A stretch of DNA of 64,000 bases from Candidatus Thermoflexus tengchongensis (GTDB lineage Bacteria; Chloroflexota; Anaerolineae; Thermoflexales; Thermoflexaceae), in NCBI GenBank assembly GCA_016842085.1, contig JAEVEX010000044.1:1-64000 (forward strand), read 5' to 3'. This document shows, piece by piece, positions 1 through 64,000 of the stretch. The number at the start of each line of letters is the position of its first letter. Positions within the stretch are counted from its first letter, which is position 1. Both the position numbers and the translations under genes were made by a program. The notes beneath the pieces were generated by a model that was not told the DNA's origin, made no database searches, and saw only the letters and a list, made by a program, of their open reading frames with translations.

Positions 1-176
1 GGATCCCGTTCCTTTAACAAGCCGTGTTTCGCCACCCAGTAGGCGGCCTTCCCATCGGCAACCTTCAGAATGGCAGCACAGCGTTCCCGCACATAGGGAC
101 GAGGATCGTGATCTCGATGGTTAATCAATTGTTGGCGTTCCTCTTCCGTCAATGTCACTGTTCTACGTCGGGCCAT
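1..176 (-). CDS. IS630-type transposase, N-terminal part (runs off left edge)
   Basis: The first 58 residues read from an ATG at 176 with AGGAG seven bases upstream. They begin MARRRTVTLTEEERQQL and continue with an R-P-Y-V-R-E-R-C-A-A-I-L-K stretch and a W-V-A-K-H-G-L-L helix. This is the usual opening of IS630/Tc1-family helix-turn-helix transposases, where short basic N-termini precede the homeodomain-like DNA-binding part. The DDE catalytic part would lie left of the window, so activity cannot be judged. A stand-alone helix-turn-helix protein of the same fold is the alternative. Confidence 0.6.
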   Translation of the reverse strand, partial: MARRRTVTLTEEERQQLINHRDHDPRPYVRERCAAILKVADGKAAYWVAKHGLLKERD

Positions 177-252
177 CTTTCGCTCCTTTCATGCGTGATG
201 ACCCGAGTATGCCTTTACCGATCTTGACTGTCAAAACTCATTAGTCCTCCGG

Positions 253-704
253 CCAGCGGCCGGCCTCCGCCGGCCAAAAGGCTTTTGCGTCAGCGAAGGC
301 TGACGCCCGGCGCGGAGCGCCTCACCAGGCCGATTTCCAATCGGCGCGATAAGCCAGCGGCCGGCCTCCGCCGGCCGAAAGGCTTTTGCGTCAGCGAAGG
401 CTGACGCCCGGCGCGGAGCGCCTCACCAGGCCGATTTCAATCGGCGTGGAAGGCCGGTGGTCAGGCGCGGTGGGGTGTCGAATGAATTCGACCTTATAGG
501 CCTCCGGCCAGCGGCCGGCCTCCGCCGGCCGAAAGGCTTTTGCGTCAGCGAAGGCTGACGCCCGGCGCGGAGCGCCTCACCAGGGCCGATTTCAATCGGC
601 GCGATAAGCCCGCGGCCGGCCTCCGCCGGCCAAAAAAGCCTTCCGCGTCGGCGCAGGCCGACGCGGAGCACCAGGCGCCTCACGAGGCCGATTTCCATCG
701 GCGC
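253..704. repeat. Four copies of a ~100-base structured repeat with three dyads each
   Basis: Copies lie at about 253-352, 354-447, 508-607 and 609-704; the first three are nearly identical and the fourth has diverged. Each copy holds three inverted repeats: GGCCGGC/GCCGGCC (258-275 in copy 1), GCGTCAGC/GCTGACGC around GAAG (287-306, 388-407, 542-561) and GCCGATT/AATCGGC. In copy 4 the middle stem is GCGTCGGC/GCCGACGC (645-664), so both arms changed together and pairing is kept. Apparent reading frames across the block are by-products of its GC richness. No gene is seen from 177 to 775. Confidence 0.85.
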
Positions 705-775
705 ACCCGTCATGCCGGATGCCCTGCGGCTCAGGCGTTCAGGGAACGTAGGGGCGGCTTCCACGCCCTCACGGT

Positions 776-1477
776 TCACTCCCCCGAATCCGGTGCCGGG
801 AGAATCCGCCGGAGCGCTTCCTGAAGATCCCGGGGAAGGACGCTCTGGCGCGCCTCTTTGCGCAGCCACTCCTTGAGTTTCCGGGCGTGAACGACCGGGA
901 TGCTGCTGCTCTCCACATCCAGGCGCGCTTCCGGATGGGTGAAGACGATAACGGGCTGGATGGGGACTTCCTTCCCATCCAGCTGACGGGCGAAATGGCG
1001 ACGGAGCGCTTCCGCCTCCAGCTGGGCTTCCCGGGTCGGGTTCCCCAGGGTATCCTGAGCCATCCAGCGCAGGAAACGCCGGAAGGGCCCCATCGGCTGG
1101 GACCATCGGTCGTTCCGACAGCGGATCTCCCCCCGCTGCCATTTGACGACGAAGGTCCGCACCCCATCCGGGCCGACCAGGACATGGTCCGCGGGGAGCA
1201 CATAGTGGTAGAGGGTATATCGATCATCCAGGCCTTTGAGCGCCTGGGTCAACGCCGCCTCCGGCCGGTCCGGACGCACGAAACGATGGATGTAATAAAT
1301 CCCGATCTGGGTCAGCCCAAACCCCACAAAAAAAGCAATGACCGGGATGAGAGCGAGCTGAGGATACAGCAGGGAAGTCACCAGGCCGAGGATCAGAATG
1401 ATGTAGCCGATGGGGAAGGCCCAGTTTCCGATCGTCGCCCGACGCTGGATATAGCGCTCATTGCGCACGACTTTCAT
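776..1477 (-). CDS. NERD-like domain membrane protein
   Basis: A 233-residue protein starting at MKVVRNERY, with GGGAGG upstream of this ATG; an earlier in-frame start lacks such a site. Two hydrophobic helices occupy roughly residues 18-38 and 42-64, followed by a soluble domain from about 85. That part has the NERD layout: a D-H-V-L-V-G-P-D-G strand, a V-V-K-W strand, a later N-P-T-R-E-A-Q-L helix and a V-I-V-F-T-H strand. In nuclease-related NERD domains the second strand carries an E-x-K catalytic pair; here it reads V-V-K, so nuclease activity is doubtful. It faces the structured repeats at its 3' side. Function unknown. Confidence 0.55.
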   Translation of the reverse strand: MKVVRNERYIQRRATIGNWAFPIGYIILILGLVTSLLYPQLALIPVIAFFVGFGLTQIGIYYIHRFVRPDRPEAALTQALKGLDDRYTLYHYVLPADHVLVGPDGVRTFVVKWQRGEIRCRNDRWSQPMGPFRRFLRWMAQDTLGNPTREAQLEAEALRRHFARQLDGKEVPIQPVIVFTHPEARLDVESSSIPVVHARKLKEWLRKEARQSVLPRDLQEALRRILPAPDSGE

Positions 1478-1562
1478 CGGTTTCAAGCCTCCCAGCCGAA
1501 GTTGGGAACCGGGTTGGGTTAAGCTTCCCCTACAGGACACCGATGGGAATACGAATCTCTCC

Positions 1563-1874
1563 TCACGCGCCTCGCAGCTGATGATACTCCTCGGGGCTCA
1601 GGAAACGACCCCCTTCAATGGTCCGTTCCACCACACGATAATGCTCATCCAGATGAACTTCCGCCCGCATCAGCTGGAAACAGCGGTTATCCATGATTTC
1701 CTTAATCAGCACGTAGCCCGTTCCGGCCTCTTCCGGATTCAGGTCATACCGGCGATCCGCCCGGACAGCAACGGGAGCCCCACATCGCCCGCACTGCACA
1801 TACAGCCAGATCGCATCGGGATCCCGTTCGGTCGTCCCTCCGCCCAGAAGCTCACGGATCCTTCGCCAGATCAT
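1563..1874 (-). CDS. Small zinc-ribbon-like protein
   Basis: A 103-residue protein with a GGGGGG ribosome site before its ATG. A C-G-R-C-G knuckle sits at residues 28-32, followed by a basic hairpin, but the only later cysteine is near residue 65, so a complete four-cysteine zinc site is not evident. The rest is charged and soluble (E-V-H-L-D-E-H-Y region). It follows fabF at a 68-base distance on the same strand and may be cotranscribed with it. I do not recognise a named family; the coding call rests on start site, length and codon pattern. Confidence 0.6.
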   Translation of the reverse strand: MIWRRIRELLGGGTTERDPDAIWLYVQCGRCGAPVAVRADRRYDLNPEEAGTGYVLIKEIMDNRCFQLMRAEVHLDEHYRVVERTIEGGRFLSPEEYHQLRGA

Positions 1875-1942
1875 CGCCAGACCCCCCTTTCTGGAACCCC
1901 AGCTTGCTGCCGGAGCCGCATTTTATCCCCACGGGGCTTATC

Positions 1943-3214
1943 TCATTCCCAACCCTCCCAGCGCCCGAGGACCAGCGAGACATTATGCCCCCCGAAACCG
2001 AAGGCGTTCACCAGCGCCCGGCGAACCCTGGCGTTCCGGGCCGCGTTGGGGACGTAATCCAGATCACATTCGGGATCAGGGGTTTCATAGTTAATTGTGG
2101 GATGGATGATCTGGTGCACCAGCGTCAGCACCGTGGCGATGGCACCGAGCGCCCCTGCCGCGCCCATCGTGTGGCCGATCATGGACTTGGTGGCACTGAT
2201 CGGGATCCGGTAAGCGGTTTCCCCAAACACCTGCTTGATCGCCATCGTCTCGATCGGATCATTCAACCGGGTGGAGGTCCCATGGGCATTGATGTAGTCG
2301 ATCTCCTCCGGCCCGAGCCCCGCATCCTGGAGGGCCCAGCGCATGGCGCGAGCCGCTCCGGCTCCATCCGGTTCGGGCGCCGCTACGTGGTGGGCATCCG
2401 CCGCGTTGCCGTAACCCAGGACCTCTGCATAGATCCGGGCGCCCCGGGCGCGGGCGTGGGAGAGCCGTTCCAGCACCAGGATCCCGGCGCCCTCGGCGTA
2501 AACGAATCCATCCCGATGGGCATCGAAGGGGCGGCTGGCCCGCTCGGGCTCCTCGTTCCGGGTGGAAAGGGCCCGCATGGCCGCAAAGCCGGCGATGGCG
2601 AAATCGGTGATCAGGGCCTCCACCCCGCCACAGATCACCACATCCGCGATGCCCCGGCGGATCCACTCGGCCGCCTCGCCGATCGCCTGGGCGCCAGTGG
2701 CGCAGGCAGCAGCGACCGTGGCGATCGGGCCTTTCGCCCCGAAATAAACGCTCACGTGGTGGCTCAGCATGTTGGGGATCGAAGCGACGAGGGCAAAGGG
2801 GCTCACCCGGGCCAGCCCCTGGGTGCGGAAGATCTGGATCTGACGGTCGGCCACCTCATAGCCTCCCATCCCAACCCCAATCAGCGTCCCCACCCGCTCG
2901 GGATCCGGGAACCCATCGAACCCGGCGTCCCGCACGGCTTCCAGGGCGGCCACCACGGCGAACTGGGAACAACGGGCCATGCGCCGGGCCTCTTTCGGGG
3001 AGAGGGCGATGGTCGGATCGAAGCCCTTCACTTCGCCGGCGATGCGGACCGGGAGCCCTGAGGCATCGAACTGGGTGATGGGGCCGATGCCGGAGCGGCC
3101 GGCGATCAGGCCCTCCCAGAACGCCCGGACGTTCAGGCCCAGGGGGGAAAGGGCCCCCATCCCGGTGATCACCACCCGCTGGGTTTCTGAACGGGAAAGC
3201 GGCATCTGGCTCAT
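1943..3214 (-). CDS. fabF: Beta-ketoacyl-ACP synthase II
   Basis: This enzyme condenses malonyl-ACP with acyl-ACP in type II fatty-acid synthesis in the cytosol. The 423-residue protein has the complete thiolase-fold signature: VVITGMGALSPLG at the N-terminus, nucleophile Cys171 in A-A-A-C-A-T-G-A, His311 in N-A-H-G-T-S-T and His348 in I-G-H-T-M-G-A-A-G-A. Glycine-rich F-G-F-G-G-H-N closes the C-terminus. ATGs at 3214 and 3205 are both possible; neither has a strong ribosome site and the longer is given. It stands alone, away from acpP or fabD. Its length and motifs are those of FabF rather than FabB or FabH. Confidence 0.95.
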   Translation of the reverse strand: MSQMPLSRSETQRVVITGMGALSPLGLNVRAFWEGLIAGRSGIGPITQFDASGLPVRIAGEVKGFDPTIALSPKEARRMARCSQFAVVAALEAVRDAGFDGFPDPERVGTLIGVGMGGYEVADRQIQIFRTQGLARVSPFALVASIPNMLSHHVSVYFGAKGPIATVAAACATGAQAIGEAAEWIRRGIADVVICGGVEALITDFAIAGFAAMRALSTRNEEPERASRPFDAHRDGFVYAEGAGILVLERLSHARARGARIYAEVLGYGNAADAHHVAAPEPDGAGAARAMRWALQDAGLGPEEIDYINAHGTSTRLNDPIETMAIKQVFGETAYRIPISATKSMIGHTMGAAGALGAIATVLTLVHQIIHPTINYETPDPECDLDYVPNAARNARVRRALVNAFGFGGHNVSLVLGRWEGWE

Positions 3215-3362
3215 CCAGGGAACCTGTCGCGCTTTCTTCCGAATCCCCGTACCGCAAAGCCCTATCGTAAAACATCGTCTGGAGGCCGATCGGGTCGCCG
3301 GGGATGATCCACCTGGCCTCAAAAATCCGTCACGGGAACATCCACACCGATGGCATCCCTGC

Positions 3363-4424
3363 TCAGATGATCCCCACCTGGCTGTAGTCCCCCAGGGTGA
3401 ATTTATACGCCTTCGGTTTCATCGGCGAGTGGGTGATCACCACACGGCGGCCGATCAGGCTGTCGGCGATCCGTGGGATGTCCTCGATACGGCAGTGCTC
3501 CAGCACAATGCTGTGCTCGATTTCGCTGTTGATGATCTCGCAGTGATGGTAGATGCTGGTGAAGGGGCCGATGTAGCTGTTCACAATGCGGGTGTGTTCG
3601 CCGATGATCGCCGGGCCGCGGATGCGGCTGTTGATGATCTCCGCCCCCTTTTCGATAACCACCTTGCCCTCCAGCACGGAATCCCGATCCACATATCCAT
3701 CCACCCGCGGCTCCAGCTCCTCCAGCACCAGGCTGTTGGCGGCCAGCATATCGATCGGCTTCCCCGTATCAATCCACCACCCGGTGTGAATGTAGGGATA
3801 GACCCGGTAGCCTTTCTCCACCAGATACTGAATGGCGTCCGTGATCTCCAGCTCGCCCCGCCAGCTGGGGCGGATGGCTTCCACCGCCTCGAAGATCGGA
3901 GGGCGGAAGAGATAGATGCCCACCAGCGCCAGGTTGCTGCGCGGCTCGCGGGGCTTCTCCACCAGCCGCACGATGCGACCGTTCTCCAGCTCCGCCACCC
4001 CATAGTGCTGGGGGTCGGGGACCTCCTTCAGGACGATCTGGGCATCGTAGTCGCTCTCCAGGAACATCTCCACCAGATGGCGGATCCCGCCCTGGATCAC
4101 ATTGTCGCCCAGGAACATCACAAAAGGCGATTCCCCCAGATAGCCCCGGGCGATTTTCACCGCATGGGCCAGGCCCAGCGGCGCCTCCTGACGGATGTAG
4201 GTCACCTTCACCCCCCAGCGGCTCCCATCCCCCACCGCCGCCATCACCTCGGGGGCCGTATCCCCCACCACGATCCCGATATCCGTGATGCCCGCGTCTC
4301 TGACCGTTTCGATGACCCGGAAGAGAACCGGCTTGTTGGCGATGGGGATCAGCTGCTTGGCGCTGGTGAAGGTCAGAGGATACAGGCGAGTTCCCTTCCC
4401 TCCGCTCAGGATCAGCGCTTTCAT
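3363..4424 (-). CDS. Glucose-1-phosphate thymidylyltransferase, long form
   Basis: A 353-residue sugar-nucleotide transferase that would make dTDP-glucose for surface polysaccharide. The start at 4424 has AAAGGAG upstream. The N-terminal Rossmann-like domain opens with LSGGKGTRLYPLT, the nucleotide-binding loop, and has S-A-K-Q-L-I-P and G-D-N-V-I-Q motifs. The last ~110 residues are short hexapeptide-like repeats typical of a left-handed beta helix (S-R-I-R-G-P-A-I-I-G). This matches the long RmlA family, which differs from the short enzyme by that helix. No rmlBCD genes are beside it, so the sugar product is unassigned. The polysaccharide genes at 6-11 kb and 40-43 kb are plausible users. 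Confidence 0.88.
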   Translation of the reverse strand: MKALILSGGKGTRLYPLTFTSAKQLIPIANKPVLFRVIETVRDAGITDIGIVVGDTAPEVMAAVGDGSRWGVKVTYIRQEAPLGLAHAVKIARGYLGESPFVMFLGDNVIQGGIRHLVEMFLESDYDAQIVLKEVPDPQHYGVAELENGRIVRLVEKPREPRSNLALVGIYLFRPPIFEAVEAIRPSWRGELEITDAIQYLVEKGYRVYPYIHTGWWIDTGKPIDMLAANSLVLEELEPRVDGYVDRDSVLEGKVVIEKGAEIINSRIRGPAIIGEHTRIVNSYIGPFTSIYHHCEIINSEIEHSIVLEHCRIEDIPRIADSLIGRRVVITHSPMKPKAYKFTLGDYSQVGII

Positions 4425-4609
4425 GGATCTCCCGCTCCTTTTTGGGTGCTCGGAATAGCGGAATAGGAGGAATCTACCCCCTCCCACCTGCGCCCCCCTC
4501 GGGCGCTTGCAGGCGGGATCCGGCCGACCGAACCCCACCGCGCGTCCGGTGTTTTCCATTCTATCCGACAATCCGACTCTCGGGGAGCGGTTCGGCGCTC
4601 CGCGTTCCC

Positions 4610-4639
4610 TGTAGGGCAACTGCAAGCAGTTGCCCTACA
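4610..4639. repeat. 30-base palindrome, intergenic copy
   Basis: Two perfect 14-base arms, TGTAGGGCAACTGC and its complement, flank a central AA. No T run follows, so it is not a classical terminator. It matches in size the two palindromes in the broken tnpB (47930-47959, 48489-48518); the arms agree at 7 of 14 positions, including TG, AG and GC. Confidence 0.75.
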
Positions 4640-4674
4640 CTTGAAGGCAGTCAATGAGGTCCGCGCAGATCTCA

Positions 4675-4706
4675 TTGCATAAACTTATCACTTGTGATAA
4701 GATAAT
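4675..4706 (+). promoter_or_regulatory. AbiE promoter with palindromic operator
   Basis: A TTGCAT box at 4675-4680 and TAAGAT/GATAAT at 4698-4706 flank a perfect 18-base palindrome at 4684-4701 (CTTATCAC, TT, GTGATAAG). An inverted repeat between -35 and -10 in front of an AbiE pair is what known AbiE autoregulation would predict, since the AbiEi antitoxin binds inverted repeats in its own promoter. The exact -10 is uncertain. Confidence 0.65.
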
Positions 4707-4751
4707 GCAACAATCATTCCCCACGGACGGCCATGGTTTGAGGACCCGGCC

Positions 4752-5390
4752 ATGACATTCGAGGAGCTGCTGCGCACGGTAGGAGATGAACCCGTTTTCG
4801 AGACGGGGTTGCTTCTGGCGGGGGAGGAAAATCCCGACAGCCTGCGCGTTCAACTCGCCCGATGGGTGCGAGCGGGTAAACTGTATCGCCTGCGCCGCGG
4901 GCTCTACGCGCTGGCTCCCCCTTACCAGCGCGTTCTCCCCCATCCGTTCCTGGTCGCCAACCATCTCGTGCGGCCCTCCTACGTGAGCCTGCAGGCTGCC
5001 CTTGCCCATCACGGCCTTATCCCGGAGGCCGTCTACGTCATCACCAGTGTGACAACCGCTCGCCCGGGGAAATGGCAAACGCCCCTGGGCGCTTTCCTCT
5101 ACCGTCACGTGCACTCCGCGTTCTTCTTTGGTTATCGACTGGAAGAAGTGGCTCCCGGCCAGCGGGCGTTCATCGCCCTCCCGGAAAAGGCGCTGCTGGA
5201 CCTGATTTACCTGCAGCCCGAGAGGAGCCTGAACGCCTATCTGCGGGAGCTACGCTTGCAGAACCTGGATCGTCTCGATCCCCAGCGCCTGCGCGAGTTC
5301 GCCGAGCGCTCGGGTGCGGTCAAATTACGCCGCGCAGCGGATCTCATTCTTACCCTGCAAGCTGAAGAGGAGGCCTACGAAGCCCTATGA
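4752..5390 (+). CDS. abiEi: AbiEi-family antitoxin / transcriptional regulator
   Basis: A 212-residue protein with an N-terminal winged helix-turn-helix (about residues 1-55, ending in R-A-G-K-L-Y-R-L-R-R-G-L-Y) and the AbiEi body: N-H-L-V-R-P-S-Y-V-S-L-Q-A-A-L, then Y-V-I-T-S-V-T, and A-L-P-E-K-A-L-L-D-L. These are the hallmarks of the AbiEi/type IV TA antitoxin family, which represses its own operon and counters the AbiEii nucleotidyltransferase without direct binding. GAGG lies eight bases before the ATG. The stop overlaps the toxin start (ATGA at 5387), so the two are translationally coupled. Type IV classification comes from family knowledge. Confidence 0.9.
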   Translation: MTFEELLRTVGDEPVFETGLLLAGEENPDSLRVQLARWVRAGKLYRLRRGLYALAPPYQRVLPHPFLVANHLVRPSYVSLQAALAHHGLIPEAVYVITSVTTARPGKWQTPLGAFLYRHVHSAFFFGYRLEEVAPGQRAFIALPEKALLDLIYLQPERSLNAYLRELRLQNLDRLDPQRLREFAERSGAVKLRRAADLILTLQAEEEAYEAL

Positions 5391-6199
5391 AGGATTACCT
5401 GGCTGATCTGGTTCGCTCCGCCATCTCCATCTGGCAAGCCCGCAACCTGGTGCGGGAGTATCTTCAGGCTCGCATCCTCGAGGTCCTGCAACGGGAAGGG
5501 GCCATGCTCGCTCTGGCCTTTCACGGTGGCACTGCGCTGCGTTTTCTCTACCGTATTCCTCGCTACTCGGAAGATCTGGACTTCGCCTGGGAGCGGAAGG
5601 AGGCGCCATACGACCTTCGCGGCTATTTACAGGCTGTGCGGAGGATGTTAGAAGCGGAGGGTTACGATATCACGCTCAGGGTTAATGACCGCAAGGTAGT
5701 GCACAGCGCGTTTGTGCGCTTCCGGGGCCTGTTGCACGAATTGCGCCTGTCCCCCTATCCTGACGAGGTGCTGGCCGTAAAGGTGGAGGTGGACACACGG
5801 CCTCCGGCGGGCGCAGGTCTCGAGGTGACGTTCGTGCGTCGGCACGTGACGTTGCGCCTGCAACATCACGACAAAGCCTCCCTTCTGGCGGGCAAACTCC
5901 ACGCCATCCTGCAGCGTCCCTATCTGAAGGGCCGCGATGTCTATGACCTTCTGTGGTTTCTCAGCGATCCGACATGGCCGCCACCCAACCTGACCATGTT
6001 GAACAATGCCCTCCGCCAGACAGGATGGCGGGGGCCAACGGTGACATGGGCGAACTGGCGCGAGGTCGTATGGCAGCGATTGGCCGCTCTCCCCTGGGAT
6101 CGGGTTATTGAGGATGCACGGCCGTTCCTGGAGCGGGAGGCGGATGTCGCCTTGCTGACGAGGGAAAACGTGACGCGGGTTCTAAGAGCCGATGGGTGA
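5387..6199 (+). CDS. abiEii: AbiEii/AbiGii-type nucleotidyltransferase toxin
   Basis: A 270-residue member of the AbiEii toxin family, DNA polymerase beta-like nucleotidyltransferases that cause growth arrest, often by modifying tRNA. The active site is intact: Gly47-Gly48-Thr in H-G-G-T-A-L-R, then Ser61-x-Asp63-x-Asp65 in Y-S-E-D-L-D-F, a later V-K-V-E-V-D-T strand holding the third acid, and L-L-A-G-K-L-H-A-I plus G-R-D-V-Y-D-L-L-W near residue 180. It overlaps the antitoxin by four bases. It converges with the CpsD-like gene, 22 bases apart. The target is unknown here; anti-phage or plasmid-stability roles are inferred from the family. Confidence 0.9.
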   Translation: MKDYLADLVRSAISIWQARNLVREYLQARILEVLQREGAMLALAFHGGTALRFLYRIPRYSEDLDFAWERKEAPYDLRGYLQAVRRMLEAEGYDITLRVNDRKVVHSAFVRFRGLLHELRLSPYPDEVLAVKVEVDTRPPAGAGLEVTFVRRHVTLRLQHHDKASLLAGKLHAILQRPYLKGRDVYDLLWFLSDPTWPPPNLTMLNNALRQTGWRGPTVTWANWREVVWQRLAALPWDRVIEDARPFLEREADVALLTRENVTRVLRADG

Positions 6200-6221
6200 C
6201 GGGAAAACCTATCCGAGGATC

Positions 6222-6827
6222 TCATCCCGCCCAGAGGATCACCCCCAGCACGGTGGCGTGGACCCGTTCCAGGGCCTCACGGGCCTGGAGCAAATGGGCG
6301 CGATGGGTGCGGCGGACGCGCGCGATGAGGAGTGCGCCATCGCTATGCTCCGCCAGCGTGAGGGTCCAGCTCACGGTTTGCGCCGGAGGGGCATAGATCA
6401 GGATCCGCTCCGCCCGTCGCCGGAGGGCCTGGAGGAGCTCCCCCACCTTTCGCGGGCTGGGAGGCCATGGATCCGAACCCGGCGCGCCGGCGGGCAACAG
6501 GATCAACCCGGGGATCCCCGCCTCCACCAGGACCGCATCGATCGGCCCCCCCGTCCCTTTGAGCAGGGCGCGGAGCCCGGGCGAAGGGGAGACCCCCAGC
6601 CCCTCATGGAGCCGGGGCCGTTCCAGATCCGCATCCACCAGCAGGGTTTGCCGGCCCGCCTCTGCAAAGGCGATGCCCAGATCCCGCGCGACCTCCGCCG
6701 CCGGCTCTCCGGGGGATGCCGGCGTCAGCAGCAGAACCTGAAGCGGGTGCTCCAGGCGCAGCGCCTCCAGGTTCGCTCGCAGGATCCGGCAGGCTTCGGA
6801 TATCATCGGCCAGGATCGGGGTTCCAT
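6222..6827 (-). CDS. CpsD/CapB-like ATPase with lost Walker A motif
   Basis: A 201-residue protein in the place usually taken by the bacterial tyrosine kinase CpsD that partners Wzz-type proteins. It keeps the family fold, including the start E-A-C-R-I-L-R-A-N-L-E and the Walker A' strand L-L-V-D-A-D-L-E-R-P. The P-loop, normally G-E-G-K-T/S, reads P-A-S-P-G-E-P-A-A here, so the catalytic lysine and the Ser/Thr are absent. No tyrosine cluster ends the protein. It is therefore probably a pseudo-kinase, or a scaffold that no longer binds ATP normally. It follows the Wzz-like gene by 21 bases in the same operon. No clear ribosome site precedes the ATG. Confidence 0.75.
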   Translation of the reverse strand: MEPRSWPMISEACRILRANLEALRLEHPLQVLLLTPASPGEPAAEVARDLGIAFAEAGRQTLLVDADLERPRLHEGLGVSPSPGLRALLKGTGGPIDAVLVEAGIPGLILLPAGAPGSDPWPPSPRKVGELLQALRRRAERILIYAPPAQTVSWTLTLAEHSDGALLIARVRRTHRAHLLQAREALERVHATVLGVILWAG

Positions 6828-6848
6828 CGCCGCTGCCGTATGCGGGTT

Positions 6849-8144
6849 TCACGAGAGAGCTTCCGGGAGCTTTTCCCGTTGCGGGGCGCCCGGAGGAGCT
6901 TCCATCCATCGGCGAAGGTTCTCCAGGCCTTCTTCAAAGAACAGCACGATCAGCCCGATCAGCAGCCCCCCCAGGCCACCCAGGACAACGTTCAGGCGAG
7001 TCTGAGGGCGGAACCGGGTATACGTGGGCTCGTCCACCAGCAGCGCATCGATCCGGTCCTCCCGCCGGAGCCTCTCGTTCTCCTTCTGCCGCCACTCCAC
7101 AAACTGCTGCGCCCACCGTTTGGCGATCTGCCGGGCCAGCTCTCCATCCGGGGCGCGCACTTCCAGGCGGATCACCATGCTGCGCTCATCCAGGGAGAGC
7201 GACATGTTCCGACGCAGCTGCTCCGGCGTCATCGCCAGGCCCAGCTCCTGGATCACGCGGCGCGCAGAGGGCTGCGCGGGATCATCCCCTCCATAGACGC
7301 TGGAGAGGATCTGAAGATAGCTGTTCAGGAGGGTTTTGGCGGCCTGGCTCTGGCCGAAATCCGGCCGCGCCGGCTGCACCGCGATCGTCGCCACCGCCCG
7401 ATACACCGGCGTCTGCAGCCGGCTGTAAATGAAGGCCAGGCCCGCTGCGGCCACCGGGAAGATGAGCAACGCCCATCCCCGCCGTCGCAGGAGCCGAAGG
7501 TAATACTGGACCAGCAGCCATTGCTCCGTCGCCCGCGCTGCCCCCAGTTCCATCCACCCGAGCAACAGGGTCAGCGCGCCCCCCAGCACCAGCCCCATCA
7601 ACGCCCCGGCCGCCACATTGAACGTCGTCTGCGGGCGGAATCGGCCGGCGACCGGTTGATCGACCAGGAGCGCATCGATCTGGTCCTCCTGGCGCAGCGT
7701 CTGGTTCTCCGTTCGGCGCCACTCAATGAAAAGCTCCGCCCACGTCCGGGCGATCCGCTGCGCCATCTCCGGATCGTAAGATCGGATCTCCAGCTCGATC
7801 AGGAGGCTGCGCTCATCCGCCGAGAAGATCGCGCTGCGCCGCAGCTGTTCGGGCGTCATATCCAGCTGCATGGCCTGGATCACCCGGCTGGCCGAGGGCT
7901 GATGGAGATCCCCGCCCCCATACGCGCTGGACATGATCTGCACATAGCTGCTCAGGAGGGTTTTGGCGGCCTGGCTCTGGCCGAAATCCGGCCGCGCCGG
8001 CTGCACCGCGATCGTCGCCACCGCCCGATACACCGGCGTCTGCAGCCGGCTGTAGACGAAGGCGCTCAGGGCGGTCACGATGGCCAGGGCCGGGATCAGC
8101 CACCCCCATCGCCGCAGAATTTGTGTAAGATCCCAGAGGCTCAT
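6849..8144 (-). CDS. Wzz-type polysaccharide co-polymerase, internally duplicated
   Basis: A 431-residue inner-membrane protein made of two tandem Wzz-like units. Each unit starts with a membrane helix (about residues 14-32 and 222-241), runs through the conserved Y-S-R-L-Q-T-P-V-Y-R-A-V-A-T-I strand and a periplasmic coiled domain, and ends with a second helix. A 103-bp block (7325-7427) is identical to 7952-8054, exactly 627 bases (209 codons) apart. That means recent duplication or gene conversion between the halves. Such proteins set polysaccharide chain length. The ATG at 8144 has GAGGGGGG upstream. No C-terminal kinase is fused; the neighbour downstream supplies a degenerate one. Confidence 0.85.
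   Translation of the reverse strand: MSLWDLTQILRRWGWLIPALAIVTALSAFVYSRLQTPVYRAVATIAVQPARPDFGQSQAAKTLLSSYVQIMSSAYGGGDLHQPSASRVIQAMQLDMTPEQLRRSAIFSADERSLLIELEIRSYDPEMAQRIARTWAELFIEWRRTENQTLRQEDQIDALLVDQPVAGRFRPQTTFNVAAGALMGLVLGGALTLLLGWMELGAARATEQWLLVQYYLRLLRRRGWALLIFPVAAAGLAFIYSRLQTPVYRAVATIAVQPARPDFGQSQAAKTLLNSYLQILSSVYGGDDPAQPSARRVIQELGLAMTPEQLRRNMSLSLDERSMVIRLEVRAPDGELARQIAKRWAQQFVEWRQKENERLRREDRIDALLVDEPTYTRFRPQTRLNVVLGGLGGLLIGLIVLFFEEGLENLRRWMEAPPGAPQREKLPEALS
7325..7427 (-). repeat. 103-bp direct repeat, copy 1 (second Wzz unit)
   Basis: Identical over 103 bases to 7952-8054, in phase with the codons. It covers the strand Y-S-R-L-Q-T-P-V-Y-R and the following A-V-Q-P-A-R-P-D-F-G segment. 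Confidence 0.9.
7952..8054 (-). repeat. 103-bp direct repeat, copy 2 (first Wzz unit)
   Basis: Partner of 7325-7427. Flanking parts of the two Wzz units have diverged clearly at the amino-acid level, so identity confined to this block points to local gene conversion rather than a brand-new duplication. Confidence 0.9.
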
Positions 8145-8227
8145 AGGCCCCCCTCATAGAGCTTGCATCCTGCACCATTGGACCTGGATTCGAAGATCCC
8201 TTCTCCCCCTCTCACGTAACGGCTCAT

Positions 8228-8908
8228 TCATTTCCCCCGGCGTCGAGGGATCTCCCCCAGCACCCGGAAGCCCAGGCGCTCCACATCCGTTCGATCCCAG
8301 ATGCGGGGATCCGTAAAGTAAGCCAGGAAGGTGAGCGTCAATCCGCCCAGGAGGCCGAGAGCGACCCGAAAGAGGGGTTCCAGTCGGGATCGCAGGGAGG
8401 GCGCGGTGGGAACGGCGGCGGGGATGTCCAGTGGCGTCAGCGCGGCCATCCCTCCTCCGGCCTGGGGCCAGACCTGACCGACCTCCCGGCGCGCCACCGC
8501 CACCGCCGCCCGGGCGATCGCCTCGGTTATCCCAGGATCTGGATGGGTGACGTAAAGAACCACCAGGGACCGCTGATAATCCGAAGCCAGGGCTCCCTGA
8601 ACCGCAGGAGGCGAAAGGTTAAGACCCTCGGCCTGCAACTGCGCCGCCACCCGTTCCGCAAAGTCCCGGCTTCGAACCCAGGCGGAAACGGCCGCGGCCA
8701 GGTATTCGCTGGATAGCCAGCGGTAGTAGCCTTCGTAGTCATAGTCCCCACGGCCCTCCGGCCGGATCCCCACCGCCAGGCGGATGGAAGTCTGATAGGC
8801 AGGCGCGGGGGGGCGATCCAGTCCGGCCGCGAAGAACCCCAGCACGGTCGGGATCAGAGCCAGCCACCCCCATCGCTTGAGCACCCGAAGCAGTTCCTCG
8901 AACGTCAT
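8228..8908 (-). CDS. Wzz/chain-length-determinant-like membrane protein
   Basis: A 226-residue protein starting MTFEELLRVLKRWGW, with GGAAGAG upstream of the ATG at 8908. One membrane helix lies near residues 15-33 and another near 187-206 (G-L-L-G-G-L-T-L-T-F-L-A-Y-F). The intervening domain is periplasmic, with a Y-D-Y-E-G-Y-Y-R-W segment and a helical part. The two-helix layout with a short C-terminal cytosolic tail is that of polysaccharide co-polymerases, and the N-terminus resembles that of its neighbour. It may be a partner or regulator of the duplicated Wzz protein. Confidence 0.7.
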   Translation of the reverse strand: MTFEELLRVLKRWGWLALIPTVLGFFAAGLDRPPAPAYQTSIRLAVGIRPEGRGDYDYEGYYRWLSSEYLAAAVSAWVRSRDFAERVAAQLQAEGLNLSPPAVQGALASDYQRSLVVLYVTHPDPGITEAIARAAVAVARREVGQVWPQAGGGMAALTPLDIPAAVPTAPSLRSRLEPLFRVALGLLGGLTLTFLAYFTDPRIWDRTDVERLGFRVLGEIPRRRGK

Positions 8909-8919
8909 CGGCTCTTCCG

Positions 8920-10065
8920 TCAGGAAGGTGGAGTTCCCCAGCGATCCAGCAAAACCTGCTCCACATCCTGGCCCCGACGGGCGGATTCCCACGCCAGCTC
9001 CGCAATTTTCTTTATTTTTTCCTGGAATACATGTTTGTCAAACTGCTCCGCGTGGCGCCGGATCACCCCGGGATCGAACCGCAGGTCCTCGAAGCGGCGC
9101 ACGGCCTCCACCAGGCTTTCCGGCGCAGGCGCATGGAAGAAGACCCCGGTCACGCCCTCCACCACCGTATCCAGCGCCCCGCCGGCCGCGAAGGCGATCA
9201 CCGGCCGCCCGGCGGCCATCGCCTCCACCGGCGCGATCCCGAAATCCTCCGCCCCCGGGAACACGAAGGCCCGGCAGCGGGCATAGAGCTCTGCCAGCTC
9301 CTCTGTCGAAACCCTCCCCAGGAACGTGATGGTCGGCCCGGCCATCCGCTGGAGGCGCCGGCGGTCCCGGCCGTCCCCCACGATCACCAGGGGCAGCCCC
9401 AGCCGGTTGAAGGCCTCGATGGCCAGATCGATCCGCTTGTAGGGGATCAGGCGGGAGACAATGAGAAAGTAATCCTCCGGGCGGGCGGCGGGCTGAAAGC
9501 GCTGCACATCCACCGGCGGGTGGAGGAGGATCGATGGGCGCCGGTAGAACTTCCGGATGCGGCGGGCCACCTCCCGCGAGATGGCGATGAAAGCATCCAC
9601 CCGATCCGCGGCGATCCGATCCCAGAGCCGCAGAAGGGCGATCAGCGGCCGCAGCAGGCGCCGCAGCGGCCCCGGCAGGCCCTCGCGGGCGATGTATTCC
9701 TCATAGGCCCAGACGTAACGGGTCGGCGTCAGGCAGTAGCACAGGTGAACCGCGGAGGGGCCCGTGATCACCCCATGGCAGAACCCGCTTTTATTCGAGA
9801 TCACGACGTCGTATCCGGAGAGGTTCAGCCCATCGAACGCCAGAGGATAAAGGGGGAGGTAAAGCTGGTGATGCCGGTGGATGAGGGGCATGGCGTCCAG
9901 CCAGGTGGTGTGGATCTCCCAGCCCCGATAGTGAACGGGCATTCGATCCCGGGCGTAGATGCTGGTGTAGATCGGGGCGTCGGGGAAGGCCTCCACCAGG
10001 GCCTCCAGCACCGCCTCCGCGCCTCCCATCTGATTGAGCCAGTCGTGGACCAGCGCGACGCGCAT
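8920..10065 (-). CDS. Glycosyltransferase family 4
   Basis: A 381-residue GT-B enzyme that would add a sugar from a nucleotide donor to a membrane-linked glycan. The start at 10065 gives V-A-L-V-H-D-W-L-N-Q-M-G-G-A-E, the acceptor-side glycine-rich loop of this family. In the C-terminal half the donor site reads V-S-R-L-I-P-Y-K-R-I-D-L-A-I, V-I-V-G-D-G and F-G-I-A-P-V-E-A-M-A-A-G-R-P-V-I, with the E-x7-E motif. AGGGAA precedes the ATG. It lies between a Wzz-type gene (11 bases downstream) and rnhB. Substrate cannot be told from sequence. The family includes mannosyl- and rhamnosyltransferases. Confidence 0.88.
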   Translation of the reverse strand: MRVALVHDWLNQMGGAEAVLEALVEAFPDAPIYTSIYARDRMPVHYRGWEIHTTWLDAMPLIHRHHQLYLPLYPLAFDGLNLSGYDVVISNKSGFCHGVITGPSAVHLCYCLTPTRYVWAYEEYIAREGLPGPLRRLLRPLIALLRLWDRIAADRVDAFIAISREVARRIRKFYRRPSILLHPPVDVQRFQPAARPEDYFLIVSRLIPYKRIDLAIEAFNRLGLPLVIVGDGRDRRRLQRMAGPTITFLGRVSTEELAELYARCRAFVFPGAEDFGIAPVEAMAAGRPVIAFAAGGALDTVVEGVTGVFFHAPAPESLVEAVRRFEDLRFDPGVIRRHAEQFDKHVFQEKIKKIAELAWESARRGQDVEQVLLDRWGTPPS

Positions 10066-10100
10066 GGGTTCCCTGTGCGATGCAGGCAGGATCTCCCCGG

Positions 10101-10751
10101 CTAAAGCAGGGAAGGCGAGCGAACCGGGGCGAAGGACCGGCGGTGGATGGGGCTGGGGCCGTGGGCCTGAAGGGCCCGGCGATGCGCTGGGGTGCCGTAG
10201 CCCTTGTGCCCGGCGAAGCCGTATCCCGGGTAGATCCGATCCATCTCCACCATCCATCGATCCCGGGCAGCTTTGGCCACAATGGAAGCCGCTGCCGCCG
10301 ACAGACAGCGGGCATCCGCCTGAAAAAGAACCCGCTGGGGCAGCGGGACCGGCAGGGTCAGGGCGTCCACGATCAGCGCCTCGGGGGAGATCGGCAGGGC
10401 CTTCAGAGCCCGCAGCATCGCCAGGCGGGTCGCCGGGACGATGCCGAGGGCATCGATCTCCTCCGGGCTCGCCATCCCGATGCCCACCCCACGGGCGATC
10501 CGGAGGATCTCCGGAAAGAGGGCCTCCCGCTGCTCAGGGGTCAGGGTTTTGGAATCCCGCACCCCGGCCAGCCGGCGGCGCAGGCCCTTTGGATCCGGCG
10601 GAAGGATCACCGCAGCCGCCACCACCGGACCCGCCCATGCCCCTCGTCCGGCCTCATCCAGGCCGGCCACGTTCTCACAGCCCCGGCGCCAGAACGCCAT
10701 CTCCTCAGCGAGCGTCGGCCGGGGAAGGCGAGACCGACTCCGACCGGGCAT
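10101..10751 (-). CDS. rnhB: Ribonuclease HII
   Basis: It cleaves the RNA strand of RNA-DNA hybrids, including single embedded ribonucleotides. The 216-residue protein has G-L-D-E-A-G-R-G with catalytic Asp32 and Glu33, D-S-K at 66-68, Asp129 in I-V-D-A-L, and the S-I-V-A-K-A-A-R-D block with Asp164, followed by G-Y-G-F-A-G-H-K-G-Y-G-T. The ATG at 10751 has GGAAGGGG seven bases upstream but overlaps the preceding glycosyltransferase gene by 47 bases. An ATG at 10700 would remove the overlap, but its GAGGAG abuts the codon. A housekeeping gene embedded in a glycan cluster probably just shares the transcript. Confidence 0.95.
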   Translation of the reverse strand: MPGRSRSRLPRPTLAEEMAFWRRGCENVAGLDEAGRGAWAGPVVAAAVILPPDPKGLRRRLAGVRDSKTLTPEQREALFPEILRIARGVGIGMASPEEIDALGIVPATRLAMLRALKALPISPEALIVDALTLPVPLPQRVLFQADARCLSAAAASIVAKAARDRWMVEMDRIYPGYGFAGHKGYGTPAHRRALQAHGPSPIHRRSFAPVRSPSLL

Positions 10752-11466
10752 AGCGCCCCTTCCACGCGTTCCAGCGGATCAGCAGCAGCTCGCGGAACAT
10801 GTTCAGGCTGTCCCGGAAAAGCCGGACGCGGCTTTCCGGGTTGAAATACCAGGTCACCGGGACCTCCACGATCCGGTAGCCGCGCAGGCGGGCGATGAAC
10901 AGCACCTCCACATCGAAGCTCATGCCATCCAGCCGCTGCGCCCGGAAGAGGTCCTCCGCCGCCTCGGCGCGGAACATCTTGAAGCCGCACTGGGTGTCCT
11001 GGAAGCCGGGGACCGCCAGGATGCGGACGATGGTGTTGAAGATGCGCCCGATCAGGTGGCGATAGAGGGGCTCCCCGATCCGCTGAGCCCCCGGCGCCTC
11101 CCGGCTGCCGATGGCCACATCGAAGTCGTCCAGCTGCGGCGGGAGGAACTTCACCACCTCCTCAATGGGCGTGGAGAGATCCGCGTCGCAGATGTAGCGG
11201 TAGCGGCCGCGGGCGGCCAGCATCCCCAGGCGGACCGCCCGCCCCTTCCCCCGCTGGGGATCGCGGATCAGACGGACATACGGATGATCCCGCGCGAAGG
11301 CCTCCACGATCTCCGCCGTTCGATCCGTGCTGCCGTTCTCGACGACAATCACCTCGGCCGGCCGGCCCCAGGACCGCAGGAAGCGGTCGATGGCCTCCAG
11401 GGCGCGGGGCAGCCGGCGCTCCTCGTTGTGGGCCGGAATAATGATGGAAAGAAACGGCTCGTCCAT
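10705..11466 (-). CDS. Family 2 glycosyltransferase, dolichyl-phosphate-glucose synthase type
   Basis: A 253-residue GT-A enzyme starting MDEPFLSIIIPAHNEERRL. It has the family-2 motifs V-V-E-N-G-S-T-D-R-T, C-D-A-D-L-S-T-P (the metal-binding D-x-D), and Q-C-G-F-K-M-F-R-A-E-A. This arrangement is that of enzymes transferring glucose or mannose to a polyprenyl phosphate. The C-terminus (V-P-V-T-W-Y-F-N-P-E-S-R-V) has no clear membrane helices, so it is likely a peripheral membrane enzyme. It opens the minus-strand glycan cluster and overlaps rnhB. The 390 bases upstream have no gene and should contain its promoter. Confidence 0.88.
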   Translation of the reverse strand: MDEPFLSIIIPAHNEERRLPRALEAIDRFLRSWGRPAEVIVVENGSTDRTAEIVEAFARDHPYVRLIRDPQRGKGRAVRLGMLAARGRYRYICDADLSTPIEEVVKFLPPQLDDFDVAIGSREAPGAQRIGEPLYRHLIGRIFNTIVRILAVPGFQDTQCGFKMFRAEAAEDLFRAQRLDGMSFDVEVLFIARLRGYRIVEVPVTWYFNPESRVRLFRDSLNMFRELLLIRWNAWKGRYARSESVSPSPADAR

Positions 11467-11857
11467 CCCCTGCCTCGAATGTAAGGTTCCCCCCGGCGAG
11501 CAGAGAGCAGCATACCATAGACGCCCCCCAAGGGACAAACGGGCCTCCAGGGCACCTGGCCCTACCCTCCCCTGAACCCCAGCCGTAGACAGAATCCTGG
11601 ACAGTGGAAGGTTATTTATCCGGAGACTGGCTTCCCCGTTCGAACGCTGGTGATGGGGATCGTGGCCGGCATCATGCTGATGAGCCTCCTCCCGCAATGG
11701 CCCACGCCCAGCCCCTATGAAATCCTGGAGGCCTGGCTCGATCAGCGGGGTCGATCCGGCGGAGATCGGGGCTTCTATCGATTTCGGGCGGGTGGAGCCG
11801 CTGAAGACGTCCCCACCCGCCCGGGAAGCCCCTGGAGAAGCAGGGGATGGGAGCTTT
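11467..11857. other. Gene-free interval
   Basis: 391 bases between two minus-strand genes. A plus-strand frame from about 11650 (M-G-I-V-A-G-I-M-L-M-S) lacks a ribosome site and has no recognisable ending, so it is not called. A short imperfect hairpin near 11548-11565 is the only structure noticed. It should contain the promoter for the glycosyltransferase at 11466. Confidence 0.5.
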
Positions 11858-12334
11858 TTATCGAACGATCAGGGTGCCTTTCATCCCCGCCTCGTAGTGG
11901 CCGGGGACGAAACAACCGATCTCCCACTCGCCCTTGCGGTCTGGCGGCACGGTGAAGGTGAGGGTGGCCTTTCCATCCGGCTCCAGCTCCACCTCGAACC
12001 CGTGTTCCTCCTCTCGTTCAACCTTCCCCTTCTCCACCGTGTAGGTCACCTCGATCCCGGCGAAGAAATCCTGGCCGAAGCCCTCCATCTTCCCTTCGTG
12101 CTCGTGCTGCTTCACCTCACGGCCGACCATGAATTCATGTTCCACCCGGCCTTTGTTGATCAGCTGGAGGGTCACCGTTTGCCCCGCGGGAAGCTCCAGA
12201 CGGGCCGGTTTGAAGTAAAACTCCCCCAGCTCAACCGCGATCATGGTCGCCCCACTGGTTGAGGGAGCGGCGCAGGCGCTGAGCAATAAGGCGAGTCCGA
12301 TTAGAAGAACCTCCAGCCGCATCCTGAACCGCAT
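11858..12334 (-). CDS. Cupredoxin lipoprotein (type 1 copper)
   Basis: A 158-residue small blue-copper protein anchored outside the cell. A lipobox (L-L-L-S-A-C, Cys21) ends the signal peptide. The four type 1 ligands are all visible: His66 in V-E-H-E-F-M-V-G, then Cys141, His146 and Met151 in C-F-V-P-G-H-Y-E-A-G-M. Between them is an unusually long acidic, His-rich insert (residues 72-115). AAAGGAGG precedes the ATG. A close paralogue sits at 24594-25079 beside the oxidase operon. It lies downstream of the CuA/cytochrome c gene at 12463, so a mobile electron carrier for that module is a fair inference. Confidence 0.9.
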   Translation of the reverse strand: MRFRMRLEVLLIGLALLLSACAAPSTSGATMIAVELGEFYFKPARLELPAGQTVTLQLINKGRVEHEFMVGREVKQHEHEGKMEGFGQDFFAGIEVTYTVEKGKVEREEEHGFEVELEPDGKATLTFTVPPDRKGEWEIGCFVPGHYEAGMKGTLIVR

Positions 12335-12462
12335 GTTTGGCCTCCTTTATGGAGAGATCAGATTGAAATCCGCAGGATCGTTTTGCCCAGGGATGGGACA
12401 AACGGATTCGCCGTTCACCCTGCCCAGACCCCAGGCCGGCAACAGGGCATGGACCATTTGCC

Positions 12463-13134
12463 TTAAGGACGTGAAGGCTCCCGGACCAGCTCGCGAAGGA
12501 ACCGAATCAGGGCCTCAATCTCCGCTTCGGATAACCGCTCCCCCCAGGCGGGCATCGCGGTCCCGGGTCGCCCCTGCCGGATGATCTCGCGGAGCGTTGC
12601 GTCATCCATTTGAGGAACCCGGCCGGTTGCGTTCAGGGCGGGGCCCACGCGCCCCTCCCCCTGAGGCCCGTGGCAGGCCGCACAATAGGTCTGGAACAGA
12701 AAAGCGCCGTCCGAAGCCGCTTCGATCTCCGGAACCGGTCCACCGCCGGGAGGCCGAACAACCAGCTCGCCGATCATCTCCCCATGGCGCGGGCTGCAGA
12801 CCACGGTGCAGATCACCCGATAGCGCCCGGGCCGCTCGGGGCGCAACCGGATCTCCCGCACCTTCCCGGGCTCCACTGTCACCGAGATCCCCAACCCGGG
12901 AATGCTCAAGCCGTGAACGACATCCGCGCTGGTGACCCTCAGGCGGATCTCTTCCCCCGCTCGAACTTCCAGCGTGGGAGGTTGCCACCCCCCGGACTCC
13001 GGGATCCGGGCAATCCACCAGCGCGCGGAGCCGTTCCAGGCTCGATCCGCTGTCCAGAGGCCAAGCGGCAACCCGACCAGAACGCTTAGCACCAACCCCC
13101 GGGCTAGCCATTCCCACCCCTTCATGGCTTCCAT
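12463..13134 (-). CDS. CuA domain fused to cytochrome c, membrane-anchored
   Basis: A 223-residue protein that starts at 13134 (AGGAGGAGGG upstream), has one N-terminal helix (about 11-28), then a cupredoxin domain with a full dinuclear CuA site: His74 in D-V-V-H-G-L, Cys109, Cys113, His117 and Met120 in C-T-V-V-C-S-P-R-H-G-E-M. A class I cytochrome c follows, with C-A-A-C-H at 151-155 and axial Met194 in G-T-A-M-P-A-W. This looks like a caa3-type oxidase subunit II but has only one membrane helix, and no subunit I lies beside it. The polyferredoxin gene ends 11 bases before it, so one transcript is likely. Nitrous-oxide reductase is excluded by lack of the CuZ propeller. Confidence 0.85.
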   Translation of the reverse strand: MEAMKGWEWLARGLVLSVLVGLPLGLWTADRAWNGSARWWIARIPESGGWQPPTLEVRAGEEIRLRVTSADVVHGLSIPGLGISVTVEPGKVREIRLRPERPGRYRVICTVVCSPRHGEMIGELVVRPPGGGPVPEIEAASDGAFLFQTYCAACHGPQGEGRVGPALNATGRVPQMDDATLREIIRQGRPGTAMPAWGERLSEAEIEALIRFLRELVREPSRP

Positions 13135-13145
13135 ATCCCTCCTCC

Positions 13146-14564
13146 TCACCCCAGGTAGAGGCGCTGGAACAGCAACACGATCAAGGTCATGAAGCTGGCG
13201 ATCGGCAGGAGCGCGCGCCGGGCCTTCGCCGCATCCTCCAGATTCTGCTGGGCGATCCGGAAAGCCAGTCCGATGGAGACCGCCAGGCCCAGCCACAGGA
13301 AGGGAAGCTGCAGGAGCGGAACCAGCTCGGGCATATACGGGGTCCAGGGGTGGGATGCCGTGCCCAGCAGATCCCACCCCCGCCCCAGGGGATCGGAGAG
13401 GAGGGGGATCGCATACGAGATGTTGACCAGGACGAAGGAGAGGGTAAAGGCGATCCAGCCGGTCAGCCCCAGCGGGACCAGGGCGTAGGCCAGCTCGACA
13501 AAGAGGCGCCGAAGCGGAATCTCCGCCCGTGCGATCCATCGGGCGAGGGCCACCGCGATCAGGAACACGCCGGGAAGACCGATGAGGTTCAACCCGAGGA
13601 AACCGGCGGCGTAGAGGGCAAACCCGGCCGGATCGCTGAGATTGGCCCATTCCTTCAGGAATCCCCAGGGGCCAGTATAAACGGCCGAGTAGATCAGGGC
13701 GCAGCTCAGCATGATGAAGGCCTTGTAAGCCTCATCCAGGCTCCGCCCCTTCCACCCTGGAGCGCGCGCGAGCAGCAGATCCTGTCCGAAGGGCCGCAGG
13801 AAGATCCCCACGTTCTCCTTCGGACAGGCCTTCAGGCACTCTGTGCACAGGCCGCAGTCGATGTTCCGCCACAGGTTCCCCGGATAGGCCATCCAGGGAC
13901 ATGGATAGCCCTTCGCGTTCCCCCGCAGGCAATCTTTCTCTTTATGGGTCACGCAGACCTGAGGATCCTTCACCCGAAGCTCCAGCGGGGCGACCATGGC
14001 GTAGAGCCCGATGAAGCCGCCCACCGGACACACATAGCGGCAGAAGACCCGTCGCTCGAAGAGGAGGGAGAGAAGGAGGGCCAGCCCGATGAAGAGGGTC
14101 AGCACGATCCCCGTGGCCAGCGGACGGGTCAGGATGATGGCGCTGAAGAGGGCAACCGCGAGGAAAGTTCCGTTCTGGAGCCAGATGTTGCGAAGAGCCC
14201 GAGGCCAGGATAAGCCCAGGGTGAACGGTCGCCCCGGGCGCCGGGCGACGATAGCCAGCCGCTGGAGCCACTCCCCAGGGGCAGGGATCGGACACATGGC
14301 GCACCAGATGCGGCCCGCGAGAGGGATCAGGAGGACGATGAGAGCTGCCCACCAGACGATCCAGACGAAGATGATGGCGAAATTGCGGTTCCCTACTGGG
14401 GTGCCGAGGAAGGCGGCCGCCAACACCAGCACGAAGACGGCCAGGTTCGGCAGGATCAACATGAACTGGAAGGCCCGATGCTTCACCAGCCGTCGCAGAG
14501 GCGACCAGCGGGTGAGCTCCAGCCTCGGATAAACAAACGCGCGCGCCATGCCGCGAACCACCAT
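13146..14564 (-). CDS. NapH/NosR/CcoG-like polyferredoxin membrane protein
   Basis: A 472-residue integral membrane protein with about ten hydrophobic helices. Two C-x2-C-P / C-x3-C-P motifs follow membrane segments (Cys88 and Cys91 in W-C-A-M-C-P-I-P; Cys175 and Cys179 in C-R-Y-V-C-P-V-G-G), as in NapH and NosR. A ferredoxin loop C-G-L-C-T-E-C-L-K-A-C-P (237-248) and further cysteines at 204, 212 and 222 could hold Fe-S clusters. Such proteins move electrons between the quinone pool and periplasmic copper enzymes. GGGAGG precedes the ATG. The ATG directly abuts the stop of the CuA gene upstream. Its partner reductase is not in the window. Confidence 0.8.
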   Translation of the reverse strand: MVVRGMARAFVYPRLELTRWSPLRRLVKHRAFQFMLILPNLAVFVLVLAAAFLGTPVGNRNFAIIFVWIVWWAALIVLLIPLAGRIWCAMCPIPAPGEWLQRLAIVARRPGRPFTLGLSWPRALRNIWLQNGTFLAVALFSAIILTRPLATGIVLTLFIGLALLLSLLFERRVFCRYVCPVGGFIGLYAMVAPLELRVKDPQVCVTHKEKDCLRGNAKGYPCPWMAYPGNLWRNIDCGLCTECLKACPKENVGIFLRPFGQDLLLARAPGWKGRSLDEAYKAFIMLSCALIYSAVYTGPWGFLKEWANLSDPAGFALYAAGFLGLNLIGLPGVFLIAVALARWIARAEIPLRRLFVELAYALVPLGLTGWIAFTLSFVLVNISYAIPLLSDPLGRGWDLLGTASHPWTPYMPELVPLLQLPFLWLGLAVSIGLAFRIAQQNLEDAAKARRALLPIASFMTLIVLLFQRLYLG

Positions 14565-15068
14565 TCAGGCCTCCCTTTTGAGCCACCAGAATCGACCCAC
14601 CACGGCCAGGGCCAGGAAAATCGTGCCCAGGGCGGAACCGTAGAAGGGGAGGTTCGGTGTCACCACGAGCTCGCCGATCATGAACGGATGCAAGGGGCCG
14701 CAGGTCTCCGAGCACCGGAAGCGGAACTTCCCTGGCCGGATGGCGATGAACTCGATGGTCACTTCCTCACCGGGCTGCACGATCCGGTTAATGCCGTATC
14801 CGTCCAGATAGAACCCGTGAGCGGTATCAGCAGCGCGCAGGTGGAGGACTACCCGTTCGCCCCAGCGCACCTCGATCCGGCCCCCCAGGGCATGGCGCGT
14901 GTGGGCCTCGCCTGGCTGGAGGGGATCATAGTGGAAGGCCTGGCTCAGCAGCTCGATCTCCCGCACGACCGGGGTCCTGCCCGGTGTGAGGCTGAGGGCG
15001 AGGCCCACCACAGGGGCGATGAAGCCCAGCAAACCGATCCCGCTGACCAGAAACCACGTTCCGCGCAT
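14565..15068 (-). CDS. Stand-alone CuA protein (COX2-like), two membrane helices
   Basis: A 167-residue protein starting MRGTWFLVSGIGLLG. It has helices at about 6-26 and 142-161, and the periplasmic cupredoxin domain between them. The CuA ligands are complete: His84 in D-T-A-H-G-F-Y, then Cys119, Cys123, His127 and Met130 in C-S-E-T-C-G-P-L-H-P-F-M, with the bridging Glu121 of oxidase subunits II. Helix order (N- and C-terminal) differs from normal COX2, where two helices precede the domain. Starts at 15104 and a GTG at 15131 are in frame, but none has a strong ribosome site. It is first in a tight three-gene set with the polyferredoxin and CuA-cytochrome c proteins. Confidence 0.82.
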   Translation of the reverse strand: MRGTWFLVSGIGLLGFIAPVVGLALSLTPGRTPVVREIELLSQAFHYDPLQPGEAHTRHALGGRIEVRWGERVVLHLRAADTAHGFYLDGYGINRIVQPGEEVTIEFIAIRPGKFRFRCSETCGPLHPFMIGELVVTPNLPFYGSALGTIFLALAVVGRFWWLKREA

Positions 15069-15317
15069 GCGGACCCCCGGGCAACGCTCCCCCCAGGTGT
15101 TCATCGGAAGGAGCGCTGGAATCCATCCCACCTCACTTTATGCGGAAGCGGGGGGGAGAGCGGATCAGCCGGAAGGGAGGATTTTCAGAAGGGAGAGCGG
15201 GGGATTTTTTTCACCCTGGTCCTCCCCCCGCATGCAGGAGCCCGGGGAAGGGAGATCGTCCTTCTCATCCCTTGGGGGGAGGGCCCGGCCGGCTCCAGGT
15301 GGGGAGACAGAGGGACT

Positions 15318-15974
15318 TCAATCGGGGGCGATCAAGCCCCGCCGCAGGGCATAGGCCACCAGCTCCGAGCGGCGGTGAAGGCCCAGCTTCTCATAGAGAT
15401 GCTGGCGATGGGTCTTCACAGTGCTCAGGCTGAGGCCCAGGCGCTCGGCGATCTGCCGATTCGTGAGTCCCTGGGCGATCAGGCGGAGGATGGTTTGCTC
15501 CCGGGGTGTCAGGGGGATCTCCTCCAGGAAGGGCTGAGGCTGCCGGTTCAGGTAATCCTGAACCAGGGATGCCGCCAGCTTCGGGGGCAGGTAGACGCCG
15601 CCTTCGCAGACCGCGTGGATTGCGTAGAGCAGCTCATCGCTGTCTGCCCCTTTGAGAACATAACCAGCCGCTCCGGCCCGAAGCGCCTCGAAGAAGAAGG
15701 CTTCCTCCTCATGCATGGTGAGGATCAGCACCCGGATCCCCGGCCATGCCCGAACGATCCGACGGGTGACTTCCAGCCCATTGAGATCCGGCAGGGTGAT
15801 GTCCAGCAACACCAGATCCGGCTGGCGGGCCTCCACCAGAGCCAGCGCCTCCTGGCCGGTCCCCGCCTGCCCAATGACCCGGATGTCCGCTTCATCCTCC
15901 AGCAGAGCGATCAGGCCCTGCCGCACAATGGTGTGATCATCCACAATCAGGAGACGGATCGGTCGTTCCTTCAT
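15318..15974 (-). CDS. NarL/LuxR-family response regulator
   Basis: A 218-residue two-component regulator starting MKERPIRLLIVDDH with AGGAGGT upstream. The receiver has the acidic pair V-D-D-H, phospho-acceptor Asp58 in L-L-D-I-T and the later Lys in Y-V-L-K-G. The C-terminal LuxR helix-turn-helix reads L-T-P-R-E-Q-T-I-L-R and T-N-R-Q-I-A-E-R-L-G-L-S. Its start lies inside the end of the histidine kinase gene (38-base overlap), so they are a cognate pair. The CuA module begins 249 bases downstream and is the nearest plausible target, which is an inference from position. Confidence 0.93.
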   Translation of the reverse strand: MKERPIRLLIVDDHTIVRQGLIALLEDEADIRVIGQAGTGQEALALVEARQPDLVLLDITLPDLNGLEVTRRIVRAWPGIRVLILTMHEEEAFFFEALRAGAAGYVLKGADSDELLYAIHAVCEGGVYLPPKLAASLVQDYLNRQPQPFLEEIPLTPREQTILRLIAQGLTNRQIAERLGLSLSTVKTHRQHLYEKLGLHRRSELVAYALRRGLIAPD

Positions 15975-17874
15975 CGGCGGGCACCTCCTGACGCGCTTCC
16001 ATCGGCCTCGCGGAGGCTGTGAGCCCAACCAGGGACGGCCAGGGGATGCGCACACGGATGGTCGTGCCCTGCCCGGGCTGGCTATTGATCTCCAGCTGGC
16101 CTCCGATAAGGGAGGCACGCTCCCGCATTCCAGCCAGACCCAGGCCCCGTCCTGCGCCTTCCACCGTCACCGCCGTTGGGTCAAACCCCCGGCCGTTGTC
16201 CTGTACCTCCATGATCAGCTCTCCCTCCCTGTGGATCAGGCGAAGCCATACATGGGTGGCCCCACTGTGTCGAGCCACGTTATGCATGGCCTCCTGGGCG
16301 ATGCGGAAGAGGATCAATTCCACCTCGCTGGGCAACCGTTCCGTGATCCCCTCGATTTCCAGGGCGAGGTGGATCCCCAGGGGCTGCAGCAGGGCTTCCG
16401 CCACCCCCCGGAGCGCCGGGATCAGGCCCAGCTGATCCAGCACGCCCGGCCGCAGGGCGCTGATGACCCGCCGCAGATCTTCCATGGCCTGGGCGATCAG
16501 CTCGCGCGTTCGGTGGAGCTGTTCCTGAGCCCATGGGTTGGCCTCGCCCAGAGTTTTCGCCAGGCGATCCAGGCTGAGCTGGACGGCGGTGAGGATCTGC
16601 CCAGCCTCATCGTGCAGCTCCCGGGCCAGTCGGGCGCGCTCCTCCTCCTGCGCGGTCAACAGGCGGCGCAGCAGCTGACGGGTCAGGGCCTCCTGTTGCC
16701 GCAGGGCCTCCGTCCGTTCCGCCACCCGGACCTCCAGGGTTTCGCTCCAGCGGGCCAGCTCCTGGATGTTTTCCAGGAGCCGAAGCCGCATTCGTTCTAG
16801 GGCCTCCGCCATCGCCCCAATCTCTCCCCCTTCGGGAGCCCGAAGCGGGGTGCTCAGATCCCCATTGGCGATCCGCTGGGCTGCCTGGGTTAGCCGATGA
16901 ATCGGACGAACCAGGAGATGCGCGCCCAGAAGGCTGGCCCCCCAGATCCCTCCAAGGGCCAGCAGGCCCAGGAGGGCCAATCCCCAGCGCAGGCGATTGA
17001 TCGGGGCGCTGATCGTATCCAGATCCCCACCGACGGCGACGGCCAGAGGGGCCAGGCGCAAAGGAGCGAAGGCCATGGCGTGGAGATGCCCCGGGGATTC
17101 GTTGGGGAAGCCGGGCTCAACGGGAACGATCCGCACATGGGGCCGGCCCTCTGCGAACGCCTGCCGGTAGAAGCGAGCATGTTCCCCCGGGCTCCCGAAA
17201 GGGATCTGCAGTGTGGAGGCCACCACATTCCCCTGAGGATCGAGGAGCAGCGCGTGGCCGATTCGCCCCAGACGAGCTGAGCGTTGCAGAATTTGCCGAA
17301 CGCGGGCATCCTCCAGGGGCATCCAACCGCCCATGAAGCCCTGCAGCCGTCCATCCGTGCTCTGGACCGGCACGGCCAGGAGGATCACAGGAGCCCCGCT
17401 GGCGGGAAGACGGAAAGGCCGGGAGACGCTCAGCCTCTCTGCCTTCAAGTGCAGGCCGAGCTCAGGGCGCTCGGGGAGCGAAGCGCCAATCGAAAACCCC
17501 GCCGGAGGATAAGCGGCCCGCAGGCGACCTTCCGGATCCAGAAAGACGAGCCCTGCGAATTCAGGGGGTCGCTGCTCATAGGCCCAAGCCAATCGCGCGG
17601 CAAGAAGCGTCTCATCTTCAATCCCCTCCGGAAAGAGCCCATGGGAGAGCTGGCCAAGCTCCTCCCCCGCATGGCGGAGCAGGTCCTCCAGCTCCCCTGC
17701 TGCCATCTCGGCCAGAAGCTGGCGCTCTTCCAGAAGGCGAGCGATGCTTTCCTGGACGGCGCGCTCGCCCAGCGTGGAGAAGACGAAGAAGAGAGCAAGG
17801 AGGCCCAGGCTGAGGCTCAAGGCCAGGCGCGGCCATAATCCAATACGCTGGACGAGCCACTCCCATTTTTTCAT
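15937..17874 (-). CDS. Membrane sensor histidine kinase, HisKA_3 type
   Basis: A 645-residue kinase starting MKKWEWLVQRIG at 17874. One helix at about 15-35 and another near 318-345 enclose a ~280-residue extracytoplasmic sensor of double-Cache type. A HAMP linker (H-R-L-T-Q-A-A-Q-R-I-A-N-G-D) follows, then the dimerisation helix with phospho-acceptor His in L-A-R-E-L-H-D-E-A-G-Q, and the ATPase with N-V-A-R-H-S and D-N-G-R-G-F-D-P. This is the NarX/DegS class. The ATG overlaps the stop of the TusA-rhodanese gene by four bases, and its own 3' end overlaps the regulator. The coupling ties the sensor to sulfur-transfer genes. Confidence 0.93.
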   Translation of the reverse strand: MKKWEWLVQRIGLWPRLALSLSLGLLALFFVFSTLGERAVQESIARLLEERQLLAEMAAGELEDLLRHAGEELGQLSHGLFPEGIEDETLLAARLAWAYEQRPPEFAGLVFLDPEGRLRAAYPPAGFSIGASLPERPELGLHLKAERLSVSRPFRLPASGAPVILLAVPVQSTDGRLQGFMGGWMPLEDARVRQILQRSARLGRIGHALLLDPQGNVVASTLQIPFGSPGEHARFYRQAFAEGRPHVRIVPVEPGFPNESPGHLHAMAFAPLRLAPLAVAVGGDLDTISAPINRLRWGLALLGLLALGGIWGASLLGAHLLVRPIHRLTQAAQRIANGDLSTPLRAPEGGEIGAMAEALERMRLRLLENIQELARWSETLEVRVAERTEALRQQEALTRQLLRRLLTAQEEERARLARELHDEAGQILTAVQLSLDRLAKTLGEANPWAQEQLHRTRELIAQAMEDLRRVISALRPGVLDQLGLIPALRGVAEALLQPLGIHLALEIEGITERLPSEVELILFRIAQEAMHNVARHSGATHVWLRLIHREGELIMEVQDNGRGFDPTAVTVEGAGRGLGLAGMRERASLIGGQLEINSQPGQGTTIRVRIPWPSLVGLTASARPMEARQEVPADEGTTDPSPDCG

Positions 17875-18941
17875 GCTGGGGTTTCCCCTACCACGTAAGG
17901 CAACCCTCGAGAGCGCCAGTCGGACCACGAACCTTTATAGTTTCGAACCCGGGGATAGCCCAGGAGACGCAGGACCCAATAAGTATGGGCGGATCGAGCT
18001 CCGCTTTCACAGTAAACCACAATTTCCTTCTCCGGCCCAATGCCCAGAGCGGCCCATCGGGCCCTCAGAAGATCCGTTCGAAGGAGCCGGGGATAAGGGT
18101 GGAGGTCCAGGGACTCCTCCCACGGGAAGTGCAGAGCGCCAGGAAGATGCCCCTGGATATATTCGGAGCGGGTTCGCACATCCAGGAGGAGGAGATCCGG
18201 GCGGGAGGCGTTCTGCAGGATCCAGTCGGCCGTGGCCAGCCGCGAGGGATCCGGCTGTGCTTGATAACGAGCTGGAGGCAGCAAACGACCCTCCCGCTCC
18301 ACAGGCCCCCCGAGGGTCAGCCAGGCCTGCCATCCTCCTTCCAGGATTGCGACAGAGGCCTGCCCCAGATACTCCAGGAGCCAGGCGGCTAATCCCGCCG
18401 CTGGACCGAAATCGCTGTCCACAATCACCACCGCATCCTCCCGCCGGAGCCCCAAAGCCCCCAGCCGGGTTTCCAGCAGGGAGAGAGATGGTAAGGGCTC
18501 GGGACCCGGCCCGGCAGGTGCAAGAAGGGCCTCCAGATCCAGGCGAATCGCCCCAGGAACGTGTCCGAAAGGATAACCGGAGGCGGCTTCCGGCAATACC
18601 GGACGCACATCCAGGATGCGAAGCATGGGGTCCTTCAGCCGCTGGAGCAACTGCTCCGCGGAGATCAGCCGGGGTGAGGGAGAAGAGGTCTCTCGCGTTC
18701 CCTCCCCCGGCGAGGGGGTTATGGCCTCTTCCCGATAGATCAAGATCCGCCATTCCCCAGGCCTCACCGGTTCGATCCGCCATGCGAAGCCGAGCCGGGC
18801 CGCTTGCGTGGGGATGGTCTCCAGGGCGGGAGGATGATCCGTGTAAACCTCCAGCACCTCGCCAGGAGGGAGGCGTCGCAAGACTTCCACCGTTTTCAAC
18901 ATCGGATAGGGGCAGATCTCCCCTCGGACATCCAGGATCAT
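17871..18941 (-). CDS. TusA-rhodanese-rhodanese fusion sulfurtransferase
   Basis: A 356-residue three-domain protein. Residues 1-70 are a TusA/SirA domain with the sulfur-carrying Cys10 in G-E-I-C-P-Y-P-M. Two rhodanese domains follow. In the first, the active-site position reads V-D-S-D-F-G-P with Asp in place of Cys, so it is probably inactive. The second has Cys311 in Y-C-E-S-G-A-R-S, an intact loop. Single-chain tandem rhodaneses usually keep the active cysteine only in the second domain, as here. It should pass persulfide sulfur from rhodanese to TusA. It lies downstream of a YeeE-type transporter and is coupled by ATGA to the histidine kinase. Confidence 0.88.
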   Translation of the reverse strand: MILDVRGEICPYPMLKTVEVLRRLPPGEVLEVYTDHPPALETIPTQAARLGFAWRIEPVRPGEWRILIYREEAITPSPGEGTRETSSPSPRLISAEQLLQRLKDPMLRILDVRPVLPEAASGYPFGHVPGAIRLDLEALLAPAGPGPEPLPSLSLLETRLGALGLRREDAVVIVDSDFGPAAGLAAWLLEYLGQASVAILEGGWQAWLTLGGPVEREGRLLPPARYQAQPDPSRLATADWILQNASRPDLLLLDVRTRSEYIQGHLPGALHFPWEESLDLHPYPRLLRTDLLRARWAALGIGPEKEIVVYCESGARSAHTYWVLRLLGYPRVRNYKGSWSDWRSRGLPYVVGETPA

Positions 18942-19148
18942 CGGACCTCCCAATCCGGAAGGATTACGCCATTGCCTTCCCCCAAAGGCATCCGTGGCAC
19001 CTTCGGCCTGATGCTTTGCCTATTGAGGATCTGAGGTTTTGGGATGCTGAGCGGGGGCCTTGGACCCCCGCCCAGCCCTCGAAACATCATGGGGCGGGGT
19101 GATCCGACCCTTTCGGCAAGGGCCTGATCAGCCCGCGCTCTGCATGCC

Positions 19149-19173
19149 CCCCACACCGCCTGGCGGCGTGGGG
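19149..19173 (-). other. Strong hairpin between the YeeE and TusA-fusion genes
   Basis: On the minus strand CCCCACGCCGCC pairs with GGCGGTGTGGGG (one G-T wobble) around a single A. No U run follows, so it is more likely an mRNA stability or processing element than a full terminator. Confidence 0.5.
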
Positions 19174-19189
19174 AGGGACAAGCAGGCAC

Positions 19190-20398
19190 TCAAATCAGCC
19201 GCCGCACTATCCAGGCGCCTATCCATGAGCCACCTGCCAGGCCGACGGCGAAGAGCCAGCCGCTGACCGCCAGAGAGGGGATGGCAGAGAAGAACCCCCC
19301 GATGTTGCATCCCATTGCGATGCGGGCGCCGTAGCCCAGCAGGAAGCCGCCAACCAGGGCCTGAAGATAACGGCCCGGACGGGCGGTGCGGATCTTGAAT
19401 TCATCGGCCAGCACGGCGGCCAGGAAGGCCCCTGCGATCAGGCCCACATTGAGCAGCGTCCCCGGGCTTGCCCATGGGATATGCTGAAGCAATCCGAACC
19501 CTGGGGCCTTCTCGGCATAGTAAAGCAGGCGATCCGCTGGGTAGCCCAGGAGATAGGCAATCCAGCCAGCCCAGCGGGAGATCTCTGTGGTGATCCCCCA
19601 TGGTTTGTCCCAGAGGAACAGGTAGACATTCAGGACCCCCAGGGTGATGCCGGTGGGGATTGGAGCCCATGGGTGGCGGAAAAGGCGTTCCCAGGCCCGC
19701 TGGAGATGTTCCGCCAAGGATCGCGCAGGGGCCAGGGTGGGGGCTGGCCGGACAACGACACCGCCGCGGGTTTCCCAGGCCAGCACCGCCAGATAGAAAA
19801 GGGCCAGCCCGAACAGGTTGATCAGCACCGCGCCGCCCCACCCCAGCGCCTGAGGCAACCAGAGCCGGGGGGCGGGCGCGATCACCACCTGCCACCACCA
19901 TGGCCACTGGAGGGCCACAGTGAACATCCCGATCATCGCTCCGATCAGTGTGAACAACGAAGCAACGTAACCCTCACCGATTCGATAGAGCATCCCGGAG
20001 GCGCAGCCGCCGCCCAACACCATCCCGATGCCGAAGAGCAGACCCCCGAGAAAGGTGGCCAGGCTGACCGGCGTCACGTTTCCAATGGGCCGGCTGAGAT
20101 CTGGAACCGTTCGATATGCCAGCAGAGCGAAGCCGATGGTGGCAACCGCCATGCCAGCAATGATCCCTTTCACCACCCGGCCATCCCGCAAGAGGTAAAG
20201 ATCCCGAAACGCGGAGGCGAAGCAAAAGCGACCTCGCTGCACGGCGACTCCCAGGCTGAGCCCAAACAGCCAGAAGACCGCGAGGCGGGGAGCCCATAAC
20301 GCGTAGAGTCCGGCGATCCCCAGGACCACCGCCAGGCTGAGCGCCTTCCACAGCCACTGGGGCGCTACTGCAGGAAGAGCCGGAGACAGGGTGCGCAT
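19190..20398 (-). CDS. YeeE/YedE (TsuA)-family sulfur transporter
   Basis: A 402-residue membrane protein with about ten helices arranged as two related halves. Conserved cysteine motifs of the thiosulfate-transporter family are present: R-G-R-F-C-F-A-S-A in the first half, L-G-G-G-C-A-S-G-M soon after, and M-G-C-N-I-G-G-F-F near the C-terminus. In this family cysteines relay thiosulfate through a narrow pore. GGAAGGAGGG precedes the ATG. The gene is followed on the same strand by the TusA fusion, the usual partner of YeeE, so thiosulfate uptake linked to intracellular sulfur transfer is likely. The substrate could also be another small sulfur compound. Confidence 0.9.
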   Translation of the reverse strand: MRTLSPALPAVAPQWLWKALSLAVVLGIAGLYALWAPRLAVFWLFGLSLGVAVQRGRFCFASAFRDLYLLRDGRVVKGIIAGMAVATIGFALLAYRTVPDLSRPIGNVTPVSLATFLGGLLFGIGMVLGGGCASGMLYRIGEGYVASLFTLIGAMIGMFTVALQWPWWWQVVIAPAPRLWLPQALGWGGAVLINLFGLALFYLAVLAWETRGGVVVRPAPTLAPARSLAEHLQRAWERLFRHPWAPIPTGITLGVLNVYLFLWDKPWGITTEISRWAGWIAYLLGYPADRLLYYAEKAPGFGLLQHIPWASPGTLLNVGLIAGAFLAAVLADEFKIRTARPGRYLQALVGGFLLGYGARIAMGCNIGGFFSAIPSLAVSGWLFAVGLAGGSWIGAWIVRRLI

Positions 20399-21093
20399 GG
20401 AGCCCTCCTTCCGACGAAAAGCCCAGGAACACCAAGCTGGCCCAATCTTCCTGTCTGGGATTGCGCCGTCGACCCTCCTTCAAGCCGGAGTTCATGGGCC
20501 GGCTCGTCCACCTCTGACGAGGGCCGATTGCGTAAGTCCCACCTGTATCTCGGATCAGGAAACAAGGAAGGGTGGGGGATGAGCAAGGGGAGCGGGGATG
20601 GGGATCGTCGGGGCCGTTCAGCGGGGCGCCAGGCCGAAGCGGGCGGCGATCTCCCATCCCCGCCTCGGACAGATACAGGCGCGGGCCATCAGGGGCAGCC
20701 TTTCCGCCTGCATGCGCCGATCCTGCGGGCTTCGCAGGGCGCCCCATCGGCGTGCGCTAAGGGAAAGGGGAAGCTGATGCGACATAGGCCTTGGCCAGAG
20801 TCAGGTTCACAAAATATTATACTGCAACCTGCTGCTGCCCTGTCCGCTCATTATTGAGGTTTTCAGGCGCTGGGCTGGCGCCTTCGGCCTCTGCCCATGA
20901 TCCGAAAGGCATTCTGCCCGCGTGGAGGAGTTTCTTCCCCTATCCATCGCCGGGCGGGGCGCCATCGACCCCTTAAAGAGCCCAGGGGGAGGCTTGGCGG
21001 CAGCGACGTTCAGCACCGCCACCAGACCTCCCCCCGGGTACGGTCCCCAAGCGGGGGATCCATGCTACATGCTACATGCTACATGCTACGATT
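20399..21093. other. Gene-free interval of 695 bases
   Basis: No frame here has a credible start plus family match. A TATAAT on the minus strand at 20816-20821 with a weak CGGACA box upstream could be a distant promoter for the transporter at 20398, giving a ~400-base leader. GC-rich dyads around 20615-20760 might fold, but no known riboswitch pattern was recognised. The four heptamer repeats at 21062-21089 end the interval. Confidence 0.5.
21062..21089. repeat. Four tandem ATGCTAC heptamers
   Basis: Exact 7-base units at 21062, 21069, 21076 and 21083, four bases past the 3' end of the oxidase subunit III gene. Being outside coding sequence, they cannot shift a frame. Confidence 0.9.
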
Positions 21094-21660
21094 TCAACGG
21101 ACGAGGTAGAGCGCGGGATAGAAGAAAACCCAGACGATGTCCACGAAGTGCCAGTATTTCACCGCCCCTTCCACACCCCACATGCGTCCGGGACCGAAAG
21201 CCCCCCGTCGGCCCAGCCGGTAAATCAGGGAGAGGATCACCACCCCGCTGAACACATGGGCCGCATGCATGCCCGTCATGGTGAAGAAAACGGTGCCGTA
21301 TCCAGAGGAGGGAGGGGCGAAATGCATCGCCTCCGGCCATTCCACGGCCACCACCCCGATCAGGAACAGGATCCCCAGGATGATGGTGGCCAGAAGGTTC
21401 CGGAGGAAGGTGGAGGTCTTGCCGTGGGCGATGGCGATCTCCGCCCGATTGGCAGTGAAGCTGCTGGTGAGCAGGATCAGCGTGATGGCCAGCCCCAGCG
21501 CCTGGTTCAGCTCCGCGGGCCGATAAGTCCCCTGGAGGATGAAGCGGGCGCTCAGGAGGGTTGCGAAGATCATGCTCTCAGAGAGCAGGAACAGCCACAG
21601 CCCGAAGCGAGGGACACGCAGCGGCACGGCGATCGCATGGCCTTCCCGGAGAGCACTCAT
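21094..21660 (-). CDS. ctaE: Cytochrome c oxidase subunit III
   Basis: A 188-residue integral membrane protein of the five-helix short type. It shows the subunit III marks: W-L-F-L-L-S-E-S-M-I-F-A near the start, T-G-M-H-A-A-H-V in the middle and K-Y-W-H-F-V-D-I-V-W at the C-terminus. The first two helices of seven-helix forms are absent, as is usual in prokaryotic A-type oxidases. Its ATG overlaps the subunit IV stop (21657-21660, ATGA). It is last in the operon subunit II, I, IV, III. Subunit III stabilises the oxidase and binds lipid. Confidence 0.92.
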   Translation of the reverse strand: MSALREGHAIAVPLRVPRFGLWLFLLSESMIFATLLSARFILQGTYRPAELNQALGLAITLILLTSSFTANRAEIAIAHGKTSTFLRNLLATIILGILFLIGVVAVEWPEAMHFAPPSSGYGTVFFTMTGMHAAHVFSGVVILSLIYRLGRRGAFGPGRMWGVEGAVKYWHFVDIVWVFFYPALYLVR

Positions 21661-21854
21661 TCTTCCTCCTCCCAGAGCTGATGGAGGTGCATATAGAACC
21701 AGAGGATCAGGCCGGCTTTCGCCACGCCCAGAACCGCGAGAGCGGGGAGGGGGCGAGGCAGGGCATTAGCGGCCGCGATCTCCATGGCGGTGAGCCCAAG
21801 CAATCCCCCGAACACCCACATCCCTATCCGGAAAGGTGAAGGCATTCCACCCAT
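21657..21854 (-). CDS. ctaF: Cytochrome c oxidase subunit IV (CtaF-like)
   Basis: A 65-residue protein starting MGGMPSPFRIG with GGGAGG upstream at 21854. Two hydrophobic helices (about 7-22 and 32-52) are followed by W-F-Y-M-H-L, the W-x-x-M-H-L motif found in small fourth subunits of bacterial oxidases. An ATG at 21845 is a slightly shorter option. The 137 bases between subunit I and this gene contain no other gene. It overlaps subunit III by four bases. Confidence 0.85.
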   Translation of the reverse strand: MGGMPSPFRIGMWVFGGLLGLTAMEIAAANALPRPLPALAVLGVAKAGLILWFYMHLHQLWEEEE

Positions 21855-21991
21855 CCTCTCCCTCCCTCGATGTTTCACCGCAAACGATATGGCCTCCCCC
21901 TCCCAAGGGCCCGTAGAACCCCAGGAGGGAATCCAGAAGGTCGCCTCTCCAAACCTCCCGGGCTTCATCGGGAAGGAGATTCCCTCTCTCC

Positions 21992-23809
21992 CTATTCTCC
22001 TTCTCCGCCTGCCACAGCGATCCAGGCGTATGGGGAGCCCGGGACGCCATAGCCATAAGGATCCCCAATCACCCGCGGCAGGATCGGGAAGTTCTCCACC
22101 GGAGGCGGCGAGGTCGTCTGCCACTCCAGGGTACGGGCCCGCCAGGGGTTATCCGCCGCCTGAGGGCCCCGCGCCCAGGCATAGGCGAGGTGGGCGATCA
22201 GAAAGACAAAGCTGGCCCCCAGCACGAAGGCGCTCATGGAAACCAGCATGTTCCCGCCGGCCAGATAGGAGGGGTAATCCGCGACGCGGCGATTCATCCC
22301 ATACAGGCCGAGGCCGAACATCGGCAGGAAGGTGGCCTGGAAGGCCAGGAAGAACCACAGGGCGTGGATCCGGCCCAGGCGCTCGTTATACATCCGCCCG
22401 CTGATCTTAGGGAACCAGTAGTAAAGGCCAGCAACCAGCGCGAAGATCATCCCGCCCAGAATCGTGTAATGGAAGTGACCCACCACGAAGTAGGTATCCT
22501 GAAGGTGAAGATCGGTGGGAACATCCGCCAGGAAGATGCCGGTTACCCCTCCGATGAGGAAGTTGGCGAGGAACGCCAGGGCCACCAGCATGGGGGTTCG
22601 CAGCCACAGGCGGCCCTGCCACAGGGTTCCCAGGGCCGAGAGGAAGATCAGGCCGGTGGGCACGGAGATCAATTCAGTGGTAGCCATAAAAGGAGCATGG
22701 AGCCATGAGGGCATGCCACTGGTGAACATGTGGTGGGCCCAGACCAGGAAGCTGAGTCCCACGATCCCGAAAAACCCGCCCACGGCCCAGCGATAAGCGA
22801 ACAGGGGCTTGCGGGCGAAGTGGGGCAGGATCTCCAGGATGACCCCGAAGGCGGGAATGATCATAATGTAGACAGCCGGGTGGGAGTAGAACCAGAACAC
22901 GTGCTGATACAGCAAGGGGTCGCCTCCCCGGGCTGGGTCGAAAAAGCCCGTTCCCAGGATCCGATCGAGGAGGACCATCAGCAGGGCCACGGCCACGAAC
23001 TGGGTGGCGATCAGGCTCAGGATGGAGGTGGCGAAGATCGACCAAACGAAAATCGGAAGCCGACTCCAGGTCATGCCCGGTGCCCGCAGGAAGGCGATGG
23101 TGGTGAGAAAGTTGAGCCCGCCCAGGATCGAGGAGAGACCTACGGTGATGAACGCCAGGTTGAAGAGCACCTGGCCGCTGGCGTTGGCCTCACTGAGGGG
23201 CGGATAAGCGGTCCAGCCACTGTCGAACCCACCCAGCCAGGGTGTACTGAGCAGGGCCAGGGCGGCCGGCGGCACCAGCCAGTAGCTCAGGGCGTTGAGG
23301 CGGGGGAAGGCCATATCCCGGGCCCCGATCATCAGGGGCACCAGGTAGTTCCCCAACCCCCCGACGATCGTAGCCACGGCCACCGCAATCATCATGATCC
23401 CATGCAAGCTCATCACCGTGTTATATTGATTGCGGCTGAACAGCTGGAGGCCGGGTCGCATCAGCTCGAGCCGCATCAGCATGGCCAGCAGCCCCGCGAC
23501 CAGCATCAACCCCAGGAAGGTCACCAGATACTGAACGCCGATCACTTTATGATCTGTGGTGAAGCGAAAATAACGCACCCAGCTCCGGTCCTCCTCCTGG
23601 TGAACCGGCCATCCCAGCCACTCCCGTACCCAGACTTCCCACATCCCCACGCCCAGCAACCAGCCGATCAGGCCCAGGCCATACCCGACCGCCAAAGCGG
23701 GCTCCGCCGTTAACCCCTGTCCGCGGAGGGCCGCTATCATACCGGCTCCAATCAGATAGCCGAGCCCGCCCCCCAGCAATCCCCGTCCAATGGGAAAGAA
23801 CGCCCGCAT
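21992..23809 (-). CDS. ctaD: Haem-copper oxidase subunit I, A2 type
   Basis: A 605-residue catalytic subunit with the six metal-binding histidines: low-spin haem ligands in S-L-H-G-I-M-M and H-F-H-Y, CuB/cross-linked His-Tyr in S-H-P-A-V-Y, the pair W-A-H-H-M-F-T, and haem a3 ligand in V-V-G-H-F-H. In place of the D-channel glutamate (G-H-P-E-V-Y) it reads F-Y-S-H-P-A-V-Y, the YS motif that defines A2-type enzymes such as the Thermus and Rhodothermus caa3 oxidases. The K-channel segment A-T-T-E-L-I-S is present. AGGAGG precedes the ATG. It begins with extra N-terminal helices before the core D-H-K-V-I-G motif. It should reduce oxygen to water and pump protons. Confidence 0.95.
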   Translation of the reverse strand: MRAFFPIGRGLLGGGLGYLIGAGMIAALRGQGLTAEPALAVGYGLGLIGWLLGVGMWEVWVREWLGWPVHQEEDRSWVRYFRFTTDHKVIGVQYLVTFLGLMLVAGLLAMLMRLELMRPGLQLFSRNQYNTVMSLHGIMMIAVAVATIVGGLGNYLVPLMIGARDMAFPRLNALSYWLVPPAALALLSTPWLGGFDSGWTAYPPLSEANASGQVLFNLAFITVGLSSILGGLNFLTTIAFLRAPGMTWSRLPIFVWSIFATSILSLIATQFVAVALLMVLLDRILGTGFFDPARGGDPLLYQHVFWFYSHPAVYIMIIPAFGVILEILPHFARKPLFAYRWAVGGFFGIVGLSFLVWAHHMFTSGMPSWLHAPFMATTELISVPTGLIFLSALGTLWQGRLWLRTPMLVALAFLANFLIGGVTGIFLADVPTDLHLQDTYFVVGHFHYTILGGMIFALVAGLYYWFPKISGRMYNERLGRIHALWFFLAFQATFLPMFGLGLYGMNRRVADYPSYLAGGNMLVSMSAFVLGASFVFLIAHLAYAWARGPQAADNPWRARTLEWQTTSPPPVENFPILPRVIGDPYGYGVPGSPYAWIAVAGGEGE

Positions 23810-23833
23810 GGGGACCTCCTGCCGACATGCCGT

Positions 23834-24586
23834 TCATTGCTTGCGCTGCTGATCCACCCAGGCTGCAAATTGATCCGCGGGGACCACCTCCACAGTCGCC
23901 GTCATCGCTGCATGGCCGGTCCCGCACAGCTCCGCGCACTGCACCCGCAGGGTGGGCTCCACCGCCGTGCGACCCGGCCGGCTGGGCGTGAGGACCAGGA
24001 GGGTGGTCCGCCCGGGGACCGCGTCGATCTTCAACCGAAAGGCCGGGATCCAGAACGAATGAACCACATCCCGGGAGGTGATCTCGAAGCGGACCGGGCG
24101 GCCCATAGGGAGGACCAAGCGGTCCTTCACTTGGATTTGATATTGAGGATAAGTGAATAACCAGGACCACTGGCGGGCCTGGACCTGCACGACCAGCGTT
24201 CCTTCCCCATCGGCCGCGGCGGAGCCGGAGAAGGGGCCCATCCACCCCAATTCCATCAGCCCCCGGAGACCAGGCTGGATCACGAGGGAGAGGGCGAGGA
24301 GGGAGGTGACCGCCAGCCAGGCCAGTGCCCCGGGAGTGTGGCTGAACACCGGAGGCCCATCCTCGGGAGGATCCCCGGCCGCCCGGAAACGCAACAGGCT
24401 GTAGAACAGCACGCTGAGGACAAAGGTGAAAACCGGCGTCCCGACGATCAGAAGATATCGGAACGCTTCATCCACCACCCGAGCTTCGGAAGCCATCGCT
24501 GGGGGAAACGGAATCTGGAGGGCCACCATCTCCCCCAGCAAGGTCAGGATCAACCACAGCCCGAACACCCGAAGGAGATCCCGCAT
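23834..24586 (-). CDS. ctaC: Cytochrome c oxidase subunit II
   Basis: A 250-residue protein with two N-terminal helices (about 43-65 and 88-105) and a periplasmic cupredoxin domain. CuA ligands are His176 in V-V-H-S-F-W-I-P, Cys217, Cys221, His225 and Met228 in C-A-E-L-C-G-T-G-H-A-A-M. W-S-W-L-F-T-Y-P marks the aromatic electron-entry region. No cytochrome c is fused, so the donor must be separate. The cupredoxin encoded seven bases upstream is the obvious candidate. The start at 24586 has GAGGGG upstream. Confidence 0.94.
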   Translation of the reverse strand: MRDLLRVFGLWLILTLLGEMVALQIPFPPAMASEARVVDEAFRYLLIVGTPVFTFVLSVLFYSLLRFRAAGDPPEDGPPVFSHTPGALAWLAVTSLLALSLVIQPGLRGLMELGWMGPFSGSAAADGEGTLVVQVQARQWSWLFTYPQYQIQVKDRLVLPMGRPVRFEITSRDVVHSFWIPAFRLKIDAVPGRTTLLVLTPSRPGRTAVEPTLRVQCAELCGTGHAAMTATVEVVPADQFAAWVDQQRKQ

Positions 24587-24593
24587 TGGCCCC

Positions 24594-25079
24594 TCACCTT
24601 TCCACAATGAACTTGCCCTTCATCCCCTCCTGATAATGCACGCCGTCTTCTTCAAAACAACCCATCTCCCACTCCCCAACGCGATCGGTGGGCACTGTGA
24701 AAACCACAGTGGCGGTGCCTCCGGGCTCCAACGCCACCATGAAGCCGGCATGCTCCTCCTCTTCCTCCTGCTTCAGCTTTTCGCCGCTCACCTGAGGGTG
24801 AAGGCCGGCGAAAAAGTCTTCGTGATATCCGGCGGGCTTGCCTTCCATTTCCATCACCATCCGGCCGATCATCAGCTCATGGTCCTTTTTGCCCGCGTTC
24901 ACCAGAACCAGGCGAACCTCCTGGCCGGCTTTCACCCGGATCGTATCGGGCTGAAACTTGTATTCCGTCAAGGTGATCCGGATTTCCCCTGCGCCGGGGC
25001 CTGATGCTGGCCCCTGCGGTTGTCCGCATGCCGCCAGCAACAAGAGCCCGCCCATCCATACCCACCCCCAGCGGTTCAT
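24594..25079 (-). CDS. Cupredoxin lipoprotein of the oxidase operon
   Basis: A 161-residue blue-copper lipoprotein, paralogue of the one at 11858. The lipobox L-L-L-A-A-C gives Cys18. Type 1 ligands are His67 in D-H-E-L-M-I-G, then Cys141, His148 and Met153 in C-F-E-E-D-G-V-H-Y-Q-E-G-M. The loop from Cys to His is two residues longer than in the paralogue, which may shift its potential. It shares the long acidic insert containing H-E-D-F-F-A-G. As first gene of the oxidase operon it probably donates electrons to CuA of subunit II, which is an inference from position. Confidence 0.9.
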   Translation of the reverse strand: MNRWGWVWMGGLLLLAACGQPQGPASGPGAGEIRITLTEYKFQPDTIRVKAGQEVRLVLVNAGKKDHELMIGRMVMEMEGKPAGYHEDFFAGLHPQVSGEKLKQEEEEEHAGFMVALEPGGTATVVFTVPTDRVGEWEMGCFEEDGVHYQEGMKGKFIVER

Positions 25080-25580
25080 GGACGCACCTCCGGTTGAAAT
25101 GGTGGCTGGAACTTCCCGATTCCCTAAAAGCCCCCCGGATGGAGAGCTCTCCGATCGCTCCTCAGCCCTGTCAGGCTCCAGACGGGATCGGGGGTCTTCG
25201 GTTCCTGACTTGAACTCCCCGGCATCGCCGCGATAAGGCCCACTGAAAACTCAAAGTAAATCATGACGCGAATCCCGGAATTCCGAATCTATCCCGCAGG
25301 TGAATCATGGGATAACCAGAGGGAGTAAAAAAGGATGAAGAAGGATCCATCCTGGGACAGGAGGTAAAGGAGGCGTGCCCATTTACCGAAGCCGCCATCT
25401 CCCAACAGGGGGCACCTATCTGTGGGAGGCCATGAACCGGAGAGGCGCCCTTCCTCAATTTAACGCCTCCGCCATGCGGTCCAGGGGCGGGGGAAGGTTT
25501 TTCGTTCGCTGGGCCGGGCAAGCCATTCGGGCGGCCATCAGGGCTTTGGGATCGGCTCAGCGGGCGGGAGGCGAAGCTGG
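25080..25580. other. Long intergenic region upstream of the oxidase operon
   Basis: About 500 bases that should carry the oxidase operon promoter. No convincing -35/-10 pair was seen on the minus strand. On the plus strand, two close ribosome-like sites lead to a ten-codon frame (25335) and a possible 69-codon frame (25375), the latter listed with low confidence. Confidence 0.45.
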
Positions 25581-25584
25581 CTAA
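25375..25584 (+). CDS. Possible small protein, uncertain
   Basis: A 69-codon frame with a GTG start preceded by AAAGGAGG, beginning M-P-I-Y-R-S-R-H-L-P-T-G-G-T-Y. The P-T-G-G-T-Y stretch faintly recalls the opening of REP-associated transposases, but no catalytic motif follows and the rest is arginine- and alanine-rich. It overlaps the 3' end of the response regulator on the other strand by four bases. It may be chance or a remnant. Confidence 0.2.
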   Translation: MPIYRSRHLPTGGTYLWEAMNRRGALPQFNASAMRSRGGGRFFVRWAGQAIRAAIRALGSAQRAGGEAG

Positions 25585-26216
25585 AGGCCCAGGCGGCGGG
25601 CCTGGGCGATGGCCTCGACCCGGCTTCGGGCACCGAGCTTTCGGAGCACCCGGCGGGCATAGAATTTCACCGTGGGGAGGGCGAGGCCTAAATGGGCGGC
25701 GATCTCCTTATTGGTGAGCCCCCGGGCCATCAACGCCAGGATCTCGCGCTCCCGTGAACTCAGCACCGGCGGGGCGGTGACCGGAGGGGTGGGAAGGCCA
25801 GCCAGCCATGCCAGCACCCGAGGGGTGAGGGAGGGATCCAGGATGGCCTTGCCGGCCGCCACATGACGGATGGCGGCGATCACTTCTTCCACGGCAGCGT
25901 CTTTCAGCAGGTAGCCATGAGCCCCCGCGGCGATCGCCCCCCATAAGTCCTCATCCTGATCCGACACCGTCAGCATGATCACCCGGGTCCCCGGGCATCG
26001 TCGCAGGATCTCCCGCGTGGCCATCACGCCGCCACCCGGCATCCGCACGTCCATTAATACCACGCGAGGCCGGTATCGGACCGCCAGCTCGATGGCCTCG
26101 TCGGCATTCCGGGCGTGGGCGACCACCCGCAGATCCGGCTCCTCCATCAGCAGGCTGGCCAGACCCTCCCGAAAGAGGGTGTGATCATCCACCAGCAACA
26201 GTGTGATTGGCTCCAT
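25581..26216 (-). CDS. NarL/LuxR-family response regulator
   Basis: A 211-residue regulator starting MEPITLLLVDDHTLFREG. The receiver has the D-D acidic pair, phospho-acceptor Asp in V-L-M-D-V-R-M-P and Lys in Y-L-L-K-D. The LuxR output domain reads L-S-S-R-E-R-E-I-L-A and T-N-K-E-I-A-A-H-L-G-L. Its start lies 32 bases inside the kinase gene. It is separated from the oxidase operon by a gene-poor 500 bases and transcribed toward it, so oxidase control is possible but unproven. Confidence 0.92.
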   Translation of the reverse strand: MEPITLLLVDDHTLFREGLASLLMEEPDLRVVAHARNADEAIELAVRYRPRVVLMDVRMPGGGVMATREILRRCPGTRVIMLTVSDQDEDLWGAIAAGAHGYLLKDAAVEEVIAAIRHVAAGKAILDPSLTPRVLAWLAGLPTPPVTAPPVLSSREREILALMARGLTNKEIAAHLGLALPTVKFYARRVLRKLGARSRVEAIAQARRLGL

Positions 26217-28575
26217 CGCGGAGAAAGATATCGGACGCTCCAGCGATCCCACAGCTTCCACTCCCTTCGTTCAGTTTAGGCCATCGAAGGCGGATGCGGG
26301 TCCCCTGGCCGGGGGCGCTCTGGATCTCCAGCGTGCCTCCTATCCGCTCCGCCCGCTCCTGCATCATCCGCAGGCCGAAGGCCGTTGGGGGGAGGGCTTC
26401 TGGACGGAAGCCCACGCCGTCATCGGCGATTTCCAGGATCCCTTCCCCCTGCTCCCAGCGGAGCGAAAGGCGAATCCGCCGGGCGTGCGCATGACGACGA
26501 GCATTGGCCAGGGCCTCCTGGGCGATCCGCAGACAATGGGCCTCCTCCCATGGAGTGAGCGGCGGCAGCTCCCGCAGATCCAGCTCCACCTCCGCTTCGC
26601 CCCGGGCCTGGATCGAGGCGACTAACCGGCGAAGCGCATCGGCCAGGGTTTCCCCCGGCCCCCGCACCGCTCGCAAGCCCTCCAGGGTCAGTCGAACTTC
26701 TGTATAGAGATCTCGGAGATCCTCGCGGATCTCCCGGAGGAGGGCTGGGAGCGCGCGGCCCGCCTCCGGGCGAGTACATGCCCGCTCGGCCTTCTGAGCC
26801 TTCAGGTGCAGATAAGCAAGATGCTGGGCGATGTCATCATGGAGTTCTCGCGCCAGGCGACGCCGTTCCTCCCAGATAGCGGCCTCCACCCCACGACGGG
26901 TTTGCTGGGCCGCATATATCCAGCGGGCCAGGGCCTGGGCGGCCACCTGAGCCAGCCGCTCCTCCGGTGGGGAAAGATCTCGCCGAGCAGGATGGCCCAG
27001 CAACAATCCTCCGATCCCTTCCCCATCGATTTGCAGCGGAATCCACCGGATCCAGTCCTGGAGGGGCCGCTGGGAAAGGACCTGATCTTTCGAGGTCAGG
27101 GCGCGCAGTTGCTCTTCGATGACCGGGAGTCCTTCCGGGGGGAGGTTCCAGGAGGCGATCATCCGGGCGTTCCCTTCTTCGATCAGAACCAGGGCCCCCC
27201 ATGCCATGCCGCAGCCCTCCACGATTAGCCGGAGAGGAGGCTGGAGGGCGCTCTCGGAGAGGAAGGCGACGGGAGCCAGGCGTTCGATCTCGGCGCGGAT
27301 GGCCGCCTCCCAGCGCGCGGCACGAGCGGCCATCACCGCCGCGGTGATCTCCGCCGCCAAGCTCTGGAGGAGCTCATGGCGCTCAGGAGGGAGGAGGGCC
27401 TCACTGGAGCGGTAAAGAACCAGGAACCCCAGGGTTTGCTCTCCGTAGGCCAGGTGCAGGCATGCGACGGAGGCGAAGCCCACGGCCCGCGCGGGAACTG
27501 CGGGCAGGAGGGGGCATGCCTCCCCCACCCGGGCCGCACGGGGAAGGCATCGGGAGCAGCGAGAGGGGGTTTGCGGATCCATCCAGCGGGCCTCCAGAAT
27601 CGCCTGTATCGCCTCGGGAAGGCTGCGTGTTCCAGCGAGCTCCAGATGTCCAGTCGTCGAATTCCAGCTCAGGAATAGACCTGCCTGGGCCTGCGCGGCC
27701 TCCATCGCCAGATCCAGCGCTGTCTCAACGACCTGAGGCCAATCCGAGGAGGCGGATAGCGCGCGGCTGGCCCGGTGGAGGAAAGCGAGCCGCGCACGCT
27801 CCTGTTCCAGGGCGGCCTGGCTCTCCTGCAGCGCCCGCAGACTGGCCTCCATCGTTCGAGCGATCCGCCCCCATTCATCAGGCGACCGGATAGGAAGCCG
27901 CACATCCAGACGCCCGTGACCCACGGTTTCCAGGGCATTCAGCAGGAGATTCAGCGGATGGAGGACCCAGCGGTAGAGGGCGAGGTGAGTGATCAGAAGA
28001 AGGAAGAGCCCCAGGCCCAGAACCCAGAGGGATTGCTGCAGGATCAGGGAACGGAAATAGCCTTCCAGCTGGGGAAGTGGCTCCGCCAGATGCAGCATGC
28101 CCTGCCCCGGCGCAGGCACTGTGCATGAGGCGACCCAGAGCGATCCATGCCGCATGACCTGGAACCGGGGGAACGACTCCGATCCACCGGGACCCCACCC
28201 CACCTCACCCATCTGGAGTGAGGGGGTCACATTGCTGAAGCGTACCTGACCCTGCGCATCCAGCAGAAAGATCTGATGGGGGGCGCCGTAACGGTCGATA
28301 CGATCCAGGACCTGCGCGACATCCTCCAGCGAACTGAGCCGGGCGGGGTCGGACAGGAGAAAGACCAGACTTTCCGCTTCCTCGCAGAGATGGCGCTGAA
28401 CTTCCCGGAGGAAGAACTCGCGCTGCCGGAGGGCATTGCCAGCAAGGAGGAGCAGGACCGCCAGCACCGTGCCCACAGTGAGAAAAAGGAAACGCCCCCT
28501 TAATCCCCGGATCCCCTGGCTGAGGATCCGGGAGTTCGGGCTCAGGCTCTTTTCCCCTCCCGCCCGGGCCTCCAT
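26185..28575 (-). CDS. Membrane histidine kinase with HAMP and GAF-like regions
   Basis: A 796-residue kinase, starting MEARAGGEK at 28575 where AGAGGTGG is upstream; a GTG at 28650 would be longer but lacks a site. Order: helix (about 27-47), extracytoplasmic sensor of ~110 residues, second helix (about 160-180), HAMP, a coiled coil, two GAF-like regions (about 270-430 and 430-560), then L-A-R-E-L-H-D-D-I-A-Q-H with the phospho-acceptor His and an ATPase ending in A-D-D-G-V-G-F. The first GAF has a C-S-R-C and a nearby Cys that could bind metal or sense redox, which is speculative. It is cognate to the overlapping regulator. Confidence 0.9.
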   Translation of the reverse strand: MEARAGGEKSLSPNSRILSQGIRGLRGRFLFLTVGTVLAVLLLLAGNALRQREFFLREVQRHLCEEAESLVFLLSDPARLSSLEDVAQVLDRIDRYGAPHQIFLLDAQGQVRFSNVTPSLQMGEVGWGPGGSESFPRFQVMRHGSLWVASCTVPAPGQGMLHLAEPLPQLEGYFRSLILQQSLWVLGLGLFLLLITHLALYRWVLHPLNLLLNALETVGHGRLDVRLPIRSPDEWGRIARTMEASLRALQESQAALEQERARLAFLHRASRALSASSDWPQVVETALDLAMEAAQAQAGLFLSWNSTTGHLELAGTRSLPEAIQAILEARWMDPQTPSRCSRCLPRAARVGEACPLLPAVPARAVGFASVACLHLAYGEQTLGFLVLYRSSEALLPPERHELLQSLAAEITAAVMAARAARWEAAIRAEIERLAPVAFLSESALQPPLRLIVEGCGMAWGALVLIEEGNARMIASWNLPPEGLPVIEEQLRALTSKDQVLSQRPLQDWIRWIPLQIDGEGIGGLLLGHPARRDLSPPEERLAQVAAQALARWIYAAQQTRRGVEAAIWEERRRLARELHDDIAQHLAYLHLKAQKAERACTRPEAGRALPALLREIREDLRDLYTEVRLTLEGLRAVRGPGETLADALRRLVASIQARGEAEVELDLRELPPLTPWEEAHCLRIAQEALANARRHAHARRIRLSLRWEQGEGILEIADDGVGFRPEALPPTAFGLRMMQERAERIGGTLEIQSAPGQGTRIRLRWPKLNEGSGSCGIAGASDIFLRDGANHTVAGG

Positions 28576-28646
28576 AGGGCCACCTCTCCCCATTCCGCGC
28601 CGGCTTTCATTAATATTATGCCTTTTTTTCTTCGCCTGGCGGGCTC

Positions 28647-28901
28647 TCACGATTTCCGCCCCCCACGCGATCTACGGCCCCAGGGGCGGCGCGCCCACAG
28701 GATGCCCAGCCCGGCTCCGAGCCCGGCCCCGGCGAGCGCCGCACTCCAATGAACCGGATGCGGATATGGATACAGAAGGATTTCTCCGAAGAAATACCCG
28801 ACGAAGCCAAGCGCGATAAGCCCCACATAGGCTTCACCGGGCCACTCCTTTTTCTCCTTTTTCCGACGGACAGTTCGGGGGTGAGGGCGCTTCCAGGCCA
28901 T
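28647..28901 (-). CDS. Small membrane protein
   Basis: An 84-residue protein starting MAWKRPHPRTVRRKKEKK with AGGAGG right upstream. The very basic N-terminus precedes two hydrophobic helices (about 26-43 and 50-66) joined by Y-P-Y-P-H-P-V-H-W, and a basic R-R-S-R-G-G tail closes it. Positive-inside logic puts both ends in the cytosol. Its end is 71 bases upstream of the kinase start, so it may be the first gene of that operon. I do not recognise a family. Confidence 0.6.
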   Translation of the reverse strand: MAWKRPHPRTVRRKKEKKEWPGEAYVGLIALGFVGYFFGEILLYPYPHPVHWSAALAGAGLGAGLGILWARRPWGRRSRGGRKS

Positions 28902-29149
28902 GGCCTCCTCACAGCTTCGGATGGCAGACGATCTGGGCAAGTCCCCCTCCCACCCGGACCCCTCATCGTCCGATCGATGGAGGGCTGCATCGACCGAATG
29001 AGGGTTTCCAAGGGGATGATAAGGAAGTAAATTCGAAGGGCCGACCCTCCCCCTGGCTGGGACGCAGAAAGCTCCCCCCCAGGGATCCGGTGGTATATGG
29101 AGGGTTCCCTCCCAGCAGAGAGAGATCTCAGGCCTTCAAGGGGATCCGC

Positions 29150-29614
29150 ATGCATAAGGCCTTGATCGCTTTCGGACTGTTCGTCCTGACCGGATGCATG
29201 GCCCCCCTTCTCCATCATCCGATGGCTCCGATGCACGGGGGAGGCCCCATGGGGCCCGGTGGAATGGGAAGGGTCCCGGCGCCCGTCCCGCCAATGGCTC
29301 CCACACCCGTCCAAACCCCTGGGCCCTGGACCCCGGATGTTTCGTTTGAGCGGGACATCCGACCGATCTTCACGCGGGCGTGTGTCCGCTGCCACGGCGG
29401 TGCCGCCGGGCTGTGGCTGGACCGCTATGAGCGGGTGATGGCTGGCAGCGCCCGGGGGCCCGTTGTGATCCCCGGGAACCCGGAGGCCAGCGAGCTCTAC
29501 CGGCGGATCACCGGGCGGAGCCAGCCCGCCATGCCCCTCGGCGGCCCCCCGCTGTCCCCCGAAGAGATCGAACGGATCCGTCAGTGGATCGCCGCGGGAG
29601 CGCCGGATAATTGA
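29150..29614 (+). CDS. Lipoprotein c-type cytochrome
   Basis: A 154-residue exported protein. AAGGGG precedes the ATG and L-T-G-C (Cys16) is the lipobox. A Met-, His-, Gly- and Pro-rich linker follows (residues 17-60), then a compact haem c domain with C-V-R-C-H at 78-82 after R-D-I-R-P-I-F-T-R-A, and P-A-M-P-L-G-G as likely axial Met. The motif order is that of the planctomycete-type cytochrome c domain. The Met/His-rich linker could bind copper. It is alone on the plus strand and converges with the CcdA-like gene. An electron shuttle to one of the copper modules is an inference. Confidence 0.8.
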   Translation: MHKALIAFGLFVLTGCMAPLLHHPMAPMHGGGPMGPGGMGRVPAPVPPMAPTPVQTPGPWTPDVSFERDIRPIFTRACVRCHGGAAGLWLDRYERVMAGSARGPVVIPGNPEASELYRRITGRSQPAMPLGGPPLSPEEIERIRQWIAAGAPDN

Positions 29615-29685
29615 CCGGGTTGGGGGCGGGGAAAGCCGCTCCCTCGCCTTCCGGCCCCACAGAAGCAGGAGTCCCCCAAAGGCCC

Positions 29686-30519
29686 TTAAACGGTAGCCAG
29701 GATCAGCAGGCCCAGGCCGATCCCGAACAGGCCCAGCGCGAATTTGACCCCGGGGCCATGGGCCCGGTTCCATCGCGCCAGCTGCCGCAGGGTCGGGCGG
29801 GCCACAGCTGCCAGCAGCAGCAGCACCAGCGGGACGATGAACATCAGGTTATACAGGACGAGATAGGCGAAGCCCTGCCACACAGAGGGTTGGGCGGAAA
29901 GCATGGACAGGATCGCCAGGTAGATGGCCCCGCTGCATGGCACCGTGCACAGGCCGATCAGGAACCCCCCCAGCGCCAGGGCCGGGACGGTCAACCGGCG
30001 GGCGATCCCGGTGGCCCGGGTGACGATCGCCCGCGGGGCGGCCAGCGGCGGGCCCAGCTCCGGAACCAGGACATCCTTGACCATCCACAGCCCCATCCCG
30101 ATGGCGATCAGCGCCCCGATGCGTGCGGGGAGATGATACTGGGAGAAGGGGGCACTGGCCGCCAGAAGGCCTGCCCCTAAGCCTAAGTAGGTCAGGAAAA
30201 TGGCCGCGATGTATATGGATCCCAGGCTGAGGATCCGGCTCCGCGCCGCCCGCAAGTCCGAGGGATCACTGGTCTGCAGGGTCGCCAGCATGGCGGCGAC
30301 GAACAGCAACAGCACCGTGAAGGCGCATGGGTTCACCCCATCCACCAGCCCGCCCAGGATCACAGCGCCCAGCGTGAGCGTCGGGGGAGGGATATGTTCG
30401 GGAACCGCGAGGTGCGGGCGGATCAGCTGGAGCGAGACCGCCCCTCCGATCAAGGTCGTGAGCAGAAGGGACACCAGGATCACATGCCGGAGGCGGACAA
30501 GACCTGAGGGAGCGCTCAT
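29686..30519 (-). CDS. CcdA/DsbD-like membrane protein
   Basis: A 277-residue membrane protein with about six to seven helices. The redox cysteines of the family are present: D-G-V-N-P-C-A-F-T in the first half and C-T-V-P-C-S-G in the second. Such proteins carry thiol electrons from cytosolic thioredoxin to the outside, for cytochrome c maturation or for assembling copper sites such as CuA. It is last in an operon after the altered CuA-like protein (one base apart), so a role in maturing that protein is plausible. Start at 30519 (MSAPSGLVRL). Confidence 0.85.
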   Translation of the reverse strand: MSAPSGLVRLRHVILVSLLLTTLIGGAVSLQLIRPHLAVPEHIPPPTLTLGAVILGGLVDGVNPCAFTVLLLFVAAMLATLQTSDPSDLRAARSRILSLGSIYIAAIFLTYLGLGAGLLAASAPFSQYHLPARIGALIAIGMGLWMVKDVLVPELGPPLAAPRAIVTRATGIARRLTVPALALGGFLIGLCTVPCSGAIYLAILSMLSAQPSVWQGFAYLVLYNLMFIVPLVLLLLAAVARPTLRQLARWNRAHGPGVKFALGLFGIGLGLLILATV

Positions 30520-30520
30520 A

Positions 30521-30991
30521 TTAGCCTTCCACGATGAGTTTGCCCACCATGGCCGGATTCGCCCGGCCTCCGCAACAGACATCGCAATAGAATGTGAAGA
30601 CGCCGGGCCGGTCGACTTTGAAGGTGATGACGCGGGTGGAACGCGGCGGGATCATCAGATTGATCCCCAGCTCGTCGATGGCGAACTGATGCTGCCCGCC
30701 CCCGTCGATGTGATAGGGGCTGTCGGGGTTCCATACCTTCAGCATAACCGTCTCGCCTGCCCGCGCGCGGATCTCGTAGGGATCAAAGCCCCCCATGGAG
30801 ATCGTCAGGCGGATGGTCCGCACGGGTCCGCTTGCCGTATTCCTCCCCTCCGGTTGAACGCCCGGGAGGAGAGGCCACAACAGAGCCCCCGCAAGCGCCA
30901 GGCTCGCGCTGGCGATCCCGAAGAAGGCTATCCGGCGGAACCAGCGATCCCAGCGCTGCTTCCGGTGCTTCCTCCGCGAAACAGAGGTCAT
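30521..30991 (-). CDS. CuA-like cupredoxin with altered metal site
   Basis: A 156-residue protein with one N-terminal helix (about 21-43) and a cupredoxin domain. The metal loop reads C-D-V-C-C-G-G-R-A-N-P-A-M (Cys136, Cys139, Cys140, Met148). A normal CuA loop has Cys-x3-Cys-x3-His-x2-Met. Here an extra Cys is present, the His is missing and the spacing to Met is one longer. His101 in G-G-Q-H-Q-F could be the upstream ligand. GGGAGGT precedes the ATG. It overlaps the lipoprotein gene upstream by four bases (ATGA at 30988). It may bind copper differently, or serve as an assembly protein. Confidence 0.75.
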   Translation of the reverse strand: MTSVSRRKHRKQRWDRWFRRIAFFGIASASLALAGALLWPLLPGVQPEGRNTASGPVRTIRLTISMGGFDPYEIRARAGETVMLKVWNPDSPYHIDGGGQHQFAIDELGINLMIPPRSTRVITFKVDRPGVFTFYCDVCCGGRANPAMVGKLIVEG

Positions 30992-31452
30992 GGCGATACC
31001 TCCCACTGGAATCGATGCTCCGGGGATCCTCCAATATCCCGAAGGACGAGCTCCAGGGTGCGCACGCCCGCCCGGAGAAGGGGAAGGCCGGTCAGATCCC
31101 GAGATGGGAACGAGAGGCGGCCCCGCAGGTGATGCCCACCCCGCCCGCCGTCCCAGGCCAGCGCGTTCACCTCTTGCCCCTGATCGGTCCGCAGGATGGC
31201 CAGGGCGGCGAGATCGAAATCGAGATCTCCGGTGTGGGTGTCCAGCATAACCTCGAAATCCAGCGTGTCCCCGGAAGCCCTTTGATTCAGGGGGATGACC
31301 GTGATGCGCACCCCTCCGCTTTCATGAACGCGCATCGGATCTGCCCCGCCCCAGGTCGGGTTATTCCCCGGAGCGGATCCTTGCGCCGCCTGACATGCCG
31401 CCAGGGCCAACACCAGCCCTCCGACAAGAGGAAGAAAGCAACGCAAGCGCAT
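30988..31452 (-). CDS. Lipoprotein of unknown function
   Basis: A 154-residue protein whose signal peptide ends in L-A-L-A-A-C (Cys20). The mature part is beta-rich with a D-T-L-D-F-E-V-M-L-D-T-H-T-G-D strand and W-D-G-G-R-G-G-H-H near residue 100, and ends H-R-F-Q-W-E-V-S-P. The His-His and Asp-rich stretches could bind metal, but no named domain was recognised. It is coupled to the CuA-like gene and preceded 16 bases earlier by the Rieske gene, so it probably belongs to the same extracytoplasmic redox unit. Confidence 0.7.
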   Translation of the reverse strand: MRLRCFLPLVGGLVLALAACQAAQGSAPGNNPTWGGADPMRVHESGGVRITVIPLNQRASGDTLDFEVMLDTHTGDLDFDLAALAILRTDQGQEVNALAWDGGRGGHHLRGRLSFPSRDLTGLPLLRAGVRTLELVLRDIGGSPEHRFQWEVSP

Positions 31453-31468
31453 CGGGTGCCCTCCAGGG

Positions 31469-32035
31469 TCAGGCCTTCCGGGCCGGCTTCCCCAGGATCT
31501 TCTTCCCGGTGTCCACCTCGATGATCAGGTTCGGATCCGGAACCGGCAACGGATCGCCCTGCGGATCCGTCTGGGCCACGATGCGACCGCTGGCGTCCTT
31601 CAGGTAAATCACAAAGCGATCCAGATCGCGGGGAGCCGGCCCCTCGATGTAGGTGCCATCCAGCTGGAACTTGGAGCCGTGACACGGGCACTCGAAGCGG
31701 AAGTTGCTGGGAACCCACTTGTAAAGGCAACCCAGGTGGGTGCAGACCTTATAAAGGGCGAGGATCCCCCGCTCGGTGTGGACCAGCCAGAGCCGGGCAT
31801 CGGGATACTCCCGGGGGCCTTCCCCAGCGCGGGGCAGGATCGCCCCCGCCGTCCCGAGCCGGAAGATGCCACCGAATTCCCCCGCGCGGAACCGGGGGAG
31901 AGCGAACAGCAGCGCCACCCCGCCGCTCTCCGCCATGAAGAGGGCCATGGAGGCCGCCCAGACATACGCCAGGAACTCCCGCCGGGTGATGCCCGGCGCC
32001 GCTACCGTCGGAATCGCCTGCGCCTCCGCCGTCAT
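31469..32035 (-). CDS. Rieske 2Fe-2S protein, Tat-exported
   Basis: A 188-residue protein with a twin-arginine start (T-R-R-E-F-L-A) and a membrane helix at about 22-46, then the Rieske domain. Cluster boxes are C-T-H-L-G-C (98-103) and C-P-C-H-G-S (116-121), which supply two Cys and two His ligands plus the disulfide. AGGAGGAG precedes the ATG at 32035. No cytochrome b gene lies next to it. It heads a set Rieske, lipoprotein, CuA-like, CcdA-like. A role in an alternative quinol-oxidising or copper complex is inferred. Confidence 0.9.
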   Translation of the reverse strand: MTAEAQAIPTVAAPGITRREFLAYVWAASMALFMAESGGVALLFALPRFRAGEFGGIFRLGTAGAILPRAGEGPREYPDARLWLVHTERGILALYKVCTHLGCLYKWVPSNFRFECPCHGSKFQLDGTYIEGPAPRDLDRFVIYLKDASGRIVAQTDPQGDPLPVPDPNLIIEVDTGKKILGKPARKA

Positions 32036-32094
32036 GCTTTCTCCTCCTGGCTGGAACCGAGGGCTCGCATGGCTCATCCAGGGATTTGGGATAA

Positions 32095-32823
32095 TCAACC
32101 GGATCCCCGAACAACAGGATCCCTCACTGCCTCATCAGAGGGCTGAGGGAGGCCACGCTCCATGGCCAGTGCAACCGGCGTTCCCACAACCGCGGCTGGA
32201 TGCCGGGCGACGATGCATTTCACAATGCCGAAGAATGCGGTGTGCACGGCCTCGATCTCCAAACCGGCCCGCAGGACGTTCTCCACCGTCCGCCGGTTGA
32301 TGTTCGCCCCCGTCAGACGCACCGCAATGGGATTAAGCAGATCAAAGAGTTTTCCCAGCCACAGGCTCTCCGGGCGTACGTGCTCCAGGAGCAGGATTTT
32401 CCCTCCAGGCTTGCAGACGCGCCGCAGCTCGCTCAACCCCAGCACCGGATTGGGCACCGAGCAGAAGACGAACGTGGCGACAACACAATCGAAAGAACCA
32501 TCCGGGAAGGCGAGCGCTTGCGCATCCATCTGCAGGAGTTCGACGGCTATACCCTGGTGGATGGCCCGGCGCCGCGCCTGCTCCAGCATCCTCCCGCTCA
32601 AATCCACCGCCGTGACCCGTGCGTCTTTGGGGTAGTATGGGAAATTCTTGCCCGTGCCCACTCCCACTTCGAGCACGCGCCCCCCGGGCACCTGCGCCCA
32701 GAGCTGCTTCCGCCACCGCCGGAAGGCCGCCTGCTCCATCGGGCTTTCGATAAGATCGTAAAGCCGGGCATTGCGGTCATACCGTGCCCTCGTCGCCGCA
32801 GTCGCCACAGGATCCCTCTTCAT
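32095..32823 (-). CDS. SAM-dependent methyltransferase (class I)
   Basis: A 242-residue soluble protein with the class I methyltransferase core: V-L-E-V-G-V-G-T-G-K-N (SAM loop), T-A-V-D-L-S, D-A-Q-A-L-A-F-P-D-G-S-F-D and L-R-R-V-C-K-P-G-G-K-I-L-L-L-E-H. The opening Y-D-R-N-A-R-L-Y-D and the late N-I-N-R-R-T-V-E-N-V resemble phospholipid or small-molecule (UbiE-like) methyltransferases; members also occur near arsenic and mercury genes. The ribosome site is weak. The gene follows the rhodanese lipoprotein by six bases. Substrate unknown. Confidence 0.82.
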   Translation of the reverse strand: MKRDPVATAATRARYDRNARLYDLIESPMEQAAFRRWRKQLWAQVPGGRVLEVGVGTGKNFPYYPKDARVTAVDLSGRMLEQARRRAIHQGIAVELLQMDAQALAFPDGSFDCVVATFVFCSVPNPVLGLSELRRVCKPGGKILLLEHVRPESLWLGKLFDLLNPIAVRLTGANINRRTVENVLRAGLEIEAVHTAFFGIVKCIVARHPAAVVGTPVALAMERGLPQPSDEAVRDPVVRGSG

Positions 32824-32829
32824 CGTGAA

Positions 32830-33276
32830 TCATCCATCTCCGGATTTCTCCAGCAATGGATAGCCCTTCGCTTTCCATTCCTGCATGCCCTGCTTCAGGT
32901 TATAGACGTTGGTGAAGCCCAGCTTCACCAGCGTCTCCGCCGCTATGGCGCTCATCCGACCACTCCTGCAATAGAGGACAATCTTCGCCGACCTGTCTGC
33001 CGGGAACTGGTCGATGTTTTTCTCGATCTCGTTGTATGGGACGAACACGTCGGTTTGGGGCAGTTCACCTTCGTATGGGATGTGCACGTTCACGAGCAGA
33101 AAATCCTTCCGTTGGAGCATGCGATAGAGTTGTTCGGCCCCGATATTGCGGTAACTCCCTCCCTCCACGGTCACGATCTCTTCAGGGGCTTGCACCTTGC
33201 ATCCGAGCCCGACGAGGAGGACCAGCACTACAACCGCCGCGAGATCAACAACCCAGCGCGCTGGCGCCCTTCTCAT
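32830..33276 (-). CDS. Rhodanese-like lipoprotein
   Basis: A 148-residue exported single-domain rhodanese. The signal peptide ends L-V-G-L-G-C (Cys26), and the catalytic loop is Y-C-R-S-G-R-M-S with Cys103, followed by G-F-T-N-V-Y-N-L-K-Q-G-M-Q-E-W, the usual family ending. It would handle sulfane sulfur outside the membrane. AAGGAGG precedes the ATG, which overlaps the stop of a tiny upstream frame that is a clipped flavoprotein start (33273-33359). Confidence 0.88.
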   Translation of the reverse strand: MRRAPARWVVDLAAVVVLVLLVGLGCKVQAPEEIVTVEGGSYRNIGAEQLYRMLQRKDFLLVNVHIPYEGELPQTDVFVPYNEIEKNIDQFPADRSAKIVLYCRSGRMSAIAAETLVKLGFTNVYNLKQGMQEWKAKGYPLLEKSGDG

Positions 33277-33359
33277 GGACGTCCCTCCTTAGATTCATCT
33301 GGGATCGCGGCCGCAAGCCCCGCCGGTCCCGCGCCGACGACGAGGATGGGCTCGCCCAT
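33273..33359 (-). pseudogene. Truncated N-terminus of an FAD/NAD-binding oxidoreductase
   Basis: A 28-codon frame beginning M-G-E-P-I-L-V-V-G-A-G-P-A-G-L-A-A-A-I, the G-x-G-x-x-G dinucleotide fingerprint that opens many flavin oxidoreductases. After this it runs straight into P-D-E-S-K-E-G-R-P and a stop that overlaps the rhodanese start (ATGA). The other several hundred residues are missing. The simplest reading is a deletion that removed most of a flavoprotein gene and left its start joined to the rhodanese leader. Confidence 0.6.
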
Positions 33360-33406
33360 CGCGCTCCATCTCCCTACCCGGTGCTTTCCCGACGGGGGCC
33401 CTGGAT

Positions 33407-33625
33407 TCAGAAGCGATGCGTATGGCGCCCGGCTCGCTTGAGCCATCGAGCGGGAAACGCACTGCAGATCAGCCAGCAGACGATGAGCAAGGCGATCAGG
33501 AGCCCTATTCCGGTTCCCAGGGCGGCCGGCCAGCCGAATCGGGGAAGGATGAATAACCCAACCAGCGGCAGCGCGCACACCCAGGTCAGCAGGGCCATCG
33601 CCATCGTCTCCGAACGCGTTCCCAT
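33407..33625 (-). CDS. Small two-helix membrane protein
   Basis: A 72-residue protein with AAAGGAG upstream. Helices at about 9-27 (M-A-L-L-T-W-V-C-A-L-P-L-V-G-L-F) and 33-55, then a basic tail R-W-L-K-R-A-G-R-H-T-H-R-F. It sits 42 bases after the CopB-type ATPase gene. Its two-helix plan, with a C-terminal R-G/A-G-R-H, recalls the broken membrane frame at 36434. It may be an accessory to copper export. Family not recognised. Confidence 0.55.
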   Translation of the reverse strand: MGTRSETMAMALLTWVCALPLVGLFILPRFGWPAALGTGIGLLIALLIVCWLICSAFPARWLKRAGRHTHRF

Positions 33626-33667
33626 CGCCGAGCTCCTTTCGATAAAGGGAAACCCCGGTCGGACGGC

Positions 33668-35758
33668 TCACGCCTCCCGGCGGAAGGCCCACAGGCGCTG
33701 GGCGTTGAGGGCCACAATGATGGTCGAGAGAGACATCAACAGGGCGCCCACCGCCGGTGAGAGGAGAACCCCGAAGGAGTAGAGAATGCCGGCCGCCAGC
33801 GGCAACGCTACGGCGTTGTATCCGGTCGCCCACAGCAGGTTTTCCTGCATCTTGCGGTAGGTGGCCCGCGCCAGGCTGAGGATGGCCACCACATCCCGAG
33901 GGTCATTGCGCACGAGCACGATGTCTGCGGACTCCACCGCCACATCTGTGCCCGCTCCGATCGCAATGCCTACATCGGCCTGGACAAGGGCCGGGGCGTC
34001 ATTAACCCCATCCCCCACCATGGCCACCACCCGGCCCCGGGCCTGGACCTCCCGCACCTTCTCTGCCTTCTCGTGCGGCAACACCTCGGCGAAGAAATCG
34101 CTCAAGCCCAGCTCCCGGGCCACCCAGGCGGCCACCGCCCGGCTGTCCCCGGTAAGCATCATCACCTCGAGGCCCATCGCCTTCAGGCGCTCCACGGCCT
34201 CCCGCGACTCCGGCCGGATCAGGTCGGCCAGCGCCAGCGCCCCCAGCACTCGATCCCCGGACACCAGGACCACCACGGTTTTACCCTGAGCGGCGGCCGC
34301 CTCCACCCGCGGGTCCTCGACGTGCAGACCCAGAGTTTGCAGATACCTCGGGCTGACCACTGCATATTCCGTTCCATTGATCTGTCCCACGACGCCTTTA
34401 CCGGGGATCGCGCGGAACGCCTCGACGGGCTGCAACAGGAGGCCTCGGGCCTGCGCGGCCTCCACGATGCCGCGGGCGATGGGATGCTCGGAGGCCTGCT
34501 CCAGGGAGGCGGCGATCCGCAGCATCTCGTCCTCCGTCAGCCCGTCCATGGCGAACACATCGGTGACCCCGAAGCGGCCCTGGGTCAGCGTCCCGGTTTT
34601 GTCAAAGATGACGGCGCTCACATCTTTGGCCCGCTCGAAGGCCGTCCGATCACGGATGAGCAGCCCGTTCCGGGCTGAAAGGGTGGTGGAGACAGCCACC
34701 ACCAGTGGGACGGCCAGGCCGAGGGCATGCGGACAGGCGATGACCATCACGGTGACCATCCGCTCCAGGGCGAAGGCCAGGTCCATGCCCAGCGCCAGCC
34801 AGGCCATCAGGGTTGTCAAACCGCCCCCCACGGCGATCACCGTTAACCAGAAGGCGGCGCGATTGGCCAGGTCCTGGGTGCGGGAGCGGGTCTCCTGGGC
34901 CTGGCGGACCAGCTCGATCACCTGGGAAAGGTAAGTGTCCCGGCCGGTCCGCTGTACTTCCACGATCAGCATCCCCTCGCCGTTCAGCGCCCCGCCGATC
35001 ACTCGATCCCCTGGCCCTTTCTCGATCGGCCGGGATTCCCCCGTCAGCATCGCCTCGTTGACGCTGGAGGTCCCTTCCACCACCACCCCATCTACAGGGA
35101 TCTTCTCGCCGGGGCGCACACGCACCCGGTCGCCGGGTTTCAGATCGGCCACCGGGACATCGCGCTCCCCCCCGTCGGGGAGGATCAGGTGGGCCTCCGC
35201 GGGGAGCAGCCTCACCAGCTCCTCCAGGGCTCGCGAGGCACCCAGCACCGAACGCATTTCGATCCAGTGGCCCAGAAGCATCACCACGATCAGGGTGGCC
35301 AGTTCCCAGAAGAAGCCCTCGCCCGGCAGACCGAAAACCGTGGCCGTGGAGTAAACGTAAGCGGCGGTGGTGGCCAGGGCGATGAGCGTCATCATGCCGG
35401 GCTGGTGCCGCCGGGCCTCTTCCCTCGCTCCCTTCAGAAACGGCCATCCCCCGTAAAAGAAGATCACTGAGGAAAGCACCCAGCGGGTCCATGGGTCCCC
35501 CGGCAGGGCGAACGCGAACCCCAGCACCCGCTGCACCAGGGGAGCGGTCAGCACCACCGGGACGGCCAGCACCAGGGCGACCCAGAAGCGCCGCCGGAAG
35601 TCGGCCACCTGATGCAGATGACCCGCGTGATGCTCCATGCCCACCCGGTGGGTTTCGTGGCCCGCATGCGCGGAAGGGCCAGCGGGCACCGGTGGCCTGG
35701 GGGAAGGTTCCCCCGCTTCATGCCCGTGATGGGCGTGATGCTCATGCATGGAAGACAT
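33668..35758 (-). CDS. copB: CopB-type copper-exporting P-type ATPase (P1B-3)
   Basis: A 696-residue heavy-metal pump. The ion-binding helix reads C-P-H (A-C-P-H-A-L-G), the P1B-3 mark, distinct from the C-P-C of CopA. The N-terminus has no C-x-x-C domain but is His-rich (H-E-H-H-A-H-H-G-H and later H-x-x-H motifs), typical of CopB. Catalytic motifs are intact: T-G-E-S, phosphorylated Asp in D-K-T-G-T-L-T, E-H-P-I-A-R-G and G-D-G-V-N-D-A-P. The ATG at 35758 has GAGAGG upstream. It probably exports copper, consistent with the many copper proteins nearby. Next to YHS and SHOCT genes. Confidence 0.93.
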
Positions 35759-35840
35759 ATGGTCCTCTCCGTCCCCAGCCTCTTTCTGATGGAGCTGGGC
35801 GCGGGCCGCCGGAAGCGGCCCACGCCCAGCCATTTGGATC

Positions 35841-36029
35841 TCAGGGATGATGGCCGTGCGGGCCGCCGTGGGCTTCCGAGGGGGCCTTCCCCACATACTT
35901 CTGCGGGTCTTTGTCGAAAGCGGCTTTGCAGCCCGGGGAGCAGAAGTAGTAGGTCTGGCCCTCATAGACCGACGTGGCGGCCGCCTTCGCCTCCTCGACT
36001 TCCATCCCGCACACCGGATCCCTGGCCAT
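35841..36029 (-). CDS. YHS-domain metal-binding protein
   Basis: A 62-residue protein starting [11 protein letters not shown] with AGGAGG upstream. D-P-V-C-G-M and the later Y-Y-F-C-S-P-G-C form the YHS/TRASH-type metal site with three or four cysteines. The tail is His-rich (H-G-G-P-H-G-H-H). Such small proteins accompany heavy-metal ATPases and probably bind Cu or Zn. It sits 82 bases before CopB on the same strand. Confidence 0.88.
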
Positions 36030-36106
36030 GGTTTGCCTCCTGAAAGTTGAGTTCTGGAGCCGGGCGACGCGGACGGCCTTCCACCGCTCGCGCCGCCTGA
36101 GATCCC

Positions 36107-36334
36107 CTAACACCCGTGCCCGCTATGGGCGGCGTGGTCCGCGGGGGGATGCGCAGATGTCCCTTCCTCCAGGCCCAGAACGCGCTTCATTTCCTCGAAC
36201 TGCTCCCGTGTGATCTCCCCCAGGGCGTATCGCCGCTTCAGGATGTTCAGCAGCGCCTCCTCCTCAGAGGGACGGGATGACCCGTGATGCTCTGTATGGG
36301 CGGAACGGCTCATCCGATGCATCATGCAGCACAT
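36107..36334 (-). CDS. SHOCT-domain small protein, Cys/His-rich
   Basis: A 75-residue protein starting M-C-C-M-M-H-R-M with AGGAGG upstream. The middle is a SHOCT helix pair (I-L-K-R-R-Y-A-L-G-E-I-T-R-E-Q-F). The N-terminus C-C-M-M-H and the C-terminus H-A-A-H-S-G-H-G-C are rich in soft-metal ligands, so metal binding is likely. It begins the YHS-CopB gene group on the minus strand. Confidence 0.8.
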   Translation of the reverse strand: MCCMMHRMSRSAHTEHHGSSRPSEEEALLNILKRRYALGEITREQFEEMKRVLGLEEGTSAHPPADHAAHSGHGC

Positions 36335-36433
36335 AGGTCTGAACCTCCTTTCACTAAAAGATGAGAGCCCTGCGTTTTGCCGGCTTAAGCGATCATCCAG
36401 GAAGGCCTCAGGTCTTCCGCGGACCCCTGGCGA

Positions 36434-36615
36434 TCATACACTCCGGGCCGATCCATGGCGTCCGCGCCTCCGATACCAGGCGGTGACCAGCGGCATGGTG
36501 ACGATCATGCTCAGCAGGAAGACCCATGCCGTGCCGCCCCACCGGGCGACCTCAGGATACCTTCCTTTCCAGGTGGCCGCCACGAAGAACAGCAGCGCCG
36601 CTCTCGAAACGCCAT
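36434..36615 (-). pseudogene. Small membrane protein with probable one-base frameshift
   Basis: An ATG at 36615 follows GGAGGAGG and opens M-A-F, but its frame soon derails. The other frame, with no start of its own, encodes S-R-A-A-L-L-F-F-V-A-A-T-W-K-G and then a clear helix (W-V-F-L-L-S-M-I-V-T-M-P-L) with a basic tail. One extra T in the TTT at about 36607-36609 would join ATG and helix into a 60-residue membrane protein. Either the sequence lost a base or the gene is broken. Confidence 0.45.
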
Positions 36616-36687
36616 CGCGATCCTCCTCCTGCCGGAATATCGCTGCCGACGCTCCCTCCTCGCTGGAAAGCGAGGGCAGCTGGGCGT

Positions 36688-37416
36688 TTACCCAAACAGA
36701 TGGGGATCCATTCGGGATCCTATCCGCTGGCGCATCCGCAGGAGCGCGCGCCCCATCCACAGGATCCCCGCGATGTTCATCCCGATCCCCATCACCATGA
36801 ACGGGACGCGATATTGGTTCAGCAGGGTGGCAGCGGCGGTGAGGCCCAGGAGAGGAAGGGCATCGGTGACATGGTGGGCGCAACATGCCACCATGGCAAG
36901 GCTGGAGGTGCCGGTGCCCACCGCTGTGAGGGCGGTTGGAGCATGGGGGTTCACCGGGCATGCGCGCAGCCGCCTCAGATAAACGTAAAGCCCCACCTGG
37001 ATCCCAAACCCGGCCGCGATCGCCCCCACCAGCCATCGATCCCCCCACAGGAGCTCCAGGGCATGCCCCCAGCCCTGGGCCAGGGTCACCAGGCTCAGGT
37101 AAAGCCCAACCAGGAGCGCCGCCCCGGCCAGCCCGGCACCGGCAGGGACCCCGAGCGCCCGGAGCCGTGTCCGAAGCGCCCCCGAGTCTGCAGGCCATTG
37201 AGGAAGCGCCACCTCATAGCCCTGGTTGCGGACCATTCGCAGGATTCGCGAGAGACGGAAGCTGGTCGGATCGTAAAGCACAATCACCTCCTGGGCGGCG
37301 AAGTTCACCCTGGCCCAGATCACCCCCTCCTGCCGCCGCAACGCCTCCTCCAGGGGGATCACCCTCCCCGCATCCTGAAGCCCCTGGATCGGGATCCGTA
37401 TCTGGCGAATCACCAT
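36688..37416 (-). CDS. HMA-like domain fused to membrane domain
   Basis: A 242-residue protein starting MVIRQIRIPIQGLQDAGRV. The first ~65 residues follow the ferredoxin-like heavy-metal-associated fold (V-I-W-A-R-V-N-F-A-A-Q-E-V-I-V, then I-L-R-M-V-R-N-Q-G-Y), but the metal-binding C-x-x-C is replaced by Q-D-A-G. Membrane helices fill the rest, with C-P-V-N-P-H and A-C-C-A-H-H-V-T-D as candidate metal motifs. GAGGGGGG precedes the ATG. It lies between the third kinase and the metal-handling set. Perhaps a mercury- or copper-type carrier; family uncertain. Confidence 0.6.
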   Translation of the reverse strand: MVIRQIRIPIQGLQDAGRVIPLEEALRRQEGVIWARVNFAAQEVIVLYDPTSFRLSRILRMVRNQGYEVALPQWPADSGALRTRLRALGVPAGAGLAGAALLVGLYLSLVTLAQGWGHALELLWGDRWLVGAIAAGFGIQVGLYVYLRRLRACPVNPHAPTALTAVGTGTSSLAMVACCAHHVTDALPLLGLTAAATLLNQYRVPFMVMGIGMNIAGILWMGRALLRMRQRIGSRMDPHLFG

Positions 37417-37740
37417 CCGTCCGCCCCCCTCGCCGCGTTCCACCCTCAGTGTAAGGGATCGTCGGGCTGCCAGGTAGCTCCGTCCGGTAGAGGGCACCCT
37501 GCGTCGTTTGGCGGATCGCCCCTCTCGACCATTCGGTGGAGGCCCGGCGCCTCTCGAGGATGCTGGAGCCCAGGCCGGGGGAAGACCCAGGACCCGGCCC
37601 TCTGCCCTGCTGATGGAACGCCGCGATGCCCATAGTGCCCAGGACATGGAGGCCGAGAAGAGAGAAGGGGAAGCCTGATTCCACAGGATGAAAGGGGATT
37701 CCGGGCTTTCGGGGGAAGCAAGGGTTTCCCGTGGTCCTCC

Positions 37741-39426
37741 CTACGAGCGGTCCGGCAGGAAGACCACAATGCGGGTCCCCTGGCCGGGGGCAGAGCGGAT
37801 TGAGAAGTGTCCCCCCAGGCGTGCAGCCCGTTCATACATCCCCATGAGACCGAAGTGGCCTCGGAGAGCCAGCTCCCCCGGGAATTCGGGGGGCTCGAAC
37901 CCCTGGCCATCATCCTCTACCGTCAGGGTCACGCCTTCCGGACCGAATTCCAGATGGAGGCGGGCATGACGGGCTCGGGCATGACGCACCACGTTGCTCA
38001 GCGCCGCCTGGGCGATGCGGTAAACCGCCAGCTCCACTTCCGGGGGAAGGCGTCGTTCCTCCCCGCTCACGTCCAGCGAGATCTCCAGACCCTCCGCAGC
38101 GGTTGATTGCACCAGCACCTCCAGCGCCGGGACCAGCCCCAGTTCCTCCAGATATAGCGGGCGCAGATCCTGAATAAGCCGCCGGATCCTCCGAAGGGTT
38201 TGACGAACCATATCGGAGAGTGCATGCAGCTGCTCACGGGCAGATCGCATGTCCTCGATCGCAGGCAGAGTCAGCTCCAGCATCTGGATCCGTTGAGCCA
38301 GGATCACCAGGTCCTGAATGGCCTCGTCATGCAACTCGCGGGCCAGTCGAAGGCGCTCCTCTTCCTGAGCCCGGGTCATGGCGGCGATGTAATGCTGCAT
38401 TCCCCTCTGATAACGACGGATCTGTTCCGCCATCTCCTGAAGGGCGCGCTGCAGATCCTGGATCTCCTCGACCCCACTCACAGGGACGCGGATGGCTTCG
38501 AAATCCCCCCAGGCCAGACGGATCGCTCGTTGCCCCAGGGCCTGAAGAGGCCGGACAATCCGCCACATACTGACATAAAGAGCCATCAGGGAAGCGACGA
38601 CCACAGCCAGAATGACCAGCGGGGCCAGCAGGGTGTAGCGAAGCCACGGGGCCACCACATCAATCCAGGGTTCCTCAATCAGAAGCGCCCAGCGAGCGAT
38701 AGGGACCGGGGCATAGGCGGTGACATGTTCTTCCGAGGTTTCTGGGGAACGGTGGAAAGTCGCGCCGGCTTCCCCGCGCAGGGCGGCGGATACCCCTTCG
38801 TGTGCTTTCAGGCTTCGGCCCTGCACAGGAAGGGCCGTTGAGGCGATCACGGTGCCCGTCGAATCCATCAGGTAAACGACTGCCCGTGGCCCCGTCTTCG
38901 CCGCCTGCTGCAACGCCCTCCACCCCAGGGCGTCGAAGGAGGCCGCCCCGACAGCGCCCCAACGGCCCTGAGCCAGACCGATCCAGACCCCGCGCGTTCC
39001 GTCAAATTCACCGGGAAGGAGGATCAGCTCGCCCGGCTGCCGGGCCAGCGGATCCAGAAGGGCATAAGGATCGGCACGAAGCCCCCCCGATCCAGCGATC
39101 GGGCGCCGTTCCTCGAGATCAAAAATCGCAAGGCCCAGATCGAAATCGACCAGAGAGGGACTCAGAACTTGAAGGGCATGTTCCGGGCGGGCCCCTTCCG
39201 CCAGGCGGTCCAGCAGGGATTGAAGGACCCGCTGCCGGCGATAGAGGCTCTCGGAGAGGGCGATGGCAATACCTCGCGCGATGCGCGCATCGCGCTCGGC
39301 AACCATCGATCGCATGGCCTGCTGATGCAGCACGGTACTGCCGAAAGCCACCCCCAGCAGGATCAGGATCAGGGGGAGGAGGGCCCAGAGGAAAATCTGG
39401 GTGAACAATCGGCGCAGAGGACGCAT
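37741..39426 (-). CDS. Sensor histidine kinase, HisKA_3 type
   Basis: A 561-residue kinase with a helix at about 9-31, an extracytoplasmic domain (residues 32-260, Cache-like), a second helix at about 264-288, a HAMP linker, and the kinase core: L-A-R-E-L-H-D-E-A-I-Q-D with phospho-acceptor His, N-V-V-R-H-A and D-D-G-Q-G-F-E-P. It begins one base after the response regulator stop, with GGAGG inside the regulator's end. Gene order regulator-kinase is the reverse of the other two pairs. The input signal is unknown. Confidence 0.93.
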   Translation of the reverse strand: MRPLRRLFTQIFLWALLPLILILLGVAFGSTVLHQQAMRSMVAERDARIARGIAIALSESLYRRQRVLQSLLDRLAEGARPEHALQVLSPSLVDFDLGLAIFDLEERRPIAGSGGLRADPYALLDPLARQPGELILLPGEFDGTRGVWIGLAQGRWGAVGAASFDALGWRALQQAAKTGPRAVVYLMDSTGTVIASTALPVQGRSLKAHEGVSAALRGEAGATFHRSPETSEEHVTAYAPVPIARWALLIEEPWIDVVAPWLRYTLLAPLVILAVVVASLMALYVSMWRIVRPLQALGQRAIRLAWGDFEAIRVPVSGVEEIQDLQRALQEMAEQIRRYQRGMQHYIAAMTRAQEEERLRLARELHDEAIQDLVILAQRIQMLELTLPAIEDMRSAREQLHALSDMVRQTLRRIRRLIQDLRPLYLEELGLVPALEVLVQSTAAEGLEISLDVSGEERRLPPEVELAVYRIAQAALSNVVRHARARHARLHLEFGPEGVTLTVEDDGQGFEPPEFPGELALRGHFGLMGMYERAARLGGHFSIRSAPGQGTRIVVFLPDRS

Positions 39427-39427
39427 C

Positions 39428-40090
39428 TCACGCCGTCGTGTCCTCCAGGGAGATCCAGCCCAGCCGGAGCGCTTTAAGAACCGCCTCCGTGCGGGTGCTC
39501 ACACCCAGCTTGGCGAAAATATTGATCATATGGGAATGAACCGTGCGTTCGCTGATGCCCAGCTGGAAGCCGATCGCCCGATTTGTCAATCCCCGGGCGG
39601 CCAGCCGCAACACCTCCAGCTCCCGCTCCGTCAGGCGCTCCGGGCCGCCCTCCACCTCCGGCCGGCCCAGCTCCTCCACCAGCCGCTCGGCTACACCGGG
39701 ATCCAGGACGGAGCGGCCAGCGTGAACCATCCGAATGCCCCGGGTGAGCTCCTCCGGGCCGGCGGTTTTCAGCAAGTATCCCCGGGCTCCCGCGCGCAGG
39801 GCGGCGAAGATATAGGGATCATCATCGTAGGCCGTCAACACCAGCACCCGGATCTCCGGGTGCTCAGCGCGAAGCTGACGAAGGACCTCCAGGCCGGAGA
39901 GGCCGGGCATTCGCAGATCCAGGATCACCACATCCGGGCGGTGCTGGGCGATGAGAGCCAGGGCCTCTTCTCCATTCCCAGCCTCCGCGATCACCTCGAT
40001 GGAGGGATCGCGTTCCAGAAACTGTCGGATCCCTGCCCGCACTGCCGGATGATCATCAGCCAGAAGCACGCGAATCCGCGGGGCGCTCAT
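39428..40090 (-). CDS. NarL/LuxR-family response regulator
   Basis: A 220-residue regulator starting MSAPRIRVLLADDHPAVRAG. The receiver has the A-D-D-H acidic pair, phospho-acceptor Asp in V-I-L-D-L-R-M-P and Lys in Y-L-L-K-T. The C-terminal domain is LuxR: L-T-E-R-E-L-E-V-L-R and T-N-R-A-I-G-F-Q-L-G. It is the first gene of the pair with the kinase at 37741-39426. Metal genes downstream and glycan genes upstream are both conceivable targets. Confidence 0.93.
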   Translation of the reverse strand: MSAPRIRVLLADDHPAVRAGIRQFLERDPSIEVIAEAGNGEEALALIAQHRPDVVILDLRMPGLSGLEVLRQLRAEHPEIRVLVLTAYDDDPYIFAALRAGARGYLLKTAGPEELTRGIRMVHAGRSVLDPGVAERLVEELGRPEVEGGPERLTERELEVLRLAARGLTNRAIGFQLGISERTVHSHMINIFAKLGVSTRTEAVLKALRLGWISLEDTTA

Positions 40091-40153
40091 CTTCCCTTCC
40101 TGCCAGTCCAGCGGGATGATACCTGCGAACGTCGGGAGGACATGCGACCGGTT

Positions 40154-41587
40154 TTAATACGCCCCCTCTCCCATAATAACCCGCGGGATGGTGCGAAGCA
40201 TAATCTCCAGATCCAGCAGCGGAGACCAGTTCTCGATGTAATAAATGTCCAGCAGGCACATCTCATCGAACGTGAGATCGCTGCGGCCGGAGATCTGCCA
40301 GAGACCGGTCATGCCCGGCACCGCGGCCAGGCGCTGACGTTGCCAGGGCTTGTAGGCTTCCACCTCGGCCGGCACCGGTGGGCGCGGCCCCACCAGACTC
40401 ATCTCCCCTTTCAACACATTGATCAGCTGCGGCAGCTCATCCAGGCTCAGCCGGCGCAGGATCCGCCCGACCCGCGTGACCCGCGGATCGTTCCGGATCT
40501 TGAAAAGAGGGCCGCTGGCCTCGTTCAGCGCCCGCAGACGTTCCTGCTCCTGCTCCGCTCCTACCCGCATGGTCCGGAATTTATACATCGTGAACAGACG
40601 TCCGTCCTTCCCTACCCGCACCTGCCGGAAAATCACCGGGCCCGGAGAGTCCAGCTTGATGGCCAGGGCGATCAGCGCCATCAGCGGGGCGGAAATAAGA
40701 AGCAAAAGGGTTGCCAGAACCAGATCCATCGCCCGCTTGACGCGGAATTGCCATGGGGAGAAACGAGCCTCCCTCACGCCGATCAGGGGGATCCCATCCA
40801 GATCCCGTACGTCCAGACGGCTCAGCGTCAGCTGGAAGGGATCGGGGACGATCCGCACCGGGATGCGCCGGGCCTCACAGTGCTGGACGACCTCCTGGAT
40901 TCGATCATAGAAGGCCATCGGAAGGGTGATGATCACCTCATCCACGGTGTCTTCCCCCAGGACCTTCGGCAGATCATCCAGGGTGCCCCGGGCGCGGAAG
41001 GGGCCGATATCCGTGCGAGCTTTCTCCGGATCATCGTCCACAAACCCTACGATGCGATACCCCAGCTCCGGCCGGGCCAGGGCCGCCCGCATCACCGCTC
41101 TCCCGAGATCCCCGGCTCCGACGATCAGCGCCCGCACCACACCGATGCCCCGCCGGCGCATGATCCGCTCCGCCCGGCTTTCAAAAAACCGCAGAGCCCC
41201 CAGCAGCAGGACCACCAGCAGAGCGGCTTCCAGGAACATCAACCGGGAATAGAAAAGGGACTGGGAGAAGAACACCACGGCCATCAGAACCAGGGTGCTC
41301 TTGGCCACCGCGTTCAGGATGCGATACATCTCCTCCAGCCACGGCGCCCCCATCTGGGGGGGATACACCCGGTCCAGGCGAAACATCAGCAGCAGAAGGA
41401 CCGTCCAGGCGATCTGGAACGGGATGTAAGCGGAAAACGGGGCATCAAAGGTGATCTCCCGGAACCATTCCCACCGGTAACGCATCAGATAAGCCAGCAC
41501 GAAAGCGACCTGGATCACGATGAGATCCAGGCCGATGCGAATCCATCGCCACCACCACGGAATCCTTCGATCGCTCATAGGACCCAT
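40154..41587 (-). CDS. Polyprenyl-phosphate glycosyl-1-phosphate transferase
   Basis: A 477-residue WbaP/EpsL-type enzyme that starts glycan assembly by placing a sugar-1-phosphate on undecaprenyl phosphate. Four N-terminal helices (within about 10-120) precede a Rossmann-like domain (I-V-G-A-G-D-L-G-R-A), and a re-entrant helix near 290 leads to the catalytic part: F-R-Q-V-R-V-G-K-D-G, K-F-R-T-M, R-R-L-S-L-D-E-L-P-Q-L and S-L-V-G-P-R-P-P. Starts at 41587 and 41578 are both possible. It follows the glycosyltransferase at 41700. It probably serves the same surface polysaccharide as the Wzz cluster at 6-11 kb. Confidence 0.9.
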   Translation of the reverse strand: MGPMSDRRIPWWWRWIRIGLDLIVIQVAFVLAYLMRYRWEWFREITFDAPFSAYIPFQIAWTVLLLLMFRLDRVYPPQMGAPWLEEMYRILNAVAKSTLVLMAVVFFSQSLFYSRLMFLEAALLVVLLLGALRFFESRAERIMRRRGIGVVRALIVGAGDLGRAVMRAALARPELGYRIVGFVDDDPEKARTDIGPFRARGTLDDLPKVLGEDTVDEVIITLPMAFYDRIQEVVQHCEARRIPVRIVPDPFQLTLSRLDVRDLDGIPLIGVREARFSPWQFRVKRAMDLVLATLLLLISAPLMALIALAIKLDSPGPVIFRQVRVGKDGRLFTMYKFRTMRVGAEQEQERLRALNEASGPLFKIRNDPRVTRVGRILRRLSLDELPQLINVLKGEMSLVGPRPPVPAEVEAYKPWQRQRLAAVPGMTGLWQISGRSDLTFDEMCLLDIYYIENWSPLLDLEIMLRTIPRVIMGEGAY

Positions 41588-41699
41588 CCGCCAGCGCTCT
41601 TTCCGGATCTCTCTCCATTCGCCGCCTGAGGGGCCGCGACGGGAAAGGAAGTCCCGTTGAGGGAAAGCCCCTCTGGCTCCCTCCTGGCCCCGGAAGCGT

Positions 41700-42857
41700 T
41701 CATGGATCCAGGCCGGAAACGGAACGCTGCGCGATTTTATTATAAAATTCCACGATGACCCTTGCGGTCCTTTCCCAGGAAAACTGCCGGGCCCGCGCCA
41801 GTCCACGAGCCCGCAACATTTCCCAAAGCGCACGGTCACGGAGCAGCGCCTGGATCCCCTCCACCCAGCCCTCGACATCGTCAGGATCGACCATGAGGCC
41901 TGCTTCCCCCACGACCTCCGGGAGGGAGGACGCCCGGGCGGCGATCACCGGGGTTCCACAGGCCATGGCCTCCAGCGGCGGCAGCCCAAACCCCTCATAC
42001 CGGGATGGATAAGCCAGGAGGGTGGCCGCATTATACCAGAACGGAAGCTCCGTGTCCGGCACAAATCCGATCCAGCGGGCTCGACCTTCCCGCTCCAGCG
42101 CCTCTAATCGGGAAAGGAAAGCCGGCTTCCATCCCCGCCCCCCCACCAGGATCAGCGGGACCGGTGGGGACAGCCGGGCGATGGCCTCCAGCAGGACTTC
42201 CAGGTTTTTCCGCGGTTCCAGGGTCCCGACATAGAGGATAAATGAGTCCGGCAAGCCGTATCGGGCCCGAAACGTGGCCACCTCCTCCTCCGGCAACGGC
42301 CGGAAGCGGGGATCGATCCCGGGATAGGCCACTTCGATCCGCTCCGGGGGAAGCTTCCAGAGACGGATGAGCTCTTCACGGGCCGCCTGGGAGATCGTCA
42401 GGATCCCCGCTGCCCGCCGGCAGGTCAACCGGGTAAACAGACGCAGATAGATCCGATTCCATGCCCGAAACGCCTCCGGATGGCGAACGAAACTCAAATC
42501 ATAGACCGTGACCACCACCGGCAGGCGAACCGCCAGCGGCGCGACAAAGGCCATCGCATGGAGCAGATCCCAATCCCCCCGGGCGAGAAGAAGCGGAAAG
42601 GCCAGCTGTTCCCACAGGATCCGGACCAGCGGCCGATGGGTTGGCCAGGTCGTCCGGATCCAGCGGATCCCTGGCGCTTCCGGGGCAAAGGACCGCGGTC
42701 CGATGAACGCGGTGAAGGCGAGATCAGGAGCCACCCGGGGAAGATGCCGCAGGACCTCATAGATATAACGATGGATCCCGGCGCTCCGATAGGACGCCTC
42801 GCCGGCCAGCAGCTGGGCGTTCAGGGCGATTCGAATTCGGATAGAATGGGAAGACAC
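41700..42857 (-). CDS. Glycosyltransferase family 4
   Basis: A 385-residue GT-B enzyme with a GTG start preceded by AGGAGC. Family marks are [10 protein letters not shown] in the N-terminal half, [11 protein letters not shown] and V-G-G-R-G-W-K in the donor site, and [18 protein letters not shown] with the E-x7-E motif. These are typical of mannosyltransferase-like GT4 proteins. It is transcribed together with the phosphoglycosyl transferase and divergently from the ornithine-cyclodeaminase-like gene 87 bases away. Confidence 0.9.
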
Positions 42858-42944
42858 GTCGTGAGCTCCTGAGGCGGAACAGATCCCTTCCCTATGATTC
42901 TATTCGATCAAGAGATCAGCAATCCGCAACGCGGAGGAATCCGA

Positions 42945-43916
42945 ATGGCCCTTTTACTTCGCGAGGAGGATGTGCAGACATTGCTGCCGATCTCCGACGC
43001 CATCGAGGCGCTGGAACGCGCCTTCCGCGCCCAGGCTGAGGGTCACGCGACCACGGTGCCCCGCGCTCGCGTCCGCTGGCCCCGCGGCGCCCTCCACGTG
43101 ATGGCCGCTGGAGGGCCCGGGATCGGCTACGTCGGCCTGAAGGCCTACACCACCGTCGGGGGACAGGCCCGCTTCGTCGTCTTGCTGTTCGACATCGAGA
43201 GCGGAGCGCTGGTTGCCCTGATCGAAGCCGATATGCTGGGCCGCCTGCGAACCGGGGCGGCCACGGGCCTGGCCACCCGCTACCTCGCCCGTCCGGATGC
43301 TCGAATTGTGGGGATGTATGGGACAGGGCGCCAGGCGGCCACGCAGCTCATGGCCGTTTGCGCTGCTCGAGCGATCGAGGAAGTCCGGGTCTACAGCCCG
43401 ACCCGGGAGCGTCGGGAAGCGTTCGCCCAACGTATGGCGGAAACCCTCGGGATCCCGGTGCACGTGATGGATCGACCGGAGGCTGTCGCCGAGGGAGCGG
43501 ACATCCTGATCACCATCACCTCGGCGCGGGAGCCGGTCCTGCGGGGGGCATGGCTGCGGCCGGGGATGCATATCAACGCCGCCGGCTCCAACGCATGGAT
43601 CCGTCGGGAACTGGATGAGGAAGCGGTGGTCCGGGCGGATCTGATCGTCATCGATGCGCGGGATCAGGGGAAAATGGAAGCGGGCGATTTCCTGGAGCCC
43701 CTGGAGCGGGGACGGTTACAATGGGATCGGATCCACGAATTGAAAGATGTGGTCGCCGGACGGGTGCAGCGCACCCATCCCGCTCAGATTACGCTTTTTA
43801 AATCCCTGGGCATTGCTCTGGAGGACGTGGCCGTTGCGGCCCTGGTCTATGAACGAGCCCGGGCTCAGGGGATGGGCGAATCGTTGCGCCTGGTGGAGGC
43901 TCCGCTGATGGATTGA
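42945..43916 (+). CDS. Ornithine cyclodeaminase/mu-crystallin family enzyme
   Basis: A 323-residue NAD(P)-dependent enzyme. The ATG at 42945 (M-A-L-L-L-R-E-E-D-V) has GGAGG eight bases upstream, better than the ATG at 42894. It has P-R-A-R-V-R-W-P-R-G, G-L-K-A-Y, L-R-T-G-A-A-T-G-L-A-T and the Rossmann loop G-M-Y-G-T-G-R-Q-A. Family members act as ornithine cyclodeaminase, alanine dehydrogenase, or imine reductases; the motifs do not discriminate among them. mutM follows at 55 bases. Confidence 0.88.
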   Translation: MALLLREEDVQTLLPISDAIEALERAFRAQAEGHATTVPRARVRWPRGALHVMAAGGPGIGYVGLKAYTTVGGQARFVVLLFDIESGALVALIEADMLGRLRTGAATGLATRYLARPDARIVGMYGTGRQAATQLMAVCAARAIEEVRVYSPTRERREAFAQRMAETLGIPVHVMDRPEAVAEGADILITITSAREPVLRGAWLRPGMHINAAGSNAWIRRELDEEAVVRADLIVIDARDQGKMEAGDFLEPLERGRLQWDRIHELKDVVAGRVQRTHPAQITLFKSLGIALEDVAVAALVYERARAQGMGESLRLVEAPLMD

Positions 43917-43971
43917 ACGCGGGGAGCGAAATCCACTCCTTTGAAAGCACAGGACCCAGCAGGTGTAAACC

Positions 43972-44778
43972 ATGCCGGAACTTCCCGAAGTCGAGACGCT
44001 GGTTCGTGAGCTGCGCCCCCATGTGACGGGCCGCCGGATCGGCTATGTGATCCTGCACTGGCCTGGATGTGTGGCCACTCCCGCCCCTTGCCAGTTCGTC
44101 CAGCGGATGACAGGGCGAGAGATTCAGGAGGTGCGGCGGCGGGGCAAGTTCCTCTGGTTCGTCCTGGATCATGGGGCATGGCTGGTCCACCTGAAAATGA
44201 CCGGCCGCCTGTTCCTGCTTCCCGCCTCCGAGCCGGATCCGTATGCCCGGGCCGATTTCATCCTGGACGACGGGCGCATCCTCCGGTTCCAGGATCTTCG
44301 CAAGTTCGGTCGTTTATACTGGATCGCGGATCCAGAGCCCATCTTCCGTCCGCTGGGGCCGGAGCCCCTGGATCCGCAGTTCCGGCCCGAGGATCTCGCC
44401 CGACAGCTTGCCGGCCGCCGGGGGCGCCTGAAGGCGCTGCTGCTCGATCAATCGGTGCTGGCCGGGATCGGGAATATCTACGCGGACGAGGCGCTCTGGC
44501 GGGCACGGCTGCATCCGATGCGATCCGCCAACTCCCTGACCCGGGCGGAACTCCGACGCCTCTGGAAAGGCATTCGAGAGGCCCTCCTGGCTGGCCTGCG
44601 CCATCATGGGACCACTATCCAGTGGTATCGCCGGCCGGAGGGGGACAGCGGAGAGCATCAACGGTATCTGCGGGTCTACGGGCGAGCGGGGCAACCCTGT
44701 TTCCGCTGCGGAACCCCGATCATCCGTCAGGTCCTTCAGGGCCGCAGCGCCCACTTCTGCCCGGGTTGCCAGCGATAG
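43972..44778 (+). CDS. mutM: Formamidopyrimidine-DNA glycosylase
   Basis: It removes oxidised purines such as 8-oxoguanine and nicks the site. The 268-residue protein starts P-E-L-P-E-V-E-T, giving the catalytic N-terminal Pro and Glu after Met removal. The conserved Lys is in H-L-K-M-T-G-R-L, and A-G-I-G-N-I-Y-A-D-E-A-L-W is the helix-two-turn-helix. The zinc finger is complete: C-F-R-C near 240 and C-P-G-C at the end. The family also contains Nei (endonuclease VIII) enzymes, but the A-G-I-G-N-I-Y-A-D-E motif supports MutM. Confidence 0.95.
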   Translation: MPELPEVETLVRELRPHVTGRRIGYVILHWPGCVATPAPCQFVQRMTGREIQEVRRRGKFLWFVLDHGAWLVHLKMTGRLFLLPASEPDPYARADFILDDGRILRFQDLRKFGRLYWIADPEPIFRPLGPEPLDPQFRPEDLARQLAGRRGRLKALLLDQSVLAGIGNIYADEALWRARLHPMRSANSLTRAELRRLWKGIREALLAGLRHHGTTIQWYRRPEGDSGEHQRYLRVYGRAGQPCFRCGTPIIRQVLQGRSAHFCPGCQR

Positions 44779-44865
44779 AGGAGATCAACGACGGAACTCC
44801 TGTCGTGAAATGAGAAGGGCTCCGGGCAAACCCCGGAGGGGAGCAAGGGGGAAGTTTACACTATC

Positions 44866-45609
44866 ATGTGGGCGATCGGGGTGGATCTGGCCTGGTCTCC
44901 ACGGAACCCGACGGCCGCGGTGGCGCTTCGCTGGGATGAGGATCACTGGGCCATCGAGGCCTGAGCGGATGATCTGGGCTCCGATGCAGAGATCCTGGAA
45001 TTCCTGGCTCCTTATCGGGAAGATCCCTGTGTGATCGGGATCGACGCGCCGCTGATCGTCCCGAACGAGGAGGGGTCGCGGCCATGTGATCGGTGGATCG
45101 CCTCCCGGTTCAGCCGCTACCATGCCGGGGGCTATCCGGTGAACCGGCGCTGGCTCCGTTCCTTTGGCGGCCTGCGGGGGGAAACCCTGGCCCAGACCCT
45201 GATGACCTGGGGGTTCACGCTACAGCCACCCCCTCGCCCAGGGGCCCCCATCCGCGCCGTCATGGAAGTCTTCCCCCATCCCGCCGCGATTGTCCTGTTC
45301 GGCCTCCGACGGATCATTCGGTATAAGCGCCTGCGCCGGGGTCCGTGGATTCGCGGGCTGCGCCGCTGGCACCGCCAGCTCCTTGCGCTGGAGCGCTTCC
45401 ACCCACCGCTTGACTGGCCGGAGACCTGGCGCGCGCCCCCGCCGGAGGCCCGAACCCGGCGGAGCCTGAAGGCGTGGGAGGATCGACTGGATGCCGTCTT
45501 TTGCGCTTATATCGCGGGCTACGTGTGGTTCCACGGCCCGGCCGGTTATGAGCAGATCGGCGATCTGGAACATGGATACGTGGTCATCCCACGCCGCCTG
45601 ATCGGATGA
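44866..45609 (+). pseudogene. DUF429 protein gene with in-frame TGA
   Basis: The frame from ATG 44866 (M-W-A-I-G-V-D-L-A-W-S-P) continues as a DUF429 protein of 247 codons: G-I-D-A-P-L-I-V-P-N, R-P-C-D-R, M-E-V-F-P-H-P and D-A-V-F-C-A-Y-I-A at the expected spots. A single TGA at 44962-44964, between Glu-Ala and Ala-Asp, interrupts it. CGA to TGA is one transition, so a recent nonsense mutation is likely. The rest could restart at GTG 45031 but would then lack the first RNase H-like strand. No SECIS-like hairpin is evident. Confidence 0.8.
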
Positions 45610-45662
45610 GAGGAGAAATCTTCGGGAGTCTTTCGTAAGCCTCTCGGGAGGAGCGAATCGCC

Positions 45663-46073
45663 ATGAGCGGGGAATGGCCATGCTGCGCAGAGCCATTGCC
45701 GGAGGAGGTCCGGCGCGGCCTGGAGCAGTTCAACGCCGGGGAGTATTTCGAACAGCACGAAACGCTGGAACACGCATGGCGCGCGGAGGCCCGACCGGTC
45801 CGGGAGCTTTATCAGGGGATCCTGCAGATCGGCGTGGCCTGCTATCAGATCCAGCGGGGCAACTACGCGGGGGCATTGAAAATGCTGCGACGCGGCCTGG
45901 CCCATCTCGCCCCGGTGCCGGATCGCTGTCAGGGGATCGACGTGGCGCGCCTGCGGGAGGATGCCCTTCGACTGTTAAAGCGGCTCGAGAAGTTAGGCCC
46001 CGAGGGGCTTCACCAGATCGATGGTCACGGGTTCCCCCACGTGATATTTGAATTTGAACAGAAACCCGGTTAG
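45663..46073 (+). CDS. DUF309 protein
   Basis: A 136-residue helical protein. Its signature F-N-A-G-E-Y-F-E-Q-H-E-T-L-E-H-A-W defines the DUF309 family, followed by Y-Q-G-I-L-Q-I-G-V-A. Conserved His and Glu residues suggest metal binding, but the biochemical function of the family is not known. It follows the DUF429 gene by 53 bases in a short plus-strand run. Confidence 0.9.
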   Translation: MSGEWPCCAEPLPEEVRRGLEQFNAGEYFEQHETLEHAWRAEARPVRELYQGILQIGVACYQIQRGNYAGALKMLRRGLAHLAPVPDRCQGIDVARLREDALRLLKRLEKLGPEGLHQIDGHGFPHVIFEFEQKPG

Positions 46074-46165
46074 GAGCGATGGCATCGATTTCCTTCCGGG
46101 GCTTCCGAGGCCGGAGAGGCGGATGTCGCCGCTAAAGCGGCTCCTGCAGAACAAGAGGAGGTTCT

Positions 46166-47200
46166 ATGAAGGCCGTGTTGATGCGCCGACGAGGAGGACC
46201 GGAGGTTTTGCAGGTGGAGGAAGTGCCTACCCCGAGCCCGGGGCCCGGCGAGGTCCTGGTTCGGGTGTATGCCTGCGGCCTGAACCATCTCGATCTCTAT
46301 ACCCGGGCCGGCGCGCAGGGACGCAAGGCGAAACTCCCCCATGTCCTGGGCCTGGAGCCGGCGGGGGAGATCGCGGCCCTCGGCGAGGGAGTGACGGGAT
46401 GGAAGGTAGGGGATCGGGTGCTGGTGGGCGCTTTCATCGTATGCGGGGAGTGCGAGTTCTGTCGCGCCGGGATGGATAATCTGTGCCAGCGGCGGAAGAT
46501 CCTCGGCGTCGATCGCTGGGGCGGCTATGCTGAGTATGTGGTGGCCCCAGCCGCCAATCTGATGCCTCTGGGGCCGAACACCTCGTATGAGGCCGCCGCG
46601 GCCGTTCAGGCCGCTTTCGGGACGGCGTGGCATATGCTGGTGAGCCGGGCGCGTATCCGACCCGGGGAAACGGTGCTGGTGCTGGCCGCCGGCAGCGGCA
46701 TCGGCACAGCGGCCATCCAGATCGCCAAACACTTCGGATGCCGCGTCATCGCCACGGCGAGCAGCGACGAAAAGCTGGAAAAAGCCCGCGCCCTGGGCGC
46801 CGATGTGCTGATCAATTACCGGGAACACCCGCGCTTCAGCCTGCGGGTGATGGAAGCCACCGGAGGGCGAGGGGCGGATATCGTTTTCGAGCACGTGGGT
46901 TCCGACACGTGGAAGGAAAGCGTGGCCTCTCTGGCCTTCCGGGGCCGTCTGGTGTTCTGTGGCTCGACCACCGGCCGCTGGGGAGAGACCGATCTGTGGG
47001 GGGTCTTTTACAAGGAGGCCGAGATCCTGGGTTCCTTCGGAGCCACCCGTGCGGATTTCCAGGCCGTGATGGAGCGGGTGGAACAGGGGATCTTCCGCCC
47101 GGTCATCGATCGGATCTTCCCGATGGAGGAGGCCGCGGAGGCGCATCGCTATCTGGAGGACCGACGGGTTTTCGGAAAGGTGATCTTGCGGATTCCATAA
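46166..47200 (+). CDS. Zinc-type alcohol dehydrogenase / quinone oxidoreductase family
   Basis: A 344-residue medium-chain dehydrogenase. AAGAGGAGG precedes the ATG. Catalytic zinc ligands are Cys38 (in Y-A-C-G-L-N-H) and the distant G-H-E position, which here reads G-L-E-P, so the His is lost. The structural zinc loop is C-G-E-C-E-F-C and C near residues 92-108. The NAD(P) loop is A-A-G-S-G-I-G-T-A-A. The loss of the His points to a quinone-reductase-like or altered enzyme rather than a classical alcohol dehydrogenase. Substrate unknown. Confidence 0.85.
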   Translation: MKAVLMRRRGGPEVLQVEEVPTPSPGPGEVLVRVYACGLNHLDLYTRAGAQGRKAKLPHVLGLEPAGEIAALGEGVTGWKVGDRVLVGAFIVCGECEFCRAGMDNLCQRRKILGVDRWGGYAEYVVAPAANLMPLGPNTSYEAAAAVQAAFGTAWHMLVSRARIRPGETVLVLAAGSGIGTAAIQIAKHFGCRVIATASSDEKLEKARALGADVLINYREHPRFSLRVMEATGGRGADIVFEHVGSDTWKESVASLAFRGRLVFCGSTTGRWGETDLWGVFYKEAEILGSFGATRADFQAVMERVEQGIFRPVIDRIFPMEEAAEAHRYLEDRRVFGKVILRIP

Positions 47201-47303
47201 TCCGACAACCGAAGTGGCCTGAGCAGGCCTGCTGAGCCCGGGCAGGGCTTTCCCGTGTTCTCAGGATATCCACCGCTGGGCTCCGATTCGGGAGGTGAGA
47301 CGG

Positions 47304-47340
47304 CCCCTCCCTGTGGCGCTTCGGGCCACAGGGAGGGGGG
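47304..47340 (+). terminator. Strong hairpin after the dehydrogenase gene
   Basis: CCCTCCCTGTGGC pairs with GCCACAGGGAGGG around a GCTTCGG loop. Only a short A/T stretch follows, so it is an atypical terminator, but it stands 100 bases past the gene at the end of the plus-strand run. Confidence 0.55.
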
Positions 47341-47451
47341 AAATCCGTTTGGGGCCACCAGGGTGCCTTCAGCGCCCCTTATGGATCCAAAAGCCTTTCG
47401 AAAGAGGCCAGCGGCGTAACCTCGAAAAAAGGAGCCGTTCTGTGACTCATC

Positions 47452-47487
47452 GTCATTTATTTCACCCCGCTGGGCGAAATAAATGAC
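47452..47487. repeat. Hairpin overlapping the tnpB 3' end
   Basis: Arms GTCATTTATTTC and GAAATAAATGAC enclose a 12-base GC-rich loop that can itself pair CCC with GGG. It overlaps the tnpB stop, the region where IS605/IS607 tnpB genes usually encode their guide RNA. Confidence 0.7.
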
Positions 47488-47929
47488 CGGCCACTTCCTG
47501 CTTCCTCGACCCGTGGCTCGTAGACCGACCCGAAGGCCGTTCCGCCGCCAGAGGGATCTCCACAGGCGTCACTTCCCGGGGAACTCCCGGTAGGGCCATT
47601 GAGGGCGGCCAACCCGTAATTGCGCAGGTTGATGGCCGCGTTGAGATCCCGATCCACCTCCAGCCCGCAGGCCGCACAACGGAAAACCCGCTGGTTTAAG
47701 GGGAGTCTCCCGTTCCGATGCCCGCATCGAGAGCAAAGCCGGGTGGACGGGAACGCTCGTGGTGCCGCAATGATCCGTGACCCATACCACTGGCACTTGT
47801 ATTCCAGCATCCGGCGGAACATCCCCCAGCCCGCATCCGCAACAGAACGGGAAAGACGCCCACGAGCCAGGCCCTTCACGGAAAGATCCTCCACCACGAT
47901 CGCCGACTTGGTTTTCGCCAGCGCCGTGG

Positions 47930-47959
47930 TGGAATGCGGTGCCTAGGCACCGCACTCCA
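47930..47959. repeat. 30-base palindrome in tnpB, copy B
   Basis: Reads TGGAATGCGGTGCC, TA, then its complement with one mismatch pair. It is at the point where the tnpB frame changes. Confidence 0.9.
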
Positions 47960-48488
47960 GTCCCGCCGGATGTTCCGAATCCGCCGATGCGACCGGGCCA
48001 GACGAAGAGAGGCCTTGCGGTGGTTCCTCGATCCCTTCTGCTTTCGGGAAAGCTGTCGGGAGCGACGGCGCAATAAGCGCAGCCCCCGGGACAGCGGCTT
48101 CGGGGCTTCGATGCGCGTTCCGTCGGACAGCACCAGGAAGGACATCAGCCCCAGATCCACGCCCACGATTTCTCCTTCCCGCTGGGGAGGATCGGGCCGC
48201 TCCACCTCACAGGTAAGGCTCACAAACCAGCGATCGGCCTCCCGGGAGATGGTGGCCGAGAGAATGCGGGCCTTCTTTTCCTGGAGGAGCTGGAGGAGCT
48301 TGTCCGTCCGCTCCCTGGTTCGCACCTTACCCATGCGGGGGAGTTGAACGTGGCGGGGGATCACCCGAATGGAGCCTGTCAGGCGGGCCTTGTTATCGTC
48401 CAGGCTCTTCTTGCGCTTGAAGCGAGGCCTTCCCGCCCGACCTTGTCTCCAGTTGCGAAAAGCCCGCTCCAGATCCCGAAAGGCTTCC

Positions 48489-48518
48489 TGGAGTGCGGTG
48501 CCTAGGCACCGCACTCCA
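48489..48518. repeat. 30-base palindrome in tnpB, copy A
   Basis: A perfect 30-base self-complementary sequence: TGGAGTGCGGTGCC, TA, GGCACCGCACTCCA. Differs from copy B at a single base. Confidence 0.95.
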
Positions 48519-48742
48519 ACCTCCACCTCCACCCACCAGGAGGCGTTCTCCCGCTTCCAGATGTTCCACGCCTTGTGGAGCTGGGCGGCGGAGGGAAGGG
48601 GCAGGCCCTGCTCCAGCGCTTCCAGGCATCGGGACAGACCCCAATTGTAGGCAAAGCGGGCCGCTCCCACGTGTTTGGCCAGGGCCACCCGCTGCTCCCC
48701 ATTGGGATCCAGCTCAAAGCGAAACGCCTGCATCACCCGCAT

Positions 48743-48992
48743 CCCATCGCCTCCAGCGCCCGCCTGGCACGGTTCCGAGCCGACCGGCGCCTTGCGGTGC
48801 TCCACCACGATCCGGCTCACCCGGGGGTCGCGCAGCACCCGTAGCAGCTTCTTCCGCTTCCCGTTGAGCCCGGAACCGATCTCGGCCACCACGTCGAAGT
48901 CCGTCCAGCCCTGCTCCAGGGCGAACGCCTGCAGGCGCCGCCCTTGACGCTGCAGGTCATCCTTGCTTGCGAGCCCAGTCAGAGAGCTTCAT
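48743..48992 (-). pseudogene. IS607 tnpA (serine recombinase) remnant
   Basis: At 48992 an ATG opens M-K-L-S-D-W-A-R-K-Q-G, the usual start of IS607 recombinases, and meets a stop at once. In another frame the recombinase resumes with D-L-Q-R-Q-G-R-R-L-Q-A-F-A and continues E-I-G-S-G-L-N-G-K-R-K-K-L-L-R-V-L and I-V-V-E-H-R, then degenerates and runs into tnpB. The helix-turn-helix and the Y-A-R-V-S-S segment with the catalytic serine are gone, so the element cannot move by itself. Confidence 0.75.
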
Positions 48993-49034
48993 GGCTGAAA
49001 TGGATGATAATAAAAACGGCAGCTGCTGTCAACC

Positions 49035-49676
49035 CTATGGCCCCTCGATGGAAAGGCCGAGGCGCTGTCGAAGATGATCCAGAATCGCCGCCTGAACGGC
49101 CTCTACGGGCTGGGAGGCATCGATGATCACCCACCGGGTGGGCTCCGCCGCCGCCATGGCCCGATATCCCTCCCGAACCCGCCGGTGGAACGAGAGCTCC
49201 AGCGCATCCAGGCGGGTCCACGCGTCCCCCGACCTTCGACGGCGCGCCAGGCCCTGTTCCACCTCGATATCCAGCAGGAAGGTGAGATCCGGCTCCAGGC
49301 CACCGGTTGCGAACCGGTTCAGGTGCCGCAGCTCCTCCAGATCCAGGCCTCGACCGTAACCCTGATACGCCAGGGTCGAATCCGCATATCGGTCGCTGAC
49401 CACGAGGCCTCCCCCAGCCAGAAAGGGCCGGATGACCTGCTCGACCAGCTGGGCCCGGGCGGCGCAGAACAGCAGCGCCTCCGCCCGCGCGGTCATATCG
49501 GCGTGCTCATGAGCGTGAAGCAGCGCGCGGATGGCCTCCCCCACTGGCGTGCCGCCCGGCTCCCGGGTGAAGAGCACCCGATATCCCTTCCCCTGGAGGA
49601 AGCCGCTCAGCCAGCGCGCCATCGTTGTTTTGCCGCTGCCCTCAGGGCCCTCAAAGGTGATCAGAAAGCCGCGCAT
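49035..49676 (-). CDS. tmk: Thymidylate kinase
   Basis: It phosphorylates dTMP to dTDP. The 213-residue protein has P-loop F-E-G-P-E-G-S-G-K-T-T, the D-R-Y motif in V-S-D-R-Y-A-D-S-T-L-A-Y-Q-G, and T-R-E-P-G-G-T-P. A LID-like segment R-R-R-R-S-G-D is present. It is the last gene of the translation/envelope run and follows cdsA by 24 bases. The decayed IS607 element lies just downstream. Confidence 0.95.
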   Translation of the reverse strand: MRGFLITFEGPEGSGKTTMARWLSGFLQGKGYRVLFTREPGGTPVGEAIRALLHAHEHADMTARAEALLFCAARAQLVEQVIRPFLAGGGLVVSDRYADSTLAYQGYGRGLDLEELRHLNRFATGGLEPDLTFLLDIEVEQGLARRRRSGDAWTRLDALELSFHRRVREGYRAMAAAEPTRWVIIDASQPVEAVQAAILDHLRQRLGLSIEGP

Positions 49677-49700
49677 CGTCCTCTGTTCCAGTTTCTGAGA

Positions 49701-50504
49701 TCAGAAGCCCTGGATCCAGTGCGCGTAAAGGTAAGCCAGCATGCCGCTCCAGAGCAGGCTGTCCAGTCGATCCAGCACGCCCCCATGTCCGGGGAAGAGA
49801 TTCCCCGAATCCTTCACTCCGGCCCGTCGCTTCAGAACCGAGATGGAAAGGTCCCCCAGGGTTCCCAGGCTGCCGATCGCAAGCCCCAGCAGGGCTCCAG
49901 GCCCCGCGCCGAGCTCGATGAGAAAGCCCAGAACCGCGCCCACCACGAGGCCCGCCAGGCATCCCCCAAAGAAGCCCTCCCAGGTTTTACCGGGGCTCAA
50001 CCGAGGGGCCAGCCGATGCCGGCCCCATTGCCGGCCTACCAGATACGCCCCGGTGTCGGCCGCCCAGGTGGTGAACAGCACGAAAGCCACCCACCAGCGC
50101 CCGTGAGGCTCCGGGAGATTCCGGAGCCAGACAAAGGAGCGCCCCAACCACCCCAGGTAAAGACCTCCGGCGGCCGTGAACGCCCAGTCCGCGATGGGAT
50201 GCTCCGTGCGTCGGATCCACCAGAACCATACCAGGGCCATGGGGGGAACCAGCGTGAGGGTCAGCTCTGCCACCCGGGAGCCCGGAAGGAAAGCCATTCC
50301 ATCGCCCAGGAAGCCCAGGATCATCAGCCCGATCCAGCCCGGAGAGGGAGAGAAACCGATGCGACGGATCAGGTGGGTGTATTCCCAGGCAGCCACCAGC
50401 AGGATCAGGCTGACCGTTCCCGCCCATGGCCATCCGCCCAGATGGACCAGGGCGGTCAGGAGAGGGATCGCGATGAGGGCAACGAGGAGACGCTGACGCA
50501 GCAC
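49701..50504 (-). CDS. cdsA: Phosphatidate cytidylyltransferase
   Basis: A 267-residue membrane enzyme that makes CDP-diacylglycerol for phospholipids. About seven helices are seen. The family signature is present at the C-terminus: S-V-L-K-R-R-A-G-V-K-D-S-G and P-G-H-G-G-V-L-D-R-L-D-S, plus S-P-G-K-T-W-E-G in the middle. The GTG at 50504 begins two bases after the uppS stop, so they are coupled; a longer start would overlap uppS. Confidence 0.93.
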   Translation of the reverse strand: MLRQRLLVALIAIPLLTALVHLGGWPWAGTVSLILLVAAWEYTHLIRRIGFSPSPGWIGLMILGFLGDGMAFLPGSRVAELTLTLVPPMALVWFWWIRRTEHPIADWAFTAAGGLYLGWLGRSFVWLRNLPEPHGRWWVAFVLFTTWAADTGAYLVGRQWGRHRLAPRLSPGKTWEGFFGGCLAGLVVGAVLGFLIELGAGPGALLGLAIGSLGTLGDLSISVLKRRAGVKDSGNLFPGHGGVLDRLDSLLWSGMLAYLYAHWIQGF

Positions 50505-50506
50505 GG

Positions 50507-51262
50507 CTAATGCGATGGATGGGGAGTGGCCAGTTGCTCGCTGATCTGCCCGAAACGACGCTCCCGCCGGCTGTAGGCCTCGATCGCCTTCAGCAGCTCT
50601 TCCCGATCGAAATCCGGCCAGTAAACCGGGGTCACATAGAACTCCGAATAGGCCGCCTGCCACAGCAGGAAATTGCTCAGGCGCATCTCCCCGCTGGTGC
50701 GGATGATCAGATCTGGATCCGGCAACCCGGCCGTATACAGGTAGCGGGAGATCAGGGATTCATCCACCGCTTCCGGAGGGATGCCATCGGCGATGATCCG
50801 GCGGACCGCCTCGACGATTTCCTGACGCCCACCATAATTGAAGGCGACGCACAGGATCAGCCGGGAATTCCCCCTCGTTCGCTCGATGGCCATGCGGATC
50901 TTCTGCTGAAGCCGTTCCGGCACCCCCTCCAGGCTGCCCAGATGGCGGATCTGCACACCGTTTCGATCCAGGTTATCCAGCTCACGATCGATCATCTGCT
51001 CCAGCAGGCCGAACAGGCCATACACCTCATCGGGGGGGCGACGCCAGTTCTCCGTGGAGAACGCATAGATCGTGAGGATCCGAACCCCCAGGTCCGCGCA
51101 TGCCTCGATCACCCGGCGCAGGTTCTCCGTCCCCGCCCGATGCCCTGCCAGTCGGGGGAGCCCCCGGGCTTTCGCCCATCGGCCGTTGCCATCCATGATG
51201 ATGGCGATATGGGTCGGGATTTTCAACGTCGGCTCCATTTGCTGGCCGTTTTTCTCCCTCAC
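50507..51262 (-). CDS. uppS: Isoprenyl (undecaprenyl diphosphate) synthase
   Basis: A 251-residue cis-prenyltransferase that makes the lipid carrier for peptidoglycan and polysaccharide. Motifs: I-M-D-G-N-G-R-W-A with catalytic Asp, [18 protein letters not shown] and [19 protein letters not shown]. The GTG start has AAAGGAGGGGG upstream; an ATG at 51238 is shorter. The chain length of the product cannot be told from sequence. Confidence 0.95.
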
Positions 51263-51385
51263 AAACCCCCTCCTTTATACCTCAGCTGAACCGGGCACAA
51301 AGATCGCAAGACACCGCTCCTCTTCGCGAACCTTCGAGCCATGAAGAAAGAAGAAGGGGGAAGAACCATTCAGGCGGCGAAGGGC

Positions 51386-51946
51386 TCAAAACGACATGAT
51401 CTCCTTCTCCTTCGCCTGAGCCACCTTCTCCGCCTCTTCGATATAACGATCCGTGAGCTTCTGGACCTCTTCCCGGGCTTCCTCCAGCTCGTCGTCGGAC
51501 ATCTCCTTGTTTTTGTGTCGGGTCCGGAGCTCCTCCAGCGCATCCCGCCGGATGTTCCGGATCGCGATGCGGGTCTCTTCCAGGCGCTTATGCACCAGCT
51601 TCACCAGCTCCTGCCGGCGCTGCTCCGTAAGCCGGGGCAGGACCAGGCGGATGATCCGCCCGTCGTTGCTGGGGGTCAATCCCAGATCGGATTTCAGGAT
51701 CGCCCGCTCGATCTCCGGCAGCGCCTTCGGATCGTAAGGCTGGATGGTCAGCAAATTGGGTTCGGGGGCTCGAATGATGGCCAGCTGCTCCAGAGGGACC
51801 TGAGCCCCATAATACTCCACCGGGATCCGCTCCACCAGGGCCGGGGAAGCCCGCCCCGTGCGGATGCCCTTCAATTCATCTTCAAACACCCGGATGGCCT
51901 TGCGCATGCGCTCTTCCGCATCCCGGAAGACCTGTTTCGGGATCAT
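51386..51946 (-). CDS. frr: Ribosome recycling factor
   Basis: It splits post-termination ribosomes with EF-G. The 186-residue protein starts M-I-P-K-Q-V-F-R-D-A-E-E-R-M and has the family's G-R-A-S-P-A-L, P-Y-D and R-K/R-rich helices. Length equals that of standard RRF. GGAGGTGGG precedes the ATG. It lies between pyrH and uppS; the 190 bases before it have no gene and only weak dyads. Confidence 0.95.
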   Translation of the reverse strand: MIPKQVFRDAEERMRKAIRVFEDELKGIRTGRASPALVERIPVEYYGAQVPLEQLAIIRAPEPNLLTIQPYDPKALPEIERAILKSDLGLTPSNDGRIIRLVLPRLTEQRRQELVKLVHKRLEETRIAIRNIRRDALEELRTRHKNKEMSDDELEEAREEVQKLTDRYIEEAEKVAQAKEKEIMSF

Positions 51947-52136
51947 CGCGGGTTCCCACCTCCATCCAGGATGAAATTCAGATCGACAGGGGAAAAAGAT
52001 TCTCTGGGAACCACGCCGGCCCCCAAAGTTCCCCATGGGACGTCCATCGCGTAACGCCCAATCCGGGGCGACGAAGGAAAACCTTCGGGGCTTCCCATCG
52101 CCCCAAAGCCTCCCGGGGAAGCCCACGGTGTGCCCA

Positions 52137-52904
<768 letters not shown>

Positions 52905-52972
52905 TCAGGAATGCTTTTGAGGCCATACCGCTTTCCCAATCTGAGCCCAACGGCACAAGCTACGCCGGATAA

Positions 52973-53005
52973 ATCAAAGGCCGGGCTTCAGGCCCGGCCT
53001 TTGAT
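52973..53005 (-). terminator. Strong hairpin directly after tsf
   Basis: Perfect 14-bp stem ATCAAAGGCCGGGC with a five-base loop, beginning two bases past the tsf stop. A short TTTAT follows on the minus strand. It could partially terminate rpsB-tsf mRNA before pyrH. On the plus strand it has no obvious role. Confidence 0.75.
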
Positions 53006-53006
53006 C

Positions 53007-53606
53007 CTACTCGACCGTCTCCCCCAGCTCATAACGGGTGAACCGGCGGACCACGATGTTTTCCCCCACCCGGGCGATGGTCTCCATGATCACCTGGCCC
53101 ACCGTGCGATCCTCGTCTTTGATAAAGGGCTGCTCCAGAAGACAAACCTCCTGGATGAACCGGTTCAGCCGGCTCTCCGCGATCTTTTCCGCAATATGAG
53201 GCGGCTTGCCCTCGTTCAGGGCTTCCTTCAGATAGATCTGGCGTTCGTGCTCCAGGACCTCCACGGGGATCTCCTCCCGCCGGATATAGCGGGGGCTGGT
53301 GGCTGCGATCTGGAGCAACAGGTCATGGGCCAGCTGCTGGAACTCAGGGGTGCGGGCGACGAAATCCGTCTCGCAGTTCAGCTCCAGCAACACCCCCACC
53401 CGATTGCCCGGGTGCACGTAGGCCACCACCAGGCCTTCCCGGGCGGTCCGCTCCAGCTTCCGGGCTGCCCGCGCCAGGCCCTTCTCCCGCAGGTAATCGA
53501 TGGCCTTCTCAAAATCCCCACCTGTCTCCTCCAGGGCCTTGCGACAATCCAGGATGCCAGCCCCGGTCATCTCCCGAAGACGCTTGACCATGTCCACTGT
53601 GATGTT
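53007..53606 (-). CDS. tsf: Elongation factor Ts
   Basis: The nucleotide exchange factor of EF-Tu. A TTG start is chosen at 53606, giving [12 protein letters not shown] with GGAGGGAGG four bases upstream; a GTG eight codons earlier has no site. Core motifs [21 protein letters not shown] and V-C-L-L-E-Q-P-F are present. The 199 residues correspond to the short thermophile-type form. It follows rpsB as usual. Confidence 0.95.
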
Positions 53607-53646
53607 CAAGGGACCTCCCTCCGGGCACAAAGGTTTTGAAAACCCA

Positions 53647-54483
53647 TCAGCCTTCCAGCTCCTCGAAGGCCTCCTCTTCTTCTTCCAGCTCTACAGCCTC
53701 CTCGCCCTCCTCTTCGGCCTCGAACACACGGCGCAGCTCCAGCGCCGGCTCCTCTTCCTCGACCTCCTCCTCGATCGCCTCCGCCACGCCCATCTTCTCG
53801 CGCAGCTGAAGGCCCTCCACCACCGCGTCCGCGATCAGACGGGTGACCAGCTTGATCGAGCGGATGGCATCATCGTTCGCTGGAATGATGTAGTCGATGG
53901 GATCCGGATCGCAGTTGGTATCCACCATGGCGATCACCGGGATATTGAGGGCGTTCGCCTCCCGGATCGCCGTCGCCTCCCGCATGGTATCCACCACGAA
54001 CAGCATGTCCGGGAGGCGCTTCATCAGGCGGAGGCCTTCGAACTTGAGGCGCATCTTTTCGTATTTGCGGCGGAGGCGGATGGCCTCCTTCTTGGGCATG
54101 GTCTCCAGCCCGCCGTTGCGGATCATCTCATCCAGCTGGATGTAATAACGGATGCGATCCCGGATCGTCCGCCAGTTGGTGAGGGTGCCGCCCAGCCAGC
54201 GGTAATTCACATAGGGCATCTGACACCGCTGGGCTTCCGCGGCGATGGTCTCCTGGGCCTGGCGCTTGGTGCCCACGAACAGGATCACCCCGCCCTGGGC
54301 GACCCGATCCCGGACCAGGGCATAGGTGCTCTCGAGGGCGCGGATGGTTTGCTGGAGGTCGATGATGTGGACGCCGTTTCGCTCCGTGAAGATATAGGGC
54401 TTCATCTTGGGGTGCCAGCGGTTCGTCTTATGGCCGAAGTGCACCCCCGCTTCCAGCAGCTCTTTCATCGTCACCAGTGGCAT
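53647..54483 (-). CDS. rpsB: 30S ribosomal protein S2
   Basis: A 278-residue ribosomal protein. The start [18 protein letters not shown] and the W-H-P-K-M-K-P-Y-I motif are standard. A ~40-residue C-terminal tail of almost only Glu, Ala, Leu and Val (E-E-E-V-E-E-E-E-P) is an acidic extension seen in some Chloroflexota and actinobacterial S2 proteins. AAAGGAGGAG precedes the ATG. Confidence 0.95.
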
Positions 54484-54597
54484 GGACGCTCCTCCTTTTG
54501 CGTTTTGGTCCGCCACCCCTTCTCCCCGGCGGAAGCCGACACGCTGCCGGCACGCTCCAACCGGTCCAGGGTGTGTGGGATCCGACACCAGCGGGAA

Positions 54598-54627
54598 AGT
54601 ATACTACATTTCCGGGGATCCTGCCAG
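54598..54627 (-). promoter_or_regulatory. Likely promoter of rpsB-tsf operon
   Basis: On the minus strand CTGGCA (54622-54627) and TATACT (54598-54603) are 18 bases apart, with the rpsB ATG ~115 bases downstream. The leader between could carry S2 autoregulation, which was not checked. Confidence 0.5.
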
Positions 54628-54769
54628 CCCTTTTCAGAAAGAACGTGGCGTTTTCCGCTCTCGAGCCTGCTCAATGAAGCCCGCGCTCAGCGGGATGCAG
54701 CGCCCGGCGCTCCCACCCCTTCACCCGATGGGCAGGACAGCGGCTTCTCTCGCCTCCCGCACCACTGGC

Positions 54770-54798
54770 TTGACCGACAGATTTGCCCTTTTTACAAT
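54770..54798 (+). promoter_or_regulatory. Promoter of the rhs gene
   Basis: TTGACC (54770-54775), a 17-base spacer and TACAAT (54793-54798) make a near-consensus sigma-70 promoter, 36 bases before the rhs ATG. Confidence 0.75.
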
Positions 54799-54833
54799 TT
54801 TCTCTGGAATCCTTCCTTAGGAGGAGAGTTCGG

Positions 54834-57800
54834 ATGGTCCGGTGGCGCTCCCCGGTGGTGGCAGTGGTGATCCTGAGCCTCCTGGGCCAGCCCATGACCC
54901 CTGTTCCCAGACCCCCGCTCCCGCTCCCTTCCCGATCCAGCGCCCCCGCGCAGGGAACCCTCGCCGCCCCCCGCTTCCAGAGCCCATTGCCGCCGCCCAC
55001 CCCGCCTGCGCCTGCCCCCTCCCCGCCGCCTCCCCTTCCCCTTCCGCCCCCCGAGGAGATCCCGGTCACCCCCGGCACGGCCGCCCGCTTCCTCGATGGG
55101 CGGGTCACGGTGGAGGTCCCCCCCGCCGCCCCCATCGCCCGCCTCCGCCTGGCCGCCCGGGAGATCCGCCGCCTGGGCGCCGGCCAGGCCGGCCTGGCCC
55201 TCGTCTTCGACCTCACCGCCGCCGACCCCCGCGGCACCCCCCTCGCCCGCTTCGCCGCCCCCCTCACCGTCACCCTCCGCCTGGGGGACTGGGTCCGCTG
55301 GGCCACCCGCCCGGATTGGCTCCGCCCCTGGGTGGGGTATTGGGATGAGAAGGAGCGCCAGTGGCGGACCCTCACCCCCACGCATATCGACGAGACGGCG
55401 GGGGTGGTGACCTTCCCCACCGACCACCTCTCGATCTTCGGCGCCGGCACCGTGGGGGTGAAGGAAAGCGGGTGGGTGCTCAACTTCCACGACACCCGGG
55501 TGGATCGCTTCGCCGGCGCCCTGGTGTGGGCATACCCCCTCGACCTCCCCCCGGGACCAGGGGGCATCCGGCCGGATCTGCGCCTCGCTTACAACAGCCG
55601 CCGGCTGGACGGGGTGCTGACCTGGGCCCAGTCGGATGGCGTGGGCTGGGGTTGGAGCCTCGATGTCGCCGAGATCGTGTGGCGCAACGTCCGCCGGTGC
55701 TTCGATGGCGCCCGTTTCTACCTGTGCTGGGACCCGGTGCCGCTCCTGGTGCTCCACGGAGAAGCCCTGAAGCTGGTGCCGGAGACCGCCCTGCCGGAGG
55801 GCATCCAATATACCGGGCCGGGGAGCACCACCTATCGCTTCCGCCCCGAGGACGAGCGGTTCGGGCGGATCGAGTGGCAGCCGGGGCCGGAGAACGGCTC
55901 CTGGGAGATCACCCTCCCCGATGGCACCCGCTACCGCCTGGGGACCACCCCCGACAGCCGCCAGACCCTGCGGGGGTCCATCGGACCCTGGACCGGCAGC
56001 GGCTGGACCACCGGGGCGGCCACCGTCCGCTGGCGGGTGAAGGAGATGGTCTACCCCACTGGGGGGACGGTGACCTTTACGTATATCGAACAGACCTATC
56101 TGGAGCAATGCAGGGCGTGGTATCAGGCCGGTTTTCTGCCTTTCAACCCGGATAATCCTGATGATCCTCATAATGATCCCTACCATCGCTGTCCCACCGG
56201 GGATGACCCGAACTCGGAGCGGGCCAGCTACCTCACCCAGATCGAATACCCCGGGACGCGGGTGCGGATCGTCTGGGACCGCCGCTGGAACGGCAACGGG
56301 CCCAACGACGGCTTCGGGGCGCCGGCCTACCGCGGGGATTTCGCCTCCGCCGGGATGGCCGCCCTCTTCTGGCAGACCGACGCCGTGCAGAGGGTAGTGG
56401 TGGAGCGCCGGCGGGGGGATGGGACCTGGGCCGTGGTCCGGGAGATCCGCTTCACCTACGGGGCCTTCATCCCCGAGGATGAGACGAACAAGCGATTGCG
56501 GATCCTGACCCGGATCCAGGAGTGGGCCCCCGAGGGTAACACCTGGAAAGCTTTGCCCCCCATCGCCTTCGGCTACACCGGGTATCCGAATAAGGACGGA
56601 CGGCTTTGTCGCTGGTGTTCCAATGTGCAGCGATATTGTGATTTCTCTTCCCCCTGCGAGGCATGTGTCCCTTGCACCGAATGGGAGATGGCCCAGTTCT
56701 TCTACCCCCGCCTGACCCGCCTCGACAACGGCTACGGGGGGAGGATCGAGATCGGCTACGAGACCCCCGACGGCGGCCACTGGCAGGGGAAGAACTACCG
56801 GGTGGCCTGGCGGAAGGTCACCGATGGCCTGGGTGGGGGATGGCAGGAGGCGTATGCCTACAGCGGCGACAGCCGGGGGCGATGCTACCTCTTCTGGGGC
56901 GAGGACCAGACCGGCTGCACCTGGCCGGACGCCTTCCATGGGCCCACCGGCGGCCTCTTCCTGGGCTACCGGGAGGTGAGCGTGGCGATCCGGGATCTCG
57001 CCGGGTCGCTGGTGCGAAGCGAGTGGAACCGGTTCGCGCTCCCCGAGGGACCGACGAACGACCCCTGGCCGGTCCGGGGCCGGATGCGCCAAGCCGCCCT
57101 CTCGGATCCCGACGGTCGGGTTCTGCAGACGATGGACATCGCCTACGGGATCTCCCCCACCGTGGGCGGGGCACACTTCGTGTTCCCCCAGCGGCAGGAT
57201 CTCACCACCGACGGCCGCACCACACGCACCGAATACCGCTACGACGCCTACGGCAACGTCACCGCCGTCTTCGAGCACGGCTTCCTGGATGTCTCGGGCG
57301 ATGAGCGCACCACTCACCGCGGATATGCCTACAATCTCTCCGCCTGGATCCTGGACAAAATCGCCTGGGAGCGGGTCTACGAGGGGATCACCGAGGATAC
57401 CGGCGGGGCGGCCCTGCAGACCGAAACCCGCTTCTTCTACGACGGCGCCTCGTCCTTCCTCACCCCACCTGCGAAAGGCCTCCTCACCCGGGTGGATCGG
57501 GGGAAGGAAGGCTGGGGCTGGGGGACGGAGCAGGCGGCCTACGACGCCTATGGCAACCCCACGGTCCTCACCGACGCCCGGGGCTTTACCACGACGTTCG
57601 GCTATGATCCGAGCGGCGTCTACCGGGTGTGGGAGCGCAACCCCCTGGGGCACACCACCCGTTACGAACACTACGGGGTGAACGAGAGCGATCCCGGCGC
57701 CGGGCGGGGGCCGGTGGGGGCTTTGAAGCGGATCGTCGACCCCAACGGCGCCGCCACGGCTTACACTTACGATGCCTTCGGGCGGCTGGTGGGGGAAATC

Positions 57801-60800
57801 CGTCCCGGGGACAGCTGGACGCTGCCCACGCGGCAGTGGGTCTATGGAACCCCGCGGCCGGCCGCGCTGTTCCCCAACGGAGACTTTGAGGCCGATGGGG
57901 GATGGGCCAGCTATGGAAGCGGGATCGCCTGGGGCTATGCCGCCGGGGCGGGGCGCAATGGGAGCCGGGCCCTCTGGATCCGCACCACCCAGGAAGGCGA
58001 CCACTGGGTGGGGAACTTCGCCAGCAGCTGGCAGGCCGAAGCGCCCTACTGGATCGGGGCCTGGGTGCGGGGGAGCGGAGGGGTGTGCCTGACGGTGTCC
58101 GCCCGGGCCGGATGGGAGCAGGCGGCAGCCTGCGGGACGGCGACAACGGACTGGCAGTGGCTGGAAGGACGGATCGTCCTCCCCCCGGATGCCACCCAGT
58201 TCCATCTCCTGATCCGAACGGGGGTGGGGGAGGTCTGGATCGATGAGGTGCGCATCGGCCCACCCCTGACCCCATGGCGGATCGAACGCTGGGATCGGGA
58301 GGTCAGTGGATGCAGCGGGTGTGTGCAGCCCACCTTCACCTTCTACAACGGGCTGGGATGGAAGCTGCAGGAGCGCATCGAGAAGGACAACGGGACGCTT
58401 CAGATCGTGCGCAACTGGGCCTATGATCCCCTGGGGCGGGTGATCCGGGAGGACCTCCCGGTGGAGGAGCCATTTTCCTGGGAGTTCCTCCGACCGACCG
58501 GATGGGAGAGCCGACCGGCCACCCGCACGGCCTACGATGCCCTGGGCCGCCCCCTCGCCGTCACCGCCCCCGATGGCGCCGTCACCCGCTATGCCTACGC
58601 CGACGGCGGCACCCTCACCCTGGACCCCAACGGCCACCAGACCTTACGATGCACCGACGGCCTGGGCCGCCTGGCCGAAGTCTACGCCTTCAAAGGGGCC
58701 TTCTCCGCCCCCACCCTCGCCGCCGAGCCCCTCGCCGTCGCCCGCTACCGCTACAACGTCCTGGACCGCCTCACCGACGTCCGGGACCCCCTGGGCAACC
58801 GGATCCGCATCGCCTACGACCCCCTGGGCCGCAAGGTGCGGATGGACGACCCCGCCATGGGCCCCTGGTGGTATCGCTATGATCCGGCGGGCAACCTCAT
58901 CGCCCAGGTGGACGGGCGGGGATGGGCGGTGAACTTCTACTACGACCCCTTAAACCGCCTCAAAGGGAAGACCTACACCCCGAACATCACTGATGGCGCT
59001 TCTTACAGCCCGCCTTCGGATCCGGGGCCCTCGGGCTATGCGGTGGGCTTCGCCTACGACGAGCCGGGATATGGGGCCTCCATCGGCCGCAAGACCCGGT
59101 CCTGGACCGCCGACGGCATCCAGCGGACCTGGGCCTACGACCTCCGGGGCCGGGTCACCACCGCCACCCTCACTGTGGACGGCCAGCCCTTCCAGCAGGC
59201 CTTCGCCTACGACGCCGCCGACCGCCTGGTCCGGCGGGTGGACCCGGATGGCGAGGCCCTCCAGCTCACTTACGGCCCCCACGGCTGGCCGGTCGCCCTC
59301 ACCGGATGGAGCCCCTATGCCCAGAACGCCGCCTACAACGCGGCGGGCCAGCTCACCGGGCTTTCCCTCTTCGGCGGCGGTTCCCTCCAGCGGACCTACG
59401 ACCCCCGCACCCTGCGGGTGACCCGGATCCAGGGCCCCGGGCTGGACCTGGGCTACGCCTACGATCCGGCCGGGAACGTCCGCCGGATCACCGACACGGC
59501 CCGCTCGGAGGTCTGGGCCTTCGCCTACGACGAGCTGGACCGCCTCACCGGGATGAGCGGGCCGGTGAATGGGACCTGGACCCTGGACGAAGGCGGCCGG
59601 TGGCTGCGGCGGACGGAGGGAACGCAGACCTGGGTCTACGACTACGGCGATGCGGCCCCGCCCTCCACCCCGCCGGGGCCTTACCGGGTCTACCTCCCCC
59701 TGGTGGCGAAAAGCCCCACCGTCCGCTGCCTGGATGAGGCCTGGCACGCCGCCTGGGTGGGAAGCGACCGCGGGCGCTCGTGGAAGCTGCTTTCCGTAAG
59801 CGATGGCGCCACCCTGGGGTATGATGGGAACGGGAACGTCCTCACCCGCACCGTGGGCGGTGCCGAATGGCGGTATGTTTACGATCCCGAGAACCGCCTG
59901 ACGGAGGCCTGGCAGGGCGCCGAGCGGGTGGCCCACTTCCGGTATGACGCCGAAGGGAACCGGGTGGTTCGGGAGGTGAGCGGCCTCCGCACCGTGGCCG
60001 TGGACGAGGGCTACGAGGTCCGCAATGGCGTGGTGCGGAAGGTCTACCGCCTGAGGGGCGAGGCGGTGGCCGTGCGGGAGGGAAGCGGGGTCTGGGCCGC
60101 GGTGGGGGACCCCCTGGGCAGCGTCACCGTCCTGGCCCAGGGCGGGAGCGTCGCGGGGGCCACGCGCTATCTCCCCTATGGCGCCATTCGTCTGGAGACC
60201 GGCCCCTTCCCCACCGACCGCCGCTTCACCGGCCAGCGCTGGGAGGCGTCCCTCGGGCTCTATGACTACCGGGCCCGCTTCTACGACCCGGCCCTGGGCC
60301 GCTTCCTGCAACCGGATCCCCTGGTGCCGGAGCCGGGCAATCCGCAGGCCCTCAACCGGTATGCCTATGTCTACAACAATCCGCTGCGCTACCTGGATGA
60401 CGGAGGGCATCTCCCGGTCGTCCCCCTCCTGGTGGCCGGGGCGATCCTCGCCCTCAAGGTCATCGACTACGGCTGGACGGCGTGGGATGCCTCCCAGAGC
60501 CTCCGGGTGCTGCAGGATCCCAACGCCTCGGAGGCCGCGAAGACGGAAGCCGCCGCCAACCTGGCCCTCATCGCCGCCACCGAGGCCGCTGAGCCCGATG
60601 ACCTGCTCCCGGTCGCCCTGCCCCTGGATGACCTGGCCCGGAAGGGGATCTTGAAGGCGGGCCAGGAGATCGAAGAGCAAGCAGCACAACAGGCCGTGGA
60701 GGAAGCCGCGTCTGCGGCCATCCGGAAGCCGCCCATTGTCATCGGGGAGAATATGGAGCGAGTGCGAAGGTACGCTCAACAGATCGGAGGTGAAACAATC

Positions 60801-61070
60801 GATGACTGGCTGGCTGGGAGGACATGGACACAGGAGTTGAATGACGAGTTCATCGAAACAATTAAAAAAGAAGGACGAGAGGTTATTGACATCGGTCCGG
60901 ATTTCAATCGTCGGTTAAGGTACCGTTTAGATCCCACCGATCCGTTAGGGCGACCACCGAGTGCAGTTTACGGTCGAGAGCGCCGTCAGCTGCTGGGTTA
61001 TGAGCATTATCATCGGGTGTATAAGCGTTTCTGGAAATATGGTGGAGGCGTCCCCGGATTAGATTATTAA
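54834..61070 (+). CDS. Giant Rhs/YD-repeat polymorphic toxin protein
   Basis: A 2078-residue exported protein. The ATG at 54834 has AGGAGGAG upstream. Order: signal peptide (about 1-25), a long Pro-rich linker, a beta domain, then dozens of YD repeats (Y-D-x-x-G-N/R) forming the shell. A jelly-roll region at about 1010-1140 resembles a carbohydrate-binding module. Y-R-V-Y-L-P-L-V-A-K appears before the last repeats. The core ends in R-F-Y-D-P-A-L-G-R-F-L-Q-P-D-P and N-R-Y-A-Y-V-Y-N-N-P-L-R-Y. The final ~220 residues are the variable toxin tip (I-G-E-N-M-E-R-V, I-D-I-G-P-D-F, Y-G-R-E-R-R), of unassigned activity. Followed by a candidate immunity gene at 11 bases. Confidence 0.9.
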   Translation: MVRWRSPVVAVVILSLLGQPMTPVPRPPLPLPSRSSAPAQGTLAAPRFQSPLPPPTPPAPAPSPPPPLPLPPPEEIPVTPGTAARFLDGRVTVEVPPAAPIARLRLAAREIRRLGAGQAGLALVFDLTAADPRGTPLARFAAPLTVTLRLGDWVRWATRPDWLRPWVGYWDEKERQWRTLTPTHIDETAGVVTFPTDHLSIFGAGTVGVKESGWVLNFHDTRVDRFAGALVWAYPLDLPPGPGGIRPDLRLAYNSRRLDGVLTWAQSDGVGWGWSLDVAEIVWRNVRRCFDGARFYLCWDPVPLLVLHGEALKLVPETALPEGIQYTGPGSTTYRFRPEDERFGRIEWQPGPENGSWEITLPDGTRYRLGTTPDSRQTLRGSIGPWTGSGWTTGAATVRWRVKEMVYPTGGTVTFTYIEQTYLEQCRAWYQAGFLPFNPDNPDDPHNDPYHRCPTGDDPNSERASYLTQIEYPGTRVRIVWDRRWNGNGPNDGFGAPAYRGDFASAGMAALFWQTDAVQRVVVERRRGDGTWAVVREIRFTYGAFIPEDETNKRLRILTRIQEWAPEGNTWKALPPIAFGYTGYPNKDGRLCRWCSNVQRYCDFSSPCEACVPCTEWEMAQFFYPRLTRLDNGYGGRIEIGYETPDGGHWQGKNYRVAWRKVTDGLGGGWQEAYAYSGDSRGRCYLFWGEDQTGCTWPDAFHGPTGGLFLGYREVSVAIRDLAGSLVRSEWNRFALPEGPTNDPWPVRGRMRQAALSDPDGRVLQTMDIAYGISPTVGGAHFVFPQRQDLTTDGRTTRTEYRYDAYGNVTAVFEHGFLDVSGDERTTHRGYAYNLSAWILDKIAWERVYEGITEDTGGAALQTETRFFYDGASSFLTPPAKGLLTRVDRGKEGWGWGTEQAAYDAYGNPTVLTDARGFTTTFGYDPSGVYRVWERNPLGHTTRYEHYGVNESDPGAGRGPVGALKRIVDPNGAATAYTYDAFGRLVGEIRPGDSWTLPTRQWVYGTPRPAALFPNGDFEADGGWASYGSGIAWGYAAGAGRNGSRALWIRTTQEGDHWVGNFASSWQAEAPYWIGAWVRGSGGVCLTVSARAGWEQAAACGTATTDWQWLEGRIVLPPDATQFHLLIRTGVGEVWIDEVRIGPPLTPWRIERWDREVSGCSGCVQPTFTFYNGLGWKLQERIEKDNGTLQIVRNWAYDPLGRVIREDLPVEEPFSWEFLRPTGWESRPATRTAYDALGRPLAVTAPDGAVTRYAYADGGTLTLDPNGHQTLRCTDGLGRLAEVYAFKGAFSAPTLAAEPLAVARYRYNVLDRLTDVRDPLGNRIRIAYDPLGRKVRMDDPAMGPWWYRYDPAGNLIAQVDGRGWAVNFYYDPLNRLKGKTYTPNITDGASYSPPSDPGPSGYAVGFAYDEPGYGASIGRKTRSWTADGIQRTWAYDLRGRVTTATLTVDGQPFQQAFAYDAADRLVRRVDPDGEALQLTYGPHGWPVALTGWSPYAQNAAYNAAGQLTGLSLFGGGSLQRTYDPRTLRVTRIQGPGLDLGYAYDPAGNVRRITDTARSEVWAFAYDELDRLTGMSGPVNGTWTLDEGGRWLRRTEGTQTWVYDYGDAAPPSTPPGPYRVYLPLVAKSPTVRCLDEAWHAAWVGSDRGRSWKLLSVSDGATLGYDGNGNVLTRTVGGAEWRYVYDPENRLTEAWQGAERVAHFRYDAEGNRVVREVSGLRTVAVDEGYEVRNGVVRKVYRLRGEAVAVREGSGVWAAVGDPLGSVTVLAQGGSVAGATRYLPYGAIRLETGPFPTDRRFTGQRWEASLGLYDYRARFYDPALGRFLQPDPLVPEPGNPQALNRYAYVYNNPLRYLDDGGHLPVVPLLVAGAILALKVIDYGWTAWDASQSLRVLQDPNASEAAKTEAAANLALIAATEAAEPDDLLPVALPLDDLARKGILKAGQEIEEQAAQQAVEEAASAAIRKPPIVIGENMERVRRYAQQIGGETIDDWLAGRTWTQELNDEFIETIKKEGREVIDIGPDFNRRLRYRLDPTDPLGRPPSAVYGRERRQLLGYEHYHRVYKRFWKYGGGVPGLDY
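59727..60393 (+). repeat. Rhs core-end repeat, copy 1 (in full-length rhs)
   Basis: This 667-bp stretch is repeated at 61536-62202 with few changes. The last ~178 bp (60216-60393) recur a third time at 63646-63823. It encodes the last YD repeats and the conserved core end before the toxin tip. Confidence 0.95.
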
Positions 61071-61081
61071 GGAGGAAACTC

Positions 61082-61501
61082 ATGGAGATGGCGTTCAATA
61101 AATGCAACGAATTTTTGGAATTAGTCAAAAAACATTTCGGTTTTCTGGAAAAATATGGATTCCATATCTCACCAGAACATTTGCTCGCTTCGGGAACGCT
61201 TTGTAAGGTTGTTTATATTGGAAAGAACGTGGCGATTGAAATATATCTGGATATTCGCGATCAATATGTGGGCGTCAATGTGGTAAAAGTTTCGGAAGGT
61301 GTTCTTAAAAATCGGTTTCATGGTGGATTCCACTCAGACCTCGGCGCTTATCTGATGAAACGAGGCCGATTTCGAAAAGCGCCTTCACAGGAATTCGAAT
61401 CTATCATTGAAAAATCATTGGCTTCATGGGCTGATTATCTGCGATCTGAAGGAGAGAATATCCTGGCAGATTTGCCAAGCTCTCTTCCAGACGAGAAATA
61501 G
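61082..61501 (+). CDS. Candidate immunity protein for the Rhs tip
   Basis: A 139-residue soluble protein with AGGAGG before its ATG, starting 11 bases after the rhs stop. It is AT-rich compared with the rhs core, as is the toxin tip, a common sign of exchangeable toxin-immunity pairs. The sequence (H-F-G-F-L-E-K-Y-G-F-H-I-S, G-K-N-V-A-I-E-I-Y-L-D-I-R-D, W-A-D-Y-L-R-S-E-G-E) has an alpha/beta look and recalls small immunity proteins of contact-toxin loci, but no family was named with certainty. Immunity is inferred from position. Confidence 0.65.
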   Translation: MEMAFNKCNEFLELVKKHFGFLEKYGFHISPEHLLASGTLCKVVYIGKNVAIEIYLDIRDQYVGVNVVKVSEGVLKNRFHGGFHSDLGAYLMKRGRFRKAPSQEFESIIEKSLASWADYLRSEGENILADLPSSLPDEK

Positions 61502-61535
61502 AACGGATCTTCCCTTAAATTTCACTAACTATACC

Positions 61536-62939
61536 TGTCTCGATGAGGGGTGGCACGCCGCCTGGGTGGGAAGCGACCGCGGGCACTCGTGGCGGCTGGT
61601 CTCGGTGAGCGATGGGACCGCTTTAGGATATGATGGGAACGGGAACGTCCTCACCCGCACCGTGGGCGGCGCCGAGTGGCGGTATGTTTACGACCCCGAG
61701 AACCGCCTGGTGGAGGCCTGGCGGGGCGCCGAGCGGGTGGTCACCTTCCGCTACGACGCCGAGGGGAACCGGGTGGTGCGGGAGGTGAGCGGCCTCCGCA
61801 CCGTGGCCGTGGACGATGGCTACGAGGTCCGCAATGGCGTGGTGCGGAAGGTCTACCGCCTTGGGGGAGAGGCGGTGGCGGTGCGGGAGGGGGGCGGGGT
61901 CTGGGCCGTGGTGGGGGACCCCCTGGGCAGCGTCACCGTCCTGGCCCAGGGCGGGAGCGTCGCGGGGGCCACGCGCTATCTCCCGTATGGCGCCATCCGG
62001 TGGGAGAGCGGGGTCTTCCCCACCGACCGCCGCTTCACCGGCCAGCGGTGGGAGGGGACGCTGGGCCTGTATGATTACCGGGCGCGCTTCTATGACCCGG
62101 CGCTGGGGCGGTTCCTCCAGCCGGACCCCCTCGTCCCGGAGCCGGGGAACCCCCAGGCCCTCAACCGGTATGCCTATGTCTACCACAACCCCCTGCGCTA
62201 CACCGACCCCAGCGGGCACGCGGCCTGCATCGATGAAGGGTGCGCTTTGCTGGCCCCTCCAGGGAATCCCCGGCCATTCCTGCGCATTCCCGCACCTCGG
62301 GCCATTACCTTCATCCACCGGGAGATGGTTCGCAACGCTCAAAGCAAGATCGCCACCGCCATCCACATGGCCAATGCCATCGCCCGCTGGCCCCTTTGTC
62401 CAAGCTGCGTCCTCGGTGGAAAAACCCTCGCCTTCACCCTCTGGACGTCCCAGGTCATGGACGCCCAGGTGAAAAACTATGCAGGGCCTTTGGCCCCTCT
62501 GCTTGGAAACTGGGACCATAAACCGATCCTCTATCCTGAGAATCCCCAACAGCAGTCCCCTGTTCCCAAGATTGTTTGGCACAAAGGCTGGTCAACAGTA
62601 GGTTCTACTTTGTATCGGTTCGATATCTGGTCTAACATCCACTATGGTTATGTAGGCAGGGCTACTGGCTTCTCTCAGCCTGAACTAACCGGTGGAGCGG
62701 GTGTTGAACAAATTGGTTCGGACCTTTACAACTATGGGCATACCCATCAATGGCCCCACCGGTCGCCGAGAGCGGACAACTGGGCTGCTTCATGGGATGA
62801 TCCATCGGATAACGCCGCCATCCAAATTGGAATCCGTTTATGGGACCAATACGGCTTGGCGGTCAAGCCAGCCGATATTTATCTGGCTGTGCTAGAAGAG
62901 CCGCGCCTGGCTACCTCGCCATTTGGAGGAACACCATGA
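61536..62939 (+). CDS. Displaced Rhs tip cassette with type 44-like toxin
   Basis: From 61536 the frame repeats the end of the rhs core (667 bp, as 59727-60393) and then diverges into a different tip. The tip has I-H-Y-G-Y-V-G-R-A-T-G-F-S, G-A-G-V-E-Q-I-G-S-D, and D-D-P-S-D-N-A-A-I-Q-I-G-I-R-L, a pattern like bacterial toxin 44 domains of polymorphic toxins. No ribosome site and start occur at its 5' end: upstream codons run into the immunity gene region. It is thus an orphan cassette that needs recombination with the full gene to be used. The next gene overlaps by ATGA. Confidence 0.8.
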   Translation, partial: CLDEGWHAAWVGSDRGHSWRLVSVSDGTALGYDGNGNVLTRTVGGAEWRYVYDPENRLVEAWRGAERVVTFRYDAEGNRVVREVSGLRTVAVDDGYEVRNGVVRKVYRLGGEAVAVREGGGVWAVVGDPLGSVTVLAQGGSVAGATRYLPYGAIRWESGVFPTDRRFTGQRWEGTLGLYDYRARFYDPALGRFLQPDPLVPEPGNPQALNRYAYVYHNPLRYTDPSGHAACIDEGCALLAPPGNPRPFLRIPAPRAITFIHREMVRNAQSKIATAIHMANAIARWPLCPSCVLGGKTLAFTLWTSQVMDAQVKNYAGPLAPLLGNWDHKPILYPENPQQQSPVPKIVWHKGWSTVGSTLYRFDIWSNIHYGYVGRATGFSQPELTGGAGVEQIGSDLYNYGHTHQWPHRSPRADNWAASWDDPSDNAAIQIGIRLWDQYGLAVKPADIYLAVLEEPRLATSPFGGTP

Positions 62940-63634
62940 AAAAATGGCATCGCATCTGCCACTTAGATCACCTTCTCGTTATTCTTTTGAGTATACTTTA
63001 CTTGAGTGGATGTATAGTAAATATCTTTTACTCTACTCATCGTGAGCCTGAACTCCCAATACCACAATTTTTGCAAAGACAAATCGAGGCCTTTCCACCA
63101 GGATGGTATGTGGAGGAAAGTGACATCGTAATTTGGACAGCTGCCAATGATCCTCACGGGAAATTTACAAATGCTCCCTGGGCAGTGGCAGTCGATTTCT
63201 GGTATAAAGATGGCGCACGTATTTCCAAAGGACTGGCAACAGCTCACGAACAGATTTTTGTCTATAAGAGTTCTTTTGATGCACAAACTGTTTCCTATCC
63301 TTCGGAATACTGGGCCACATATTGGGAGGGCTGGATAACCTCCAGGGCAGGCTATATCCCTCAAGGATGGATCTATCGTCCCCCTCACGCAGACCGTTTT
63401 GAATTCAAGTGCTGGGGAGGCGACGGCATCGCTAAGCCTGAGCTATGCAGCTTTATTCTCCGTTATGAGGAATACATTATCGTATTTGACACACCTATTG
63501 TAGACTATATGACTCTGGATGATCTCCAACGGGTTCTGGAGGTGATTGATCAGGAAATGACTCGCCACTTGAAAAATTCAACCCTGCGCCCAGGTCCCCG
63601 GCCTGTGCCAACCGCATTGGATAAATTGAAGTAA
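62936..63634 (+). CDS. Lipoprotein, candidate immunity to the displaced tip
   Basis: A 232-residue protein whose ATG overlaps the toxin stop (ATGA at 62936). The signal peptide ends L-Y-L-S-G-C, a lipobox at Cys25. The mature domain is alpha/beta with many aromatic residues (W-Y-V-E-E-S-D-I-V-I-W and Y-W-A-T-Y-W-E-G-W). AT content is higher than in the rhs core. A membrane-anchored immunity protein acting outside the cytoplasm fits a toxin acting there, though this is inferred from coupling alone. No family recognised. Confidence 0.6.
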   Translation: MKKWHRICHLDHLLVILLSILYLSGCIVNIFYSTHREPELPIPQFLQRQIEAFPPGWYVEESDIVIWTAANDPHGKFTNAPWAVAVDFWYKDGARISKGLATAHEQIFVYKSSFDAQTVSYPSEYWATYWEGWITSRAGYIPQGWIYRPPHADRFEFKCWGGDGIAKPELCSFILRYEEYIIVFDTPIVDYMTLDDLQRVLEVIDQEMTRHLKNSTLRPGPRPVPTALDKLK

Positions 63635-63642
63635 TCCCTTCC

Positions 63643-64000
63643 TACGATCGGCGCTTCACCGGCCAGCGGTGGGAAGCCAGCCTGGGCCTCTACGACTACC
63701 GGGCGCGCTTCTACGACCCCGCCCTGGGCCACTTCCTCCAGCCGGACCCTCTGGTCCCGGAGCCCGGGAACCCGCAGGCCCTCAACCGGTATGCCTATGT
63801 TTACAGCAACCCGCTGCGCTACACCGACCCCAGCGGGCACGTCGTCCAGCTTCCCTGCCCCCGGTGCGATCGCCCCTGGATCTCCACCCAGGGCTGGCCA
63901 GGCCTCGCCGTCGATCTGGCCAAAGGCGCCTGCGCCGTCCTGGGCTGTCAGATCGACCCCGTCACGGGTCTCCTCTGGGGACCCTCTTATGCAGAATGGC
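63643..64000 (+). CDS. Second displaced Rhs tip cassette (runs off right edge)
   Basis: From 63643 the frame again gives R-R-F-T-G-Q-R-W-E, Y-D-Y-R-A-R-F-Y-D-P-A-L-G and the core end N-R-Y-A-Y-V-Y-S-N-P-L-R-Y-T-D-P-S-G-H. Only ~178 bp are shared, shorter than in the first cassette. It then goes into a new tip with C-P-R-C-D and L-G-C-Q-I-D-P, cut by the window end. No start codon and ribosome site are evident, nine bases after the lipoprotein stop. Confidence 0.85.

Follow-up and report, generated by a model that had tools for sequence, protein, structure and literature searches.

Three adjacent genes in a 64,000-nucleotide stretch of Candidatus Thermoflexus tengchongensis DNA (hereafter the window) form a real and widely conserved gene set, the triad, which is undescribed in the open-access literature searched. 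They encode a stand-alone CuA protein (CuA1), a NapH-like iron-sulfur membrane protein that we named NapHx in this analysis, and a fusion of a second CuA domain to cytochrome c (CuA2-cytochrome c). We read the triad as a modular transmembrane electron-transfer unit that would lead electrons from the inner side of the membrane or the quinone pool through [4Fe-4S] clusters to CuA and a periplasmic acceptor, and we put the probability of this reading at roughly 0.6. Its gene content, ligands, conservation and recurrent partners are supported directly. Searches of the open-access literature for CuA together with NapH, polyferredoxin or nosZ returned no description of the triad, and no biochemistry was found for any of its members.

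The three genes and their proteins

The triad occupies the following positions in the window:

14565..15131, minus strand: CuA1, stand-alone CuA protein; Pfam COX2, 29.0 bits (cut-off 22 bits)
13146..14564, minus strand: NapHx, nine-helix NapH-like membrane polyferredoxin; Pfam Fer4_5
12463..13134, minus strand: CuA2-cytochrome c fusion; Pfam COX2, Cupredoxin_1 and Cytochrome_CBB3

An earlier note on this DNA had proposed three adjacent genes here, and all three open reading frames are present at that place on the minus strand, with 0 bp between CuA1 and NapHx and 11 bp between NapHx and CuA2-cytochrome c. CuA1 has an alternative in-frame ATG near 15070 that is possibly the true start and agrees with position 15068 of the earlier note; CuA2-cytochrome c has an AGGAGG ribosome-binding site and an ATG at 13134.

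The same note had ascribed a full set of CuA ligands to both copper proteins, which reading and alignment bear out: the His...Cys-x3-Cys-x3-His-x2-Met set is present in both. The CuA1 ligands H105, C140, C144, H148 and M151 (CSETCGPLHPFM) are invariant in 23/23 aligned sequences; among those of CuA2 (CTVVCSPRHGEM), H75, C110, C114 and H118 are invariant and M121 is kept in >90% of the alignment. CuA2-cytochrome c consists of an N-terminal anchor, the CuA domain and one c-type haem domain with a single haem motif, CAACH. CuA1 is predicted to be a CuA cupredoxin between two transmembrane helices, the odd topology that had been remarked upon before, and a natural CuA1::NapHx fusion (locus L110) models alike, as helix-CuA-helix followed by NapHx (pLDDT 83). 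The CuA domain of this model matches the CuA structures of Thermus thermophilus ba3 oxidase and of NosZ, and the model offers an explanation of the C-terminal helix of CuA1, which would bring the chain back to the cytoplasm.

NapHx has nine predicted transmembrane helices and a fairly confident structure model (pLDDT 84), with no relatives in the PDB by sequence or by fold. Across 33 sequences, 11 cysteines are invariant (C88, C91, C175, C179, C204, C212, C222, C237, C240, C243 and C247), as are the membrane motifs CxxCP and CxxxCP. Position 207 is His in 26/33 and Cys in 7/33, the behavior expected of a cluster ligand; the eleven cysteines and one more ligand would suffice for two predicted [4Fe-4S] clusters in addition to the CxxCP and CxxxCP motifs. 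Lys and Arg lie mostly in the predicted cytoplasmic loops (7, 7, 16, 4 and 3 residues, vs. 0-1 outside), which places the clusters, by prediction, on the inner side. Conserved loops with GPWG and SDPxGxGWxLxGT are predicted on the periplasmic side. The NCBIfam NapH/MauN model (TIGR02163) matches NapHx at 28.4 bits (E = 1e-6), below its curated cut-off of 213 bits; judged by this score NapHx is related to the NapH family without being a member, and the paired membrane Cys motifs and the two [4Fe-4S] motifs of NapH/MauN are present in it. The periplasmic FMN-binding domain of NosR and RdhC is absent from NapHx, for which Pfam gives Fer4_5 only, and its NCBIfam matches at E = 0.001 include no CcoG family, of which the library may hold no model. 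The triad has no membrane-spanning conserved haem-binding His pair, so that the route from cytoplasmic iron-sulfur clusters to periplasmic CuA is unaccounted for, a point that counts against a conduit.

Distribution, partner enzymes and surroundings

We scanned species genomes with NapHx and obtained 76 named loci from several phyla. A CuA1 motif (CxxxCGxxH[PA][FY]M) lies just upstream of, or is fused to, NapHx in 74/76, which goes beyond chance; the other two loci are near contig ends. An intact CuA2 motif lies downstream in 65/76. In 53 loci CuA2 carries a fused haem c domain, and in 6 CuA1 and NapHx form a single protein. Among the 11 loci lacking the CuA2 motif, three stop inside or at the end of NapHx (L080, L114 and L120), two encode CuA2-like proteins without the Met ligand at its usual place (L110 and L115), and one has a partial CuA2-like match (L052). 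The order CuA1-NapHx-CuA2 is found in Chloroflexota, Acidobacteriota, Bacillota, Omnitrophota, Spirochaetota, Actinomycetota and Methylomirabilota; the conservation that had been looked for within Chloroflexota thus extends beyond that phylum. More distant NapHx homologues are without CuA.

CuA has been described chiefly in haem-copper oxidases and nitrous oxide reductase, and the triad belongs to neither: haem-copper subunit I (COX1) was detected in the flanks of none of the 76 loci, NosZ models match the triad with their CuA part alone, and the nosZ of the source genome is a separate gene. The absence of an adjoining subunit I or nosZ, claimed in the earlier note, is correct for the operon and does not extend to the genome, which elsewhere has haem-copper oxidases and nosZ. 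Had relatives always carried nosZ or subunit I next to the set, it would have been a known complex with a displaced part; nosZ is beside only 5/76 loci. A displaced oxidase subunit was accordingly rejected, given the flanks and the separate inheritance of the cox operon described below.

Where a partner enzyme is recognizable, it differs among loci. In the five loci with nosZ (L068, L089, L096, L099 and L100) the order is CuA1-NapHx-CuA2-nosZ, in most of them with nosB and nosD next; NosZ scores above the curated cut-off in 3/3 tested. In three loci (L109, L112 and L113) the triad directly follows genes for a DMSO-reductase type II-like enzyme with iron-sulfur, delta and EB_dh-like haem subunits; in three others (L049, L086 and L110) a CuA1::NapHx fusion is preceded by genes for a reductive dehalogenase (RdhA) and a small membrane protein. 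For the Mo-reductase neighbors, family models were run on example loci, and three Mo-reductase loci are complete. A more divergent homologue (L131) combines CuA, NapHx and NirK, the last above its cut-off. Directly before the CuA1::NapHx fusion of L108 (3672-4619) and L115 (1-918) is a YVTN-repeat propeller in which each blade has roughly one His; its match to the clade III L-NosZ model is far below cut-off, and it could be a nitrous oxide reductase-like protein whose CuA is on a separate chain. Apparent fusions of a YVTN propeller with a multicopper oxidase are seen a few kilobases from the triad in L087 (3582-5735) and L091 (3603-5759). Most Anaerolineae loci have no recognizable terminal enzyme near the triad. 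A PCYCGC lipoprotein stands beside most of their triads (e.g., L074, 279-869), frequently with the cytochrome c form, and many have a DUF1573-like protein, named by sequence reading rather than by a model.

The NapHx tree came from a quick search and has some long branches, so its groupings are indications. The window lies outside the main cytochrome c-fused clades and clusters instead with the forms that have a dehalogenase, nosZ or the propeller (a branch with SH-aLRT 92 that is not starred), which suggests that its shorter cytochrome fusion may have a separate origin. The link with nosZ requires at least three origins on starred branches, and the Mo-reductase form is one clade.

The surroundings of the triad in the window are as follows:

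11858..12334, minus strand: cupredoxin lipoprotein after the triad; Pfam Cupredoxin_1; 89% identical and in the same place in Ca. Thermoflexus japonica (L048)
15318..15974, minus strand: LuxR-type response regulator directly upstream of the triad; Pfam Response_reg and GerE; kept in T. japonica
15937..17928, minus strand: sensor histidine kinase (open reading frame; kinase type inferred from sequence) overlapping the regulator gene; 95% identical in T. japonica
17871..18953, minus strand: TusA-rhodanese-rhodanese protein upstream of the sensor genes; Pfam TusA and Rhodanese; kept in T. japonica
19190..20398, minus strand: YeeE/YedE-type sulfur transporter; Pfam Sulf_transp; 96% identical in T. 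japonica
21094-24607, minus strand: complete aa3-type oxidase operon (COX2, COX1, COX3, COX4-like), 6 kb from the triad; 21094-25079 with its own cupredoxin

The window lies on contig C88 of the source genome (G000). Its closest named relative is T. japonica, whose NapHx is 96% identical and which has the same succession of genes: YeeE, TusA-rhodanese, sensor kinase, response regulator, CuA1, NapHx, CuA2-cytochrome c, cupredoxin. The cupredoxin gene that had been seen after the triad is present; its product is a possible electron shuttle, soluble or anchored, and shares 49% identity with the one encoded next to the cox operon. The response regulator is the probable regulator of the triad. Farther out, the window holds the aa3-type oxidase operon, that second cupredoxin, a Rieske protein (31469-32098, minus strand) with no cytochrome b gene recognized beside it, and a P-type ATPase. 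The source genome also has two near-identical COX1-family copies on contigs C94 and C46 (L016, 7231-9477; L017, 93-2340), each with a 172-aa CuA-motif protein, possibly a CuA-type NO reductase.

Proposed electron route and competing explanations

We infer the direction of flow, the order of centers, the donor and the Thermoflexus acceptor from genomes. NapHx would take up electrons on the inner side or out of the quinone pool by way of its CxxCP and CxxxCP motifs, which the scheme places at the membrane edge, and two [4Fe-4S] clusters facing the cytoplasm; it would hand them to CuA1, whose copper domain would be held in the periplasm by a helix anchor at each end. CuA1 would then reduce CuA2, and CuA2 would reduce the periplasmic acceptor encoded in the particular operon, be it NosZ, NirK, a Mo-reductase or a reductive dehalogenase. 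In Thermoflexus and most Anaerolineae, electrons would go from CuA2 through the fused cytochrome c to soluble carriers, e.g., the cupredoxin next door.

Of the quinol-to-copper conduit that the earlier note envisaged, the conduit to copper is the best reading and no description of it was found in the open-access literature searched, whereas quinol is a candidate donor. NapH-type proteins are held to oxidize menaquinol (PMC3475470, PMC5928378). A GltD-like flavoprotein is encoded right after NapHx in L052, its identical copy L168 and L066, and a related GltD-like protein is close by, mostly adjacent, in 11 distant NapHx homologues without CuA (L158-L167 and L169); Fer4_20 and Pyr_redox_2 were confirmed on two examples. 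Judging by these neighbors, some members at least would have a donor that is linked to NAD(P)H on the cytoplasmic side, and the pairing, taken with the predicted cytoplasmic position of the clusters, favors a cytoplasmic donor in the GltD-paired homologues at least. The 11 distant homologues come from other Chloroflexota classes and are often beside two-component genes.

To relate the triad to possible acceptors, we tabulated Anaerolineae genomes, taking a NapHx identity of about 41% or more as an orthologue; the genome sets were transcribed by hand, and their counts may differ by a few. nosZ was weakly linked with the orthologue (21/66 orthologue-bearing genomes vs. 62/330 others, P = 0.02), COX1 was not significantly so (52/66 vs. 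226/330, P = 0.11), and cytochrome b was commoner with it (61/66 vs. 207/326), all three comparisons being uncorrected for relatedness. Dependence on COX1 is thus unsupported. In one genome (G014, 96% complete) that has a NapHx orthologue, neither nosZ nor COX1 scored above the thresholds applied. We prefer the modular reading because no single acceptor fits all members. A separate group of NapH-like paralogues (L124-L130, about 30% identity), several beside YtkA-like, Sco or PCuAC genes, shows its own association with nosZ in the class (30/72 vs. 53/324, P = 9e-6, uncorrected for relatedness).

CcoG is itself a polyferredoxin, and the main rival, which we disfavor as rather improbable, is that the triad serves copper maturation: NapHx would reduce Cu(II) to Cu(I) in the manner of CcoG/FixG, and the CuA proteins would be copper carriers or clients. 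CuA-less NapHx homologues of about 30% identity do lie beside YtkA-like, Sco and PCuAC genes, CopA-like ATPases and PCuAC are found near several triads, and CcoG is regarded as a cupric reductase in published papers. However, the triad retains every CuA ligand, CuA2 is fused to haem c in the 53 loci counted above, and the dehalogenase and Mo-reductase partners are not known copper enzymes. Sco and PCuAC chaperones do not keep the full CuA ligand set.

Flow in the opposite direction, in which a periplasmic oxidation, perhaps of a sulfur compound, would reduce cytochrome c and CuA, and NapHx would pass electrons to quinone or NAD(P), is in our judgment unlikely. The TusA-rhodanese and YeeE genes kept with the triad in T. 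japonica would fit it, as would the genes for a secreted rhodanese and a DsbD-like protein ahead of the triad in L137, but sulfur genes occur at few other loci and the recognizable partner enzymes are reductases. CuA is, moreover, usually far too oxidizing to reduce menaquinone or NAD.

We hold it about equally unlikely that the Thermoflexus triad simply serves the genome's nosZ, or the aa3 oxidase nearby, as a displaced electron donor. The contig of the triad also carries a clade II nosZ cluster (with nosB, nosD and nosY), some 200 kb away; no NapH/NosR-like polyferredoxin was recognized in the 18 kb around that cluster (read from ORF starts), nosZ adjacency recurs at other triad loci, and the cox operon 6 kb off has the 49% identical cupredoxin. 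Distribution within the genus argues otherwise. Among nine Thermoflexus genomes searched, the triad is present in two and nosZ in seven, so nosZ there is independent of the triad; the CoxA type of the window is present in the source genome (G000) and G159 and the triad in G000 and G102, which implies that the cox operon and the triad were inherited separately. The G014 genome likewise has the orthologue without either enzyme. An obligate NosZ donor was rejected for Thermoflexus and most Anaerolineae from these distributions of nosZ and NapHx. T. hugenholtzii carries nosDYLZ, yet N2O consumption was not observed in culture (PMC8129789).

That the triad replaces the bc complex as quinol:cytochrome c reductase is very improbable and was rejected. 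In its favor are the cytochrome c domain of CuA2 and the haem-copper oxidases of the genome; against it, the source genome also encodes cytochrome b and Rieske proteins, and cytochrome b is enriched, as noted, in orthologue-bearing genomes.

If the modular electron-transfer reading is right, a CuA pair wired to a membrane iron-sulfur protein would be a new general electron-supply route for unrelated reductases. More tentatively, and with the odds somewhat against it, the triad may be a third natural setting of CuA: an interchangeable wire in which a polyferredoxin reduces a CuA pair. In some lineages the electrons would come from NAD(P)H by way of a GltD-like flavoprotein, bypassing the quinone pool, and the wire would have been joined to NosZ, NirK, Mo-reductases and reductive dehalogenases. 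The triad bears on how clade II NosZ is supplied with electrons where NosR and NosGH are both absent, and on the electron path to periplasmic reductive dehalogenases. For annotation, it gives a recognizable gene set whose members would otherwise be labelled one by one, as 4Fe-4S binding proteins or as oxidase subunit II-like.

Comparison with known systems

The triad resembles NapGH and NosGH in that a membrane iron-sulfur protein combines paired Cys motifs with two [4Fe-4S] motifs and is genetically linked to a periplasmic reductase (PMC3475470, PMC5928378). NapH has four transmembrane helices, whereas nine are predicted in NapHx; the first membrane motif is CxxxCP in NapH and CxxCP in NapHx; and one predicted cluster ligand of NapHx is His or Cys. 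NapH has NapG as its partner, but the triad operon has no NapG gene and CuA is the periplasmic carrier; by analogy the triad may work like NapGH or NosGH with CuA in place of NapG. NosR and RdhC (PceC) similarly have a Cys-motif membrane module linked to NosZ or a dehalogenase (PMC5928378), but NapHx has no match to their FMN-binding domain, and a CuA protein takes the periplasmic position.

On the copper side, the triad shares the full ligand set with the CuA of ba3-type subunit II and of NosZ, both of whose folds the CuA1 domain model of L110 matches. It differs from them in that its CuA is not attached to a haem-copper subunit I or a NosZ propeller and that CuA1 has an extra C-terminal helix. 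CuA2-cytochrome c is like caa3-type subunit II in having CuA followed by one c-type haem domain, but the triad operon is without subunit I or III, the anchor and sequence differ, and the CoxB model gives CuA2-cytochrome c 52.7 of 147.7 bits. Finally, NapHx is like CcoG/RdxA/FixG a polyferredoxin linked to copper proteins, and unlike them it is linked to non-copper reductases too.
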